A model generated the notes under the pieces. The model saw only the letters and a list, made by a program, of their open reading frames with translations. It did not search any database and was not told the origin of the DNA. The position numbers and the translations under genes were made by a program. Positions 1 through 64,000 of a stretch of DNA of 64,000 nt are shown here, piece after piece (position 1 is the first letter of the stretch; the number at the start of each line of letters is the position of its first letter). Source of the stretch: Vreelandella malpeensis (lineage in GTDB: Bacteria > Pseudomonadota > Gammaproteobacteria > Pseudomonadales > Halomonadaceae); the NCBI RefSeq assembly GCF_020622355.1, contig NZ_WHVL01000008.1:1-64000 (forward strand), in the 5' to 3' direction.

Positions 1-267
1 TGCTGGAACCCATCGGAAACGTTCCACCAGCAGAACGAGAAAGGACGTATTATCATCAACTGGAAGAGTCGGGTGAAGCTGCCTGACTCAAACAAACCGG
101 TCTCCGGAATAACCGGGGCGGTTCAAGTTTTCCAGAGTGGGGTGTCTGGGCCCAATTGGTTTCGGTTCTGGTTTGTAGGGCTCGTGAGTATTGTCTTTAC
201 CGTTCAGGTTGCGGCAATGATAAAACTGATTTTACAGCGAAGAAAAGGTGGTTTAGGGGGAGCATGA
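1..267 (+). CDS. C-terminal part of an unknown protein with a C-terminal membrane anchor (5' end outside window)
   Basis: The frame is open from the first base to a TGA at 265-267, giving 88 codons with no start needed inside the window. The last third contains a hydrophobic stretch of about 20 residues (FVGLVSIVFTVQVAAMIKLI) followed by a basic tail (LQRRK), which suggests a single C-terminal membrane helix with a cytoplasmic end. Its stop overlaps the start of the next gene as ATGA (264-267), typical of translational coupling, so it is probably cotranscribed with cardiolipin synthase. I do not recognise the family. A GTG at 73 could give a shorter reading, but the open frame upstream favours a truncated longer gene. 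Confidence 0.5.
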   Translation, partial: CWNPSETFHQQNEKGRIIINWKSRVKLPDSNKPVSGITGAVQVFQSGVSGPNWFRFWFVGLVSIVFTVQVAAMIKLILQRRKGGLGGA

Positions 268-1742
268 GCGATGAAAGGGAAAAGCCGGGGGCAGTAACGC
301 TGCCCTCCAGGCGACGTCGATTCTGGCGTCGTTTACTGCTCGTGGTGGGAGTTGCTCATCTGGTTGGGTTTGTGTCGTCACTGGATGCGATGATGTCGAG
401 CCGTACCTCTCAGGGAGCTGTGGCCTGGATCGTTTCACTAAACACATTGCCCTATGTGGCGGTGCCAGCCTACTGGGTGTTCGGCCGCACGAAATTCCAG
501 GGCTATGTCTCTGCACGACGCGACGAGAACTCGGTGTTGGGGCAGGCGCTTGCTGAAAAACTGGCCGAGCTGCGGGCTCATGGGGTTTCGGATGAACACG
601 CTGACAAGCATCTGGTGGGTGTCGAACAGCTGGCCAAGCTGCCGTTTCTAGGTGGCAACCGGGTGGAACTGCTGATCGACGGTGAGCAGACCTTCGAGAG
701 CTTGTTTGCCGGTATTGATGCTGCTGAGCGCTATCTGCTTGTGCAGTTTTATATCGTTCGGGCTGATGCAGTGGGATTGGCGCTGCAGGCACGGCTGATT
801 GAGAAGGCTAGGCAGGGCGTGGAGGTCTTCTTTCTATACGATGAAATTGGAAGTTATGCGTTGCCGAGCCACTATCTCCAGACGCTGGAAGAGGCGGGTG
901 TTCGAGTACATCGCTTTCATTCTACGCGGGGGACAGGTAATCGCTTCCAGCTCAACTTTCGCAACCATCGCAAGATAATGGTGGCCGATGGGGAAAGAGC
1001 TTGGGTCGGTGGATTCAATGTTGGCGATGAATACTTGGAAGGCCACCCACGAATTGGCCCGTGGCGTGATACCCACCTAATGATTGAGGGGCCTGCGGCC
1101 TTGGCGCTGCAGCTGGTGTTTCTTGAAGATTGGCACTGGGCGACTGAGGAAATCCCCGAGCTTCCCTGGTCACCGCTAATTCCAAGCGGCCATGGTACAC
1201 CGGTGCTCATTCTTCCGAGTGGGCCCGCAGACCGATTTGAGACGGCTAGTCTGATGATTCAACAGGCAATTCACGCCGCGCAAGAGCGTATCTGGATATC
1301 CAGTCCCTACTTTGTGCCAGATGAGGGGGTGCTGGCGATGCTTAAACTAGCCTCGTTAAGCGGAGTAGAGGTGAAAATCCTGATTCCCGAACGTCCAGAT
1401 AACCTTCTAACCTACTTTGCGGCCTATGCCTTTCTCGATTCGCTTCTCGAGGCGGGGGTCGAGGTCTATCGCTACGAGGGGGGCTTCTTACATGGCAAAG
1501 CCTTTTTGGTTGACGAAATCGGTGCGGCAGTGGGTACCGTTAACCTCGACAACCGCTCCTTTCGACTCAACTTCGAGGTGACGGCGATGGTGATGGACGC
1601 CGACTTTGCCGCCGAGGTTGATGCGATGTTCAAGGCGGATTTCGCGCGGGCACGGCAGATGCAGCCAGAAGAGATCAGCGATAAGCCGCTTTGGCATCGG
1701 GTGGCGGCTCGAGCGGCCTATTTGTTTGCGCCGGTCTTATGA
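264..1742 (+). CDS. cls: Cardiolipin synthase (phospholipase D superfamily)
   Basis: This enzyme makes cardiolipin at the inner membrane by phosphatidyl transfer between phosphatidylglycerol molecules. The 492-residue product has a hydrophobic N-terminal region with two probable membrane segments (about residues 20-80), then two PLD catalytic motifs: NHRKIMVADG near residue 235 and LHGKAFLVDE near residue 412, each with the H-x-K-x4-D pattern. I chose the ATG at 264 because GGGGGA lies just upstream and it overlaps the preceding stop. An in-frame start at 156 would add a non-family leader inside the upstream gene. Cardiolipin content matters for membrane adaptation in halophiles. Whether this copy is core or part of the neighbouring island cannot be decided here. 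Confidence 0.9.
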   Translation: MSDEREKPGAVTLPSRRRRFWRRLLLVVGVAHLVGFVSSLDAMMSSRTSQGAVAWIVSLNTLPYVAVPAYWVFGRTKFQGYVSARRDENSVLGQALAEKLAELRAHGVSDEHADKHLVGVEQLAKLPFLGGNRVELLIDGEQTFESLFAGIDAAERYLLVQFYIVRADAVGLALQARLIEKARQGVEVFFLYDEIGSYALPSHYLQTLEEAGVRVHRFHSTRGTGNRFQLNFRNHRKIMVADGERAWVGGFNVGDEYLEGHPRIGPWRDTHLMIEGPAALALQLVFLEDWHWATEEIPELPWSPLIPSGHGTPVLILPSGPADRFETASLMIQQAIHAAQERIWISSPYFVPDEGVLAMLKLASLSGVEVKILIPERPDNLLTYFAAYAFLDSLLEAGVEVYRYEGGFLHGKAFLVDEIGAAVGTVNLDNRSFRLNFEVTAMVMDADFAAEVDAMFKADFARARQMQPEEISDKPLWHRVAARAAYLFAPVL

Positions 1743-2292
1743 GTGTGCTTGATCACTCTATTGCCCGCTGGCCTGTGATTTTGCATTCAAGTCTTCGCTT
1801 TGGAGTTTCAGGCCATGATGAAAGCCCCTCGTGCAATACTCAATCCAGATAGTAAACTTCAGGCAACCTCTCGGTTTTAAGCTGAAATAAAATGAACAGT
1901 TGAAGAAAAGGTAATGCGATTCACCGAGTTGGCTCGGGCTGGTGTGGTAACTGTACGCCATTAAACTCGTTAGGGTCTGGTACAACCGTAACGAGATCTG
2001 TGCAACGGCTGTTGACTCTGTGACGAGCAGGCTATTGGACGCCTCCGATTCGTTGACTGCGCAGATTCCCTAGGAGAGGGTCTTAGTTAATGAAGAAGAT
2101 ATTGTTGCGCAGACCAAGACAACCTTACGGTGGTTGACAGTAGTATGTAGCTGGCTGAACAAGGCCATTGCATTCGCATGCGGATTCAAGGGCTTCAGGT
2201 GATGGCGCAATTTTTCCGGGAGTGCGCGTCTAAGAATGCGCTTTTCACACTCACGTCAAATTACCATTATTCTTATGTCAGGAAAGTAGGTG
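1743..2292. other. 550-base gap without a recognisable gene
   Basis: No supported gene is seen. Short open stretches on the plus strand between about 1950 and 2205 are interrupted by stops (for example TAG near 2070) and match nothing I recognise. They may be relics of a decayed gene. No copy of the yicC 3' end that would mark the left edge of the island was found here. Confidence 0.4.
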
Positions 2293-2577
2293 TTAGTGTG
2301 AAGCAATCTCATTGAAAAAGTCTGGGTTATTCCGAATCGTCGCCAGTACCTTAGCGGCTAGCCCCGTAGGATTATTACGTTTGCCTTCCCAGCTTTTGAT
2401 CGTATCCACGCTGGTTCCCATTGCGCTGGCAAATTCCGCCTGAGAAACATTGAGCTTGGTACGAATGGCTTTTACATCGGCTACTTCATGGCGTGCTGTG
2501 CGGCTAGCCTCAGTGTTGCCCTGATTAATCTCAACGGCTTCCTGCAGCGATGTTTGGAGTTCGTCAAAAATGCTCAT
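2293..2577 (-). CDS. nadS: NadS-type antitoxin / XRE-family transcriptional regulator
   Basis: The 94-residue product has the layout of NadS/HigA-like antitoxins: an N-terminal helix, then a Cro/CI helix-turn-helix at about residues 36-75 (VSQAEFASAMGTSVDTIKSW) and the family's NPTG motif. Such proteins bind the promoter of their own operon and neutralise a RelE/HigB-type toxin encoded just upstream. Here only the last 42 codons of that toxin remain, overlapping this start as ATGA, so the antitoxin is probably an orphan. The upstream AGGAGG-like sequence lies inside the toxin remnant. Location in a mobile island fits the usual context of these modules. Confidence 0.8.
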   Translation of the reverse strand: MSIFDELQTSLQEAVEINQGNTEASRTARHEVADVKAIRTKLNVSQAEFASAMGTSVDTIKSWEGKRNNPTGLAAKVLATIRNNPDFFNEIASH

Positions 2578-2702
2578 CCAGAAACTTCCTCCTTTAATTG
2601 GTGGGTCAGTGTTTTCAATGCGGCCTTTTCAGCAAGTGTTATGTTGTCCTTCATGTTCTTAGGGTAGGCCAATATCACAGATATATGGTCGCCGCCTGGT
2701 TG
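2574..2702 (-). pseudogene. C-terminal remnant of a RelE/HigB-type toxin gene
   Basis: Reading the minus strand upstream of the antitoxin gives 42 codons in one frame, including GGDHISVILAYPKNMKDN and then a TLAEKAALKTL stretch, which resembles the end of RelE-superfamily toxins (a -YPKxxxDxLTxxEKxAL- pattern). The TGA overlaps the antitoxin ATG as ATGA, the normal operon arrangement. An in-frame TGA follows immediately upstream (about 2703-2705), and no toxin-like sequence is seen beyond it in any frame. The N-terminal half is therefore missing rather than frameshifted, probably lost by recombination near 2703. Not expected to be functional. Confidence 0.7.
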
Positions 2703-3033
2703 TCATCTGGCTGCTAACAGGATGAAAGACATGTGAGTAATGTAATCCCTGGAAAAGATAACGTATTGATAATTCTTGGTTTCCGCATTGCAGGCGCGAT
2801 CCCAAAGTTTGTTTGGTTGCACTCATAATCCCTTGCTCACAGGTTAAAGTCCTACTGGGGTTTCCAGCTGTTGCAGCGTAACGGTGTGGCTCATTGATGA
2901 TTCCATGTATGGCAGTAACCGTGGGCATGGCTGATACATCGCCCCAACAAAATAGTGAACCGAGTTTAGCGGTGTGGGGGCATGGGGGCAAAGTGCTGCT
3001 TAACATCCTTGCTCAATGATGATAGTGATGCTT
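2703..3033. other. 331-base gap between toxin remnant and replication-like gene
   Basis: A 115-codon minus-strand frame crosses this stretch (2659-3006). Its composition is not protein-like, it has no upstream ribosome site and it overlaps the toxin remnant, so I do not call it. Nothing else is recognisable. Confidence 0.4.
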
Positions 3034-3693
3034 TCAGTGACGACTGGTTCCAAACGCTCGTACACCTAGCCCATACTGCTTTGTATTCGCTTTGCAGAGA
3101 TACGAAGCGCGTGTGAAAGCCTGCTCAAAGCTAGTCAGGTCACCTCGGTCGATCCAGTAGTACGGGTTATCAGGTATGTGTACCCATGGCTCTTGAGGGC
3201 TCCACATGATTCCCAGCGCGCTGTACCAAGCACGTGACACCCGGCTGATAAGGTTCTCGTTTTGAGAGCCTGCCTTACCTGGCATGTGATACGCGTCACG
3301 ATTCAGTAGGAAGAAGAAGTGATAGTGCGGCTTGCCGTTAAGGCCAATCTCCCGGCACCACACGTAGCGCACCTTAGTGTCAGGCACCCAGCCAGCTTGG
3401 CGTTTACTCTCACGATCATGTTTGATAATCGCTTTAAAGGAAGCGATGAACCTTGCGATAAGGCCTTTGTGATCCTCCGGCCTCATCCGGTCGCTTATCG
3501 TTGTGGGAATGACAGGATCGACTCTGAAGGCTAGCACGCGAGGGTAGTCAGCGAGAGCCTTGTGCATTGTATTGTAAAGGGCCTGAAGGTATTCATCGGC
3601 CATTGGGAGATGTTTTACTTGGAGAGCAAGCCCGTTGAAGGTAGGAGCAGCGTTCAAGCACAAATTAGCGTTTGATGGGTGTCGTTGAAGCAT
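3034..3693 (-). CDS. YagK/YfjJ C-terminal domain (inovirus-type Gp2) protein, possible HUH replication initiator
   Basis: The 219-residue product resembles the YagK/YfjJ family found on P4-like satellites and other islands, related to the inovirus Gp2 group. It contains PHYHFFFLLN with His123-Tyr-His125, matching the HUH metal-binding motif, and Y198-L-C-K201, matching the Y-x-x-K catalytic motif of rolling-circle initiators. The order and spacing are compatible with a single-tyrosine HUH endonuclease, but this is inference from motifs. The start is supported by GAGG eight bases upstream of the ATG. It lies upstream-to-downstream with an AlpA gene on the same strand, a common pairing in small integrative elements. 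Confidence 0.7.
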   Translation of the reverse strand: MLQRHPSNANLCLNAAPTFNGLALQVKHLPMADEYLQALYNTMHKALADYPRVLAFRVDPVIPTTISDRMRPEDHKGLIARFIASFKAIIKHDRESKRQAGWVPDTKVRYVWCREIGLNGKPHYHFFFLLNRDAYHMPGKAGSQNENLISRVSRAWYSALGIMWSPQEPWVHIPDNPYYWIDRGDLTSFEQAFTRASYLCKANTKQYGLGVRAFGTSRH

Positions 3694-3994
3694 TTTAATT
3701 ACCTCGATAGTGAGATCGACTCATGCCTTCGGAGGTATGAGCATGTATGTCAGGCACGACGAAGCCTCCAGCGGAGGCTGGATTCATTGAGACGGATACG
3801 TGTGGATGGCTACCTTTACGCTCGCTACTCAGGTACGGGGCTTGATGCCCCTCCCATTACCCTTTGATTTAACTAATAATAATTAAACAAGGCTCTTGAG
3901 AATGGGTAGTGACCGATAGGTACTGATGGTTGCTGGTGGGAGTGAGTCGCCGTCAGCGAATAATCACTCTTCAATTAAATGAGGAAAGGTTGAG
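3694..3994. other. Intergenic region between alpA and the replication-like gene
   Basis: About 300 bases, fairly AT-rich around 3865-3890. It would hold the leader of the replication-like gene on the minus strand. The 62-codon plus-strand frame at 3679-3867 has no ribosome site or family resemblance and is not called. Confidence 0.35.
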
Positions 3995-4195
3995 TTACTT
4001 CAGCACTGCTTCATCTCTGCGCTCGATGCTTTCGCAGATCCAGGCTTCCACTTCACGCTCGACCCAGGCAACAGCCCGAGTGCCCAGCTTGATTGGCTGA
4101 GGGAACTGCCCAAGGCTGATGTACTTGTAGACCGTTGATCTAGCCAGCCCAGTGCGATCCATGACGTCTTTGATGCGGATAAGTCGATTGCTCAT
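3995..4195 (-). CDS. alpA: AlpA-family phage/island transcriptional regulator
   Basis: A 66-residue MerR-like winged helix protein of the AlpA family. It shows the family pattern IRIKDVMDRTGLARSTVYKY at residues 6-25, then the FPQPIKLG loop and AVAWVEREVEAWI. AlpA proteins activate excision or integrase genes of P4-like prophages and islands and bind DNA in the cytoplasm. AGGAG lies upstream of the ATG (reverse of 4201-4206, aactcctg). The partner integrase is about 3.4 kb away at the yicC end, separated by two insertion sequences, so the regulatory link inside the element may be disturbed. Confidence 0.85.
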   Translation of the reverse strand: MSNRLIRIKDVMDRTGLARSTVYKYISLGQFPQPIKLGTRAVAWVEREVEAWICESIERRDEAVLK

Positions 4196-4500
4196 GACGA
4201 ACTCCTGTTATTCGTTCATGAGATAAGGCAGGTGAGTATTTTTTAATTGGAGAGTGGCTTTGGTGTCATGCAGCACGCTGGGGGGCTTAAGCCACTTTTA
4301 AGGCCTAACCATTGGATAATCACTGGAGACTATTTACGCTCTTGTGAGTATTAACCGCAAGCATCCATGTTCTAAATTTTTCAGTAAAACCGTATTGCAT
4401 AATCAGTTTCATAGTCTTTGGACAATCGATGCAGCTCATCGCATGATCGGTCAAGCGTCGATTAAGAATCAAACTGCAATCATTTATTTCACATCTGGCG
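4196..4500. other. Region between alpA and the IS5-family remnant
   Basis: About 305 bases with no supported gene. A 63-codon minus-strand frame (4320-4511) overlaps the transposase end and has no recognisable family. It may include the missing outer end of the insertion sequence and the alpA promoter. Confidence 0.35.
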
Positions 4501-5348
4501 TCAAAGAACACCGATTACATTAAACTCTGGCGGACAAGTAGTTAAGATGCACGCCATGCATACAGTTGCCTTAAAGCTGCTTGCTAACTTATCGTAGCGT
4601 GTGGCAACGCGGCGTAGCTCCTTTAGCCAGCTAAAACAGCGTTCTACCGCATTTCGTTGTCGATATTTAGGCTTATCAAACCGTCTAGGTAGACCTGGCC
4701 GCCTTCTTCGATACATGTTGCGTTGAGCTATGACCAGCTTCATCCCGTGCCTATCGCAATAACTAGGCAGCTCATCGCTGTCATAGCCTTTGTCAGCCAC
4801 CATATAGCGACTACGTTTGCGCGGGCGCCCTAAGTTACCGGGCAGGTAAACGCTCTCTAAAGTGCCGAGAGTCTGCCTCTTGGCCGGGAGACAGCGTGAA
4901 TGCCAGTGGTCAGCCATGGCGATTTCAAACCAAATGAATTTTAGTGGTTAAACTGCCGCGACTGCGGCCAAGGGCAAGATCTAGCGGTTCTTCAGAGCCC
5001 TTTTTTGCCGCCTCCTGCGGCAGCACGGGTGGCACGAACCGATGTTAAATCAGTCATCCACGTATCCAAATCCATCAGGCCGTCCTCACGTAACTTGAGC
5101 TGTAAGTGAGAAAGAATGGCCTCAAACGTGCCGTCATCTCGCCATTTGCGAAAGCGTTCATAAGCGGTAGACCAAGGACCGTAGCGCTCAGGCAGATCGC
5201 GCCATTTAGCACCAGAGTACAGCACCCAGAAAATACCGCTGAGAACTTGCCGGTCATCTCGCCCAAGCCTCCCCATGAGTTGAGGTGGCGATACAATGTC
5301 TTCAATCTGTACCCAGCCGTTATCAGAGATCTCGTAACATCCGACCAT
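4501..5348 (-). pseudogene. IS5-family transposase, inactivated
   Basis: The first part (5348 to 4992) is the DUF4096-type N-terminal domain (GAKWRDLPERYGPW) followed by the first catalytic Asp (TDLTSVRA). It ends at a slippery A6G run near 5000-5006 where a -1 frameshift normally continues translation. Continuing in the -1 frame gives the conserved LGRSRGSLTTKIHLV, then an in-frame TGA (4925-4927, where the family has Cys) and a second TGA (4910-4912, where the family has Trp). A further frame change near 4865 is needed to reach the C-terminal part (VADKGYDS and RNAVERCFSWLK, the second Asp and the Glu). All three catalytic residues are still readable, but no single path makes a full protein. 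Confidence 0.75.
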
Positions 5349-5420
5349 TGCTTTCCCCTATGCTCCTTTTTATAGAGGAAACTAGCGGATAAGGATTTTC
5401 GCACAAAGCCTAAATTCAAG
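4501..5420 (-). mobile_element. Degraded IS5-family insertion sequence
   Basis: The transposase fragments define an IS5-family element of the type that uses a -1 frameshift. I could not find convincing terminal inverted repeats on either side, so the outer limits are approximate. Together with the stops in the transposase this suggests an old, immobile copy. Confidence 0.6.
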
Positions 5421-5681
5421 AATTATGAGCATAAAAAATATATTTCATAAAAATCAATGATTTATTATTATTTTGATGTTTTTTGTGTGAAAAATAACAT
5501 TATTTAAAATGCATTAAAAAAGTGCTTTTAAATGTTAAATTTTTATTAAAAATAATGTAAATTATTACTAAAACACATGAAATAGCACCTTTTTATTTAT
5601 TTATTGTTGATTTATCTTATTTTTTGTGGTATCAATTTTTTTGGTTTTAAATAGCTTTCACATGTTTTTTAGGTGCTGAAA
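5420..5681. other. Extremely AT-rich intergenic region
   Basis: About 260 bases made largely of A/T runs, in sharp contrast with the GC-rich chromosome. It directly precedes an AT-rich orphan gene and probably contains its promoter. Such DNA is typical of recently acquired sequence silenced by H-NS/MvaT-like proteins. No iterons or recognised sites were found by eye. Confidence 0.5.
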
Positions 5682-6275
5682 ATGGAAACATTGTCCAAGT
5701 GGCTGGAGAAAAAAGACGTTGCAGCAGAAGAGATGGCACTCGATTACTTGAATAAGAAAGGTTTTTTTGGAAAAAACAAGAAGCTCAGTGCTATTGAACA
5801 GATAAGAGAGATAGAAAGAGAAAATGCGAGAGATTTATACTTTAAAGATTGCGAGAGGAAGTTGAAAAATAACATAAGGCAAAATGTGTCAAAGAATAAA
5901 AACCCTGATCTTAAGCCTTGCACATTTAAGCTACCCAGCAGCAGCCGAAACCTGCTAGAAAAAATAAAGAATCATTACGGCATTACAGCTAGTCAAACAT
6001 TAGAAATGTTGATTCATAATGAAAATTTAAGATTATTAGGTGCTATGAACCATCATGCCCCTAATGTCAATGCCTCTCAGAGCTATGCACTGCCTATACA
6101 ACACAACTATAGTCATGACTTTGGAAAAAAGAGTGTTACTACTCCACTAAGTGAAGCCGAATTTAATGAATATACAATGCATTCCTTGGAGCTTTTAAAA
6201 AGCTTAAATATAAACACAAGCAACATGCATTCTTACAGTAAGATAAATGGCCAAGAAGATGAAGGGTGGCTGTGA
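5682..6275 (+). CDS. Hypothetical AT-rich orphan protein with a possible ribbon-helix-helix-like segment
   Basis: I do not recognise this 197-residue protein. The N-terminal half is highly charged and probably helical (residues about 1-80, rich in Lys and Glu). Then comes TFKLPSSSRNLLEKIKNHYG followed by ITASQTLEMLI at about residues 86-117, which looks like a strand-helix-helix (MatP/ribbon-helix-helix-like) DNA-binding segment. The remainder is polar and low in complexity. The ATG at 5682 has AGGTG six bases upstream. An in-frame GTG at 5673 is less likely. Its base composition is far more AT-rich than the chromosome, indicating horizontal transfer, and it has no operon partner. Confidence 0.55.
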   Translation: METLSKWLEKKDVAAEEMALDYLNKKGFFGKNKKLSAIEQIREIERENARDLYFKDCERKLKNNIRQNVSKNKNPDLKPCTFKLPSSSRNLLEKIKNHYGITASQTLEMLIHNENLRLLGAMNHHAPNVNASQSYALPIQHNYSHDFGKKSVTTPLSEAEFNEYTMHSLELLKSLNINTSNMHSYSKINGQEDEGWL

Positions 6276-6543
6276 AATTCCGGAACTCCCATTCAAAGAA
6301 GAAGTATTTATTAATATAAGAGTTATCCTTTGCTAGCTGCTAGGGAGCTTCTTTAGTCGTTCATCCGAGAACAGGTTTATGGATATAAAGCTATAGCAAA
6401 CAAGCTGCGGTGGTTCTAAAGAACCACCTACTTACGGATATCGAGTTAGCCAATCAGTATGGCGTTACCGCTGCAATATCTATGATCTGAAGTGCCCCCC
6501 ATCGTAGCTGCACAGGTTATAGTGTAGCCATTAGGAGGACGAT

Positions 6544-6855
6544 ATGAGTCACTAACTTACCGTTAAACGCTGGACCGCCAAGCGCAAGACCGCCGTGGTC
6601 ATGGACATTTTCAAAGGCAAAGCCACGGTTACCGAAGTCGCTCGGGAGCACGACCTCACCGTTTCAGACGTCGAAGGCTGGGTTGAGTAAGCGCAGCGCA
6701 ACATGGAAAACGGGTTCCGAGCCCGCCCCAGGGATATTCGAGAGCAGTACGAGTCCGAGCTGCGGGAAACCAGAGAAGCATTGGGTGAGGCTCATCTGCA
6801 GATTTATGCCTTAAAAAAGTTCAAACGCCTGCTCGACGAGGACGAGAACTCGTAA
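6544..6855 (+). pseudogene. IS3-family transposase OrfA with two nonsense codons
   Basis: From the ATG (preceded by AGGAGG) to TAA 6853-6855 the frame encodes a typical IS3 helix-turn-helix OrfA of about 103 codons (RWTAKRKTAVVMDIFKGKAT, then VTEVAREHDLTVSDVEGWV). It is interrupted by TAA at 6553-6555, the fourth codon, and TAA at 6688-6690. Both changes abolish OrfA and any OrfAB fusion, so the element cannot transpose by itself. Confidence 0.75.
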
Positions 6856-6872
6856 GGTCGTTACAGGCGGAA

Positions 6873-7641
6873 ATGGCCCAAGAGAGCCACGTGGTCTCGC
6901 TCGTTGAGCTGTGTCAGTGGCTGGGGATTCCTCGAAGGACGCTGTATTACCAGCCCAGGGCACGTTGCCGCGCCATCAATGCTGAACTGGTCAGCTGGGT
7001 CAAACTGGCCCTGGAGCGATTCCCTACTTACGGCTATTGTCATCTGGCGTGTGTTCTGGGAGAGAACCGCAAGCCTATACAGCGCATCCTTCAGTTGAAG
7101 GGCTGGCAGGTGCGCAAGCGTCCTCAAGGCTTTCGACCTCGGGCCAGGAGCCTACCGTCCGTCGCCTCAAGGCCGGATGAGCGTTGGGCTACCGACCTGA
7201 CGTACGTGTGGTGTGGAAAGGATCGGCGAGCCAGTCTGGCAGTGGTCATCGACTGCTGTACACGTGAGATCCTCGGCTGGCGGTTATCGGTCAACGGCAG
7301 TAGCAAGACGGCTGAGGCGGCGTTGGAAGAAGCGCTGATCTATCGTCTGGGAGCGCTGGGGCGTGTTCACTCATCTCTGGCACTGCGCTCTGACAACGGT
7401 CTGGTGTTCAGCAATCGGCACTACACGAGCACCGTCAGGGCCTATGGACTGAATCAGGAGTATACAACGCCCTACACACCAGAGCAGAACGGCCTAGTGG
7501 AAGGCTTCTTTCGCTCCTTGAAAGAGGAGTGTATTTGGGTACACCGATTTGAATCGCTGGGTCCAGTATTACAACGAAGAACGGCCACATCAGTCATTAG
7601 GCTATGTGGCACCCAGAGCACACCCAGCATTAGCAGCGTAG
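6873..7641 (+). pseudogene. IS3-family transposase OrfB (DDE), frameshifted near the C-terminus
   Basis: The integrase-core domain is clear, with the catalytic triad readable as WATDLTYVW (Asp), LRSDNG (Asp) and PEQNGLVEGFFRSLKEE (Glu), preceded by the HTH_21-like segment (FPTYGYCHLACVLG). After HRFES, near 7550, the normal ending continues only in another frame (RWVQYYNEERPHQSLGY then VAPRAHPALAA, stopping at TAG 7639-7641). The linker between them looks shortened. A small deletion therefore frameshifted the gene; the uncorrected frame runs on to 7661. Confidence 0.7.
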
Positions 7642-8870
7642 GGTGTGCAGGAACTTGGTAGCATTACAGAATTAACTAAATTTGCTACTTTTATCAAAGC
7701 ACGCTTTCGTTCCTCATAATAATCATACCGATCATAGACGCCTTCAACACCTTTCAGCTTATGATTCAAACAGCGCTCAGCCACATGGCTAGGTACGCCG
7801 GTCTCAGCCAACAGACTGCGGCAAGTGCGCCTAAGGTCATGCACCGTAAACTCGGGTAAATCACCCATTCTATTTTCAGGTTGCTGCTTCTTGCCTGGTT
7901 CTTTACCAAATAGCTTAGCAATGGCGCGATTGAGTGTATCCCTGCCCATATGGGGCTGCTTACTGCTACGACGGCTAGGAAATACGTAAGGTGAACCACA
8001 AGCACGGATGTGAAGCTCCTCTAACCACTCGACTGCTTGTGGTGGCAAAGGAATCGCCATTCCCACACCCGATTTGCTGCGCTCTCCGGGTAAGTTCCAT
8101 TTCGCATTGTTCAAGTCAAATTCTGACCACGTGGCTTCAGTGAGCTCTGTTTTACGCACTCCAAGCACAACAAGCAGTGCGCATGCGAGATAGTTGTCAC
8201 GCGTAAAGCTAGTGCGATTTTCTCTGAAAACCTCAAAGGCAAACCTGAGCTCTTCAACGCTAAGTGCTCTATCACGGCTTTTCTCGACCCCGCCCGCATC
8301 GTTGACGTTGAAAGCAGACGCAGGGTTATAGGTCAAAAACCCTAGCTTGATGCCATGGTTAAATAGCTGTTTTAAGTACATCAAGGCGTCATTTGCAACG
8401 GTTGGGCGACCGCTGTTAGTTACCCTTCTGATAATGGTACGCACATCCATAGGGGTAACGCTAGCCAGCGTTAGCGAACCGATGGCAGGAGCAATATCCT
8501 TTTCAAAGACGCGTTTAGGGATGTTGGGATGCTTGAGTCGCTTCTCGAGCTCCTGATACCAATCGTCAAACAGATCCTGCACCGTGCTAATGGTTATTTT
8601 TTCTTCACGTACGCGCTCTACAAGAGGGTCTGTACCGCTACGAATGGCTTTCTGAGTCTCAACCACTTGCTCACGAGCTTCGAGCAAGGAGAGTTCAGAG
8701 CATTTACCCAGTGTCATACCGCGACGCTTACCCGCGAAGGTGTAGCGGCACATCCAATAGGCCGCTCCTGACTTCGGAATCATCAAGTACAAACCGTTGC
8801 CATCACCGTAGCGCCCAGGCTTGGCTTCTCTGATCAATGATTGAATTTTCTTGGCAGTAAAACTCCCCAT
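7602..8870 (-). CDS. int: P4-type tyrosine integrase with an IS3-derived C-terminal tail
   Basis: This site-specific recombinase of the P4/CP4-57 family inserts and excises the island. It has the DUF4102 N-terminal arm-binding domain (residues 1-90), a core-binding domain and a catalytic domain showing Arg (LGVRKTEL), HDLRRT, the second His (LNHKL) and the nucleophile Tyr (YDRYDYYEERKRAL). The ATG at 8870 has a GGAGG-rich site upstream; an upstream start at 8894 would lie within that site. The last 20 or so residues (MLPSSCTPYAANAG...) are antisense IS3 sequence, so the native tail after LVNS was replaced. The active-site residues all precede the junction, so activity is possible but uncertain. 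Confidence 0.85.
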   Translation of the reverse strand: MGSFTAKKIQSLIREAKPGRYGDGNGLYLMIPKSGAAYWMCRYTFAGKRRGMTLGKCSELSLLEAREQVVETQKAIRSGTDPLVERVREEKITISTVQDLFDDWYQELEKRLKHPNIPKRVFEKDIAPAIGSLTLASVTPMDVRTIIRRVTNSGRPTVANDALMYLKQLFNHGIKLGFLTYNPASAFNVNDAGGVEKSRDRALSVEELRFAFEVFRENRTSFTRDNYLACALLVVLGVRKTELTEATWSEFDLNNAKWNLPGERSKSGVGMAIPLPPQAVEWLEELHIRACGSPYVFPSRRSSKQPHMGRDTLNRAIAKLFGKEPGKKQQPENRMGDLPEFTVHDLRRTCRSLLAETGVPSHVAERCLNHKLKGVEGVYDRYDYYEERKRALIKVANLVNSVMLPSSCTPYAANAGCALGAT

Positions 8871-8943
8871 CGCTCTTCTCCCCCCCTCCGCCAACGTCTA
8901 AAACCATATATTTATTTATATTTCAAATACTTATATTAATATT

Positions 8944-9015
8944 GGGTAGCAAAACCTCAGAAATACGCCCATCTGGTGGATAGCATGGCATTTTACTACC
9001 CACTTTACTACCCAC
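8944..9015. repeat. Tandem 12-base repeats, probable integrase arm-binding sites
   Basis: TTTACTACCCAC occurs twice in perfect tandem at 8992-9003 and 9004-9015, and an inverted near-copy (GGGTAGCAAA) lies at 8944-8953. They lie between the integrase start and the yicC 3' end, where P4-type integrases bind arm sites next to the attachment site. The spacing and position support that role. The crossover core itself is not identified. Confidence 0.55.
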
Positions 9016-9119
9016 TTGGCGGTGGATTAAGCGGGATTTCGGTGGACGAGCATAGACAATAATTTTATTAAAAATATATAAAACAGTATTATATAGAATT
9101 AAAAAAACGACCATAGGCA

Positions 9120-9983
9120 TCACTCAATATTCTGTATCTGCTCGCGCATCTGTTCGATCAAGACCTTCAGTTCCACCGCGCAGCGGGTGGTGTCGGTGAC
9201 CACGGATTTCGACGAGAGGGTGTTGGCCTCGCGGTTGAGCTCCTGCATCAGGAAGTCGAGCCGGCGGCCCTGAGGGCCTTCTTGTTCGAGCTGGCGGCGC
9301 ACCTCACTGACGTGGGCATCGAGGCGATCGAGTTCTTCGTCCACGTCCGCCTTCTGGGCGACCAGCACCAGCTCGGCTTCCAGGCGCTGAGGGTCGAGCT
9401 CCGCTTTCACGCTTTCCAGGCGCTCGAGCAGGAGCCGGCGCTGGCGCTCGATGATGGCGGGAAGCAGCTCGCGCACTTGGGCGACCTGTTCGCTCACGGC
9501 GTCCAGGCGCGTGCGGATCAGCGCGCCGAGCTTCTCGCCTTCCCGGGCGCGGGCGGCGATCAGCTCATCGAGCGCCTGGTCGAACAGCGCCAGCGCCTCT
9601 CTTTGAACGGCTTCCTGGTCCAGGTGCCGGGTCTCCTGCACGCCGGGGTAGTCGAGCAGCGCAAGCGTAGTGGGCGCGGAGGCACTCGGCACGCGCTCGG
9701 CGATGGTGGCCAGGGCTTCGGCGAGCTCGGCCAGGCGAGCGCCGTTGACGGTGGGTGACTGGGCGCTGTCGGTGGGCTCGAAGCGCAGCTGGCACTCGAT
9801 CTTGCCGCGCCCCAGGCGAGTTCTGAGCGCTTCCCGCAGCGCAGGCTCGAGCTCGCGAAGCGTCTCCGGCAGGCGAAAGTGCGGGTCCAGGTAGCGCTGG
9901 TTGACCGAGCGCAGTTCGACCTGGAGGGTGCCAAACGAGGCGGCCCGTTCGGTGCGTGCAAAGGCGGTCATGCTGTGCGGCAT
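9120..9983 (-). CDS. yicC: YicC-family endoribonuclease
   Basis: The 287-residue product matches the YicC/YloC family along its whole length, from MPHSMTAFAR to the strongly conserved ending LIEQMREQIQNIE. YicC is a cytoplasmic endoribonuclease linked to RNA turnover and stationary-phase survival. The family's conserved C-terminal block (LDFLMQELNREANTLSSKS) is present. The gene normally stands divergent to rph and next to gmk. Here the rph side carries a sugar-transport cassette and the 3' side carries the integrase island. The 3' end of yicC is a known integration site of mobile genomic islands in Vibrio and other gammaproteobacteria, and the intact ending fits an island that restores it. 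Confidence 0.92.
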   Translation of the reverse strand: MPHSMTAFARTERAASFGTLQVELRSVNQRYLDPHFRLPETLRELEPALREALRTRLGRGKIECQLRFEPTDSAQSPTVNGARLAELAEALATIAERVPSASAPTTLALLDYPGVQETRHLDQEAVQREALALFDQALDELIAARAREGEKLGALIRTRLDAVSEQVAQVRELLPAIIERQRRLLLERLESVKAELDPQRLEAELVLVAQKADVDEELDRLDAHVSEVRRQLEQEGPQGRRLDFLMQELNREANTLSSKSVVTDTTRCAVELKVLIEQMREQIQNIE

Positions 9984-10046
9984 GGGGCGGGCTCTCGATG
10001 AAGGGGCGTGGGCCCAGTGTAGCGCAGTTTTTCGCCCCGCCGCGGC

Positions 10047-11063
10047 CTAGATGCCGATCAGTTCCGGCGCCACCTCGACGAGCGTGCCCGGCGCCTGGGC
10101 GGGATCGTCGATCATTGCAAAAAGTTGCTCGATCATCACCTCCACGCTCTGGCGCGCCATCATCAGGTGCGGGTAGAGCGCGGCGGCCAGCGGGTCCCAG
10201 TCGAAACAGCCCACCGTCACCTCGTCCAGCTGGTGGCCGCTTTGCTGCAGCCAGCGCACGATCCCCTCCAGCGCGATGGTGGAGTTCACGAACATGGCGG
10301 CGGGAAGCCGGGTGCGGTGGCGCATGTAGGCTTCCAGTGCCACCTGGGCCTTGTCGGCGGCGTAGTCGCAGGGAAGGATATCGGCGTCACGGGTGGCGAG
10401 CCCGCGCTCGGTGCGCGCCTTGATGAAGCCCTCGATTCGCTCGCGGGTGTTGTGGTCTTCCCCGCGCCCGCCGATGAACAGCACGCCGTCGCTGTGCGCG
10501 GCGCCGTTTGCGTCCAGCCGATCGAGGATCGCCAGCGTCAGGCGGCGTGCGCCGTCGCGGTTGTCGGAGATGATCGACGGCGCCTTGCTTCCCGGCAGGT
10601 CCAGATTGAGGCTGGCCACGCCCGCCTCCTCGCACATGAGGGAGATGGTGTCCGGATCGGTGGCGCCGGTGCTCACCAGACACTCCACTCGGTAGGCAAG
10701 CATCATCCGCGCCGCCTCGCGCTCCTGGGCCGGATCGCGGTTGGTGCAGGCAACGATGGCGAACAGCCCGCGCTTGCGCGCCTGGGCCTCGAAGTGCTGG
10801 GCGATGGAGCTGAAGTAGCGGTTGTCGTAGAGCGGCAGGATCATGCCGATGATGCCCGAGCGCTCGCGACGCAGCGCCCGAGCCTGCATGTTGGCGGAAT
10901 AGCCTTCCGACTGCGCCAGGGTGAGGATCTTGTCGGCCAGCTTCTGGCTGATACGCCGGCGCTTCCAGGAGCCGTTGAGAACCGCGCTGACGGTGCTGGG
11001 CGAGGTCTCGGCAAACCGAGCGAGATCATAGATGGTGAGCCGTTTGGCTGAATCACTGGCCAC
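10047..11063 (-). CDS. LacI-family transcriptional regulator of the divergent pentulose operon
   Basis: The product of about 338 residues has the LacI helix-turn-helix at the very N-terminus (LTIYDLARFAETSPSTVSAV, with the hinge region after it) and a periplasmic-binding-protein-like effector domain from about residue 60. I chose the GTG at 11063, preceded by AAGGAG, because the longer reading to 11135 adds residues before the helix-turn-helix that the family lacks. It is divergent from the ABC transporter and kinase genes, so it most likely represses them and is released by the sugar or its phosphate. A perfect inverted repeat with a central CG lies in the shared intergenic region. Confidence 0.85.
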   Translation of the reverse strand: MASDSAKRLTIYDLARFAETSPSTVSAVLNGSWKRRRISQKLADKILTLAQSEGYSANMQARALRRERSGIIGMILPLYDNRYFSSIAQHFEAQARKRGLFAIVACTNRDPAQEREAARMMLAYRVECLVSTGATDPDTISLMCEEAGVASLNLDLPGSKAPSIISDNRDGARRLTLAILDRLDANGAAHSDGVLFIGGRGEDHNTRERIEGFIKARTERGLATRDADILPCDYAADKAQVALEAYMRHRTRLPAAMFVNSTIALEGIVRWLQQSGHQLDEVTVGCFDWDPLAAALYPHLMMARQSVEVMIEQLFAMIDDPAQAPGTLVEVAPELIGI

Positions 11064-11130
11064 GTGGCAGCTCCTTGCAGTAGATAAAAGTCGCATTGAC
11101 GTGATGACGCCGCGCAACAATGATACACTT

Positions 11131-11148
11131 TGCACAACCGATTGTGCA
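11131..11148. promoter_or_regulatory. Probable LacI-family operator
   Basis: TGCACAA-CCGA-TTGTGCA is a perfect inverted repeat of 7-base arms whose centre is a CG step, the usual form of LacI-family operators. It lies between the divergent regulator and transporter genes, 68 bases upstream of the regulator start. A second inverted repeat, TCGAAA-CACACT-TTTCGA (11199-11216), lies nearer the transporter but lacks the central CG and is less convincing. Confidence 0.6.
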
Positions 11149-11317
11149 TGTTTCGTTGTCGATGATCGCCCAAGGCATCCAAGTGTCTGTTAATTCGCTC
11201 GAAACACACTTTTCGAAGATCGAAGAAAAAAGACGGGCCGCACCGATGGTCGTCGGACGACGTTACTCGGGACACCCATTTCGCTGGCTTCGTTCGCCAC
11301 CTGCACAGGAAAAGACG

Positions 11318-12301
11318 ATGACACAAAGAGCTCTTCTGGCCGCCGCAACGCTTACCGGCGCACTGGCCAGCGCCACCGCCCTGGCCCAGCAACCCCCGAC
11401 CATCGCCGTGGTGGCGAAGGTGGGCGGCATTCCCTGGTTCAACGCCATGGAAAAGGGGATCGAGCAGATGGGCGAGGAACTGGGCGTGGAGGCCTACATG
11501 GTCGGTCCTACCAGCGCGGACCCGGCACTGCAGGTCCGCGCTATCGAGGACCTGATCAGCCGCGGCGTGGACGTCATCGGCGTGGTGCCCAACGATCGTG
11601 AAGTGCTGGAGCCGGTGCTCGAGCGCGCCCGCAGTCAGGGCATCATCGTGCTGACCCACGAAAGCCCCGAGTCGGTCAACATCGACTACGACTTCGAGAT
11701 GATCTCCGCCCAGCAACTCGGCGAAGAGCACGCCAGGCTCATGGCGGACACCACCGGCTGCGAGGGCTCCTACGCCGTTTACGTGGGGGGCTTGAGCGTG
11801 CCGGCCCATAACGCCTGGGCGGACGCCGCGGTGAACTGGCTGGAGGAGAATTGCCAGGGCCTGACCCCGGCGGCGGAGCGTTTCGGCGTGGCGGAGAGCG
11901 TCGATGACAGCCGCAGCACCACGCTCGACCTGCTGCGTGCCCACGAGGACCTGGCCGGCATCATGTCCTTCGGCAGCCAGGGCACCATCGGGGCTGCCCG
12001 GGCGGTGAAGGAGCGGGGTCTGGCCGGCGACGTCGCCGTGGTGGGCTTGTTCTCGCCGGGCCAGGGTCGCCGGCTGGTGCACGAAGGCGTGATCACCGGC
12101 GGCTTCCAGTGGAGCCCGCTGGAAGCCGGCCAGGCGTTCGTGGCGCTGGGTAACCTGCTCTACGAGGGGGGCGAGGTAAGCGACGGCGACGCGCTTCCGG
12201 TACTGGGCGAGATCACCCTCGACGGCCACACGATCTTCGCCGCCAAGCCCGTGGAACTCAATGCCGACAGTGTCGACGCGCTGGCCGAACTCGGCCTCTG
12301 A
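11318..12301 (+). CDS. Sugar ABC transporter periplasmic substrate-binding protein (LsrB/RbsB-like)
   Basis: The 327-residue product begins with a Sec signal peptide (cleavage likely after ALASATALA, before QQPP). It has the fold-type I sugar-binding layout (VAKVGGIPWFNAMEKG, then DLISRGVDVIGVVPND). It resembles the LsrB/RhaS/RbsB class that captures pentoses, pentuloses or related compounds in the periplasm and hands them to a CUT2-type permease. The ATG at 11318 starts the signal peptide; the longer frame from 11120 would bury it. It is the first gene of a transcription unit with an ATPase, two permeases and a pentulose kinase. The exact ligand cannot be read from sequence. Confidence 0.85.
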   Translation: MTQRALLAAATLTGALASATALAQQPPTIAVVAKVGGIPWFNAMEKGIEQMGEELGVEAYMVGPTSADPALQVRAIEDLISRGVDVIGVVPNDREVLEPVLERARSQGIIVLTHESPESVNIDYDFEMISAQQLGEEHARLMADTTGCEGSYAVYVGGLSVPAHNAWADAAVNWLEENCQGLTPAAERFGVAESVDDSRSTTLDLLRAHEDLAGIMSFGSQGTIGAARAVKERGLAGDVAVVGLFSPGQGRRLVHEGVITGGFQWSPLEAGQAFVALGNLLYEGGEVSDGDALPVLGEITLDGHTIFAAKPVELNADSVDALAELGL

Positions 12302-12375
12302 CCCCACGCTGTTCGAACCGTGTAAAAACGCCTGCCGCGCTCCTCGAGCGCGGCAGTCATGTGAAGAGAACCCTC

Positions 12376-13884
12376 ATGTCCAGAGAGAAGCCGCCGATGA
12401 GCGATATCGCGATTCGCGCGCGTCATGTCAGCAAGGTATTCGGGCAAAGCCGCGTGCTCGACGACGTCGAGTTCGAGCTGCGCCGGGGCGAGGTGCTGTG
12501 CCTGGCCGGCGAGAACGGCTGCGGCAAGAGCACCCTGATCAAGATCATCAACGGCGTCTACACCCCCGAACCCGGGGTGGAATTCACCTTCGGCGACGAG
12601 ACGCTGTCCGCGATCAGCCCGCTGGAGGCGCGTAGCCGCGGTATCCACGTCATCTGGCAGGACCTGGCGCTCTTTCCCCACCTCACCGTGGCGGAGAACA
12701 TCGTCTTCGACGACTACGTGGCCCGCCCCTGGCGCCCGCTTTCCGCCAGGCGCGCACTTGACGAGGCGCGCGCGATCATCGCCCGGTTCGGGCTCGATCT
12801 CGACCCTGCCGCCCGGGTCGAGGAGCTCTCCATCGCCCACCGTCAGCTGGTGGCGATCTGCCGGGTGCTGCGCGCCGGCGCCAGCATCATCTTCATGGAC
12901 GAGCCGACCGCCTCGCTGACCTACAAGGAAGTGCAGTCGCTGCTCGACATCACCCGTTCGCTCGCCGCCCAAGGCATCTCGATCGTGCTGGTCAGCCACC
13001 GTCTGGCGGAAGTGCTGGACGTCTGCCAGCGCGTCACGGTGCTGAGAAATGGCCGCCTGGTGGGCACCTACCCCACCGAGGGCATGACCCAGGCACGGCT
13101 CTCCACGCTGATGACCGGCCTCGAGCTCGAACACACGCCCCGGGCGAGCGCTTGGAAGGGCGCGCCGGTGCTGGAGCTTCAAGACCTGAGCCGTGAAGGT
13201 GAGTTCGAGAACGTCTCCTTCACCCTGCACCGCGGCGAGATCCTGGGCTTGACCGGACTGCTCGGCGCCGGGCGCAGCGAGCTCGCCCACGCGATCTTCG
13301 GCATGACACGGCCCACCGGCGGGCAGATGTTCAAGGACGGCAAGCCCCTGAAACTGCGCTCCAACCGCGACGCCGTGCGCCACCAGATCGCCTACCTCTC
13401 GGAGGACCGGCTGAACCTGGGGCTGGTGCAGAACCAGTCGATCGAGATGAACAGCGCCGTGACGGTGCTGCCCGCACTCGAGAAGCCGCGCGGTTTCCTG
13501 TCGCCCGGGCGCATCAAGGCACTCACCGCGCACTGGATCCAGGAGCTCAAGACCAAGGTGAGCGACCCGACGCTTGCGGTGTCATCGCTTTCCGGCGGCA
13601 ACCAGCAGCGCGTGGCGCTGGCCAAGTGGCTGGCCACCGAGCCGGACGTCCTGATCCTCGACTGCCCGACCATCGGCGTGGACGTCGGCGCCAAGGCGGG
13701 CATCTTCGAGATCATCCGCGAACTTGCCGACCAGGGCATGGCGATCATCCTGATCTCCGATGAAGCGGGCGAGATATGGATGAACACCGACCGCGCACTG
13801 GTGCTGCGCGAGGGCCGCGTCGCCTGCGAAATCATTCCCGCCGAGACCACCGAAGAAGCGCTGGAGGCCGTGATCAATGCGTAA
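12376..13884 (+). CDS. CUT2-type sugar ABC transporter ATP-binding protein (RbsA/MglA-like)
   Basis: A protein of about 502 residues with two fused nucleotide-binding domains. The first has a full Walker A (GENGCGKST), Walker B (IIFMDEPTA) and a degenerate signature (LSIAHRQ). The second has a degenerate Walker A (GLLGAGRSE) and a full signature (LSGGNQQR), exactly the asymmetry of RbsA/MglA proteins. It energises the two membrane permeases that follow. ATG 12376 and ATG 12397 are both plausible starts; the second (MSDIAIRARHV) has GAGAAG at good spacing. The stop overlaps the next gene by eight bases. Confidence 0.88.
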   Translation: MSREKPPMSDIAIRARHVSKVFGQSRVLDDVEFELRRGEVLCLAGENGCGKSTLIKIINGVYTPEPGVEFTFGDETLSAISPLEARSRGIHVIWQDLALFPHLTVAENIVFDDYVARPWRPLSARRALDEARAIIARFGLDLDPAARVEELSIAHRQLVAICRVLRAGASIIFMDEPTASLTYKEVQSLLDITRSLAAQGISIVLVSHRLAEVLDVCQRVTVLRNGRLVGTYPTEGMTQARLSTLMTGLELEHTPRASAWKGAPVLELQDLSREGEFENVSFTLHRGEILGLTGLLGAGRSELAHAIFGMTRPTGGQMFKDGKPLKLRSNRDAVRHQIAYLSEDRLNLGLVQNQSIEMNSAVTVLPALEKPRGFLSPGRIKALTAHWIQELKTKVSDPTLAVSSLSGGNQQRVALAKWLATEPDVLILDCPTIGVDVGAKAGIFEIIRELADQGMAIILISDEAGEIWMNTDRALVLREGRVACEIIPAETTEEALEAVINA

Positions 13885-14875
13885 GCTCTTATCCCGCCGG
13901 GGGCTCGGCACCGAAGGCGTGCTGCTGGGCATCCTGCTCGCGCTGTGCGTGGTGCTGTCACTGGCGACCGACAGTTTCCTGAGCGTGCAGAACCTGTTCG
14001 ACCTGCTCAACAACCAGTCGGTCAACATCATCTTCGCCGTGGGGCTGGTGGTGGTGCTGATCGCCGGCGGCATCGACATCTCCTTCGCGGTGGCCGCCTC
14101 GGTGGTGCAATACGTGGTGATGACGCTGCTGATCGACCATCTGGGCGGCGGCGGTTGGGTCGTGGGCATGGCGCTTTCCATGCTCACCGGCGCGCTGCTC
14201 GGGTTGATCAACGCCTTTCTGATCCACCGCTTTCGAATCGTCTCGATCATCGTCACCATCGGCACCTTCAACCTGTTCTTCGGGCTTTTGATGTACGTGA
14301 CCGGCGGCGTGTCGATCTACGACGTGCCGGACTGGCTCTACTACGCGATCCCGCTGCTCGACCTGCCTGCCGAGCGCGGCTCCGCGACGCTCTACCTGCC
14401 CGCCGCCGTGATGGCGGTGATGGTCGCTCTGACCTGGCTGATCCTGGCTCGCACCGGCTTCGGGCGGTCGGTCTACGGCTTCGGTTCGAGCCCCGAGGCG
14501 GCCAGACGCTCCGGCGTCAGCGTGTGGAAGATCCACGCCTTCGCCTACGGCTGGCTGGGGTTGTGCGCCGGAGTGGCCGGCTTGATGCAGGCACACATCG
14601 TTCAGGAAGTGGTGCCCAACGCCTTGATCGGCCAGGAGCTGACCATCCTGGCTGCCGTGGTGCTGGGTGGCGCGACCCTGGGCGGTGGGCGCGGCACGGT
14701 GCTCGGCGCGGTGCTCGGGGTGCTGCTGCTCGCCGTGGTGCAGAACGGCTTGAACCTGCTGGGCGTCACTCCCTACGCGTTTCGCATGATCGTCGGGCTG
14801 ATCATTCTCGTCGCGATCACCACCAGTAACCTGGGCAACCTGCTGCCCCGTTCCACCAGGGCGAAAAATCCATGA
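13877..14875 (+). CDS. Sugar ABC transporter permease (first)
   Basis: The 332-residue polytopic inner-membrane protein of the BPD_transp_2 (RbsC/LsrC-like) family has about 8-10 predicted membrane segments and the conserved LIAGGIDISFA segment near residue 57 and GGATLGGGRGTVLGAVLG near residue 260. It forms the translocation channel with the second permease. The start overlaps the ATPase gene by eight bases and the stop overlaps the second permease as ATGA, so the three membrane-complex genes are translationally coupled. Confidence 0.88.
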   Translation: MRKLLSRRGLGTEGVLLGILLALCVVLSLATDSFLSVQNLFDLLNNQSVNIIFAVGLVVVLIAGGIDISFAVAASVVQYVVMTLLIDHLGGGGWVVGMALSMLTGALLGLINAFLIHRFRIVSIIVTIGTFNLFFGLLMYVTGGVSIYDVPDWLYYAIPLLDLPAERGSATLYLPAAVMAVMVALTWLILARTGFGRSVYGFGSSPEAARRSGVSVWKIHAFAYGWLGLCAGVAGLMQAHIVQEVVPNALIGQELTILAAVVLGGATLGGGRGTVLGAVLGVLLLAVVQNGLNLLGVTPYAFRMIVGLIILVAITTSNLGNLLPRSTRAKNP

Positions 14876-15858
14876 ACAAGCCGTTGAACACGCCGCGCGC
14901 TGGCCTGCGCCTGGGCGGCGATACCCGCGAAGTGCTGGTGATGGCCGCGCTGCTGGTCGCGAGCATCGCGCTCTTCTCCTTCGCGGCACCGGGCTTTCTC
15001 GGCGCCGCCAACTTCAACTCCATGGCGATGCAGCTGCCGGAGCTCGGGCTGCTGTCGCTGGCCATGCTGGTGCCGATCATCTCCGGGGGGCTGAATCTCT
15101 CGGTCACCTTCACCGCCAACATCGCCGGTCTCGCTACCGCCTGGCTGGTACAGGGCGTGCTCGGGGACCTGGGGCTCGCAAGCGCCCCGCTGGCCATCAT
15201 CGCCGGTCTCGGCGTGGGGGCGGCAGCGGGCTGCCTGATCGGGGTGATTGTCGCCTACGTGGGCGCGCACCCGATTCTGGTCTCGCTCGGGGCGATGATC
15301 TTTTTGCAGGGGCTGGGCGAGTTCCTGACCCGCGGCGGTGGCCTCTCCGGCATGCCCGAGGCATTCCAGGTGATCGGCGCCGGCCACTTTCTCGGCGTGC
15401 CGATGCCGATGTGGATCTTTCTCGGCGCGGCGGCGGTGCTGTTCTACATCATGCACTTCACCCGCACCGGCTTCTCGATCTACATGCTCGGCTCCAACGC
15501 CCGGGCCACCGAGTACTCCGGCATCAACGTCAAGCGCGTATTGATCGTCGTCTACACGCTCTCCGGGCTTCTGGCCGGGCTTGCCGGCATGGTGATGCTG
15601 GCGCGCTTCAACTCGGTACGCGTGGGCCATGGCGAGAGCTACCTGCTGATCACCGTGCTGGCCTGCTTTCTGGCCGGCGCCAACCCGTTCGGCGGCTTCG
15701 GCCGGGTGCTGCCGCTGGTGCTGGGACTGATGAGCCTGCAGGTGATCGCCTCGGGCATGAACCTGATGGGCGCGAGCCAGCACCTGGCCACCGCCGTCTG
15801 GGGCGGGTTCCTGATCATCGTGATGGCACTGCGCATGCCGTTTCTCAAACAGTCGTGA
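14872..15858 (+). CDS. Sugar ABC transporter permease (second)
   Basis: The 328-residue BPD_transp_2 family inner-membrane permease has about 8-10 hydrophobic segments. It carries the conserved PIISGGLNLSVTFTANIAGL motif near residue 65 and AGANPFGGFGRVLPLVLG near residue 265. It pairs with the preceding permease as a heterodimer, as in LsrC/LsrD-type systems rather than the RbsC homodimer. The four-base ATGA overlap with the first permease and the eight-base gap to the kinase show one operon. Confidence 0.88.
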   Translation: MNKPLNTPRAGLRLGGDTREVLVMAALLVASIALFSFAAPGFLGAANFNSMAMQLPELGLLSLAMLVPIISGGLNLSVTFTANIAGLATAWLVQGVLGDLGLASAPLAIIAGLGVGAAAGCLIGVIVAYVGAHPILVSLGAMIFLQGLGEFLTRGGGLSGMPEAFQVIGAGHFLGVPMPMWIFLGAAAVLFYIMHFTRTGFSIYMLGSNARATEYSGINVKRVLIVVYTLSGLLAGLAGMVMLARFNSVRVGHGESYLLITVLACFLAGANPFGGFGRVLPLVLGLMSLQVIASGMNLMGASQHLATAVWGGFLIIVMALRMPFLKQS

Positions 15859-15866
15859 GTAAATAA

Positions 15867-17426
15867 ATGAGTCATCAAGAGCACGTTCTGGGCATCGACA
15901 TCGGCACCGGCAGCGCCCGGGCGGGTATCTTCACCTCGGACGGCGTGATGCTGGCCGAGGCCAAGACGCCGATCGCCATGCATCGCCCCGCCGAGCATCA
16001 CGTCGAGCAGAGCTCGACCAACATCTGGCGTGCGGTATGCAGCGCCACCCGACGGGCGAGAGAGGCCGCCGGGGTGAGTGCTGCGAGCGTGACGCGCATG
16101 TCGGTCAGCGCCACCTGCTCGTTGGTGCTGCTGGACAAGGCGTACCGGCCGCTGGCGCTCTCGCCGGGCGAGGAGCCCTTTGACATCATCGTCTGGATGG
16201 ATCACCGCGCCACGGTTGAAGCCGCCGAGTGCACGGCCACCGGCGGTGCGCCGCTGGCCAACCTGGGCGGGACGATGTCGCCGGAAATGCAGATGCCCAA
16301 GCTCAAGTGGCTCAAGCGTCACCGCCCGGCGCTCTACGAGCAGATCGGCTACGCCGGGGATCTCGGCGATTGGCTGGGCTTTCAGTGCACCGGCTCTTTC
16401 GAGCGCTCGGTGTGCATGCTGGCCTGCAAGTGGACCTTCGACCCGCGCCCGGGCCACGGCTGGGACCGTGACTTCCTCGCTCGCATCGACATGGCGGACG
16501 TGATCGAGCGCGCCGCACTCCCGGAAACCGCGCAGCCCGTGGGCGTGGATCTGGGGGCGCTCACCGAGGCCGCCGCCGCGGATCTCGGTCTGACCACCGG
16601 GTGTCGCTTCTCGGTAGGCATGATCGACGCCTACGCCGGCGCCCTGGGAACCTTGGGTCGCAGCCTGACCGACGGCCCCAAGCGCCGCCTGGCGGTGATC
16701 GGCGGCACCTCCACCTGCCATATCGCCGCCCAGCCCGAGCGCTGCGCGGTGCCCGGCGTGTGGGGCCCCTACCCCGGGGCGCTAGGCGACGCCTTCGTGG
16801 CCAACGAAGGCGGCCAGAGCATCACCGGCGCGCTGCTCGATCACCTGGTGGCGATGTTCGCCGCTGGCGGCGAGTTCGGCGACGACGTCCACGGCGCGCT
16901 CTCCGAGATCCTGCTCGAGCGCCTGGCAAAGGGCGACCCGGCTCCGCATACCCACGTCTGCCCAGATTTCATCGGCAACCGCTCGCCGCTGGCGGACCCG
17001 GAGATTCGCGGCGCGATCACCGGACTCACGCTGGACTCCCCTCGTGAGAGCTTCATCAAGGTGTACTGGGCGGCCGCCACGGCACTGGTCTACGGCACCC
17101 GGGCGATCATCGACCGCATGAACGCCCACGGCTACGCCATCGACACCCTGCACCTGAGCGGCGGCCATGGCCGGTCGGCGCTGCTGCGCAAGCTCTACGC
17201 CGACGGCACCGGCTGCCGGGTAGTGATCTCCGAGGCGCCGGAGCCGGTGCTGCTGGGCGCGGCGGTGGCGGCGCTGGGCGCAGGCTTTAACGGCGACGTG
17301 CTGGGCGTGGCCAAGACCCTCGCCCCGGGCGAGCGAGTGCAGGCGCCAGACCCGGCCATGGCCGAGCTGCACGCCACCCGCTACCAGGCGTTCAAGGCGC
17401 TCTACGCCGGACGCCTGGACGGATGA
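15867..17426 (+). CDS. FGGY-family pentulose kinase (ribulokinase-like)
   Basis: The 519-residue cytoplasmic kinase of the FGGY family phosphorylates a ketopentose after import. The N-terminal ATPase-fold motif LGIDIGTGSARAGIF, the linker WMDHRA, the GGTSTCH phosphate loop and the C-terminal HLSGGHGRS are all visible. WGPYPGALGDAFVANEGGQS and CPDFIGNRSPL are typical of the D-ribulokinase-like subgroup (the YDR109C/FGGY type), so D-ribulose or a related pentulose is the likely substrate. No isomerase or dehydrogenase gene accompanies it, suggesting that the imported sugar is already a ketose. Last gene of the cassette, ending 67 bases before rph. Confidence 0.85.
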   Translation: MSHQEHVLGIDIGTGSARAGIFTSDGVMLAEAKTPIAMHRPAEHHVEQSSTNIWRAVCSATRRAREAAGVSAASVTRMSVSATCSLVLLDKAYRPLALSPGEEPFDIIVWMDHRATVEAAECTATGGAPLANLGGTMSPEMQMPKLKWLKRHRPALYEQIGYAGDLGDWLGFQCTGSFERSVCMLACKWTFDPRPGHGWDRDFLARIDMADVIERAALPETAQPVGVDLGALTEAAAADLGLTTGCRFSVGMIDAYAGALGTLGRSLTDGPKRRLAVIGGTSTCHIAAQPERCAVPGVWGPYPGALGDAFVANEGGQSITGALLDHLVAMFAAGGEFGDDVHGALSEILLERLAKGDPAPHTHVCPDFIGNRSPLADPEIRGAITGLTLDSPRESFIKVYWAAATALVYGTRAIIDRMNAHGYAIDTLHLSGGHGRSALLRKLYADGTGCRVVISEAPEPVLLGAAVAALGAGFNGDVLGVAKTLAPGERVQAPDPAMAELHATRYQAFKALYAGRLDG

Positions 17427-17493
17427 GCGCCGACGCGCCCTCGCCGAGGGTGTACAATGAGCCGCTTTGAGAATATTCGCCAAGAGAGGTGCC

Positions 17494-18231
17494 ATGCGTC
17501 CCGACGTCGTTCGCCCCAGTAACCGCGCCGCCGACGAGCTGCGCGACATTCGCCTGACCCGCGACTTCACCCGCCACGCCGAAGGATCGGTGCTGGTCGA
17601 GTTCGGCGATACCAAGGTGCTGTGCAACGCAAGCGTGGAGGCGGGCGTGCCGCGCTGGCTGCGCGGCAAGCACCAGGGGTGGGTGACGGCCGAGTACGGC
17701 ATGCTGCCCCGGGCTACCCACACCCGGGGCGGGCGTGAAGCCAGCCGTGGCAAGCAGAGCGGGCGTACGCTGGAGATCCAGCGGCTGATCGGGCGCAGCC
17801 TGCGCGCGGCGGTGAATCTCAAGAAGCTCGGCGAGTTCACCATCACCGTGGATTGCGACGTGATCCAGGCCGACGGCGGCACCCGCACCGCGGCGATCAC
17901 CGGCGGCTGCGTGGCGCTGGTGGACGCGCTTCGCTATCTTCAGCGCGAGAGGCTGATCAAGAGCGATCCGTTCAAGCAGCTGGTCAGCGCCATATCGGTG
18001 GGCATCTACAAGGGCGTGCCGGTGCTGGATCTCGACTACCCGGAGGACAGCAAGGCGGACACCGACCTCAACGTGGTGATGACCGAAAGCGGTGAGCTGA
18101 TCGAGGTGCAGGGCACCGCCGAAGCGGGCGCCTTCAGCCGCGCCGAGCTCAATGCCATGCTCGATCTCGCCGAGCAGGCCGGCGAGGCCCTTCGCGGCCA
18201 CCAGCGCGAGGCGCTGGAGATTCGCGACTAG
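17494..18231 (+). CDS. rph: Ribonuclease PH
   Basis: RNase PH trims the 3' ends of tRNA precursors by phosphorolysis in the cytoplasm. The 245-residue product starts [17 protein letters not shown] and shows the phosphate-binding [16 protein letters not shown] and the catalytic region [20 protein letters not shown]. The ATG at 17494 follows AAGAGAGG; a longer frame from 17467 adds a non-family leader. A perfect hairpin follows at 18266-18300. In Pseudomonas the same neighbourhood (rph, crc, pyrE) is found, with yicC adjacent; here yicC is 7.5 kb away because of the sugar cassette. Confidence 0.95.
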
Positions 18232-18265
18232 TTCCATCCGCCCTTCCAGAATCGCCCCTTGCAGA

Positions 18266-18300
18266 AACGAAAAGGCCAGCGCTGAGCTGGCCTTTTCGTT
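18266..18300. terminator. Bidirectional intrinsic terminator between rph and crc
   Basis: Perfect 15-base arms (AACGAAAAGGCCAGC and its complement) around a five-base loop, with T-rich sequence on both strands in the stem ends. It separates the convergent rph and crc genes. Confidence 0.85.
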
Positions 18301-18324
18301 GGCGACGACGCGGGAGACCGGTGA

Positions 18325-19092
18325 CTACAGCGCCAGATCGTACTCCACAATCAGCGGGGCGTACTCGGAGAAGGTCGCGTCGTAGTCGATCCAGGCGTCC
18401 ACCACGTGGCGGCGGAAGTTGGGGCCGACCAACTGGTAGTCGATGCGCCAGCCTTCCTGACGGCTGCGCGGCACATCCTGGTCGAGCTTCGGCCAGAAGG
18501 TGTACTCGCCGGCGTCGCGATTGATCTCGCGGAAGGTGTCGATGAAGCCGGTCGGGCCGAGCACCTGATCCATCCAGGCGCGCTCTTCCGGGCGAAAGCC
18601 GGAGGTGAGCTGGTTGTCGGACCAGTTGGCCAGGTCCACGGTCTTGTGGGCGACGTGCCAGGTACCGCAGATGATGTACTCGCGACGCTTGCGCGACATC
18701 TTGGTCAGGTACTCCTGGTACTGCTCCATGAAGGCGTGCTTGGCCTTCTGGTCCGAGCCGTCCGGCATCAGGAAGGTGGCGATGCTGAAGCGGTCGTAGT
18801 CCGCCTGCAGAAAACGCCCTTCGTGATCGCACTGGGGAAAGCCCAGCCCGTACATGATCGCCTTGGGAATCTTGCGGCAATAGAGCCCCACCCCGGAGAA
18901 GCCATCCTCCTCGGCATCCAGGAAATAGCCTTCGTAGCCTTCCGGATAGAGGATATGGTCGCCCAGTTCGAAGCTCTTGGCCTTGAGGTTCTGCACGCAG
19001 ACCACGTCGGCGTCCTGCTGAGCCAGCCAGTCCAGGAAGCCGCGGTCGACGGCATCACGAATACCGTTGACATTAATGCTGGCAATTTTCAT
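18325..19092 (-). CDS. crc: Crc homologue: catabolite repression control protein with an inactive ExoIII-like fold
   Basis: The 255-residue product has the exonuclease III/EEP fold from MKIASINVNGIRDAV onward, but the nuclease residues are changed. The metal-binding Glu of the QETK motif is Asn35 (VQNLKA), the GDxN motif is G-T144-W-H146, and the terminal SDH is S242-E243-Y244. These losses, and blocks such as RKRREYI and APLIVEYD, match Pseudomonas Crc, which acts with Hfq to block translation of catabolic mRNAs rather than cutting DNA. The rph-crc-pyrE order is the Pseudomonas one. An automated annotation would probably call it exodeoxyribonuclease III; I consider that wrong. Confidence 0.85.
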   Translation of the reverse strand: MKIASINVNGIRDAVDRGFLDWLAQQDADVVCVQNLKAKSFELGDHILYPEGYEGYFLDAEEDGFSGVGLYCRKIPKAIMYGLGFPQCDHEGRFLQADYDRFSIATFLMPDGSDQKAKHAFMEQYQEYLTKMSRKRREYIICGTWHVAHKTVDLANWSDNQLTSGFRPEERAWMDQVLGPTGFIDTFREINRDAGEYTFWPKLDQDVPRSRQEGWRIDYQLVGPNFRRHVVDAWIDYDATFSEYAPLIVEYDLAL

Positions 19093-19224
19093 AAATCGTC
19101 CCTTTTGCGTCGCTGCGGTATGATACCCGACGTTTAGACGTTTGGGTAAATAGGCAGGCTCAATCGGCCTGCCTGCCCTTCGATATCGTCACGCTCACCC
19201 ACCCACTCTCGAGAGAACACCGCC

Positions 19225-19887
19225 GTGGCTTCGACCCTTCAACCCTACCAGCGCGACTTCATTGCCTTCGCTATCGAGCAGGGCGTTCTCAAGTTCGGCG
19301 AATTCACGCTCAAGTCCGGGCGTGTCAGCCCCTATTTCTTCAATGCCGGCCTGTTCCAGACCGGACGGGCACTGGCCAAGCTCGGGCGCTTCTACGCTCA
19401 GGCCATCGAGCAAAGCGAACTTCGTGCCGATGTGCTGTTCGGCCCGGCTTACAAGGGCATTCCGCTTGCCGCCGTCACCGCCGCGGCGCTGGCCGACCAT
19501 TTTGATCGGGACATGCCTTACGCCTTCAACCGCAAGGAAGCCAAGGCTCACGGCGAGGGCGGCAACATCGTCGGCGCGCCGCTTTCCGGCGACATCCTGA
19601 TCATCGACGACGTGATCACCGCTGGCACCGCCATTCGCGAGGTGATGACGCTGATCGAGGCCGAGGGAGCGCGGGCCGGCGGCGTAATCGTGGCACTGGA
19701 TCGCCAGGAGCGCGGTCAGGGCGAGAAAAGCGCCATCCAGGAGGTCGCCGCCGAGTACGCCATGCCAGTGGTGAGCATCGTCACCCTGGCCCAGGTACTC
19801 GAGTATCTCGAGGAGCACGCCGGCGGCGAGATGCTCGCCTACGCCGAGGCGGTACGCGCTTACCGCGACCGCTACGGCGTCGCCTGA
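19225..19887 (+). CDS. pyrE: Orotate phosphoribosyltransferase
   Basis: This enzyme converts orotate and PRPP to orotidine 5'-phosphate in pyrimidine synthesis. The 220-residue product shows the PRPP-binding loop [13 protein letters not shown] near residue 125 and the N-terminal [17 protein letters not shown] typical of PyrE. Translation starts at GTG 19225 behind GAGAGAA. It is divergent from crc, with about 130 bases between them for both promoters, and its last 16 bases overlap the end of the convergent trmL gene. Confidence 0.95.
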
Positions 19888-20354
19888 CCCTCCACGGCGC
19901 CGGCGAACCTCTGCTGGCGCCAGGCCTCGAAACTCACCACCGCCACGGCGTTGGAGAGATTGAGGCTGCGGTTGTTCGGCTGCATCGGAATACGCAGTTT
20001 CTGCGCCTCGGGCACCGCCTCGTGCGCCTCGGTACTGAGCCCGGCGGTTTCCGAGCCGAACAGCAGGACGTCTCCGGGCGCGAAGGAGACTTCGCTGTAA
20101 CCGCGCGTGCCCCGCGTGGTGATCGCCCAGATCCGTCGCCCGGCCATCGCCTCATGAAACGCCGCAAAGTCGCGGTGGCGCGTCACGTTGGCCAGGTCCC
20201 GATAATCGAGCCCCGCACGGCGCAGCTTCTTCTCCTCGAGATCGAAGCCCAGCGGCTCGATCAAGTGCAACCGGCAGCCGTTATTGGCCACCAGACGCAT
20301 GATGTTGCCGGTGTTGGGCGCCATGCGCGGCTCGAAAAGCGCTACCTCGAACAT
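19872..20354 (-). CDS. trmL: tRNA (cytidine(34)-2'-O)-methyltransferase TrmL
   Basis: A 160-residue SpoU (SPOUT) methyltransferase that 2'-O-methylates the wobble base of certain tRNA-Leu species. It has the three SpoU motifs: [13 protein letters not shown] (N-terminal), [10 protein letters not shown] and [18 protein letters not shown] (the cofactor-binding knot). The length is typical of the minimal TrmL. It is convergent with pyrE and overlaps it by 16 bases. Confidence 0.93.
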
Positions 20355-20596
20355 GACTCTTCCTGTGCGTGCTGCATTGACGGGCCGATCGACGACTCGA
20401 ACGGGCCGGAGGCGACCGAAGCGGGGATGACGCTCTTGAATGGTGGCGTATTATACAAACTCTTATAGAACTTTGGTCTAATGCTAGAAAAGATTTTTTC
20501 GATGCTGCCGACCGCTTTCGTCGATCGGTTTCGTCTTCACCGCACCGGGCTGTATGATACGGCCAAAGCGTACCGCTTTCCTGCCAGGTGGTTTTC

Positions 20597-22651
20597 ATGT
20601 CCAGTATTCTCACGCGCCTGAACGGCCTCAATCCGCGCCAGCGCGAGGCGGTCAAGTACATTGACGGCCCCTGTCTGGTACTGGCCGGCGCGGGCTCCGG
20701 CAAGACCAGCGTCATTACCACCAAGATAGCCTACCTGGTGAAGGAGTGCGGCATGAGCGCCCGGCGCATCGCCGCGGTCACCTTCACCAACAAGGCCGCC
20801 CGCGAGATGAAGGAGCGCGTGGGCCAGATGCTCAAGGGCCGCGAGGGCCACGGACTGACGGTTTCCACCTTCCATACCCTGGGGCTCAACATCATCCGTG
20901 GCGAACTCAAGACGCTCGGCTACAAACCGGGCTTCTCGCTGTTCGACCCGGAAGATGCCAAGGCGCTGTTGCGCGATTTGATGAACAAGGACGCCCAGGT
21001 CGACGCCGAGCAGATCAATGCGGTGCAGGCGCAGATCTCCACCTGGAAGAACGACCTGGTGCTGCCGGGTGTCGCGCTTTCGCACGCCGAGGATGAGGAC
21101 GCGCAGTTCGCCGCCCGCGTCTACGAGGCCTACAACCGCCACCTGAAGGCCTACAACGCGGTGGATTTCGACGACCTGATCCTCTTGCCGGTGGTGCTGC
21201 TTCAAAACGATGCCGAGGCGCTGGCACGCTGGCGGCGCAAGATCCACTACATGCTGGTGGACGAGTACCAGGACACCAACGTCTCGCAGTACCTGCTGGT
21301 GAAGCTTCTGATGGACGAGCGCGCCACCTTCACCGTGGTCGGCGACGACGACCAGTCGATCTACGCCTGGCGCGGCGCGCGCCCGGAAAATCTGGTGACC
21401 CTCGGCGAGGATTTCCCCCGGCTCAAGGTGATCAAGCTCGAGCAGAACTACCGCTCCACCGGCACCATCCTGCGCGCCGCCAACACCCTGATTGCCAACA
21501 ACCCCCACGTCTACGAGAAGACGCTATGGTCGGAAATGGGCGACGGCGCGCCGATCCGCGTGGTGGTGACCCGCCACGAAGAGGCGGAGTCCGAGCGGGT
21601 AGCCAGCGACATGCTCACCCGGCGTATCAAGGAGTCGGCGGAGTGGCGCGACTTCGCCGTGCTCTACCGGGGCAACTTCCAGGCCAGGCTTCTCGAGCTC
21701 AAGCTGCAGCACTACCAGATTCCCTACAAGCTCTCCGGCGGCACGTCGTTCTTCTCGCGCAACGAGATCAAGGACGCCATGGCCTACCTGCGCCTTCTGA
21801 TCAACCCGGCGGACGACAACGCCTTTTTGCGCATCGTCAACGTGCCGCGCCGCGAAGTGGGGCCAGGCACCGTCGAGAAACTCGCCAACTACGCCACCGA
21901 GCGCTCGATCTCGCTGTTCGCCGCCTGCCATGAGCTTGGCCTCGAACAGGTGCTGCCGACCCGGGCCACGGAGCGTCTCGCCCGCTTCACCCATTTCATC
22001 GACGGCGTGCGACAGCGCATGGATCAAGGCGACGCCATCGCCGCGATCCGCGACATGCTGCGCGACATGGATTACGAGGCCTGGCTCTATCAGAACGCCA
22101 GCGCCCCGACCATCGCCGAGCGGCGCATGGCCAACGTCTGGATACTGATCGACCAGCTCGAGAAATCGCTCAATCGCGACCCGGAAGAGGACACCGACTC
22201 CACGGCGACGGAAACCGACGGGGTCGAAGCCGCGATCTCGCGGCTGGTGCTGCGCGACATCCTCGAGCAGCAGGCCGAAGAGGACGACTCCGACCGCGTG
22301 CAGCTACTCACCATGCACGCCTCCAAGGGCCTGGAGTTTCCCCACGTCTACCTGATGGGGCTCGAGGAGGACCTGCTGCCGCACAGAAACGCCATCGAGG
22401 TCGGCACGGTGGAAGAGGAGCGCCGCCTGGCCTACGTGGGCATCACCCGCGCCCGGCGCACGCTGACCATGACGCTGGCCCGCCAGCGCAAGGCCTATGG
22501 CGAGCTGATGGACTGTCAGCCGAGCCGCTTTCTCGACGAGCTGCCGGCAGAGGATCTGGAGTGGGAGGGCCGCGCCGACAGGGAGGACCCGGACAAGAAG
22601 CAGGCGCGCGGCAAGGACGCCATCGCCGGGCTGCGCTCGCTGCTGGGCTGA
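20597..22651 (+). CDS. rep: ATP-dependent DNA helicase Rep
   Basis: A superfamily 1A 3'-5' helicase that clears proteins ahead of the replication fork. The 684-residue product starts MSSILTRLNGLNPRQREAV. It has Walker A AGAGSGKTS, motif II VDEYQD, motif III GDDDQSIYAWRGA, motif IV QNYRST, motif V HASKGLEF and motif VI VGITRARRTL. I chose the ATG at 20597 as the family start; GTG 20588 adds only three residues. It is a single-gene unit ending at a hairpin shared with the convergent cytochrome gene. Confidence 0.95.
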   Translation: MSSILTRLNGLNPRQREAVKYIDGPCLVLAGAGSGKTSVITTKIAYLVKECGMSARRIAAVTFTNKAAREMKERVGQMLKGREGHGLTVSTFHTLGLNIIRGELKTLGYKPGFSLFDPEDAKALLRDLMNKDAQVDAEQINAVQAQISTWKNDLVLPGVALSHAEDEDAQFAARVYEAYNRHLKAYNAVDFDDLILLPVVLLQNDAEALARWRRKIHYMLVDEYQDTNVSQYLLVKLLMDERATFTVVGDDDQSIYAWRGARPENLVTLGEDFPRLKVIKLEQNYRSTGTILRAANTLIANNPHVYEKTLWSEMGDGAPIRVVVTRHEEAESERVASDMLTRRIKESAEWRDFAVLYRGNFQARLLELKLQHYQIPYKLSGGTSFFSRNEIKDAMAYLRLLINPADDNAFLRIVNVPRREVGPGTVEKLANYATERSISLFAACHELGLEQVLPTRATERLARFTHFIDGVRQRMDQGDAIAAIRDMLRDMDYEAWLYQNASAPTIAERRMANVWILIDQLEKSLNRDPEEDTDSTATETDGVEAAISRLVLRDILEQQAEEDDSDRVQLLTMHASKGLEFPHVYLMGLEEDLLPHRNAIEVGTVEEERRLAYVGITRARRTLTMTLARQRKAYGELMDCQPSRFLDELPAEDLEWEGRADREDPDKKQARGKDAIAGLRSLLG

Positions 22652-22661
22652 CGGCGCCGAT

Positions 22662-22698
22662 TTGTCCACAGCCGCTTGACGAAATCGGCTGTGGACAA
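22662..22698. terminator. Hairpin between convergent rep and cytochrome c genes
   Basis: Perfect 13-base arms (TTGTCCACAGCCG and its complement) with an 11-base loop, followed on the plus strand by GTCGTTTTCC. It probably terminates rep. Each arm contains a near-DnaA box (TTGTCCACA). Confidence 0.55.
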
Positions 22699-22707
22699 GT
22701 CGTTTTC

Positions 22708-23355
22708 CTACTGCGAGCGCTCGATCATGTAGTCCACCATCGCCTTGAGCTCGTCGTCGTCCGCCGTGCTCGCCCCGCGCGGCGGCATCACGCCCTTGCC
22801 CAGGATCACGCTCTGATAGAGCGCTTCGCGCCCCTTCTCCAGCCGCTCGCGCCAGGCGTCGATATCGCCAAGCGCCGGTGAGCCGGCAATGCCGGTGGCG
22901 TGGCAGGTCGCACAGCGCGCGCGGGCGTAGAGCGCCTCGCCATCGAGCGCGCTTGGGGAATCACCCCTTGGCGCGCCGGCAACCGGCTCGTCAGTAACGG
23001 GCTCGCCCGGCAACGCCTCGACCGGGTCGAGGGCGGCATCAATCAGAGGCGCCAGCAGGTAGTGCGTAGCGGCGCGCACCTCATCGTCGCTCAGATTGGG
23101 GTTGCCGCCCCTGGGCGGCATGGCGTTGATGCCGTCGATGGCATGTACCACCAGGGTCTCCATGCCCTGCTCCAGGCGCGGCGCCCAGGTCTCGTCGTCA
23201 CCGCGAATCGGGGCGCCGGCAACGCCGGTCTGGTGGCACGCCATGCACAGACGATCATAGACCGCCTTGCCGTCGACCGAGCCGGTATCGTCGGCGGCCA
23301 GCGCCAAGGTGGTGAATCCGCCCAGAACGAGACCCGTCACGTATTTGAAGTTCAC
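22708..23355 (-). CDS. Periplasmic diheme cytochrome c5-like protein
   Basis: The 215-residue product begins with a signal peptide (MNFKYVTGLVLGGFTTLALA) and contains two c-type heme motifs, CMACH (residues 37-41) and CATCH in the second half. Each is followed by a distal Met in a MPPRG motif. The halves are similar to each other, so the protein arose by duplication of a cytochrome c5 domain. The linker is rich in Pro, Glu and Val. The GTG at 23355 is chosen because AAGGAG lies just upstream and a signal peptide follows; the longer frame to 23463 is not family-like. It would shuttle electrons in the periplasm, perhaps to a terminal oxidase. Confidence 0.85.
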   Translation of the reverse strand: MNFKYVTGLVLGGFTTLALAADDTGSVDGKAVYDRLCMACHQTGVAGAPIRGDDETWAPRLEQGMETLVVHAIDGINAMPPRGGNPNLSDDEVRAATHYLLAPLIDAALDPVEALPGEPVTDEPVAGAPRGDSPSALDGEALYARARCATCHATGIAGSPALGDIDAWRERLEKGREALYQSVILGKGVMPPRGASTADDDELKAMVDYMIERSQ

Positions 23356-23524
23356 TCGATACTCCTTGAAAACGCCCCTGCCATGGCGCCCCGTGCCTTT
23401 CCAACGTCGAGCGCTGGCGCGAAGCTCTCGATCAGAGAGCCCTGCGCCAGCGCTTGTCGACATGAACGTGTGGTCTCGCCTGCGCGTCGAAACGACTCGA
23501 CCTTCGCCAGCGTGACGGGCAGTG

Positions 23525-23608
23525 CTAGAAGATCAGCTTGAAGACGCCGGTCAGCGTCAGCAAGCCGACGAGAAAGATGAATACGATGATACCGAGGATG
23601 ATTTTCAT
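23525..23608 (-). CDS. 27-residue single-span membrane peptide
   Basis: This ATG frame encodes MKIILGIIVFIFLVGLLTLT followed by GVFKLIF, almost entirely one membrane helix with a Lys at each end. GGAG lies nine bases upstream of the ATG, and the frame starts and stops cleanly in the gap between the cytochrome and the GNAT gene. I do not know a name for it; similar short hydrophobic proteins are widespread and often overlooked. The function is unknown. Confidence 0.6.
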   Translation of the reverse strand: MKIILGIIVFIFLVGLLTLTGVFKLIF

Positions 23609-23665
23609 AGCACTTGCTCCATGATGAGTGAAAGACATTCCCTTGTGAATAGCCCCCAGTATAGG

Positions 23666-24598
23666 TTAAAAATCCGCGCCTTGGCGATCTTGCGTGCCCG
23701 GCAGGCGCCAGGCGCGAAGCTGCTGCTCGCGCTCTACCTCAAAACCGGCCCTTGCGTAGGCGCGACACGCCGGGGCGTTGGCGGCATCGACAGTGAGCGC
23801 GAGCGTCGTGGCCCGCCCTTCCAGCGCCAGGCGTTGCGCCTCGCGCACCAGGGCATGCCCCAATCTCCTCCCGCGCCAGGCGGGAACGAGACCCATCAGT
23901 TGAAGCTCCCACTCGGCGCTTGAGCGCGGGGCCAGAAGCAGCGCCCCGACCGCCTCGCCCTCGTGCAGTATCTGGTACCAGTGGCGCGGCGCCTCCGGCG
24001 CCTGAGCGTAGAACCCCGCCAGCAGCGCCTCGACCGGCAGCGTGTCGAGAATCGCCGGGCAGTCGAGCGAGCCCTCGGCGAGAGCGCTCACGAGCGCCTC
24101 CTGGCGCGCCGGGGCCAGGGCGCCGAACGGCGCGAGCGCGAGCGCCGAAGACGGTGCGGGCGGTGCCAGAGTCGCGCGCAGGTGCCAGAGGGTGGCGATA
24201 GGCTCGAGTCCACTCGCCGCCAGGAAGGAGGCGCGCTCGCCCTGGCCTGGATCGAGCGCGAAGTGGCAAAGCCTCACCGCCGAGGTCGCCAACCACGGAC
24301 GTACGCCATCGAGCAGCGCCCGCGCGGCGGCGTCGAGGGCCTCGGGCAGCCACAGCCGGGCCGTCGTCGCTGTCAATGATTCTACCCAGAGGGCCGACAC
24401 GATATGCTCGCCTCTGCTTGCCACCCATAGACCCTGCCAGGCGACCTCGCCCACGGTCTTGGCGCGCTGCAGGGCGGCGTTGAGCGTGGACTGCTCGGTT
24501 GGATCGCGAACCGCCGCCAGTCGCAGCAGCGCTTCGCGGCGCCGCGAGGCCGGGCATCGTGCAATACAGAAGTGGTCTAAAGCCTTGTGGCGTGGCAT
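23666..24598 (-). CDS. GNAT-family N-acetyltransferase
   Basis: The 310-residue product has a C-terminal GNAT domain with the acetyl-CoA loop in LMGLVPAWRGRRLGHALVREA (about residues 245-265) and the typical ANAPACRAYARAGF segment after it. The N-terminal half is a weaker GNAT-like domain rich in Ala and Leu, as in tandem-GNAT (mycothiol-synthase-like) proteins. The substrate cannot be inferred. It is divergent from the two-component system, with 91 bases between the starts. Confidence 0.75.
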   Translation of the reverse strand: MPRHKALDHFCIARCPASRRREALLRLAAVRDPTEQSTLNAALQRAKTVGEVAWQGLWVASRGEHIVSALWVESLTATTARLWLPEALDAAARALLDGVRPWLATSAVRLCHFALDPGQGERASFLAASGLEPIATLWHLRATLAPPAPSSALALAPFGALAPARQEALVSALAEGSLDCPAILDTLPVEALLAGFYAQAPEAPRHWYQILHEGEAVGALLLAPRSSAEWELQLMGLVPAWRGRRLGHALVREAQRLALEGRATTLALTVDAANAPACRAYARAGFEVEREQQLRAWRLPGTQDRQGADF

Positions 24599-24689
24599 GT
24601 TAGGTTTCCGGCGCTTGGCGAGCGTTTGAAAAGCGTTTTCAAGCGGCGCTCGAGCAGCTTGCCCTTACTGGAAGGAGTCATCCGCCCCT

Positions 24690-25360
<671 letters not shown>

Positions 25361-25364
<4 letters not shown>

Positions 25365-26755
25365 ATTCGATCCGCCGTCGAACGCTCGGGCTTGCGCTGC
25401 TGGTCTTCGGTCTCAGCATGCTGGTGATCGGCTTCATCAGCTACCGCTACGCCGCCCAGGAGATCGAAGAGCTCTACGACGCCAGCCTGTCCCAGAACGC
25501 TCGCCTGCTCGAGGGCCTTTTACAGGCGCCCTTGCCCGACGCCGACCGCGCGGTGTTGATCGACAGCCTGGAAAGCGCACTGCGCGAGGCCGAGCTCGGC
25601 CCGCAGCGCGCCACCGGCCATCGCTACGAGAGCAAGCTCGCCTTCCAGCTCTGGGAGGACAACGCGCTGCTGCTGCGCTCGACGAGTGCCCCGGACGCGC
25701 CACTCGCCGCCTACCCGCCGGGCTACTCATCGGTCATGATCGGCGAGCACGAGTGGCGAATCTACGTGCTCGACGTGGCCGGCACCCCTCGCCAGGTAGT
25801 GGTCGGCGAGCGCGAGGACGTGCGCGACGAGCTGATCACCCGCGTGGCGCTGCGCACGCTGCTGCCGGATTTGTTCGGCCTGCCGCTGCTCACGGCGCTT
25901 TTATGGTGGTCGATCGGCTGGGGACTGGCGCCGCTGTCGCGCATGGCCGAGCAGATCAGAAACCGCGATCCGCACAATCTCAAGCCGCTGTCGCTGGCGC
26001 CACTGCCTACCGAGCTCGGCACCATCGCCGGTGCCCTCGACCGGCTGCTGGCAAGGCTCAACGCCATGCGCGTGCGCGAGAAACGCTTCATCGCCGATGC
26101 CGCCCATGAGCTTCGCACGCCGCTGGCGGTGCTCGACCTGCACGCCCAGAACGCCCTGGCCGCCACCGACGCCAAGGATCGAGAGGAGTCGCTGATTCAC
26201 CTGCGTGACGGGGTTGCGCGCTCGACACGCCTGGTCGGCCAGCTTCTGACCCTGGCGCGGCTCGACCCGGAACAGGAGAGCCACTCCACGCGGCGCCTGA
26301 CCGACGTCGCGGTGGAGACCCGCGAGACCCTGGCCAAGCTCGCGCCGCTGGCCGCCCAAGGCGGCCAGCAGCTGTTACTCAACGCCGACGAACAGGCAGG
26401 GTGGCAGCTTCACGAGGAAGCCGGCGCCGTCGAGACGCTGGTGCAGAACCTGGTGGGCAACGCCTTGCAGCACGCCCCCGCCCAGAGCACCGTGACCGTC
26501 AACCTCGTCGCCGAGCCCAATGCCGTGACCTTCATCGTCGATGATCAGGGCCCGGGCATCGCACCGAGCGAGCGCGCCCGGGTGATGGAGCGCTTCCAAC
26601 GCGCCGGCCCCGGAGCGGGCTCAGGGCTGGGGCTTTCGATCGTCGAGCGGCTGGTCAAGCGTCACGGCGGCTCCCTGCATCTCGAGGATGCCCCCGGTGG
26701 CGGGCTTCGCGTGCGTGCAAGACTTGCGCGAAAGCACCATGGCGAGCCGACATAG
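25361..26755 (+). CDS. Sensor histidine kinase (QseC/PmrB-like)
   Basis: The 464-residue inner-membrane kinase has membrane segments at about residues 9-28 and 168-186 enclosing a periplasmic 2CSK_N-type sensor domain of about 135 residues. It is followed by a HAMP-like linker, the dimerisation motif FIADAAHELRTPL with phospho-acceptor His249, and the ATPase motifs NLVGNAL, DDQGPGI and GAGSGLGLSIV. The start at 25361 overlaps the regulator stop. The much longer frame from 25070 is only a shadow inside the regulator gene. The signal is unknown; QseC/PmrB relatives respond to cations, pH or antimicrobial peptides. Confidence 0.92.
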
Positions 26756-26794
26756 CCGAGCGCTATCGCGGCTATTTAACAATGATTGGGCGTT

Positions 26795-26811
26795 CTTAAG
26801 GTTGCGGTAAG
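26795..26811 (+). promoter_or_regulatory. Candidate PmrA/QseB-type direct-repeat box
   Basis: CTTAAG-N5-GGTAAG lies 80 bases upstream of the CBS-domain gene. The first half fits the PmrA consensus (YTTAAK-N5-YTTAAK) fully, the second at four of six positions. It directly follows the two-component operon, so autoregulation of a neighbouring target is plausible. Confidence 0.4.
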
Positions 26812-26890
26812 AATTCCGTGCAAATGTAAAGGTACTGACAAAGTACCTGGCAGACAGTGCTCTGCACATTTTTATCACGGAGGTAGTGCC

Positions 26891-27508
26891 ATGAATCTGA
26901 TGGTTCGCAAGCCCAAACCGCTCGTCCAGTTCGGTGAAACCCCGGTGCTGGCCACCCCTTCGGCCAAGAAGCTCAGCCCCGACAGCCCGGCGCTCTCGGT
27001 GCTGACCGATTTCACCCAGGTGGCGCCGCAATCGATTGCCGCCGACACGCCGATCAGCGATGCCCACCTCAAGATGCGCCACGGTGGCGTGCGACTGCTG
27101 TTCGTTATAGATCGTGACGCGCATTGCATCGGTGTCTTGACCTCCAAGGAAGTGATCGGTACCCGGCGCATCAACCTGGCCATGCAGCAGCGCCAGCTCG
27201 ACCGCGAGGAGATCACTGCCGAAATGATCATGACGCCATGGGAAAAACTCAGCGCCATGCCCATGGAGCACCTCGCCTCGCTGAGCATCCAGGATCTGAT
27301 TTTCTCCATGGAGAGCTTCACCGAGCAGCACCTGCTGGTGACCGAGCATAACGCCGAGGGTGCGCTGAGCGTGCGCGGCCTCATCTCTGTGACCGATATC
27401 CAGAACGCCATCGGTAAGGGCGCGAGCAGCAAGGTGCCCAACACCGTGGTGCCCATGGCCAACAGTTTCGCCGATATCTGCCAGGTCATCACCGGCCACG
27501 ACCTGTAA
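26891..27508 (+). CDS. CBS-domain protein
   Basis: The 205-residue cytoplasmic protein has a pair of CBS domains covering about residues 40-200 (APQSIAADTPISDAHLKM, then FVIDRDAHCIGVLTSKEVIG; the second with HLLVTEHNAEGALSVRGLIS). CBS pairs bind adenosyl ligands and act as sensors, but no output domain is attached. The ATG at 26891 has a strong GGAGGT site; the longer frame from 26786 lies within the promoter. It stands as a monocistronic unit with its own terminator, directly downstream of the two-component genes whose regulator may control it. Confidence 0.85.
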   Translation: MNLMVRKPKPLVQFGETPVLATPSAKKLSPDSPALSVLTDFTQVAPQSIAADTPISDAHLKMRHGGVRLLFVIDRDAHCIGVLTSKEVIGTRRINLAMQQRQLDREEITAEMIMTPWEKLSAMPMEHLASLSIQDLIFSMESFTEQHLLVTEHNAEGALSVRGLISVTDIQNAIGKGASSKVPNTVVPMANSFADICQVITGHDL

Positions 27509-27524
27509 TACGACCCCTTTCCAC

Positions 27525-27554
27525 GACCGTCCTCCTTGGAGGGCGGTTTTTTTT
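27525..27554 (+). terminator. Intrinsic terminator of the CBS-domain gene
   Basis: Nine-base GC-rich arms (CCGTCCTCC / GGAGGGCGG, with one G-U pair) followed by eight T residues at 27547-27554. Confidence 0.9.
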
Positions 27555-27573
27555 GGGCCTTCAACGACCGAAA

Positions 27574-27597
27574 GAAAGGCGCCGACGGGCGCCTTTC
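27574..27597 (-). terminator. Intrinsic terminator downstream of nhaD
   Basis: Perfect ten-base arms (GAAAGGCGCC / GGCGCCTTTC) with a four-base loop. On the minus strand the stem is followed by T-rich sequence, fitting the end of nhaD. Confidence 0.7.
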
Positions 27598-27630
27598 GGT
27601 TGGCAATGACGGGTAGATGACGCCCGTGAC

Positions 27631-29097
27631 CTAGAACAGCGAGGCGTTGATCAGAAGGTGTGCACCGATACTGGCGATATAGCCGAGCAAAATGGCCGGC
27701 ATCCAGCGCAGGTGTACCGCGAAGGTATAGATGCCGCGGGCCTGGCCCATCAGTGCCACCCCCGCTGCGGAGCCCATGGAAAGCAGGCTTCCGCCGACGC
27801 CAGCGGTCAGGGTGATCAAGAGCCAGTTGCCTTCGGACATGTCCGGCGCCATCGAAAGCACGGCGAACATCACCGGGATGTTGTCGACCACCGCCGAGAT
27901 CAGACCCAGCACCACGTTGGCCCAGATCGGGTTCCAGCCGCCATAGAGGGTTTCCGAGAGAAGGGCGAGATAGCCCATGAATCCGAGGCCCCCGACGCAC
28001 AGCACTACCCCGTAGAAGAACAGCAGTGTGTCCCACTCCGAGCGGGCAATCCGGCTGAAGATATCGAAGGGCACGACGCTTCCGAGCTGCTCGAGCTTCT
28101 TCCAGTCACCGCGGCGGGAGTAGCGCTCGCGCTTGCGCTCGAGCGAGCGCGGCAGGCTCTGGCGCAGGTAGTAGCCGAAGAACTGCAGCAGACCGAGACC
28201 GAACATCATGCCCATCGCCGGCGGTAGGTGAAGGATCGAGTGGCACAACACCGAGATCGCCACGGTCAAGAGGAACAGCACGATGATGCGCCGTGCGCCA
28301 CGCTTGAGCCAGACGTTCTCGGTGAGGGCGGCGGGCTGACGATTGACGATGAAGAAGTTCATGATCACCGCCGGCACCATGAAATTGATGATCGCCGGTA
28401 CCAGCAGCACGAAAAAGCCCATGAAGGGTACCTGGCCACCCTGCCAGACCATCAGTGTGGTGATGTCGCCAAACGGGCTGAAAGCGCCGCCGGCATTGGA
28501 GGCGACCACCACGTTGACGCAACAGAGACCGATGAACTTCTTGTCGCCCTCGGCGACCTTCAGCACCACCGCGCACATCAACATCGCAGTGGTCATGTTG
28601 TTGGCGATCGACGAGATGAAAAAGGCAAGAAAACCGGTGATCCAGAACAGGCTGCGGTAGCTGAATCCCTTGCGTACGAGCCAGGCGCGCAGTGCATCGA
28701 ACACGCGCCGCTCCTCCATGGCGTTGATGTAGGTCATCGCCACCAGCAAGAAGAGCAGAAGCTCGGTGTACTCCAGAAGCGTTTCGCGAAACGCTATCTC
28801 GGACTCCTCGGGCAAGCCCGCCTGCACGTAGACCCAGGCGATGATCGCCCAGATCAGCCCCGCCGCCACCAGTACCGGCTTGGACTTGCGCATGTGGATG
28901 ATCTCTTCGCTCATCACCAGCGCGTAGGCGAGAATGAACAGCGCCACCGAGACGATGCCGGCGACGGAGGTGGTCAAGTCGAGCGAGCCGGGGGCGGCGA
29001 AGGCGAGCGAGGGAAAGGCAAGTAGCACGAATAAGATCAACAGCCACGCGCCCCGGCGGTCGATGCACCGGGTTGCGAGGACGTCTGATGGAGTCAT
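27631..29097 (-). CDS. nhaD: Na+/H+ antiporter NhaD
   Basis: A 488-residue inner-membrane antiporter of the IT superfamily that exports sodium in exchange for protons. It has 11-13 hydrophobic segments, a signal-like N-terminus (LLILFVLLAFPSLAFA) and the conserved motifs SSIANNMTTAML, ASNAGGAFSPFGDITTLMVW and VVDNIPVMFAVLSM. NhaD is characteristic of Halomonas and Vibrio and supports life at high sodium and alkaline pH. The ATG at 29097 gives the family-like N-terminus; the longer frame from 29184 runs through the promoter. A well-formed promoter lies upstream at 29142-29170. Confidence 0.93.
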   Translation of the reverse strand: MTPSDVLATRCIDRRGAWLLILFVLLAFPSLAFAAPGSLDLTTSVAGIVSVALFILAYALVMSEEIIHMRKSKPVLVAAGLIWAIIAWVYVQAGLPEESEIAFRETLLEYTELLLFLLVAMTYINAMEERRVFDALRAWLVRKGFSYRSLFWITGFLAFFISSIANNMTTAMLMCAVVLKVAEGDKKFIGLCCVNVVVASNAGGAFSPFGDITTLMVWQGGQVPFMGFFVLLVPAIINFMVPAVIMNFFIVNRQPAALTENVWLKRGARRIIVLFLLTVAISVLCHSILHLPPAMGMMFGLGLLQFFGYYLRQSLPRSLERKRERYSRRGDWKKLEQLGSVVPFDIFSRIARSEWDTLLFFYGVVLCVGGLGFMGYLALLSETLYGGWNPIWANVVLGLISAVVDNIPVMFAVLSMAPDMSEGNWLLITLTAGVGGSLLSMGSAAGVALMGQARGIYTFAVHLRWMPAILLGYIASIGAHLLINASLF

Positions 29098-29141
29098 GGT
29101 GGTGGGATCCTGGGCGTTAGGAGTAGGTGGGCAACGCTGCG

Positions 29142-29170
29142 ATGATAAGCACCCTAACGAAATGGTGCAA
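29142..29170 (-). promoter_or_regulatory. Probable sigma-70 promoter of nhaD
   Basis: On the minus strand, TTGCAC (29165-29170), a 17-base spacer and TATCAT (29142-29147) lie 45 bases upstream of the nhaD ATG. Both hexamers match four or more of six consensus positions at ideal spacing. Confidence 0.6.
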
Positions 29171-29185
29171 CGCAGCGCCTGCACA

Positions 29186-29214
29186 TGCGGATGCGACGAT
29201 TCGCCGCATCCGCA
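29186..29214 (-). terminator. Hairpin after glmS, possible terminator
   Basis: Perfect ten-base arms (TGCGGATGCG / CGCATCCGCA) with a nine-base loop between the glmS stop and the nhaD promoter. There is no T-run, so it may be a weak or factor-dependent terminator. Confidence 0.4.
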
Positions 29215-29242
29215 AACTCCATTTTATACCGCCCGGGAAGCG

Positions 29243-31069
29243 CTACTCAACCGTTACGCTCTTTGCCAAGTTGCGCGGCTGATCGACGTCGGTGCCCTTG
29301 AGTACCGCCACGTGATAGCTCAAAAGCTGCAGCGGCAGCGTGTAGAGCAGCGGCGCCAGCGCCTCGTGCACGTAGGGCAGCGTCAGTACCTGAATGCCTT
29401 CCTGCCCCGTGATGTCGACGTTCTCGTCGGCGAACACGAACAGCTGGCCACCGCGGGCGCGCACCTCCTGCAGGTTCGACTTGAGTTTCTCGAGCAAATC
29501 GTCGTTGGGCGCTACCGAGATCACCGGCATCTCGCTGTCCACCAGCGCCAGCGGCCCGTGCTTGAGCTCGCCGGCGGGGTAGGCCTCGGCGTGGATGTAG
29601 GAGATCTCCTTGAGCTTGAGCGCGCCCTCCAGCGCCACCGGGTAGTGGGCGCCGCGCCCCAGAAACAGCGCATGCTGCTTCTCGGCGAAGGCCTGGGAGA
29701 GCGCCTCGATCTGACCATTGAGGGCCAGTACCTGGCGACACAGTCCAGGCAGCGTGCCCAGCACCTCGACGATGTCGCGATGGTCATCGCCCCTTTGCAC
29801 CTTGGCCACGGCAAGTGTCAGGAGCATCAGCGCGACGAGCTGAGTGGTGAACGCCTTGGTCGAGGCCACGCCGATCTCCGGGCCCGCGCGGGTCATCAGC
29901 GCCACGTCGGATTCGCGCACCAGCGAGCTTCCCGGCACGTTGCAGATCGCAAGCGAGCCGATGTAGCCCAGCGTCTTGGCAAAACGCAGCGCAGCGAGGG
30001 TATCGGCGGTCTCGCCGGACTGGGAAAGGGCAACGAACAGCGTACCCTCGGGCACCACCGGATGGCGGTAGCGGTACTCAGAGGCGACCTCCACCTGTAC
30101 CGGGACGCCGGCGTAACGCTCGAGCCAGTAACGCGCCACCAGCCCCGCGTGAAAGCTGGTGCCGCAGGCGATGACATGGATCTGCCGGGCGCGCTGGAAC
30201 AGCGCCTGGGCATCGGGGCCGAAGCTTTCGACCAGCACGCTGCCGGCACTCAGCCGGCCCTCCAGCACCGCCTCGATCACCTCGGGTTGCTCGAAGATCT
30301 CCTTGAGCATGTAGTGGCGATATTCGCCTTTGCTCGCCGCGCCATCGCCGTGCTCGAAGGTGTGCACCGTGCGCTCGACCGGCTGCCCGGCGCGGTCGAC
30401 CACGCTGATCGCGCCCTTCTCGCGAAGCACCACCAGATCACCCTCTTCGAGATAGATGAAGCGGTCGGTGACCGGCAAAAGCGCCATCGGGTCGGAGGCA
30501 AGAAACGCCTCGTCGATACCCACGCCCACCACCAGCGGGCTCCCCTGACGGGCGCCGACCACCACGCCGGGCTCCGAAGCGCTCATCACGCCCAGCGCAT
30601 AGGCGCCGCCCAGCTGGGTGACGATGGTGCGCGTCGCCTCGAACAGATCCTCGCCCTTCGAAAGCCGCTCGTCGAGCAAGTGAGCGATCACTTCAGTATC
30701 GGTCTGCGAGTTGAACGTCACGCCGTCACTTTCCAGGCGCTGCTTGATCGGCTCGTAATTCTCGATGATCCCGTTGTGCACCACCGCCACGCGCTCGGCG
30801 CCGTGGTGCGGGTGGGCGTTGGCCTCGGTGGGCTTGCCGTGGGTCGCCCAGCGGGTGTGGGCAATACCGGTAGTGCCCGGCAGCGGCGCGGCGGCGAGCT
30901 TGGCGGCAAGCGCACCCACCTTGCCCACTGCCCGGTGACGCGAGAGCACGGACCCGTCCTGCACCGTCATGCCGGCGGAGTCGTAGCCGCGATACTCCAG
31001 GCGCTTGAGGCCTTCGAGCAGGATCTCTTGTACGTTGCGCTGTGCAACCGCCGCGACGATGCCACACAT
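29243..31069 (-). CDS. glmS: Glutamine-fructose-6-phosphate aminotransferase
   Basis: GlmS makes glucosamine 6-phosphate, the first step to UDP-GlcNAc for peptidoglycan and lipopolysaccharide. The 608-residue product begins MCGIVAAV (catalytic Cys after Met removal). It has the glutaminase domain (EYRGYDSAG; HTRWATHGKP; HNGIIENY) and two SIS isomerase domains (ACGTSFHAG; LSQSGETADT), and it ends with the conserved LAKSVTVE. It lies downstream of glmU on the same strand with a 32-base gap, so the pathway's first and last enzymes are probably cotranscribed. Confidence 0.97.
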   Translation of the reverse strand: MCGIVAAVAQRNVQEILLEGLKRLEYRGYDSAGMTVQDGSVLSRHRAVGKVGALAAKLAAAPLPGTTGIAHTRWATHGKPTEANAHPHHGAERVAVVHNGIIENYEPIKQRLESDGVTFNSQTDTEVIAHLLDERLSKGEDLFEATRTIVTQLGGAYALGVMSASEPGVVVGARQGSPLVVGVGIDEAFLASDPMALLPVTDRFIYLEEGDLVVLREKGAISVVDRAGQPVERTVHTFEHGDGAASKGEYRHYMLKEIFEQPEVIEAVLEGRLSAGSVLVESFGPDAQALFQRARQIHVIACGTSFHAGLVARYWLERYAGVPVQVEVASEYRYRHPVVPEGTLFVALSQSGETADTLAALRFAKTLGYIGSLAICNVPGSSLVRESDVALMTRAGPEIGVASTKAFTTQLVALMLLTLAVAKVQRGDDHRDIVEVLGTLPGLCRQVLALNGQIEALSQAFAEKQHALFLGRGAHYPVALEGALKLKEISYIHAEAYPAGELKHGPLALVDSEMPVISVAPNDDLLEKLKSNLQEVRARGGQLFVFADENVDITGQEGIQVLTLPYVHEALAPLLYTLPLQLLSYHVAVLKGTDVDQPRNLAKSVTVE

Positions 31070-31101
31070 GGGTTCTCTCCTGAGCTTTCAAGACGGGGTG
31101 G

Positions 31102-32469
31102 TTAAGACGTTTTCTTGCTCGGACGCGGCCAGTCAGCCTTCTGGCGCTGCAGACTACGGGTGAACGACAGCGCCTGCTCGTCGACGTCACGGGTGATGGT
31201 GGATCCCGCGCCGATGGTGGCGCCGGCGCCGACCGTGACCGGGGCCACCAGGGCGCTGTTGGAGCCTATGAACGCCGCATCTCCGATCACGGTGCGGTGC
31301 TTGTTGGCGCCGTCGTAGTTGCAAGTGATGGTGCCCGCGCCAACGTTCACCTCGCGCCCCAGGATAGCATCGCCCACGTAGCTCAAGTGGTTGATCTTGC
31401 TGCCCTCGCCCACCTCGGCGTTCTTGGTCTCGACGAAATTACCCACCTTGGCGCCTCTGCCCAGGCGCGTGCCGGGACGCAGCCGGGCAAAGGGGCCGAT
31501 CCGGTTGTCCCCGGCACTTACGGTATCCTCGATCACGCTATGGCTGTCAATCACACTGCCGGCGCCGAGGGTGCTGTTTTTGATCACGCTGTAGGGGCCT
31601 ACATGGACGCCCTTTTCTAATACCACCGTGCCTTCGAACACGCAGCCGACATCGATGAACACATCCTCGCCGCAGGTGAGCGTGCCGCGTATATCACACC
31701 GTGACGGGTCCGCCAGCGCCACGCCCTGGGCCATCAGCGCATGCATCAGGCGCGCCTGGTAGGCGCGCTCGAGCCGCGCCATCTGGACGCGGTCGTTGAT
31801 ACCTTCGACCTCCAGCGCACTCTTGGGCTGGGCGGTGCATACCCGCGTGCCCTCCTCGTGGGCCAGGGCGATCACGTCGGTCAGGTAGTACTCACCTTGG
31901 GCGTTGTCGTCGGAGAGCGTGGGCAGCCAGCGGGCAAGCTGGGCACTGGTCATCGCCATGATGCCGGTGTTGCACTCGGTGATGGCGAGCTCATCCTCGC
32001 TTGCATCCTTCTGCTCGACGATGGCGATCGCCTGCCCCTGGGCGTCGCGCTTGATGCGCCCGTAGCCGGTCGGGTCGGGCAGCGTCACGGTCAGAAGCCC
32101 CATTCGCGTGTCGTCCACCTGGTCGAGCAGCGCGGAGAGCGTATCGGCCTCGATCATCGGCACGTCGCCGTAGAGCACCAGCACCTTGCCGTTACCCCAC
32201 AGGCCCTGCGCCTGGGCGACGGCGTGGCCGGTGCCTTTCTGCTCCGTCTGGACGGCGAAGGTGACATTGCGATCCGCGAGCGCTTCACGCAGCGCCTGTG
32301 CGCCGTGGCCGATCACCACGTGGGTACGCGTCGGGGCAAGTTCGGCGGCGGCGTCGAGCACGTGTTCCACCAATGGCTTTCCCGCCAGGGTATGCAGCAC
32401 CTTGGGCGTCTGCGAGCGCATCCGCGAGCCCTTGCCAGCGGCCAGGACGACGATATCGAGTTCCTGCAT
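31102..32469 (-). CDS. glmU: Bifunctional GlmU: GlcN-1-P acetyltransferase / GlcNAc-1-P uridyltransferase
   Basis: GlmU performs the last two steps to UDP-N-acetylglucosamine in the cytoplasm. The 455-residue product has the N-terminal pyrophosphorylase domain (VVLAAGKGSRMRSQTPKVLH; YGDVPMI) and a C-terminal left-handed beta-helix with hexapeptide repeats (RLRPGTRLGRGAKVGNFVE; VNVGAGTITCNYDG). The ATG at 32469 is one base after the apbE stop and has AGGTGA upstream; the longer frame to 32508 starts inside apbE. The arrangement couples glmU translation to apbE. Confidence 0.97.
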   Translation of the reverse strand: MQELDIVVLAAGKGSRMRSQTPKVLHTLAGKPLVEHVLDAAAELAPTRTHVVIGHGAQALREALADRNVTFAVQTEQKGTGHAVAQAQGLWGNGKVLVLYGDVPMIEADTLSALLDQVDDTRMGLLTVTLPDPTGYGRIKRDAQGQAIAIVEQKDASEDELAITECNTGIMAMTSAQLARWLPTLSDDNAQGEYYLTDVIALAHEEGTRVCTAQPKSALEVEGINDRVQMARLERAYQARLMHALMAQGVALADPSRCDIRGTLTCGEDVFIDVGCVFEGTVVLEKGVHVGPYSVIKNSTLGAGSVIDSHSVIEDTVSAGDNRIGPFARLRPGTRLGRGAKVGNFVETKNAEVGEGSKINHLSYVGDAILGREVNVGAGTITCNYDGANKHRTVIGDAAFIGSNSALVAPVTVGAGATIGAGSTITRDVDEQALSFTRSLQRQKADWPRPSKKTS

Positions 32470-32470
32470 G

Positions 32471-33577
32471 TCATTCACCTGTAGAAGAGAGAGCGGGGGT
32501 CCAGGCATCGATGCCGAGCTCGTCGAGCAGCGCCTCGCCGAAGTCGTCGACGAAGGCGGGGCTCGCCAGGCTCTGCCAGTGGCCCTCGTCGTCGTTGACC
32601 AGCATCAGCACGTTCAGGTCATTTTCGACGGCCAGTTGCATGCCCTGCTCTTCGCCGACCACCAGAAGCGCCGTGGCCCAGGCGTCCGCCCAGGCGTTGG
32701 AGGGGTGGAACACCGATACCGAGGCGAGGTTGTGCGTGACCGGGCGCCCGGTGCGCGGGTCGATGGTGTGCGAGTAGCGCTGCCCGTCGACCTCGAAATA
32801 GTTGCGGTAATCGCCGGAGGTGGCCACCGACTGCGACTCCAGCGGAATGATGTGCTGCGCCTCGGGGCGGCCGTTTCGGGGCACCTCGATACCGATGCGC
32901 CAGGGTTCCTGCTCGGCCTCGTCACGATGCCCGCGCGAGATCAGGTCGCCGCCGAGGTTGACGAGATAATCCTCGATGCCCTGCTGGTCAAGGTAGGCCG
33001 CCACCCGGTCGGTCGCGTGCCCCTTGGCGACGCCGGAAAGATCGACGAAGACGTCGCGCTCGCGACGGGCCTGCATCGACTGGGTATCCACCTCGACGGC
33101 ATCGAAGCCGACCTGCGCCAGGCGCTGCTCGAGCGCCTCCGGGGAGGGCACCTCTTCCGGGCGTGCACCGGGGCCGAAGCTCCACAGGTTGACCAGCTCG
33201 CCGATGGTGACGTCGAAGGCGCCGTGGCTTGCCTCGGCCACCGACTGGCTGATCGCCATCACCTCGATCAGCTCGTTTGAGAGTGGCTGCCACTCATCGA
33301 GCGGTGCCTGGTTGAAGGCGATCAGCTCCGAGTCGTCGCGGTAAGTCGACATCGCCTGGTCGACACTATCGAGCTCGGCGAGGATGCCCTCTTCGAGCAC
33401 TTGCGCCTCACTCTGGGTCAGATCATCGACGATGGTCACCTGGTAGAAAGTGCCGAAGATACCGCCCTCGAAGCGAACCGGGGACTCGAGCGGCCGATCG
33501 CTCTCCGAACAGCCCGCAAGCCATAGAGCGCCCGTCAACCAGACGACTCGGCGCCACCGCGGCGAAGTGTTTCTCAT
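32471..33577 (-). CDS. apbE: FAD:protein FMN transferase (ApbE), lipoprotein
   Basis: ApbE attaches FMN covalently to threonine residues of exported flavoproteins such as NqrB, NqrC and RnfG. The 368-residue product starts with a lipoprotein signal (WLTGALWLAGC, Cys23), then the ApbE domain with FDVTIGELVNLWSFGP, VDLSGVAKGHATDRVA, NLGGDLISRG and the metal- and FAD-binding SHTIDPRTGRPV. No flavoprotein partner is nearby, since apbE usually sits beside nqr genes. Here it instead runs directly into glmU with one intervening base, an unusual pairing. Confidence 0.92.
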   Translation of the reverse strand: MRNTSPRWRRVVWLTGALWLAGCSESDRPLESPVRFEGGIFGTFYQVTIVDDLTQSEAQVLEEGILAELDSVDQAMSTYRDDSELIAFNQAPLDEWQPLSNELIEVMAISQSVAEASHGAFDVTIGELVNLWSFGPGARPEEVPSPEALEQRLAQVGFDAVEVDTQSMQARRERDVFVDLSGVAKGHATDRVAAYLDQQGIEDYLVNLGGDLISRGHRDEAEQEPWRIGIEVPRNGRPEAQHIIPLESQSVATSGDYRNYFEVDGQRYSHTIDPRTGRPVTHNLASVSVFHPSNAWADAWATALLVVGEEQGMQLAVENDLNVLMLVNDDEGHWQSLASPAFVDDFGEALLDELGIDAWTPALSSTGE

Positions 33578-33607
33578 GTCATGTTCCCTTGAAATGACGC
33601 CCAGGCA

Positions 33608-34408
33608 TTAAAAATGGAAAAACCACAAAAGCCAAGCGCCGAACAGTACGCGGTAGATGACGAACGGCTGCATGCCGAGCTTCTTGATGATGGCCAAAAA
33701 GTAGTGGATGCATAAGTAAGCGCTGATGCCTGACAGCAGTATACCCGCGATCATTGCCGGTCCATCGATCGCTTGCGGGCTCTGCAGCAGGGTGATGGTT
33801 TCCAGTCCACCCGCGAGAACGATGACGGGTATCGACAGCAAGAAGGAGAACCTGGAAGCGCCTTCACGGCTCATGCCCGTCAGCAGGGCAGCGGTAATGG
33901 TAATGCCGGAGCGGGAAGTACCGGGTATCAACGCGAGCACCTGAGCAGCGCCGATGATGAGCGCATCCTTCCAGGTCATCTGATATTCGGAGCGCGTTCC
34001 GCGGTTGCGCCAGTCGGCGTACCCCAGCACGACCCCGAAAACGATCAGACTCGCGCCGATGATCAAGGTCGAACGCATGTAATGAGAGATCACGTCCTTC
34101 AACAGAAAGCCTACGAGGCACACCGGTATCGTCGCGATGACGATCCAGATCATCAGTCGTGCGTCTTCATTGATTCCATGGCCACTCACCGCCTTCAGGC
34201 CATTGACCAGCATCCTTCCGATCTCTTTGCGAAAGTAGATCAACACCGCACTGAGACTGCCTATGTGCAGTGCGACATCGAAGGCCAGCCCCTGATCGTC
34301 CCAGTGAGTCAACACCGGTACCAGAATAAGATGAGCCGAACTCGATATAGGTAGAAACTCGGTAAGCCCTTGTACCACTGCTAGCACGGCGACCTGGAGC
34401 CAATCCAT
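33608..34408 (-). CDS. uppP: Undecaprenyl-diphosphate phosphatase UppP (BacA)
   Basis: UppP recycles undecaprenyl diphosphate to the monophosphate lipid carrier used for cell-wall synthesis; overexpression gives bacitracin resistance. The 266-residue polytopic protein has the two BacA signatures, QGLTEFLPISSSAHL (with the catalytic Glu and Ser) and PGTSRSGITITAALLTG (with the essential Arg). I start at ATG 34408 (MDWLQVAVLAV), the family N-terminus; the frame upstream to 34462 is not homologous. A second, unrelated phosphatase of the same reaction class lies 1.5 kb away. Confidence 0.95.
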   Translation of the reverse strand: MDWLQVAVLAVVQGLTEFLPISSSAHLILVPVLTHWDDQGLAFDVALHIGSLSAVLIYFRKEIGRMLVNGLKAVSGHGINEDARLMIWIVIATIPVCLVGFLLKDVISHYMRSTLIIGASLIVFGVVLGYADWRNRGTRSEYQMTWKDALIIGAAQVLALIPGTSRSGITITAALLTGMSREGASRFSFLLSIPVIVLAGGLETITLLQSPQAIDGPAMIAGILLSGISAYLCIHYFLAIIKKLGMQPFVIYRVLFGAWLLWFFHF

Positions 34409-34583
34409 AGGTATCCTATCGGTATGTGAAGGTGTCGTTGTTACCTGCCTGACGCGCGCCAATCATACACATCCCCCCTTTTTTTGTCCGCCTCGAGCAG
34501 CGCACCGGCAAGAGAGGGCTATGGATTGCGCGGCCATACGCTACAATGGGACCTTATTGAACGTGAGCCCCGGCAAGGACCCC

Positions 34584-35777
34584 ATGTCTCAGACCGTAGA
34601 ATCGCCAGTGGTTCAACACCACGCGCTCGATCACCGCGAAGCCAAGCGGGTGACCTACATCGGTGCCTGGCTCGACGCCGTGCTGAGCATCGTCAAGGTG
34701 GCGGTCGGTTTTCTGGTCGGCTCGGCGGCGCTGATCGCCGACGGCATCCACTCGCTGTCGGACCTGGTCACCGACGGCTTCGTGCTGGCCGCCATCCACT
34801 ACGGACGCCAGGAGCCGGACAAGGACCACCACTACGGTCACGGTCGAATAGAGACGCTCACCACTCTGCTGCTCGGCAGTATCCTGATCTTCGTCGCCGG
34901 GGGGATCGCCTGGTCGAGCCTCGATCGGCTGGTGAGCGGCCAGGGCGTCAGCGCCCCGGGGTTCGTCGCGATCGGCATCACGGTGGTGGCGCTTGCCAGC
35001 AAGGAGTGGATCTTTCGCTACACCATGCGCGTGGCCAAGCGCGTCAAGTCGAAGCTTCTGGAAGCCAATGCCTGGCACTCGCGCAGCGACGCGCTCTCCA
35101 CCGCCGTGGTACTGGTGGCGCTTCTGGGCGCCCAGTTCGGCGTCGGCTGGCTGGATGCGGTCGCGGCAGTGGTGGTGGGACTGCTGGTCGGCAAGGTGGG
35201 GTGGGATCTGCTATGGCAATCCGCCCGCGAGCTCGTCGATACCGCGCTTCCCGAGGACGTGCAGCAACAGATGCACGACGTGGCCCACAGCGTGTCCGGG
35301 GTGGACAGCGTGCACGACCTGCGCACCCGCCAGTCCGCCGGCTGGGTGATGGTCGACTTGCATATCGTGGTGGGGCCGACGATCACCGTCTCGGAAGCCC
35401 ACGAGATCGGCAACGAAGTCAGCCGCCGGCTGCGCCAGGCGTTTCCGCTGCTCACCGACGTGATCTTCCACATCGACCCGGAAGACGACGCCGGCGAAGG
35501 CGACCCCAGCAAGCTTCCAGGCCTCCCTCTGCGCCCGGAGGTCGAAGCGGCCCTCGATGCGCGCTGGTACGCCCACCCGGTGTGGCGTACGCTCAACGAA
35601 CTGCAGCTTCACTACCTGGACAACAAGGTGTCGGTCTCGCTGATCATCAGTGACGCCGTCCACCAGCCGCCCCAGTGCCTGGCGAGCCAGTTGAAGGCCA
35701 TGGCCGCCGATATCGAGTGGCTTGGTCACGTCGAGATTCTCTACATCACCCGGGCGGCGAGCAGCGCGCTGCGCTGA
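34584..35777 (+). CDS. Cation diffusion facilitator family efflux protein
   Basis: The 397-residue inner-membrane protein of the CDF family exports divalent metals (Zn, Fe, Mn or Co) by proton antiport. Six membrane segments are predicted, with the metal-site motifs ALIADGIHSLSDLVTD (Asp and His residues in the second helix) and ANAWHSRSDALST (fifth helix). A C-terminal cytoplasmic domain follows (VHDLRTRQSAGW; VDLHIVV), and beyond it an extra tail of about 100 residues rather than the usual end. The ATG at 34584 follows AAGGA. The metal cannot be assigned from these motifs alone. Confidence 0.88.
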   Translation: MSQTVESPVVQHHALDHREAKRVTYIGAWLDAVLSIVKVAVGFLVGSAALIADGIHSLSDLVTDGFVLAAIHYGRQEPDKDHHYGHGRIETLTTLLLGSILIFVAGGIAWSSLDRLVSGQGVSAPGFVAIGITVVALASKEWIFRYTMRVAKRVKSKLLEANAWHSRSDALSTAVVLVALLGAQFGVGWLDAVAAVVVGLLVGKVGWDLLWQSARELVDTALPEDVQQQMHDVAHSVSGVDSVHDLRTRQSAGWVMVDLHIVVGPTITVSEAHEIGNEVSRRLRQAFPLLTDVIFHIDPEDDAGEGDPSKLPGLPLRPEVEAALDARWYAHPVWRTLNELQLHYLDNKVSVSLIISDAVHQPPQCLASQLKAMAADIEWLGHVEILYITRAASSALR

Positions 35778-35890
35778 ACGATCGTCGCAGGGGGCGGTCT
35801 CAGGCCACCGTGCGCATCGACAATGGCGGTGCGCGATGTAGGGGGCTCGAACGAGCCGCCTCCTTCCCGCTACCTGCTGCCCCGGACGAC

Positions 35891-36490
35891 ATGGACGCCC
35901 TCAATCTCGCTCTTTTCGAACTGCTCAACTCTCCCTCGAACGCTCCCGACTGGCTCGTGACGATCGCCACGTTCTGCGCTTCGGACATCATTCTGGTGGT
36001 ACCGGCACTGCTGGTGCTGGGCTGGCTGCTCGGTGACGATGCCTCAAGACGGCCGCTGTTCGAGGCCTTCGTCGCCACGCTTCTGGCCTTGGGCGTCAGC
36101 GGGGCGATCGGAGCGCTGTGGCCGATGCCGCGCCCCTTCATGGTGCCGGTCGGCGAATACCTGCTCGAGCACGCGGCCACGCCCGCCTTTCCGAGCAACC
36201 ACCTGACGATCATGCTGACCATGGCCTTCAGCCTGACGCTGCACGATCGCACCCGGCGGCTCGGCCATGCGCTGCTGGTGGCCGCCATGCCGGTCGCCTG
36301 GGCGAGGGTCTATCTGGGTGTTCACTTCCCGCGAGACATGATCGGGGCCTTGATGCTCGCCCCGACGATGGCGGCACTGACCGGGCTCGGCCGCGTCTGG
36401 CTGGTGACCCCGCCTTACGAGCGGGTCGTGCTGCGCTGTCATCGCACGCTGTTCGCCCCGCTCATCGCACGCGGCTGGGTACGGCGCTAG
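35891..36490 (+). CDS. PAP2-family phosphatase, probable undecaprenyl-diphosphatase (BcrC-like)
   Basis: The 199-residue membrane protein has the three phosphatidic-acid-phosphatase motifs as PMPRPF, PSNH and RVYLGVHFPRD, with the catalytic His residues in the second and third. About five membrane segments are predicted. Length and motif pattern match BcrC/YbjG-type undecaprenyl-diphosphatases, which act on the periplasmic face. The ATG at 35891 begins the hydrophobic N-terminus; the longer frame from 35675 overlaps the metal efflux gene. It is convergent with mgtE, 16 bases apart. Confidence 0.8.
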   Translation: MDALNLALFELLNSPSNAPDWLVTIATFCASDIILVVPALLVLGWLLGDDASRRPLFEAFVATLLALGVSGAIGALWPMPRPFMVPVGEYLLEHAATPAFPSNHLTIMLTMAFSLTLHDRTRRLGHALLVAAMPVAWARVYLGVHFPRDMIGALMLAPTMAALTGLGRVWLVTPPYERVVLRCHRTLFAPLIARGWVRR

Positions 36491-36505
36491 GCGCCGTACC
36501 CGCGC

Positions 36506-37888
36506 TCACAGGTGGGCGAGAATGGTGGTGGCAATGGTGAAGTAGATCAACACGCCCGTGGCATCGATCAGCGTGGTCACCAGAGGCGCCGAGGCGGTCG
36601 CCGGGTCGACCTTGAAGCGCTCGAGCACGAAGGGCAGGCACATGCCCATCAGGCTTCCGAACAGCACGATGGTCACCATGCTCAGCGCCACGATCATGGC
36701 GACCGCCTCGCCACCGCGCATGATGCCGATCGGCGCCACGGCGACCGCCATGGTCAGCCCAAGCGATCCCGCCACCAGAAGCTCGCGGCCGAGCATCTTG
36801 CCCCAGTCCTTGACGCCGACGTCTCCCGTGGCCATGCCGCGCACCATCAGCGTCGCCGCCTGGGCGCCGGCGTTGCCGCCGCTGCCGATCAGAAGCGGCA
36901 AAAAGAACACCAGCGCCACTTGCGCTGCGATGATGTCCTCGAAGTAGGCGATGCCCGCCCCGGAGAACAGGTTGGCGAACACCAAGAGCACCAGCCAGGT
37001 GACGCGCTTGCGGTACAGGCTCCAGAGCGGCACCCGGCTCACGCCATCCTCGAGCTGGCCGATCGACATCCCCTTGTGGATATCCTCGGTCGCCTCGGAC
37101 TCGGCGACGTCCATGGCGTCATCGTGGGTGACGATGCCCACCAGCCGCCGCTCGTGATCGATCACCGGCAACGCCAGCAGGTCGTAGCGGGCGACCACCC
37201 GGGCCACCTCCTCCTGCGGCTTGTCCACTGCCGTATTGATCACGTCCTTGATCATGATGTCGTCGACCAGCGCTCCCGGGCGAGCCACCATCAGCTGGCG
37301 CAGCGACATGGTGCCGATCAGCTCGCCGTCACCGTCGAGCACGTAGAGCTGGTAGACCGTCTCGGCGTCCGGCGCGGTCTGGCGCACGCGCATCAGCGCC
37401 TGCGACACCGTCATGCCACTGGCTATCGCCACATAGTCAGAGGTCATGATGGCGCCAGCAGTGCCCTCTTCGTAGCTCGAAAGCCGCTTGAGGTCCTCGC
37501 GCTCCTGGTGGGCCATGCGCCGCAACAGCGCCTCGCGGCGATCCTCGCCGAGCAGGTTGAAAAGATCCGCCCGCTCGTCGGAACCCATCTCCTCTAAAAG
37601 CGTCAGCACCTGGGTGTCGGAGAGCTCGCCGACCACCTCGAGCTGGCTCTCGCCGGGCAGATAGCCCAGCACGTTGGCCGCCCGTTCGGTGGAGAGAATC
37701 TCGAGCACGGCCAGGGCCGCCGCGAGCTCTTCGTCCTCCTCGATCAGCTCTTCGAGGACTTCACCGATATCCGCCGAGCGTATTTCCGCCAGCCGCTCGG
37801 ACACTACCTCCCGGCTCGGCGCTTCCTTGCCGAGTTCGCCCAGCAGTTCCGTCTTCAGTTCCTGCAAGGTTTCATCGTTTAGCGACAT
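36506..37888 (-). CDS. mgtE: Magnesium transporter MgtE
   Basis: The 460-residue MgtE-type channel has an N-terminal helical domain with Mg2+-binding repeats (about residues 20-130), a pair of CBS domains (residues about 140-260, TSDYVAIASGMTVSQALM and ALPVIDHERRLVGIVTHDDAM) and a five-helix pore (from about residue 285, with GSGGNAGAQAATLMVRGMA and FGSLMGMCLPF). The cytoplasmic domains close the pore when internal Mg2+ is high. The MSLNDE start at 37888 is well placed. It is convergent with the PAP2 gene. Confidence 0.95.
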   Translation of the reverse strand: MSLNDETLQELKTELLGELGKEAPSREVVSERLAEIRSADIGEVLEELIEEDEELAAALAVLEILSTERAANVLGYLPGESQLEVVGELSDTQVLTLLEEMGSDERADLFNLLGEDRREALLRRMAHQEREDLKRLSSYEEGTAGAIMTSDYVAIASGMTVSQALMRVRQTAPDAETVYQLYVLDGDGELIGTMSLRQLMVARPGALVDDIMIKDVINTAVDKPQEEVARVVARYDLLALPVIDHERRLVGIVTHDDAMDVAESEATEDIHKGMSIGQLEDGVSRVPLWSLYRKRVTWLVLLVFANLFSGAGIAYFEDIIAAQVALVFFLPLLIGSGGNAGAQAATLMVRGMATGDVGVKDWGKMLGRELLVAGSLGLTMAVAVAPIGIMRGGEAVAMIVALSMVTIVLFGSLMGMCLPFVLERFKVDPATASAPLVTTLIDATGVLIYFTIATTILAHL

Positions 37889-37977
37889 CGCAATCTCCCT
37901 GACAAAGGCGTCATGTTGGATGAGTTTTTGCAGACGGGGGCTTCACTTGCGTGGCCTTATAGTAGCAGAGAAAAAAA

Positions 37978-38010
37978 ACGCCCCTTGAACCCGAGGGCTC
38001 AAGGAGCGTC
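37978..38010 (-). terminator. Intrinsic terminator of the ATP synthase operon
   Basis: On the minus strand an imperfect GC-rich hairpin (arms ACGCTCCTTGAG / TTCAAGGGGCGT) is followed by a run of eight T residues (reverse of 37971-37978). It lies 25 bases after the atpC stop. Confidence 0.85.
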
Positions 38011-38034
38011 TTGTTCACGCCCGGGGCGTGAGTA

Positions 38035-38463
38035 TCAGCCTTTGCCCGCCTTCTTGCGCAGCTGCTGGATCGTTCGCAGCTGGGCCACGGCCTCGGCGAG
38101 TTCCGCCGAAGCGCGCGTGTAGTCGAGCTCGGCGGACTTCTCGTTGAAGGCCTTGAGCGCGTCCTGACGTGCCTGCTCGGCGGCGGCCTCGTCGAGATCC
38201 CCCGCCCGTGCCGCGGCGTCGGCCAGGATTGTCACCACGTCCGGCTGGACTTCCATGAAGCCGCCGGAGACAAAGAAGTTCTCTTCCCTGCCGCCGTCCA
38301 TGATCACGCGGATCGGCCCCGGCTGAAGCTCGGTCAGAAGCGGCGTATGGCCCGGGAGAATCCCCAGGTCCCCCATCAGACCAGAAGCGATGACCTGCTC
38401 GACGCTTCCGGAGAAGATGGACGCTTCGGCGCTGACGATGTTGCAAGTGAAGCTATTCGCCAT
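38035..38463 (-). CDS. atpC: F1F0 ATP synthase epsilon subunit
   Basis: The 142-residue central-stalk subunit controls ATP hydrolysis. It has the N-terminal beta-sandwich ([33 protein letters not shown]) and a C-terminal pair of helices rich in Ala, Glu and Gln. It is the last gene of the operon, 24 bases after atpD, followed by a clear terminator. Confidence 0.95.
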
Positions 38464-38487
38464 AGCGAATCCCCCTAATGAACGGGA

Positions 38488-39879
<1,392 letters not shown>

Positions 39880-39935
39880 TTAAAACCTGCAAATGAAACC
39901 TGTCTGCCTGAAGCCGGCGGGCGGCTTCAAAGGCG

Positions 39936-40820
39936 TTATACGGCTGAAGCGCCGCCGACAATCTCGGAAATTTCCTGGGTGATGGCGGCCTGGCGGGCCT
40001 TGTTGTAGACCATCTCCAGATCGTCGATCAGATTGCCCGCGTTGTCGGTCGCGCTCTTCATGGCGATCATCCGGGCGGCCTGTTCGCACGCGCCGTTCTC
40101 GACCACCGCCTGATACACCTGCGATTCGATGAAACGAACCAGCAGGCTGTCGAGCAACGCCTTGGCATCCGGTTCATACAGGTAGTCCCAGCTTCCGGGA
40201 CGGGCGTTTTCCTCGTCATGCTTCGCATCGTCGCCCATCGAGGACGAGAGCGGCAGAAGCTGACGAACCACCGGCTTTTGCGTCATGGTGTTGACGAATT
40301 CGTTGTACACCACGTACAGACGATCCAGCCGGCCCTCGTCGTAGGCTTCGAGCATGACCTTGACACTACCGATCAGCCCCTCGACGCTCGGCTTCTCGCC
40401 TAGTCCGCTCTTCGCAGCGACCAGATGGCCACCGTACTTGCGGAAAAAGGCGGAGGCTTTGGAGCCCAGGGCACAGAAGTCGAGCTCGGCGCCTTGCTCT
40501 TTCCAGGCCGCGGCGTCTTTCAACACGGCCTTGAAGAGGTTGACGTTCAAGCCGCCGCACAGACCGCGATCCGTGGACACCACGATGTAACCAACGCGCT
40601 TCACCTCGCGCTCGACCATGTAGTCGTGCTTGTACTCGGGGTTGGCGTCGGCAATGTGACCGACCACGTTGCGAATCTGCCGTGCGTAGGGCTGGCCAGC
40701 CTTCATCAGATCTTGCGCTTTACGCATCTTCGACGCAGCGACCATTTCCATGGCGCTGGTGATTTTCTGCGTATTCTTGATGCTCCCGATCTGGGTGCGT
40801 ATCTCTTTTGCAGCTGCCAT
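39936..40820 (-). CDS. atpG: F1F0 ATP synthase gamma subunit
   Basis: The 294-residue rotor shaft of F1. The N-terminal helix ([36 protein letters not shown]) and the C-terminal helix ([20 protein letters not shown]) that form the coiled-coil axle are both conserved. There is a 68-base gap to atpD, the largest in the F1 part of the operon. Confidence 0.97.
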
Positions 40821-40885
40821 AGCGATCTACCCTTCGTTCGTGGCTCTCAGAAAGTAGCGAAGCCCGCCCGCAGGCGGGCCGACCA

Positions 40886-42430
40886 TTACCAGCTCTGAGT
40901 CGCCTTGAACTGCTCAAGACCCGACTTCAAGCCGCCCTTGATCTCGTCGTTGTAGTCGCCGGTCTGGTTGATCTTGTCCATCAGATCACCGTGCTCGGAC
41001 TTCATGTAGTCGTGCAGTGCACGTTCGAAGTCCAGCACCTTGTCGACGCTGACATCATCCAGATGACCTTCGTTGGCGGCGTAGAGCGTGAGCGCCATCT
41101 CGGCCACGGACATCGGCGAGTACTGGTTCTGCTTCATGAGCTCGGTGACGCGCTGACCGTGCTCGAGCTGCTTGCGGGTCGCCTCGTCGAGATCCGACGC
41201 GAACTGCGAGAACGCCGCCAGTTCGCGGTACTGGGCGAGGGCCAGACGCACGCTGCCGCCGAGCTTCTTGATGATCTTGGTCTGGGCCGAGCCGCCTACC
41301 CGCGATACCGAGAGACCAGCGTTGATCGCCGGGCGGATACCGGAGTTGAACAGGTTGGTTTCCAGGAAGATCTGGCCGTCGGTGATCGAGATCACGTTGG
41401 TGGGAACGAACGCGGACACGTCGCCACCCTGGGTCTCGATGATCGGCAGTGCGGTCAATGAGCCGGTCTTGCCAGTCACTTCACCATTGGTGAACTTCTC
41501 GACGTAGTCGGCGTTGACGCGCGCGGCGCGCTCCAGAAGACGTGAGTGGAGGTAGAACACGTCACCCGGGTAGGCTTCACGACCCGGCGGACGACGCAGC
41601 AGCAGCGATACCTGACGATACGCCACGGCCTGCTTGGAGAGATCATCGTAGACGATCAGCGCGTCTTCGCCACGGTCACGGAAGTACTCGCCCATGGTGC
41701 AGCCGGAGTAGGCGGCCAAAAACTGCATCGGGGCCGGGTCAGCGGCGCCGGCGGCGACGACGATGGTATGGCCCATGGCGCCGTGCTCTTCGAGCTTGCG
41801 CACCACGTTGGCGATGGTCGACTGCTTCTGACCGATCGCGACGTAGACGCAGGTCACGCCCTTGCCTTTCTGGTTGATGATCGCGTCGATGGCGATCGCC
41901 GACTTGCCGATCTGACGGTCGCCGATGATCAGCTCACGCTGACCACGACCGATCGGCACCATGGAGTCGATCGACTTCAGGCCGGTCTGGATCGGCTCGT
42001 CGACGGACTGACGCGTGATGACGCCCGGCGCGACCTTCTCGACCGCGTCGGTCATCTTGGCGTTGATGTCGCCCTTGCCATCGATGGGGTTACCGAGTGC
42101 ATCGACCACGCGGCCAACGAGTTCGGGGCCCACCGGCACCTCGAGGATACGACCGGTACAGGTAGCGGTCATGCCCTCTTCGAGCAGGAGGTAGTCGCCC
42201 AGAACCACGGCGCCGACGGAGTCGCGCTCGAGGTTGAGCACCATGCCGAAGATGCCATTCGGGAATTCGATCATTTCACCGAACATCGCGTCTTCGAGGC
42301 CGTGGATTTTCACGATGCCGTCGGAAACGGTGACGATGGTGCCCTGGTTACGGGCTTCGGATGCGACGTCAAGCTTCTCGATACGCTGCTTGATGATGTC
42401 GCTGATCTCGGAAGGATTCAGTTGCTGCAT
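40886..42430 (-). CDS. atpA: F1F0 ATP synthase alpha subunit
   Basis: The 514-residue non-catalytic nucleotide-binding subunit of F1. It begins [20 protein letters not shown] and has the P-loop [13 protein letters not shown] and the [20 protein letters not shown] and [11 protein letters not shown] segments. The arginine finger lies in the [10 protein letters not shown] region (Arg). Normal length; 16 bases after atpH. Confidence 0.98.
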
Positions 42431-42446
42431 GCCATGTCCCTCGGAC

Positions 42447-42980
42447 TCAAGCGGTGAGCGCGTCAGAAAGGCGGTTCAATCGACCGCGTACCGACCCGTC
42501 GATGACGGTGTCGCCGGCACGCAGGATGACACCGCCGATGAGCGACTTGTCGACCTGAGTAGTAATGGAGATTTCGCGATTCAGACGTTTCTTGAGCGCG
42601 TTTGCGAGCTTGGTCTGCTGCGCCGCCGTCAGCTTGTAGGCGGACGTGACGGTGACCTCGACACGCTGGTCGAATTCGGCGCGCAGGCGCTCGAACTGGT
42701 CAGCGATAAAGGGCAGGGCAGACAGGCGCCCTTGATCGGCCAGGGCCACCAGAAAGCGCTCGACGCCGTCGGGCTGTTCCGGCAATGCACCGGCCAGCAG
42801 CTCGACCTTCTTGTCGTTGGCGACCTTCGGACTCCCCAGCACGCGGCCGACGCCTTTATCGGCGACGGCCACGCTCAGGAAGTTCAACGCCTGGGACCAG
42901 CTATCAAACGCTTGTTGATCACGCGCGTATTCAAACGCCGCCTTAGCGTAAGGACGAGCGACGGTAAGTAGTTCCGCCAT
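42447..42980 (-). CDS. atpH: F1F0 ATP synthase delta subunit
   Basis: The 177-residue peripheral-stalk subunit (OSCP type) clamps the top of F1 to the b subunits. The N-terminal [15 protein letters not shown] and the C-terminal [16 protein letters not shown] are typical. It follows atpF by 11 bases. Confidence 0.96.
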
Positions 42981-42991
42981 GGGTCACCTCC

Positions 42992-43462
42992 TTACAGTTC
43001 GGCAGCAAGCTCATCAAGCAACTTGCGATGCGCTTTCTCGTCGACCGACTCTTGCAGGATGCGCTCGGCGCCGATGATCGCGAGGCGAGACACCTGAGCA
43101 CGAAGCTCGTCTTTCGCGCGATTCACTTCCTGCTCGATTTCGGAACGTGCGCTGGCGACCAGACGTTCGCCTTCGGCGCGCGCCGTGGCGCGAGCTTCCT
43201 CGACGATCTGGGCGGAGCGCTTGTTGGCCTGCTCGATGATGGCAGAGGCCTGCTCCTTGCTCTCCTTGAGCGTCTGCTCGGAGCGCTCTTGAGCAAGCTC
43301 GAGATCGCGCGTCGCACGGCTGGCTGCATCCAAGCCATCAGCAATCTTCTTCTGGCGCTCGTGAAGCGCGTTGCTGATCGGAGGCCACACGTACTTTATG
43401 CAAAACCAGACAAAGATCGCGAAGGCGATCGTCTGCCCGATAAGCGTCATGTTGATATTCAC
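42992..43462 (-). CDS. atpF: F1F0 ATP synthase b subunit
   Basis: The 156-residue peripheral-stalk subunit has one N-terminal membrane helix ([20 protein letters not shown] with the conserved WPPI after it) and a long charged coiled coil to the end. The length is that of the classical b subunit, which works as a homodimer; no b' gene is present. Confidence 0.97.
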
Positions 43463-43538
43463 AGGACTGTACCTCTGACAAGTTCGTGGCGACCGGAGTA
43501 AAGCAGAACCGAGCGGAGTGCCGCCCGGTCAGGCTTGC

Positions 43539-43793
<255 letters not shown>

Positions 43794-43851
43794 TTAAGGG
43801 TTGAGGGTTGAAGTTACGGGTTATTCGAAACCGGTGACGTCTGATGAACGC

Positions 43852-44691
<840 letters not shown>

Positions 44692-45144
44692 TCAATCAGT
44701 TGTGCGGCGTGTCTTGAGCATCAGCCAGGGTGCCAGCCAGTGCGTCGAGATGACCGCAACATAAGCGCTAAAAAAGAAAGTTGGGTTTGAAGGAGGCACT
44801 GTCACGAACATCAGCGTGAAAAGAGCCACCGTCAAACCGAACTTGCCCGCCGCAGCGCGCAACAGGCGGTTGGCGCCGCGAACCCGGTGCGATGAGAAGA
44901 TTCCCATCCGTTGAACGAAGAACACATGAGGCAGTACCGCGACCAGTGCCCCCAAGGCGAACGAGGCCGCGCCACCGGCGCGCTCCAGTCCAAACGCGCC
45001 CGCCGTGCCCACAAGCGCCAGCACCAGCTGGGCGCGTAGCAGTGACACGGTGTACGCCTGGCGTCGCCGGACTTCAAATCGCTGCATGACGTGTCGGCAC
45101 CTGTCGCCGCGTGTTGTTTCATCCGGGCCAGGTCGTTTCGTCAT
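44692..45144 (-). CDS. atpI: ATP synthase protein I
   Basis: AtpI helps assemble the c ring and may also act in magnesium supply to the synthase. The product has four hydrophobic segments in the last 115 residues (LLRAQLVLALVGTAGAFGLE; ALGALVAVLPHVFFVQRM). Two starts are possible: ATG 45144 (150 residues), which sits just after the promoter, or ATG 45087 (131 residues, the commoner family length) with AGGTG ten bases upstream. First gene of the atp operon. Confidence 0.85.
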   Translation of the reverse strand: MTKRPGPDETTRGDRCRHVMQRFEVRRRQAYTVSLLRAQLVLALVGTAGAFGLERAGGAASFALGALVAVLPHVFFVQRMGIFSSHRVRGANRLLRAAAGKFGLTVALFTLMFVTVPPSNPTFFFSAYVAVISTHWLAPWLMLKTRRTTD

Positions 45145-45172
45145 CGAAAACGACCTGTGCAAATCTTGCGCG

Positions 45173-45201
45173 ATTATAGGGAAGCGCTATCACACCTTCA
45201 A
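45173..45201 (-). promoter_or_regulatory. Sigma-70 promoter of the ATP synthase operon
   Basis: On the minus strand TTGAAG (45196-45201), a 17-base spacer and a perfect TATAAT (45173-45178) lie directly upstream of atpI. This is the best-formed promoter seen in the window and implies a very short leader if ATG 45144 is used. Confidence 0.8.
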
Positions 45202-45313
45202 CCGAAGTTGCGTCTAATTTGCGGGTTTACGCGCGCACTTGTGACCAAAGCGTTAAAAAAGGCGTCTATCGTGCGGCCATTTAATGAGCCTGCTAGTTAC
45301 CTGACCGATGCGG

Positions 45314-46240
45314 TTACTTGATATGCCCGAGAATGCCGTCGAGCTCCTCGAGACTGGTGTAGCGAATGGTGACCTTGCCCTTGCCGCGCTGGCCATGATC
45401 GATGGAAACCGGCGCGCCGAGGAGCTCGCCAAGCTGGGTTTCGAGCCTTGTGACGTCGGCGGTCTTTAGCGCGCGCTTCGGTGTGGCCCGGGCGGCCTCG
45501 TCGCTGGCGAGCTTCTTGACCAGCGCCTCGGTGGCGCGCACGGTCAGGTCGTTGTTGACCACCTCGTGGGCGACGCGACGCTGCTGGGCGCTGGAAAGCG
45601 ACAAAAGCGCCCGGGCGTGGCCCATGTCGAGATCGCCGCGCTCCAGAAGAGTCTGCACCTCGGCGTCCAGGGTCAACAGGCGCAGAAGGTTCGCCACCTG
45701 GGTGCGCGACTTGCCCACCGCGTCGGCGATCTGCTGCTGGGTCAGCTCGAACTCGTCGCCGAGTCGCTTGAGCGCCAGCGCCTCCTCCACGGCGTTGAGG
45801 TTCTCGCGCTGGATGTTCTCGATCAGCGCCAGCGCCAGCGCCACCTCGTCGCTGACCTCGCGGATCACCGCGGGAATGACGTCGAGTTCCGCCAGCTGGG
45901 CGGCGCGCCAGCGGCGCTCGCCGGCGATGATCTCATAGCGCGCCTCGCCGATCGGACGGACCACGATCGGCTGCATCACGCCCTGGGCGCGAATCGAGTC
46001 GGCCAGCTCCTCGAGCGCCTCGGGCTGGATGTCACGGCGCGGCTGGTACTTGCCGCGGCTCAGTTGACCCAGCGGCAGTCGCTCCAGCCGCTCCAGGGCA
46101 GGATCCTGGGCGGTGGCCGCCAGCGGCGACTCCACCTGCTGCAGTACGCCATCGCCGGTCAAGTCCAGCGTGTCGCGGCGACGGGCGCCCGCTCCGATGA
46201 GGGCATCCAGGCCACGTCCCAGCGCGCGTTTACGCGTCAT
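45314..46240 (-). CDS. parB: Chromosome partitioning protein ParB
   Basis: The 308-residue protein binds parS sites near the origin and loads partition complexes. It has the family N-terminus RALGRGLDALIG, the CTPase/ParB box GKYQPRRDI and AGERRWRAAQ, the HTH region (ELTQQQIADAVGKSRTQVAN) and a C-terminal dimerisation domain. It lies in the conserved order mnmG-rsmG-parA-parB, about 4 kb from the probable origin. Confidence 0.97.
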   Translation of the reverse strand: MTRKRALGRGLDALIGAGARRRDTLDLTGDGVLQQVESPLAATAQDPALERLERLPLGQLSRGKYQPRRDIQPEALEELADSIRAQGVMQPIVVRPIGEARYEIIAGERRWRAAQLAELDVIPAVIREVSDEVALALALIENIQRENLNAVEEALALKRLGDEFELTQQQIADAVGKSRTQVANLLRLLTLDAEVQTLLERGDLDMGHARALLSLSSAQQRRVAHEVVNNDLTVRATEALVKKLASDEAARATPKRALKTADVTRLETQLGELLGAPVSIDHGQRGKGKVTIRYTSLEELDGILGHIK

Positions 46241-46313
46241 GCGTTTCCCCTTGTACGTTGAATCAAGACCAAGACCCTGCCGTCAGGCGTTCATCGCCCG
46301 TCCCCGGTCGCCT

Positions 46314-47081
46314 TCAAAGCGACAGCTTGCGAATCATCTCCTTGGCGAGCACGCGGTACGCCTGGCTGCCCCGCGAGAAGCGCGCGTACTGGGTCACCGG
46401 AAGCCCGTGGCTGGGCGCTTCGGCCACCTTCACGTTGCGCGGGATGGTGGTCTTGAGCAGCGCGTCGCCGAAGAAGTCGCGCAGCTGCTTGTCGACCTCG
46501 CGAGTCAGGCTCGTACGCTTATCGTACATCGTGCGCAGGATACCGGAAATCGCGAGTTCCGGGTTCACGCTCTCCTTGATCTGCTCGACGGTATCGAGAA
46601 GCGCCGAGAGCCCCTCGAGGGCGTAGAACTCGCACTGCAGCGGAATCAGCACGCCGTGAGCGGCGGTCAAGGCGTTGACCGTGAGCATGTTGAGCGACGG
46701 CGGGCAGTCGATCAGCACCACGTCGTAGTCATCGGCGACCGTGGCCAGGGCCGTCGAGAGCCGGCTCTGGCGCTCGTCGCGATCCAGAAGCTCCACCTCG
46801 GCGGCGGTCAGGTCGCCGTTGCCCGGCAGCACGTCGTACTTGACGGAAAGCCCGGTGACGATGGCGTCACCGGCACTCGCCTCGCCCAAGAGCACGTCGA
46901 GCACGCTCTTGTCGAGCGCGTACTTGTCGATGCCGCTGCCCATGCTGGCGTGGCCCTGGGGGTCGAGATCCACCAGCAGCACGCGGCGGTCGAGACTCGC
47001 CAGGCTCGCGGCGAGGTTGACGGCCGAAGTGGACTTGCCCACGCCGCCTTTCTGGTTGGTCAGGGCAATGATCTGGCTCAC
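46314..47081 (-). CDS. parA: Chromosome partitioning ATPase ParA (Soj)
   Basis: The 255-residue Walker ATPase moves ParB-bound origins. The deviant Walker A is TNQKGGVGKSTSAVNLA and the Walker B region is YDVVLIDCPPSLN. Translation starts at GTG 47081, which shares its G with the last base of the rsmG stop TAG, so the two genes are tightly coupled. Confidence 0.97.
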   Translation of the reverse strand: MSQIIALTNQKGGVGKSTSAVNLAASLASLDRRVLLVDLDPQGHASMGSGIDKYALDKSVLDVLLGEASAGDAIVTGLSVKYDVLPGNGDLTAAEVELLDRDERQSRLSTALATVADDYDVVLIDCPPSLNMLTVNALTAAHGVLIPLQCEFYALEGLSALLDTVEQIKESVNPELAISGILRTMYDKRTSLTREVDKQLRDFFGDALLKTTIPRNVKVAEAPSHGLPVTQYARFSRGSQAYRVLAKEMIRKLSL

Positions 47082-47742
47082 TACAAGGCTCCTTCGGGGG
47101 TCAGAATCAACAGCTGCCGCTCGGCCGTATCAAAGGGAATGTCGAAACGGTGACGCGCTGTCAGCGCCACGTCGGCGGAAAGGGCGGCGAGTTCCTCGTC
47201 GGCGCCCGGCCCCTTCATGGCGAGCCACTGTCCATTGGGTGCGACCAGCGCGCGGGTGAGGCCGATGAAGTCCTCAAGGCTCGCGAAGGCCCGCGAGACC
47301 ACCTGATCGAAGGTCTGGCCCGCGAACGCCTCGACCCGGGATTGGGACGGCGTGACGTTGTCAAGCCCCAGCTCCATCACCGCCTGACGCTGAAAGCGTA
47401 CCTTCTTGCCGTTGCTGTCGATCAGGGTGACGCGAAGCTCGGGCTTCAGGATGGCGATCACCAGCCCCGGAAGCCCTGGGCCCGCCCCGACGTCCACCAG
47501 CGTCTTGCCGGTGACGTGAGCGGCGATGACGGCGCTGTCGAGCACGTGGCGGGCGACCATTTCGAGCGGGTCGCGTACCGCCGTGAGGTTATAAGCCCGG
47601 TTCCACTTGTGCAACAGCGCGATCAGTGCGAGCAAGCGTTCGCGCTGCTCCGCGCTAATTTCGATGGCGAGGCTTCTCAGGCCGCTGTCGAGGCGTGTGG
47701 CCACCTCCGCCGGCAGGGTCTTTGAAAGCGCGTCCAGCGAGC

Positions 47743-47746
<4 letters not shown>
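47081..47746 (-). CDS. rsmG: 16S rRNA (guanine(527)-N7)-methyltransferase RsmG
   Basis: The 221-residue Rossmann methyltransferase (GidB) modifies G527 of 16S rRNA; loss gives low-level streptomycin resistance. The SAM-binding motif [16 protein letters not shown] and the family block [14 protein letters not shown] are present. The start overlaps the mnmG stop by four bases (ATGA) and the end overlaps parA by one base. Confidence 0.96.
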
Positions 47747-49647
<1,901 letters not shown>

Positions 49648-49729
49648 TTGACACCTCAACTTGGCCCTTCAATGAGCGCCGAATTCGTCGAATTAACGTG
49701 AGCCTGGGCTCGATAAGCCCGCCAGTATA

Positions 49730-50135
49730 AACCGCCTGTGCATAACAGTCAGGTTTTTCCACACCGCTTTCAGACGGGTCATCACTTACTAATAACAAAA
49801 TAAAAAATATAGAAAGAAGTTCTGTTGATGTTGTAACTACTGGTGTGGATAAAATCTGTGTATAACCAACTAAAAACTATATTTATCAGGGTAATATATT
49901 GTTGACCGATCCGTGGTTAAACGGCGGAGTGCCTGCGTGCAAGCGGTGGCGAGGCTGTGGATCGAAAGGCCAATTATGCACAGCGTCGCGAAAGCACTGG
50001 TTATCCACTGCTGCATACCGGTACTGTCCGCCGGGCTGTGAACAAGCGTGGTGATGAATGCGAATTTCACCAGAGGCCGCTGTAGCGGGCCTCGTGGAGG
50101 GGCGTGAATAAATTCGAAAAGAAAATATCCACAGG
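49730..50135. other. oriC: Probable chromosomal origin of replication (oriC)
   Basis: This gap beside mnmG holds four exact DnaA boxes of the TTATNCACA type: 49737-49745 (minus), 49844-49852 (minus, TTATCCACA), 49857-49865 (minus) and 49974-49982 (plus). Boxes with one mismatch lie at 49755-49763, 50001-50009 and 50125-50133, and weaker ones at 49956-49964 and 50037-50045. Two AT-rich tracts (about 49790-49818 and 49866-49903) could be the unwinding element. Position next to mnmG-rsmG-parAB is the usual place of oriC in Halomonas relatives. No protein gene is supported here. Confidence 0.85.
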
Positions 50136-50143
50136 CACAAAAA

Positions 50144-50166
50144 AGGCCTGTCATGACGACAGGCCT
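50144..50166 (-). terminator. Intrinsic terminator of the glutamine ABC operon
   Basis: Perfect nine-base arms (AGGCCTGTC / GACAGGCCT) followed on the minus strand by six T residues. It lies about 45 bases after the stop of the ATPase gene and shields the origin from transcription. Confidence 0.85.
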
Positions 50167-50212
50167 GGAAAATTAACGGTTTCGAGCGCACACACGCTTG
50201 GCTAGACGTGGC

Positions 50213-50971
50213 TCAATGCTTGAGTACCCGCGCCAGAAACGCCTGGGTACGCTCGTGCTGGGGAGCGTCGAACAACTGCTCTGGCGCACCCTGCTCGGCG
50301 ATCTCGCCCTTGTGGATGAAGATCACCCGGTCCGCCACCTCGCGGGCGAAGCCCATCTCGTGAGTGACGATCACCATGGTCATGCCCTCCTTGGCGAGTT
50401 CGCGCATGGCGTCGAGCACCTCGCCGATCATCTCCGGGTCGAGCGCCGAGGTGGGCTCGTCGAACAGCATCAGCCGCGGCTCCATGGCGAGTGCCCGGGC
50501 CAGCGCCACGCGCTGCTGCTGGCCGCCGGAGAGCTGGCTCGGGTACTTGTTCGCCTGGTCGGCGATGCCCACTCTGGCCAGTAGACGCTTGGCGGTTTCG
50601 ATGGCCTGATCGCGGCGCTGTCCGCGCACCTTGATCGGCGCGAGCGTGACGTTGTCGATCACGCTCAGGTGCGGGAACAGGTTGAACTGCTGAAACACCA
50701 TGCCGACTTCGGTGCGGATGGTCTGCAGCGCCTTGGTGCTCTTGCCCATGGGCTTCAAAAGGTTGCCGTCCACCTCGAGCAGGCCGGACTGGAACTCCTC
50801 GAGCCCATTGATGCAGCGAATCAGCGTGGACTTGCCCGAACCGCTGGCGCCGATGATCACCACCACTTCGCCGGGGGTGATTTCCAGATCGATGTCATTG
50901 AGTACGTGCAGGCTGCCGAAGTGCTTGTGGAGCTTTTGCATGCGCACGATGGGGGGCTTGTTCGTCGTCAT
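50213..50971 (-). CDS. glnQ: Polar amino-acid ABC transporter ATP-binding protein (GlnQ-type)
   Basis: The 252-residue ATPase powers import of glutamine or a related polar amino acid. Motifs are Walker [10 protein letters not shown], signature [16 protein letters not shown], Walker [15 protein letters not shown] and the switch His in [11 protein letters not shown]. The permease gene ends ten bases upstream. Substrate assignment comes from the family only. Confidence 0.9.
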
Positions 50972-50981
50972 GGCACGCTCC

Positions 50982-51653
50982 TTATTGGTCGGCGAGGTTG
51001 GAGCGCTCGAAGTAGCGCAGCAGTAGGGAGAGGGTCCAGGTGATGGCCAGGTACATCAGTGCCACCACGAAATAGACCTCGAGAGCAGTAAAGGTGGTAG
51101 CGATGTAGATCTGTCCCTGGCGGACCAGCTCGCCCACGCCGATCACCGAGAAGAGCGAGGTGTCCTTGATGCTGATGATCGCCTGATTGCCCAGCGGCGG
51201 TACCATGCGCCTGAGCGCCTGGGGCCAGATCACGTAGCGAAACGCCTGGGCGCGCGACAGCCCGAGCGACAGCGACGCCTCGCGCTGACCGCGTTCGATG
51301 GACTGCACGCCGCCGCGCACGATCTCGGATATGTAGGCGCCGGAGTTGACCGCGATGGCGGCGATGCCGGCGGTCAGGGCGTTGATCGGCCCGTCGAGAA
51401 GCTGCGGCAGGCCGTAGAAGATGAACAGCACCTGCACCAGAATCGGCGTGCCACGAAACACCTCGATGTAGACGCTGGCCAGCCAGCGCATCCAAGCCAC
51501 GGGACTCAAGCGCAGAAGGCCGAAGAAGATGCCGATGATGAAACCGATGGCGAGCCCCCCGAAGGAGATCGCCAGGGTCCAGGGAATGCCCGGCAGCAGA
51601 TGGGGGATCGAGGCCAGCGCCGCCGACCAGTCGAACTGAAAGTTAACGTCCAC
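50982..51653 (-). CDS. glnP: Polar amino-acid ABC transporter permease (GlnP-type)
   Basis: The 223-residue inner-membrane protein has five predicted helices and the EAA loop ([20 protein letters not shown] near residue 140) that docks the ATPase. The HisMQ-type N-terminal region ([17 protein letters not shown]) is present. Only one permease gene is found, so it probably acts as a homodimer. It follows the binding-protein gene after a hairpin. Confidence 0.9.
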
Positions 51654-51685
51654 GCGTTATCTCCAGAGAAAAGTCACAACTAAAA

Positions 51686-51711
51686 GGGCCGGACAACACA
51701 TCGTCCGACCC
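51686..51711 (-). terminator. Intercistronic hairpin between glnH and glnP
   Basis: Nine-base arms (GGGTCGGAC / GTCCGGCCC on the minus strand, one G-U pair) with an eight-base loop, followed by TTTTAG. This is probably a partial terminator or mRNA stabiliser that lets the binding protein be made in excess over permease and ATPase. Confidence 0.55.
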
Positions 51712-51742
51712 TGCAGGAGTAGATCGCGTCAGTGCTTGACGA

Positions 51743-52504
51743 TCAGTCGGCGGTCGGCGCTTCGCCGAACCACTTCTCATAGATCTCGTCGTAGGTGCCG
51801 TCTTCGCGCATGGCGGCCAGCGCCTCATTGGTCGGCTCTACCCACTCGCTGCCCTTATGGAAGACGATGCCGTACTGCTGGCCTTCGTAGAGGGGACCGA
51901 CGACCTTGGTGCGGCCATCGCCACGGGTCTGGGAGAAGTAGGCGACGTTGGGCGCATCATAGAGCACTGCGTCAACGTTGCGGCCCAGAAGCGCCATGTA
52001 CATGTCGGCGGTACCCGGGTAGGGAGTGATCTCGGCGTCGTCACCCAACTGCTGCTGGAGGAATTCGTAGCTGGTCGAGCCGATCTTGGTGGCGACCTTC
52101 AGGCCGGCCAGGTCCTCGATGGACTCGACCTCGTCGTTGTCGGCGCGCACGATGATCTGCAGGCCGGAGTCGTAGTAGGGGTCGGAGAAATCCACCACCT
52201 GGGCGCGTTCATCGGTGATGGTGGTACCGGCGATGGCGATCTCCTGGCTTCCGGTCTGCACCGCCGGAATGATACCGGAGAACTCCATGGTGGTGAGGTT
52301 GACCTCGAAGCCGGCACGATCGGCCACTTCGTTGATGATGTCCATGTCGAAGCCGATCATCTCGCCGGTGTCCGGGTCCATCATCTCGAAAGGCACGAAG
52401 CTCGGGTCGGTGGCGACGTTGACCGACGGCGTCTGGGCCAGGGCAGCGGTGCTGCCGAGCGCGAGGGCGGCGGCGATCATACTGTAGGTAAGCTTGGTCT
52501 GCAT
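51743..52504 (-). CDS. glnH: Polar amino-acid ABC transporter substrate-binding protein (GlnH-type)
   Basis: The 253-residue periplasmic protein has a Sec signal peptide ([20 protein letters not shown], then ALA-QTP). The family-3 binding-protein motif [16 protein letters not shown] and the ligand-binding [20 protein letters not shown] are visible. It is the first gene of the operon; a hairpin separates it from the permease. Glutamine is the likely ligand but glutamate or another polar amino acid is possible. Confidence 0.9.
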
Positions 52505-52648
52505 GGATGTTTCCCCGTAGTTATTGCGCGTGGCGGAATCGATGAGCGCTTGCCGTTCGATTCGCGACGCGATGTTATTGACCCGTCAACCTTGGCGAGA
52601 AACCGCCAAGGCGTCAAGTCACGGGGTGGGGGCTTGTATTAACGCAGG

Positions 52649-53002
52649 TTAGACCATGAAGGAGGCGCCACACCCGCAGGTGGTGGTGGCGTTGGGGTTC
52701 TGGACGCGAAAGCGCGCGCCGGCGAGCCCCTCTTCGAAGTCGATGGTGGAGCCGACCAGGTACTGATAGGAGAGCGGGTCGACCACCAGGGTGGCATCGC
52801 CGAACTCGATCAGGGTGTCGTCATCGGCGACGCTTTCGGCGAAATCGAATCCATACTGAAAACCGGAGCAGCCGCCGCCGGTGACGTAGACGCGCAGCTT
52901 GAGCGCATCGTTGTGCTCTTCAAAGCGCAGCGCCTTGATGCGCTTGCGGGCGCTGTCGGATAACAGTAATGGGGTGGGTACGAACGCTTCTGCACCGCTC
53001 AT
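52649..53002 (-). CDS. erpA: Iron-sulfur cluster insertion protein ErpA
   Basis: The 117-residue A-type carrier delivers Fe-S clusters to apoproteins such as IspG. The three cluster Cys residues are in [12 protein letters not shown] and the C-terminal TTCGCGASF. The N-terminal [14 protein letters not shown] is typical of ErpA rather than IscA. Single-gene unit about 100 bases from the argC stop. Confidence 0.95.
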
Positions 53003-53104
53003 AGGTACCTCCCGCGAGCTTGAACGAATGAATGTAGCGGCAATTATGGGTAATCCCCAGCAAAAGGGTCAACTATTGTCGATTCCGCTGCCGGGAAGTA
53101 AGCC

Positions 53105-54139
53105 CTAGGGCATCAGCGCCGGGGCATCGAGTCCGAGCTTCTCGTCGAAGCCGAACATCAGGTTCAGGTTCTGGATCGCCTGACCCGAGGCACCCTTGAC
53201 CAGGTTGTCGATCACCGAGAGCACCACCACGGTGTCGCCGCCTTGCGGGCGGTGAACGGCGATGCGGCAGGTATTGTTGCCCTTCACGCTGCGGGTTTCC
53301 GGATGGCTGCCGGCGGGCAGCACGTCGACGAAGGGCTCGTCCTGGTAGCGCTTCTCGAACAGCGCCTGCAGGTCATCGGCGCCAGCGGTCAGCGTCGAGT
53401 AGAGGGTGGCGTGGATGCCGCGGATCATGGGCGTGAGGTGCGGCACGAAGGTCAGCCCCACCGGGGAGGCCTGCATGTCGTTCAATCCCTGGCGAATCTC
53501 CGGCAGGTGGCGATGACCCGAGGCGCCATAGGCCTTGAAGGATTCGCTCGCCTCGGCGAGCAGCGAGGGCACCTTGGCACCGCGCCCGGCGCCGGTGACG
53601 CCGGACTTGCAGTCGGCGATCAGCCGGGTCGGGTCGATCAGCCCCGCCTCGAGCAGCGGCAGGTAGCCAAGCTGCACGGCGGTCGGGTAGCAGCCGGGCA
53701 CCGCGATCAGGCGCGCGTGCTTGATCTTCTCGCGGTGCATCTCGGGCAGCCCGTAGACGGCCTCGTCGAGAAGCGCCGGGGCGCCGTGGGGCTGGCCGTA
53801 CCAGTGGCTCCACTCGTCGGCATCGCGCAGGCGGAAATCCGCCGAGAGATCGATCACCCGAGTGCCGCCCTCGAGAAGCTCGCCGGCAAGCGCGTGGGCC
53901 ACGCCGTGGGGCGTGGCGAAGAACACCGCGTCGAGGGCGCCGAGGGCGCGGGCATCGGGTTCGCTGAAGGTAAGGGTATCGTAGTGGCCGCGCAGGTTGG
54001 GGTACATGTCGCACACCTTGACGCCGGCCTCGGAGCGCGAGGTGATCGCCTCGACGCTGACCGCTGGATGCTGGGCGAGAAGCCTCAAGAGCTCCACCCC
54101 GGTATACCCTGTACCGCCGACGATACCGACCTTGATCAC
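53105..54139 (-). CDS. argC: N-acetyl-gamma-glutamyl-phosphate reductase
   Basis: ArgC makes N-acetylglutamate semialdehyde in arginine synthesis. The 344-residue product has the NADP-binding [18 protein letters not shown] and the active-site [12 protein letters not shown] (catalytic Cys). I chose the GTG at 54139, preceded by GAGGTG, which gives the normal family length; the longer frame to 54223 has a non-homologous leader. Confidence 0.95.
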
Positions 54140-54351
54140 GATCCACCTCTCTAGCGTTTGATCTAGCGTTTGACGTTGAGCCTGGGAAACTATCTGCACC
54201 TGTCGACACGGCCCGCGAACCACGCGCGGGCTGTTTAAGCGCAGGCAGCTATGCTACAAGGCTATGATACACAAGAGTGACCGCACTGAAGCGCCGAGTT
54301 CAACGCCGATTTCAAAAAAGTCGCAACATCCCTCAGCCAAGGAAAAGGCCC

Positions 54352-56142
54352 GTGGCACGGTTTTCCCGAGCAGATTTCACCCTGGAGGCCTTTCGCCGCC
54401 AATTGGCCAACGTCGATGCGCTGCCGCAGCTTTGCGTGCTGGGTCTGCTTTCCGGCGTCATGACCGGTGCGGTGATGGTGGCCTTTCGCCTGCTGCTGGA
54501 CGCCGGTGCCCTTCTCTACATGCCCGGAGCCGACCCGGAAGCCTTCGAAGGACTCGCCCCCTGGCTGCGTGCGCTGCTGCCGCTGCTCGCCGTCACCTTG
54601 ATCGGCGTGTTCCTGTATCGCCAGAAGGCGGCGGCGCACAAGCTCGGCGTGGGGCATGTGATCGAGCGGCTCTCCTACCACCAGGGCCGCTTTCCGCTGC
54701 GCAACTGGCTCAACCAGTGGTGGGTGGGCGTGGTCTCGGTGCTCGGCGGGCTCTCCGCCGGGCGCGAGGGGCCGGCTATCCACCTGGGGGCAGCGGCCTC
54801 GAGCGGGCTCGGGGTCAAGCTGCGCCTGCCCAACAACAGCCTGCGCGTGCTGGTGGCCTGCGGCACCGCCGCGGGCATCTCCGCGTCCTTCAACACGCCG
54901 ATCGCCGGGGTCATCTTCGCCATGGAAGTGGTGATGATGGAGTACACCCTGATGAGCTTCATGCCGGTGATTCTCGCCTCCACCATGGGCGCGGTGGTCG
55001 CACAGGCGGTGTATGGCAGCGAACCCGCCTTTCGCATTCCCGAGGTGTCGCTGGGCTCTTTGATGAATCTGCCCTGGGTGGTGATCACCGGTCTTGCCAT
55101 CGGCCTGCTGGCGGGACTTTTCATTCACGTCTCGCGCAACCGGCGACTGAGCGGGCTTCCGCTATGGCTGCGCCTGGCGGTGGTGGGCGTGCTCACGTCT
55201 GCCACTGCCTGGTGGTTTCCCCAGGTGCAGGGTATCGGCTACGACAGCCTGGCGGCGGCGCTCAACAACCAGCTCGGTCTCCAGGTGCTGCTGGTGCTTG
55301 TGATCGCCAAGCTGCTGGTAACCGCCATCACCGTGGCTGGCGGCGTGCCCATCGGCATCATCGGCCCGGTGCTGGTGATCGGCGCCGCGGCCGGCGCCTT
55401 GAGCGGCGCGCTCGGCGCCTGGCTATGGCCGGCGAGCGCCGCCGACCCCGGCGTGTTCGCGATGCTTGGCATGGCGGCGATGATGGGCGCGGTGCTTCAG
55501 GCGCCGCTCGCGGCCCTCATGGCGCTTCTTGAGCTGACCCATACGCCGAACATCATGCTGCCAGGCATGCTGGTGGTCGTGGTGGCGTGTCTGACCTCGC
55601 GCCAGCTCACCGGCTGCGAGGGCTTTTTCGTGAGTTCGGTGCGCTACGGGCTTCACCCCTTGCAGCAGCCCTTGATGCAGGCGCTCTCGCGCGTCTCGGT
55701 GCCGGCGGTGATGGAGCGCCAGCTGGTGCGCACCGAGCGCATCGTCACCCCGGAGCAGGCGCGCAAGTTGCTCGACACCAACCCGGTATGGCTTCTGATC
55801 GAGCGCTCCAGCGACGACAAGCCGGTGCTGGGCATGAAGGCGGCGGCGCTGGCGCGCTGGCTTCTCGAGCACGACGAGGCGCTCAAGGGCGAGCCGCCCC
55901 CGGCGGACGAGGTGGTCGACCTGCTCGAGATCCCGGGTCAGCGCGTGGAGATGGCACCGATCGCGCTGCAGGCCACGCTCTCCGAGGCGTTCTTGAAGCT
56001 TCAGGACAAGGCGCTGGGCGCGCTCTACGTGGTGCATGGCTACCGACCGAAGCAGCAGCGAATTTCAGGTATCATTACGCGGGGGGCGATCGAGCGCTAC
56101 TACCACTACTCGGACCCCCAAGACAAAGAGCCGACCGTCTGA
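54352..56142 (+). CDS. ClC-family chloride channel/antiporter with C-terminal CBS-like region
   Basis: A 596-residue membrane protein of the ClC family with about 10-12 hydrophobic segments. The selectivity region has the gating Glu in SAGREGPAIHLGAAAS, the family block TAAGISASFNTPIAGVIFAMEV and a variant GxFxP motif (GIIGPVLVIG). A cytoplasmic C-terminal region of about 160 residues probably contains degenerate CBS domains (VTPEQARKLLDTNPVWLLIE). GTG 54352 behind AAGGAAAAGG is the best start; GTG 54277 would add 25 basic residues. Whether it is a channel or a Cl-/H+ antiporter is not decidable. Confidence 0.88.
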   Translation: MARFSRADFTLEAFRRQLANVDALPQLCVLGLLSGVMTGAVMVAFRLLLDAGALLYMPGADPEAFEGLAPWLRALLPLLAVTLIGVFLYRQKAAAHKLGVGHVIERLSYHQGRFPLRNWLNQWWVGVVSVLGGLSAGREGPAIHLGAAASSGLGVKLRLPNNSLRVLVACGTAAGISASFNTPIAGVIFAMEVVMMEYTLMSFMPVILASTMGAVVAQAVYGSEPAFRIPEVSLGSLMNLPWVVITGLAIGLLAGLFIHVSRNRRLSGLPLWLRLAVVGVLTSATAWWFPQVQGIGYDSLAAALNNQLGLQVLLVLVIAKLLVTAITVAGGVPIGIIGPVLVIGAAAGALSGALGAWLWPASAADPGVFAMLGMAAMMGAVLQAPLAALMALLELTHTPNIMLPGMLVVVVACLTSRQLTGCEGFFVSSVRYGLHPLQQPLMQALSRVSVPAVMERQLVRTERIVTPEQARKLLDTNPVWLLIERSSDDKPVLGMKAAALARWLLEHDEALKGEPPPADEVVDLLEIPGQRVEMAPIALQATLSEAFLKLQDKALGALYVVHGYRPKQQRISGIITRGAIERYYHYSDPQDKEPTV

Positions 56143-56151
56143 GGAGAGAGC

Positions 56152-56583
56152 ATGTATTTGTGGATGAAGGCCCTGCATCTGGTGGCCATGGTGACCTGGT
56201 TCGCCGCCCTGTTCTATCTGCCGCGGCTTTTTGTGTACCACGCCATGGCGCGTGACCAGGGCGATGAGCAAGCGATCACTTACTTCGCGACCATGGAGCG
56301 CAAGCTCTATCGCGGCATCATGACCCCGTCGATGATCCTGGTGCTGGTGTTCGGCGCTGCCATGCTGTATCTCGTGCCGGGCTGGCTGAGCCAAGGGTGG
56401 ATGCACGCCAAGCTCGCCTTGGTGGTGGCCCTGATCGCTTACCATCACGTCTGTCTGATCTATCTCAAGCAGTTCGCCCAGAACCGCTGCACCAAGAGCC
56501 ACGTCTTCTTTCGCTGGTTCAACGAGGCGCCGGTGATCGCACTGATCGCGATCGTGCTGCTCGCCATCCTGAAGCCCTTTTGA
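56152..56583 (+). CDS. hemJ: Protoporphyrinogen oxidase HemJ
   Basis: HemJ oxidises protoporphyrinogen IX in the membrane in bacteria that lack HemG or HemY. The 143-residue product has four hydrophobic segments and the family residues His in WMKALHLVAMVTWFAALFYLPRLFVYH and KLYRGIMTPSM, quoted in parts because of length: WMKALHLVA near the N-terminus and RLFVYH after it. It follows the ClC gene by nine bases and its stop shares a base with the thiD start (TGATG). Confidence 0.9.
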   Translation: MYLWMKALHLVAMVTWFAALFYLPRLFVYHAMARDQGDEQAITYFATMERKLYRGIMTPSMILVLVFGAAMLYLVPGWLSQGWMHAKLALVVALIAYHHVCLIYLKQFAQNRCTKSHVFFRWFNEAPVIALIAIVLLAILKPF

Positions 56584-57392
56584 TGCAGCTACCGCTTCCT
56601 CCCACCGTATTGGTGCTGGCCGGGCATGATCCGACCGGCGGTGCCGGCTTGATCGCCGACAGCGAAGCCGTGGCCGGCTGCGGCGGCTGGGCGCTGACCG
56701 TGCCCACCGCCACCACCGTGCAGAACTGCCATAACGTGGCGCGAGTACTGCCTGCCGACCCCGACGCCATGCAGGCGATGGTCGAGGCGCTGGGTGACTT
56801 CCCGATCGCCGCCATCAAGCTGGGGCTGCTCGCCGACGAGGCGACGCTCATGGCCGCCGAACGCATCATCCGCCGCTTTCCCGGCGTGCCGGTGGTGGCG
56901 GACCCGGTGCTCAAGGCCGGGGGGGGCGCTGACTTATCCACAGCCGCCTTGCGGCGCCTCTATGTGGATCGTCTGCTGCCGCTGGTGGATATCCTGACGC
57001 CCAACCGTTTCGAGCTCGCCGCGCTGACCCCGGAGATCGATGCCGCCGACGACGATACCGCCCGGGCCGTGGCGCTCATCTCGCGAGGCTGCCAGGCGGT
57101 GCTGGTCACGGGCACCGACGATCCGCTGCCGGGCAACCCGGATCTGGTGGTGCATACGCTGCATTCGCCGGACACCACGCGCCAGTGGCAGTGGCCGCGC
57201 CTGCCCCACCGCTACCACGGCTCGGGCTGCACGCTCGCCTCGGCGCTGGCCGCGCGCATGGCCGTGGGCGAGCGCCTCTCCACGGCCTGCGAGCAGGCCC
57301 AGCACTTTACCTGGCGTGCCCTGTCTCACGCCTACGTGCCCCCGGGAGGTCAATACCTGCCCAATCGCCTGGCGCGGTCGAGCCGCTTTTAA
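56583..57392 (+). CDS. thiD: Hydroxymethylpyrimidine (phospho)kinase ThiD
   Basis: ThiD phosphorylates HMP and HMP-phosphate for thiamine synthesis. The 269-residue ribokinase-fold product has AGHDPTGGAGLIADSEAV at the N-terminus, the KLGLLADE block, LTPNRFELAAL and the C-terminal anion-hole motif HGSGCTLASALAA. The start ATG overlaps the hemJ stop by one base, so it is translated from the same message. Confidence 0.93.
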   Translation: MQLPLPPTVLVLAGHDPTGGAGLIADSEAVAGCGGWALTVPTATTVQNCHNVARVLPADPDAMQAMVEALGDFPIAAIKLGLLADEATLMAAERIIRRFPGVPVVADPVLKAGGGADLSTAALRRLYVDRLLPLVDILTPNRFELAALTPEIDAADDDTARAVALISRGCQAVLVTGTDDPLPGNPDLVVHTLHSPDTTRQWQWPRLPHRYHGSGCTLASALAARMAVGERLSTACEQAQHFTWRALSHAYVPPGGQYLPNRLARSSRF

Positions 57393-57471
57393 CCGGCGGG
57401 CCCGGGCGGCTTTCGTTTCGCGTCGCGCGCGCTAAGCTATCAACCACCGAACCCTTCAAGCCGAGGATGCC

Positions 57472-58752
57472 ATGACCACATCTGCCGAACTCTTCGAACT
57501 CGCCACCCGCCACATTCCCGGCGGCGTCAACTCACCGGTTCGCGCGTTCAAGGGCCTGCATCGTCCGCCGGTCTTCATGGAGCGTGCCCAGGGCGCCTAC
57601 CTGTTCGACGTCGAGGGTAACCGCTACATCGACTACGTCGGCTCCTGGGGGCCGATGATCACCGGCCACGCCGACCAGGACGTGCTGGCGGCGGTACGCG
57701 CGCGTCTCGACAACGGCCTCTCCTTCGGTACGCCCACCGCCGTCGAGACCACCATGGCGGGGCTGATCTGCGAGATGATCCCCTCCATGGAGATGGTACG
57801 CATGACCAGCTCCGGCACCGAGGCGACCATGTCGGCGATTCGCCTGGCCCGCGGCAGCACCGGCCGCGACAAGATCGTCAAGTTCGAGGGCAACTACCAC
57901 GGCCACTCGGATTCGCTTCTGGTCAAGGCCGGCTCCGGCGCGCTGACCCACGGCGAGCCGAGCTCGCCGGGCGTGCCGGCATCGCTCGCCGAGCATACCG
58001 TCACGCTCTCCTACAACGACCCGGAAGGGGTCGAGACGTGCTTTGCCGAGATCGGAGACGAGATTGCCTGCATCATCGTCGAGCCGGTGGCGGGCAACAT
58101 GAACTGCATCCCGCCCCAGCCCGGCTTTCTGGAAACCCTGCGCCGGGTGTGTACCGAGCATGGCAGCCTGCTGATCTTCGATGAGGTGATGACCGGCTTT
58201 CGGGTGGCCCTCGGCGGCGCCCAGGCGCACTACGGCATTACCCCGGATCTCACCTGCCTTGGCAAGATCGTCGGCGGCGGCATGCCGGTGGGGGCCTTCG
58301 GCGGGCGACGCGACATCATGCAGAACCTCTCGCCGATGGGGCCGATCTACCAGGCGGGGACGCTCTCCGGCAACCCGCTGGCCATGGCCGCCGGCGTGAC
58401 GCTTTTGCAGAAGCTGCGTGAGCCGGGCTTCCACGAGGCGCTCGCCCAGCGGGTGCGGACGCTGTGCAACGGGCTCGAGGAGCGCGCGGCTGCGGCGGGC
58501 GTGCCGATGACGACCCAGTCCGTCGGCGGCATGTTCGGGCTCTTCTTCACCGCACAGTCGCGGGTCGACAACTTCGCCCAGGCGACCGCCTGCGACCCGG
58601 AAGTCTTCCGGCGCTTCTTCGGTGCGATGCTCGACCATGGTGTTTACCTGGCGCCCTCTGCGTTCGAGGCGGGCTTCATGTCCAGCGCCCACACGCCGGA
58701 GGACATTCAGAAGACGCTGGACGCCGCCGAGAAAGCGTTCGCCCTGCTCTAG
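57472..58752 (+). CDS. hemL: Glutamate-1-semialdehyde 2,1-aminomutase
   Basis: HemL makes 5-aminolevulinate by the C5 route to heme. The 426-residue PLP enzyme has the catalytic Lys in [17 protein letters not shown] and the PLP-binding [11 protein letters not shown]. It starts MTTSAELFE and carries the characteristic [12 protein letters not shown]. The gap from thiD is 79 bases. Together with hemJ it places two heme-pathway genes within 2.6 kb. Confidence 0.97.
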
Positions 58753-58783
58753 CGCCTGGTCGCCCCGCCACTGCTACACTGAA

Positions 58784-58805
58784 AGCGCCGCGATCTCGCG
58801 GCGCT
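58784..58805. terminator. GC-rich hairpin after hemL
   Basis: Perfect nine-base arms (AGCGCCGCG / CGCGGCGCT) with an ATCT loop. No T-run follows, so terminator function is uncertain; it may instead be in the leader of the next gene. Confidence 0.35.
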
Positions 58806-58827
58806 CGTGGTTGCGAGGTAGACCACC

Positions 58828-59190
58828 ATGAAACGATTCCCGGCGCTTTCCTGCCATGTTGGCCTTGCGGCGCTGGTCGCCGTGTTATCCACCGGTGCAT
58901 TCGCCTTCGAGGAGCAGGAGATGAATCGTATCCAGATCGCTATCAGTGGCACGCCAGGTACCGAGTTCTCCATGCACTGGCGGGTGAGCGATGGCGACGA
59001 CGTCACCGAGTATCGCGAGGAACGTCTAGGCGTACCGGCGCAGTTTGACTACGTGGGCACGGCGCTCATGGGCCAGGTGACGCTGCTCACGGACCACGGC
59101 CGGCTGGAAGTGGATATCCAGAAAGACGGCAACCGCACCCGCTCCTCCACCCAGGGCAAGGGCAGCACCCTCAACCTGACCCTTCGCTGA
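58828..59190 (+). CDS. Small secreted hypothetical protein
   Basis: The 120-residue product has a Sec signal peptide (LAALVAVLSTGAFAFE, cleavage likely near residue 27) and a compact, probably beta-rich mature part (IQIAISGTPGTEFSMHW). It resembles no family I can name. Codon use is like that of the chromosome, and GGTAG lies upstream of the ATG. It is convergent with the curli genes and separated from csgA by a terminator. Confidence 0.6.
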   Translation: MKRFPALSCHVGLAALVAVLSTGAFAFEEQEMNRIQIAISGTPGTEFSMHWRVSDGDDVTEYREERLGVPAQFDYVGTALMGQVTLLTDHGRLEVDIQKDGNRTRSSTQGKGSTLNLTLR

Positions 59191-59199
59191 GCACGAAAA

Positions 59200-59221
59200 A
59201 AACCGCCCGTGAGGGCGGTTT
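59200..59221. terminator. Bidirectional intrinsic terminator between the hypothetical gene and csgA
   Basis: Perfect nine-base arms (AAACCGCCC / GGGCGGTTT) with a GTGA loop. On the minus strand eight T residues follow, so it mainly ends csgBA transcription. Confidence 0.9.
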
Positions 59222-59250
59222 CGAAGACGGCGGTCGAACGTGTCGGGCGC

Positions 59251-60156
59251 TTAGTGACCTTGGGCGACGACGTTGACGTTGTTGCTGCCAAGAGTGGTGA
59301 TGCTGGAGGTGTGCCCACCGAGGAAGCTGCCGCTCTGAGTCACAGTGTGCTGGTTGCCGGCACCGCTGGTGTAGATGTAGGAGTCGTGGTTAAAGCCGGA
59401 CTGGGTCACGTCGGCGGTGTTGTAGCTGCCGGTGGTCAGGATGGTGCTCTCGTGGTAGGTACCGGTCTGGCTGACGTCGGCCATGTTGTTGTTGCCTTCC
59501 TGGTAGGCGTAGCTATCGTTGCCCCAGCCGTTCTGGGCGATGGTCGCCTCGTTGGACGCACCGGTCGCTTCGACGACGGACTTGTTCAGCGTGCCTTCCT
59601 GGGTCACGGTAGCGCTGTTGCCGCGGCCTTCGAGGTAGGCGTAGCTGTCGTTCAGGCGACCGTTTTGCATCACGTCAGATTCGTTGTAGTCACCGATGTG
59701 GCTGTCGACGGACTTGTTGAAGCTGCCCATCTGCTCGACGGAGGCCACATTGTTGGCGCCCTGCTGGTAGACGTCGGCGCTGTTGGCGCTGCCGTTCTGG
59801 TCGACACCGGCGGTGTTGTCGCGGCCCACCTGGTAGATCACGGAGTGGTTCTTGGCACCCAGCTGGTCGACATTGGCGTCGTTGCCGTCACCTACCTGGT
59901 CGATTGCGGAGTTGTTCAGGCCCGGCAGGATCGTGGCGACACCCGCCACGTCGTCCTGGTTGACGTTGGTTGTGTTGTAGGTACCGGTCTGGTTGACGCG
60001 TGAGGTCTGGGTACCGTACTGGGTAACGTTGTTGGTGTTGCGCTGACCTTCCTGGTAGATGGTCGAATCGCTTCCACCGGTGTAGAACTGAGCAGAGGCA
60101 GCGGTGCTCATGGCGATGGCAACGGCGGCAGCGATAGTGGTGATCTGAGTTTTCAT
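59251..60156 (-). CDS. csgA: Major curlin subunit CsgA, enlarged repeat domain
   Basis: The secreted 301-residue amyloid subunit begins with a Sec signal peptide (ending ...STAASA before QFYTGG). The rest consists of about 22 consecutive 11-residue strand units, mostly of the form N-x-A-x-V-x-Q-x-G-x-x, roughly eleven full curlin repeats against five in E. coli CsgA. From residue 169 the units form a 44-residue higher-order repeat that starts NDSYAYLEG, NDSYAYQEG and HDSYIYTSG. It lies downstream of csgB with a 56-base gap and is followed by a strong terminator. Confidence 0.92.
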   Translation of the reverse strand: MKTQITTIAAAVAIAMSTAASAQFYTGGSDSTIYQEGQRNTNNVTQYGTQTSRVNQTGTYNTTNVNQDDVAGVATILPGLNNSAIDQVGDGNDANVDQLGAKNHSVIYQVGRDNTAGVDQNGSANSADVYQQGANNVASVEQMGSFNKSVDSHIGDYNESDVMQNGRLNDSYAYLEGRGNSATVTQEGTLNKSVVEATGASNEATIAQNGWGNDSYAYQEGNNNMADVSQTGTYHESTILTTGSYNTADVTQSGFNHDSYIYTSGAGNQHTVTQSGSFLGGHTSSITTLGSNNVNVVAQGH

Positions 60157-60212
60157 GCTGACTTCCCCTTCATGACGTTTGCTTTAGTTGTTACCGAGAC
60201 ACGCTATCGTGC

Positions 60213-60740
60213 TCAGTAGGTTTCGACGGTGACTGGTCGCGCATTCCCCGAGAACGCCTGTTGTTCTACGCTGACGCTGCGGTAGCCACTCCCCGATTGT
60301 GAAATCGCGATATCGCTCTGGTTGCCGGACTGGGAGACGAAGGCTTCCAGTCCCTGGCGACCATAGGCCTGATTGATCGTGGCGATGTGACGATCGCCGT
60401 TTTGCAGGATGACGCCGGCATTGTTGCCGCCCAACTGCGTGATGAACGCGCTATTCGAGCTGCCGATCTGGCGGATGGCCGAGAAGTTGCCGCTCTGGTA
60501 CTGGGCGGAGTAGGACTGAAAGACCGCCGTACGGTTGTTGTTGCCGTTTTGACGAATGATGCTGTAGTTGCCCGCCAGAGCCGCGTCGGCACTTTGCCGA
60601 TACTGCTCCACGCGGTTGTCCTGAGCAGCCTGGGCCTGGACCGAGGTCATCAGTGCCAGAGCAAGCGTGGCAAGCGAAAGGGCCAGCAGCGCCTTGGGCG
60701 CCCGCGCTTTACGTGAAGAAAACGCCTGGTCGAGTTTCAT
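60213..60740 (-). CDS. csgB: Curlin nucleator subunit CsgB
   Basis: The 175-residue secreted protein nucleates CsgA fibres at the cell surface. After a signal peptide (LALSLATLALALMTSVQAQA) come curlin-type repeats with spaced Gln and Asn (YSIIRQNGNNN; FSAIRQIGSSN; FITQLGGNN). The C-terminal unit VSVEQQAFSGNARPVTVETY departs from the repeat pattern, as in CsgB where the last repeat anchors the nucleator. ATG 60740 is used because the signal peptide follows; 60770 adds ten residues. Confidence 0.9.
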   Translation of the reverse strand: MKLDQAFSSRKARAPKALLALSLATLALALMTSVQAQAAQDNRVEQYRQSADAALAGNYSIIRQNGNNNRTAVFQSYSAQYQSGNFSAIRQIGSSNSAFITQLGGNNAGVILQNGDRHIATINQAYGRQGLEAFVSQSGNQSDIAISQSGSGYRSVSVEQQAFSGNARPVTVETY

Positions 60741-60855
60741 CGCTATACCCTTTGAAAAGTTTTGTATCAAAATGTATTCATGGGGATGAGTTTGGACGAT
60801 TGGCTGAAATGCGCTATCGGAACTTTTCTTAGAGATCGGTTGAAATATTTAGAGA

Positions 60856-60881
60856 AAAACTCACTCTAAAACAGGAGTTTT
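60856..60881. promoter_or_regulatory. Inverted repeat in the csgBA promoter region
   Basis: AAAACTC and GAGTTTT are separated by 12 bases, 116-141 bases upstream of csgB, in an AT-rich region with no gene (60741-60905). It is a candidate binding site for CsgD or another regulator. No family consensus was tested. Confidence 0.35.
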
Positions 60882-60905
60882 CTAATACCTGGGAAATGCC
60901 CATGA

Positions 60906-60940
60906 AAAAGGCGATGCGGGCCGAGTCCGCATCGCCTTTT
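60906..60940. terminator. Intrinsic terminator between csgG and csgBA
   Basis: Perfect 14-base arms (AAAAGGCGATGCGG and its complement) with a seven-base loop, ending in a T-run on the minus strand. It closes the csgDEFG unit and implies a separate csgBA promoter. Confidence 0.9.
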
Positions 60941-60988
60941 GGCTTTTGATATCAATGATATGAAGATGAATTGTCGCGCGTTATCGAC

Positions 60989-61819
60989 CTAGAGCGCAGG
61001 CGTGGGAGCGTTGAGATAGTCGGCCAGCACGCTATTTTGCAGCGTATTGCCGCTGGCGAGGTTCCACAGGTTGTTCTCCACGCCGCGGGCGATGAGGTGG
61101 ATGACCGCCGACTCCACTGCCGACATCACCGCCATCTGCACCGGTTCGTTGGTGGTGATCCCCGCTTCCGCCTCGAGCAGGCGGCGGAAATCGATGAACC
61201 GATAGACGCCGGCGCGCAGCTCCTTCGAGTAGATAGTCTTCGTGGTGGTCACGTTGGCGAGAATTTCACCCGTGGAGATCTCTACCGCGCGCAGGTTCAC
61301 CGTCACCTGGTCGACCTGGTACTGCCCCGAGGCGCCGATGCCGAAGTACTCGGCCCCCGCCCCACCGGTGCGCACGTTGGACTCGTAGGCAATGATGCCC
61401 CCCTCGAGCATCACCGAGGCCGCGCGCAGCGAGGGCAGCGTATCTGGCTGGCCGAAGCGCTCGAACTCGGCGCGGATGATGCGCCGCTCGGTCAGAAGGT
61501 TCTGAAGCCCCACCCGCTCGAGCGGAATGAACCAGCCGGAGTCCGCAAGTGCCCCGGTCAGCATCGCCGCCGCTCCCTGAGTCACGGCGGTGGAGAAGGT
61601 GCTGGCCGGCGCCGGACGGTACTGGCCGGTCTGGTCGCGAAAGTCGTAGACCGAGACGAAGATCTTGCCTGCCGGCGGCGGCAGCGAGACCAGATCCTGG
61701 TAGGTGGCCCCGCGCGGGGTCAGCGTGGCCTGGGCCCCTTCCAGGTTTTCCGAGTTGGCGACCATGCCCGCGCAGCCGCTCAGAAGCGCAGCCAGTACGA
61801 GTGAAGCGATGATTTTCAT
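60989..61819 (-). CDS. csgG: Curli secretion channel lipoprotein CsgG
   Basis: CsgG forms the nonameric outer-membrane pore that exports curli subunits. The 276-residue product has a lipoprotein signal (LVLAALLSGCAG), then the family blocks KIFVSVYDFRDQTGQYRP, FIPLERVGLQNLLTERRI and EYFGIGASGQYQVDQVTV. ATG 61819 begins the signal; the longer frame to 61897 adds a non-family leader. Confidence 0.95.
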   Translation of the reverse strand: MKIIASLVLAALLSGCAGMVANSENLEGAQATLTPRGATYQDLVSLPPPAGKIFVSVYDFRDQTGQYRPAPASTFSTAVTQGAAAMLTGALADSGWFIPLERVGLQNLLTERRIIRAEFERFGQPDTLPSLRAASVMLEGGIIAYESNVRTGGAGAEYFGIGASGQYQVDQVTVNLRAVEISTGEILANVTTTKTIYSKELRAGVYRFIDFRRLLEAEAGITTNEPVQMAVMSAVESAVIHLIARGVENNLWNLASGNTLQNSVLADYLNAPTPAL

Positions 61820-61908
61820 TGTGATCCCCTGACGACACGAAGTGTTATGGCGGCCTTGGCCGGTGGGTTTATGAGTGTGCCGAATAGCGCTATGCATGCC
61901 GGTCCGAG

Positions 61909-62331
61909 CTAAGGGTTGAAGAGCCCGCCGACGCTGATGTTGGTGACATCGCCGGTCAGCTTGTCGACCACGCGTACCACGAGCTGGCCGCCATCGTCGC
62001 TGACCACCACGTTGAACTCGCCGCTGTCGAAGGAGCCCTGGTTGACGTTGCCCGCCCCGACATCCGAGATCAGCTGCGAGATGAGTCGGCTCTCCAGGTT
62101 CTGGACCAGGCGGTCGGTGGAGGAGAGCGACTGGACGCTGCGCGCGTTGGGATCGGTATTGGTGTCCTGGGCCTGCGCCTTGCCCAGCAGGTAGCTGCCC
62201 ATGAACGGGTCGCCGCCGAAGGAGGGGTTGAGCGGCCGGTAGACCAGCTCGCCCGCCGAGGCGCCGAGGGTGGTGGCCAGCGCGGCGGCGGCCAGGAGGT
62301 TGACGGCGATGCTACGTCGTGGATGGTTCAT
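61909..62331 (-). CDS. csgF: Curli assembly protein CsgF
   Basis: The 140-residue secreted protein binds the CsgG pore and couples it to CsgB nucleation. After the signal peptide the mature N-terminus begins GELVYRPLNPSFGG, the segment known to insert in the CsgG channel. The C-terminal beta domain (GEFNVVVSDDGGQLVVRVVD) fits the family. The ATG overlaps the csgE stop (TAATG). Confidence 0.93.
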   Translation of the reverse strand: MNHPRRSIAVNLLAAAALATTLGASAGELVYRPLNPSFGGDPFMGSYLLGKAQAQDTNTDPNARSVQSLSSTDRLVQNLESRLISQLISDVGAGNVNQGSFDSGEFNVVVSDDGGQLVVRVVDKLTGDVTNISVGGLFNP

Positions 62332-62873
62332 TACTGCAACTCCTCGCTTCCCAGGTCGATATCAGAGGAGAGCGCCGAGGCCAGCTGCTGCTGGAGAAGC
62401 GCTTCCTGGACGATTTGCACCGCTTCTTCCGCTACCTGGTCCGCCTGGCCGATGCGTGGAGAAAGCTGAGTGCGAAAGAACATCTGGTTGCCCTGCATGA
62501 TCCAGAGCTGGCTGCCCCAACGGGCGTCCGGGCGCTCCTGAATGGTGATGGTGGCGCCATTGATCAGCGGGTTGTCCATGGCGCGCTGGCTGAAGGCGCG
62601 GTAGAAGGACTTGCCCGCCATGGTGATGGTGCGATCGACCATGATGCCGGTCAGTTCGCTGCTGCCGTAATTGCGCTCCTGTATTGCCTCGCCGTCGGGA
62701 CCGGAGAGCCGGTTGATGGCATCCACCGCCTCCTGCTCGTTCTCCGGCAGGGTGTCGCTGGGTGGTACCGGCAGGTTGGGCGATACCGCATCCTCGACCT
62801 GCTGAGCGAGGGCCGGACATGCCAGCGCCAGAAGCAGGGCGCCGACCGATAGCAGGGTGCTCTTCGAGACCAT
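62331..62873 (-). CDS. csgE: Curli assembly chaperone CsgE
   Basis: CsgE caps the periplasmic side of CsgG and selects curli subunits. The 180-residue product has a signal peptide (VGALLLALACPALA), then the CsgE domain with VDRTITMAGKSFYRAF and INGATITIQERPDARWGSQL. It is longer than the E. coli protein (129 residues), mainly by an acidic insert after the signal peptide. ATG 62873 has GGAGG upstream. Confidence 0.88.
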   Translation of the reverse strand: MVSKSTLLSVGALLLALACPALAQQVEDAVSPNLPVPPSDTLPENEQEAVDAINRLSGPDGEAIQERNYGSSELTGIMVDRTITMAGKSFYRAFSQRAMDNPLINGATITIQERPDARWGSQLWIMQGNQMFFRTQLSPRIGQADQVAEEAVQIVQEALLQQQLASALSSDIDLGSEELQ

Positions 62874-62895
62874 GGCCAGTCCCTCCTTCAAAGGG

Positions 62896-63591
62896 TCAGC
62901 GGCTGCCACGCTGCAAACTGCGCGCGGTTTCGATGTTGGGCAGAATGGGACCGAGATTCTGGTGGATCCAGTTCAGCGCCTGGATACGGTTGTGCACATT
63001 GATCTTTCTGAAGATGTTGTAGAGGTGCGACTTGACCGTGTGCTCGCTGACGAAGAGCTTCTCGGCGATCTGCTGGTTGGAGGAGCCTGCACTCAACAGC
63101 GAGATGATCTCCATTTCCCGATTGGTCAGTCCGCAAGCCGGGCGAAACGCGTTGCTCTGGTACTTGCGATAGAAAAGGATGAGCCGCGCCATCAAGTCCC
63201 GCGACATCCACAACTCGTCGTCGAGCAGCGCATGGATCCCCTTGCAGATCACTTCGAGGTTCTCGTTGCGGTAGAACACGCCCTTGAGCTGGGAGCAGGA
63301 GAGCGCCTCCAGGGCATGGTCCATGTCACGAATATTGAAGGCCGCCAGCGGAACGCGGGAGAGGGTATCCGGAAGCTTATCCTGCCAGTCGGGAATGGCA
63401 TCGACCGGAATGTGGTCGGCATCCACCAGCAATAGCTGACGTGACTGCGTCGAGTGGGGTAGCGACGCGCCGGGGGCGTGGAGATTGACGGCGTAGCCGG
63501 TCTGCTTGGTCAGGTACTCCGCGAACAGCTGCGATTGAGGGCTCTTCTCGGTGATGATGTACACCACGCTCGAGGTCTTTTCCTGCGTCAT
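62896..63591 (-). CDS. csgD: CsgD-like LuxR-family regulator of curli and biofilm genes
   Basis: The product of about 231 residues has a receiver-like N-terminal domain lacking an obvious full phosphorylation pocket and a C-terminal LuxR helix-turn-helix (LTNREMEIISLLSAGSSNQQ, then IAEKLFVSEHTVKSHLYNIF). In enterobacteria CsgD activates csgBA and diguanylate cyclase genes. The ATG at 63591 has GGAGGG upstream. First gene of the csgDEFG unit, with 22 bases to csgE. Confidence 0.9.
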   Translation of the reverse strand: MTQEKTSSVVYIITEKSPQSQLFAEYLTKQTGYAVNLHAPGASLPHSTQSRQLLLVDADHIPVDAIPDWQDKLPDTLSRVPLAAFNIRDMDHALEALSCSQLKGVFYRNENLEVICKGIHALLDDELWMSRDLMARLILFYRKYQSNAFRPACGLTNREMEIISLLSAGSSNQQIAEKLFVSEHTVKSHLYNIFRKINVHNRIQALNWIHQNLGPILPNIETARSLQRGSR

Positions 63592-63663
63592 CGGGAAACC
63601 CTCCATGTGGAAATAAAGTGTGAGGCGAGAATGAGTGGATTGTTACCCAGAACGCATTTTTAG

Positions 63664-63729
63664 TAAAGTTATGTTACTTTAAATATTTAAAACGTAATTT
63701 TAATATTGATATTCATTTATCGAATATCA
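63664..63729. promoter_or_regulatory. Two inverted repeats upstream of csgD
   Basis: TAAAGT-TATGTT-ACTTTA (63664-63681) and TGATATTC-N7-GAATATCA (63707-63729) lie in the AT-rich region between csgD and the divergent rdgB. Both are perfect. They are candidate operators for regulators of biofilm formation, as csgD promoters integrate many signals. Confidence 0.45.
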
Positions 63730-63850
63730 TTAAAAAGAATGATGTCTATTCATACTTAGATAATGGCCAGTAATCGCCGTTGTACGCGCAGATTCTTTAG
63801 CTGACCTGCGGTTCAGCGTAAACTGGCGCCCTACCGATGGGAGAAGCGCC

Positions 63851-64000
63851 ATGTCCGCTACCGATACGCTCGTCCTGGCCAGCGGCAACGCTGGCAAGCT
63901 GAAAGAATTCAAGCAGTTGCTTGCCCCCCTGATGCTCGATGTCCGTCTGCAGTCGGAGTTCGGCGTGCACGATGTCGAGGAGACCGGGCTCACCTTCGTG
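63851..64000 (+). CDS. rdgB: RdgB/HAM1 family non-canonical purine NTP pyrophosphatase (3' end outside window)
   Basis: The first 50 codons are visible. LVLASGNAGKLKEFKQLLAP matches the nucleotide-binding start of the RdgB/HAM1 family, which removes ITP, dITP and XTP, and VEETGLTF is its next conserved block. GGGAGAAG precedes the ATG. It is divergent from csgD. Confidence 0.93.
   Translation, partial: MSATDTLVLASGNAGKLKEFKQLLAPLMLDVRLQSEFGVHDVEETGLTFV

Follow-up and report, generated by a model that had tools for sequence, protein, structure and literature searches.

The window, by which we mean the whole stretch of 64,000 nucleotides of Vreelandella malpeensis DNA analysed here, carries between rph and pyrE an open reading frame for a protein of the exonuclease III/AP-endonuclease (ExoIII/NApe) type (Table 1). 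The initial annotation had described rph-crc-pyrE as the Pseudomonas gene order, and the same arrangement is indeed found in the two Pseudomonas-like loci (family code f21) for which both neighbours were present in the fetched stretch. Beside rph, at 13877-17426, sugar-ABC-type permeases and a sugar-kinase-like gene were recognised by eye.

Table 1. Features of the crc locus and codons of the residues discussed in the text (window coordinates; Pae, P. aeruginosa numbering)
Feature	Position	Strand	Basis or remark
rph (RNase PH), convergent with crc, downstream	17494..18231	+	
crc (degenerate ExoIII/NApe-type protein, probable Crc orthologue)	18325..19092	-	ATG start, 255 aa
Glu243-Tyr244 codons, replace terminal Asp-His (Pae Crc Gln245-His246)	18361..18366	-	alignment
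Arg227-Arg228 codons = Pae Crc R229-R230 (dimer interface)	18409..18414	-	alignment; role as given in PMC6422490
Arg192 codon = Pae Crc R196 (RNA contact)	18517..18519	-	alignment; role as given in PMC6422490
Thr144-Trp145-His146 codons, replace Asp-x-Asn of GDxN (Pae Crc Ser148, Tyr150)	18655..18663	-	alignment
Arg136-Arg137-Glu138 codons = Pae Crc R140, R141 (RNA contacts), E142 (dimer)	18679..18687	-	R140/R141 in 52/52 degenerate rows; roles as given in PMC6422490
Asn35 codon, replaces catalytic Glu (Pae Crc Asp35)	18988..18990	-	alignment; N in 78/80 (best 80 of 449 named relatives)
pyrE (orotate phosphoribosyltransferase), divergent from crc, upstream	19225..19887	+	

Within its fold family the protein is closest by sequence to solved Crc: a PDB search ranked 2myi first, at 254 bits (an entry deposited as exodeoxyribonuclease III), followed by 4jg3, P. 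aeruginosa Crc, at 246 bits, while the AP endonuclease NApe (2jc5) scored lower, at 222 bits. We take 2myi to be the Crc of P. syringae. Alignment to 4jg3 and to 2jc5 of Neisseria shows that the catalytic set expected of exonuclease III is not intact. Asn35 stands where the catalytic Glu35 would be, Thr144 and His146 replace the Asp and Asn of the GDxN motif, and Glu243-Tyr244 replaces the terminal Asp-His pair; the initial annotation had read every one of these residues correctly. It had added that Pseudomonas Crc is altered at these positions too, which holds at four of the five sites, with other replacements (D35, S148, Y150 and Q245), and fails at the fifth, as His246 is kept in P. aeruginosa Crc, both in the alignment and according to PMC3662782. 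Asn7 and the second catalytic Asp (D220 in P. aeruginosa) are retained in the window protein, the latter in all 79 rows of the alignment described below. The NCBIfam equivalog models nevertheless name the protein exodeoxyribonuclease III, with 203.5 bits for TIGR00633 (cut-off 99.05) and 188.1 bits for TIGR00195 (cut-off 182.55). Such a name on a dead enzyme hides Crc and is a likely source of wrong annotation. The genome encodes three further Exo_endo_phos proteins, one of which (L002) has the full catalytic set. An AlphaFold model built with 24 Halomonadaceae sequences was set aside for its mean pLDDT of 38.

A scan of named genomes confirmed 449 relatives, the best 80 of which (from Halomonas, Vreelandella, Billgrantia, Franzmannia and Halovibrio) were compared residue by residue. 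In P. aeruginosa numbering, these best 80 of 449 have N35 in 78 cases, T148 in 79, and E245 and F/Y246 in all 80, while position 150 is H in 67, N in 12 and Q in one; pyrE was found in all 80 stretches and rph in 76. Such recurrence shows that the dead sites are not a sequencing error. The loss of His246 throughout these 80 sequences also speaks against a general need for this residue, the phosphorylation of which is considered in PMC3662782.

In the Hfq/Crc/amiE complex, as described in PMC6422490, R140 and R141 touch the RNA and R229/R230 are the partners of E142; mutating R140, E142 or E193 abolished or weakened repression in P. aeruginosa according to the same source. Counterparts of R140, R141, E142, E193 (E189 here), R196, R229 and R230 are all present in the window protein, and all seven are kept in each of the best 80 of 449 named relatives. 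In the wider alignment both R140 and R141 occur in every degenerate row, against 13 and 22, respectively, of the 27 active ones. Four other contacts of the P. aeruginosa protein, K155, R162, F231 and W255, correspond to T, S, H and L in the window protein; as they vary across the whole degenerate set, we did not treat them as defining Crc.

Plain identity does not decide membership, since the window protein is 46.2% identical to P. aeruginosa Crc and 46.2 and 48.6% identical to two catalytically intact homologues. Homologues were placed in a tree, as the initial annotation had proposed. Among 194 genomes sampled in the order, 171 gave a match at 1e-10. The homologue set comprised 30 loci from the search and 44 fetched, hand-picked loci, mostly one genome per family code, and the resulting alignment of 79 rows includes three references, L002 and the window sequence, the last of these twice (WIN and L008); L001 and L003 are absent because they gave no tblastn match. 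The full catalytic set is present in 27 rows and 52 are degenerate. One of the two window rows, L002 and L035 (whose reading runs through a stop) were then removed, and in the 76-row maximum-likelihood tree a branch with 100/99 support separates the 51 degenerate rows, the window protein, P. aeruginosa Crc and 2myi among them, from the intact homologues. This split persists when the active-site columns and their neighbouring columns are removed. The clustering with active ExoIII proteins that the initial annotation had named as the outcome against a Crc homologue did not occur. Gene neighbourhood fits as well: pyrE adjoins 49 of 49 degenerate loci and rph lies in the stretch in 34 of 49, versus 5 and 6 of the 26 active loci, and the orientation is identical in all 34 loci where both genes are visible.

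The partners of Crc are all found in the same genome, namely Hfq, CbrA, CbrB and a CrcZ-like locus. The Hfq protein is closest to the Hfq chain of entry 8bvh, in which P. aeruginosa Crc is also present. Among the residues that PMC6422490 places on the distal face, I30, L32, Q33, Q52 and T61 are kept and Tyr25 is replaced by Phe25. CbrA is full length (981 residues) and 51% identical to CbrA of an f21 genome (G094). In a 12-kb stretch the order is gluQ, cbrA, cbrB, a gap of 851 bases, pcnB and a folK-like ORF, gluQ and folK being assigned by eye. A search of the genome with the Rfam CrcZ model (RF01675) gave only two weak neighbouring matches, of 14 and 9.9 bits for a gathering score of 95. Both sit just downstream of the cbrB-like gene, and it is because of this position, not of the score, that the gap was followed up. 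It contains 13 AAnAAnAA motifs for a maximum of 5 in shuffled sequences, of which 12 come after the sigma54-type site TGGCACGCGCAGTGCA. Under a rule looser than that of the standard scan, an 11-bp terminator-like hairpin with a short T tract follows, and the predicted RNA is about 455 nt long. The standard promoter and terminator scan listed neither a sigma70-type promoter nor, on the RNA strand, any terminator, this hairpin included. Among 20 loci scanned, the Rfam model recognised CrcZ in all four f21 loci and in none of the 16 others. As the present locus scores 14 bits for a threshold of 95, we call it CrcZ-like and not a member of the family. The 3' part of the Halomonadaceae CrcZ-like RNA (L038 8442-9292 and relatives) holds a block, TTGTTTTGAATACGAG ... 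CGTATTCA, GCGATGYGCCATC, that is kept in seven of seven aligned genomes; a search for it in other families found nothing except two 2-mismatch matches in L214.

The initial annotation had also suggested looking for A-rich motifs at the starts of catabolic genes. With a crude start caller, no AAnAAnAA motif was found at a gene start in the window. The sequence AANAANAANAA occurs 87 times in the genome, five of them inside the CrcZ-like gap. Once merged, and with the gap and the three sites of the window left out, 66 sites remain, among which seven lie in sense and none in antisense at (crudely) called gene starts. Five of the seven were judged real. The match in L243 was set aside by eye because the gene looks like a reverse-frame ORF, and that in L261 because its start was probably called too early; start matches in L277, L281 and L284 were lost under a stricter rule. 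Of the starts judged real, Pfam assigns two to TRAP binding proteins (DctP), one to an NAD_binding_2 protein and one to an ABC transporter ATPase; the fifth belongs to an aldose 1-epimerase-like gene assigned by eye, a fragment without Pfam match. In a porin-like gene, likewise a fragment assigned by eye without Pfam match, the motif spans the start. With crude start calls and small numbers the excess is suggestive only. A long run of AAC/AAT triplets stands directly before the start of the NAD_binding_2 protein (L248 1470-1513), a candidate Hfq/Crc target.

How far the parts extend was then assessed across the order. CbrA was matched at 1e-100 in 73 of 95 genomes, and CbrB at 1e-105 in 166 of 194; the latter figure is a maximum, since other NtrC-type regulators may be counted among its weaker matches. 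An array was scored when the number of AAnAAnAA motifs behind cbrB exceeded that of all 200 shuffles, in 65 gaps from 64 genomes (G151 counted twice; L207, too short, left out); for loci in which no pcnB was recognised, the 1,000 bases directly behind cbrB were taken, possibly including the next gene. By this measure 52 of the 65 gaps, from 28 family codes, carry an array, with a sigma54-type pattern in 45 of the 52 and with 823 motifs in sense versus 63 in antisense. The other 13 gaps are at or below the shuffle maximum: six are ties with 4-10 motifs (L148, L201, L205, L210, L216 and L218), two f9 gaps of less than 280 bases have 2 motifs each (L135 and L139), and five have none (L146 and L225, both of G151; L193, cut by a contig end; L204; and L214, in whose genome, G035, an array of 18 is located upstream of pcnB instead, L362). 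Of the 47 family codes sampled, 32 showed degenerate copies of the enzyme, the residue-by-residue check having covered part of the 47. A follow-up of 16 genomes contributed eight of these copies, all beside rph and pyrE, one of them cut at its N-terminus (L369) and one unusually changed (L368), and added degenerate copies for f4 and f32, previously represented only by an active copy. The initial annotation, which expected a Crc in Halomonadaceae to extend the range of this protein, understated that range. Outside the order the picture differs. When 229 genomes were sampled across the class, 26 gave a CbrA match, and 23 of these lie outside the order. Twenty such loci were fetched (L303-L322) and cbrB was seen in 19, all except L311; none of these 19 gaps exceeds the shuffles and a single sigma54 pattern was matched. 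These CbrA-CbrB pairs without array are perhaps an older form of the system. At the best 29 of 168 matching genomes' loci outside the order, the catalytic set is intact in 29 of 29 and pyrE adjoins in 20; as the residue check covered these best 29, degenerate copies of lower score could be missed.

Several genomes of the order have only some of the parts. Three Halomonadaceae (G130, G036 and G176) possess Crc and a sigma54-type array of 14-18 motifs located between a gluQ-like ORF and pcnB (L288-L290), with no CbrB match at 1e-105 and, for G036, no CbrA match at 1e-100 either. In f27, Crc is present (L174), no CbrA was matched at 1e-100 in the two genomes sampled (G026 and G065), and 13-17 motifs lie upstream of pcnB in five genomes, above all shuffles in three. 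Two f29 genomes, G098 and G126 (L224 and L226), have CbrB and the array and no Crc homologue better than about 1e-11. An intact enzyme occupies the rph-pyrE locus (L163, L030, L031, L032 and L176) in f17, f22, f26 and f29 (G028), families that also have the array (L203, L138, L127 and L206). For f33 and f44 only intact copies were seen, none of them beside pyrE.

We conclude, with a probability of about 0.87, that the window encodes the orthologue of Crc in Halomonadaceae, a protein descended from an AP endonuclease that has lost catalysis and would now serve as a co-repressor. The lost catalytic residues, the clade, the locus, the contact residues, the full set of partners and the motif array are all shown at the level of sequence. 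By homology to the solved Pseudomonas complex, the distal face of Hfq would bind A-rich (ARN/AAnAAnAA) tracts at the starts of mRNAs for uptake and catabolism. Crc dimers would clamp the Hfq-RNA complex through Arg136/Arg137 and Arg192, with Glu138-Arg227/228 as dimer contacts, and the clamped complex would block ribosomes. When the preferred carbon source is exhausted, CbrA-CbrB together with sigma54 would produce the CrcZ-like RNA of about 455 nt from the cbrB-pcnB gap, and its many AAnAAnAA motifs would draw Hfq, and Crc with it, away. Expression, binding, repression and decoy action are proposed here by analogy with Pseudomonas.

That the protein could still be a DNA-repair enzyme, an ExoIII/NApe variant cutting with a rearranged active site, would agree with the two NCBIfam scores above cut-off, with the second catalytic Asp kept in every alignment row and with Asn7. 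We consider this very improbable, given that every one of the best 80 of 449 named relatives has replaced Glu35, Asp148, Asp245 and His246, and 68 of these 80 also Asn150, that no intact copy of the set falls within the degenerate clade, and that three other Exo_endo_phos genes, L002 with its full catalytic set among them, exist in the genome; moreover, P. aeruginosa Crc, which has fewer changes, is described as devoid of nuclease activity (PMC3662782). A dead paralogue acting without Hfq, for example as a scaffold in another pathway, is a little easier to imagine yet improbable. It could account for the lack of conservation of K155, R162, F231 and W255, for Phe25 in Hfq, and for the array in two f29 genomes that have no Crc homologue better than about 1e-11; against it speak the invariance of R140, E142, E193 and R229/R230 in the best 80 of 449 named relatives and the candidate decoy array, which this genome possesses and which recurs across the order. 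Finally, the neighbourhood shared with Pseudomonas might suggest that Halomonadaceae acquired crc from that genus by horizontal transfer. In the tree, however, the Halomonadaceae group with f20, f6, f38, f7, f37 and f27 and apart from the Pseudomonas references, whose family code is f21; this makes a recent transfer unlikely; as the same locus moreover recurs in 32 family codes, acquisition from Pseudomonas is hardly credible.

With Crc orthology as the preferred reading, the combination of Crc and decoy array looks like an order-wide invention. On unrooted trees and sampled genomes, the simplest history would be that catalysis was lost, near the base of the order, in a previously active enzyme encoded next to pyrE, and that the array appeared there too. 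The intact homologues at rph-pyrE in f17, f22, f26 and f29 are possible evolutionary intermediates. A fuller scenario is tentative and, in our view, has the odds against it: Crc and decoy RNA would have a single origin near the base of the order, the sigma54 AAnAAnAA array having arisen behind an older cbrAB; the intact enzymes accompanied by an array may be living intermediates, repair nucleases that are also Hfq co-repressors; and in part of the Halomonadaceae the decoy RNA would have been freed from CbrAB and placed under another sigma54 activator.

This distribution contrasts with published views. According to a 2022 review, CbrAB occurs in Pseudomonadaceae alone, hosted exclusively by Pseudomonas and Azotobacter, which are also the only genera for which a cbrA-cbrB-crcZ arrangement is described (PMC8871633), and another article speaks of a system exclusive of the Pseudomonads (PMC6296734). 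Alcanivorax is stated to be without Crc homologue (PMC9788540, 2022), Crc is reported to act in Acinetobacter (PMC8312277), and cbrAB transcripts are mentioned for ocean communities (PMC5073097). In the open-licence literature on Crc, CrcZ, CbrA/CbrB and Hfq in Halomonas or Marinobacter, no title or beginning of an abstract among the matches listed reports the system. The whole set of parts in a Halomonas-type genome, with parts recurrent across the order, thus stands against the exclusivity of CbrAB to Pseudomonadaceae as worded in that review (PMC8871633). It makes the hierarchy of carbon sources in Halomonas-type bacteria testable, and as the death of the enzyme and the decoy array are seemingly confined to the same order, this order offers a place to test their origin.

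Compared with known systems, the window protein resembles P. aeruginosa Crc (4jg3, 6o1k) in its fold family, at 46% identity, in the loss of Glu35, Asp148, Asn150 and Asp245, in R140-R141-E142, E193, R196 and R229-R230, and in the rph-crc-pyrE arrangement. It differs in the replacements at each dead site, in K155, R162, F231 and W255, and in the loss of His246, which is Tyr in the window protein and mostly Phe in its relatives. With NApe of Neisseria meningitidis (2jc5), an active AP endonuclease, it shares the fold family (41% identity) and R141; unlike the window protein, NApe has an intact catalytic set and lacks R140, R196, R229 and R230. The CrcZ-like locus is similar to Pseudomonas CrcZ (RF01675) in its position between cbrB and pcnB, its sigma54-type site, its many AAnAAnAA motifs and its terminator-like hairpin, but is missed by the Rfam model (14 versus 95 bits), and Halomonadaceae have their own conserved 3' block. 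As in the CbrA-CbrB two-component system, a full-length CbrA of 981 residues is encoded beside CbrB, upstream of the array; here, however, the pair is found outside Pseudomonadaceae, its exclusive place according to the 2022 review cited above (PMC8871633).
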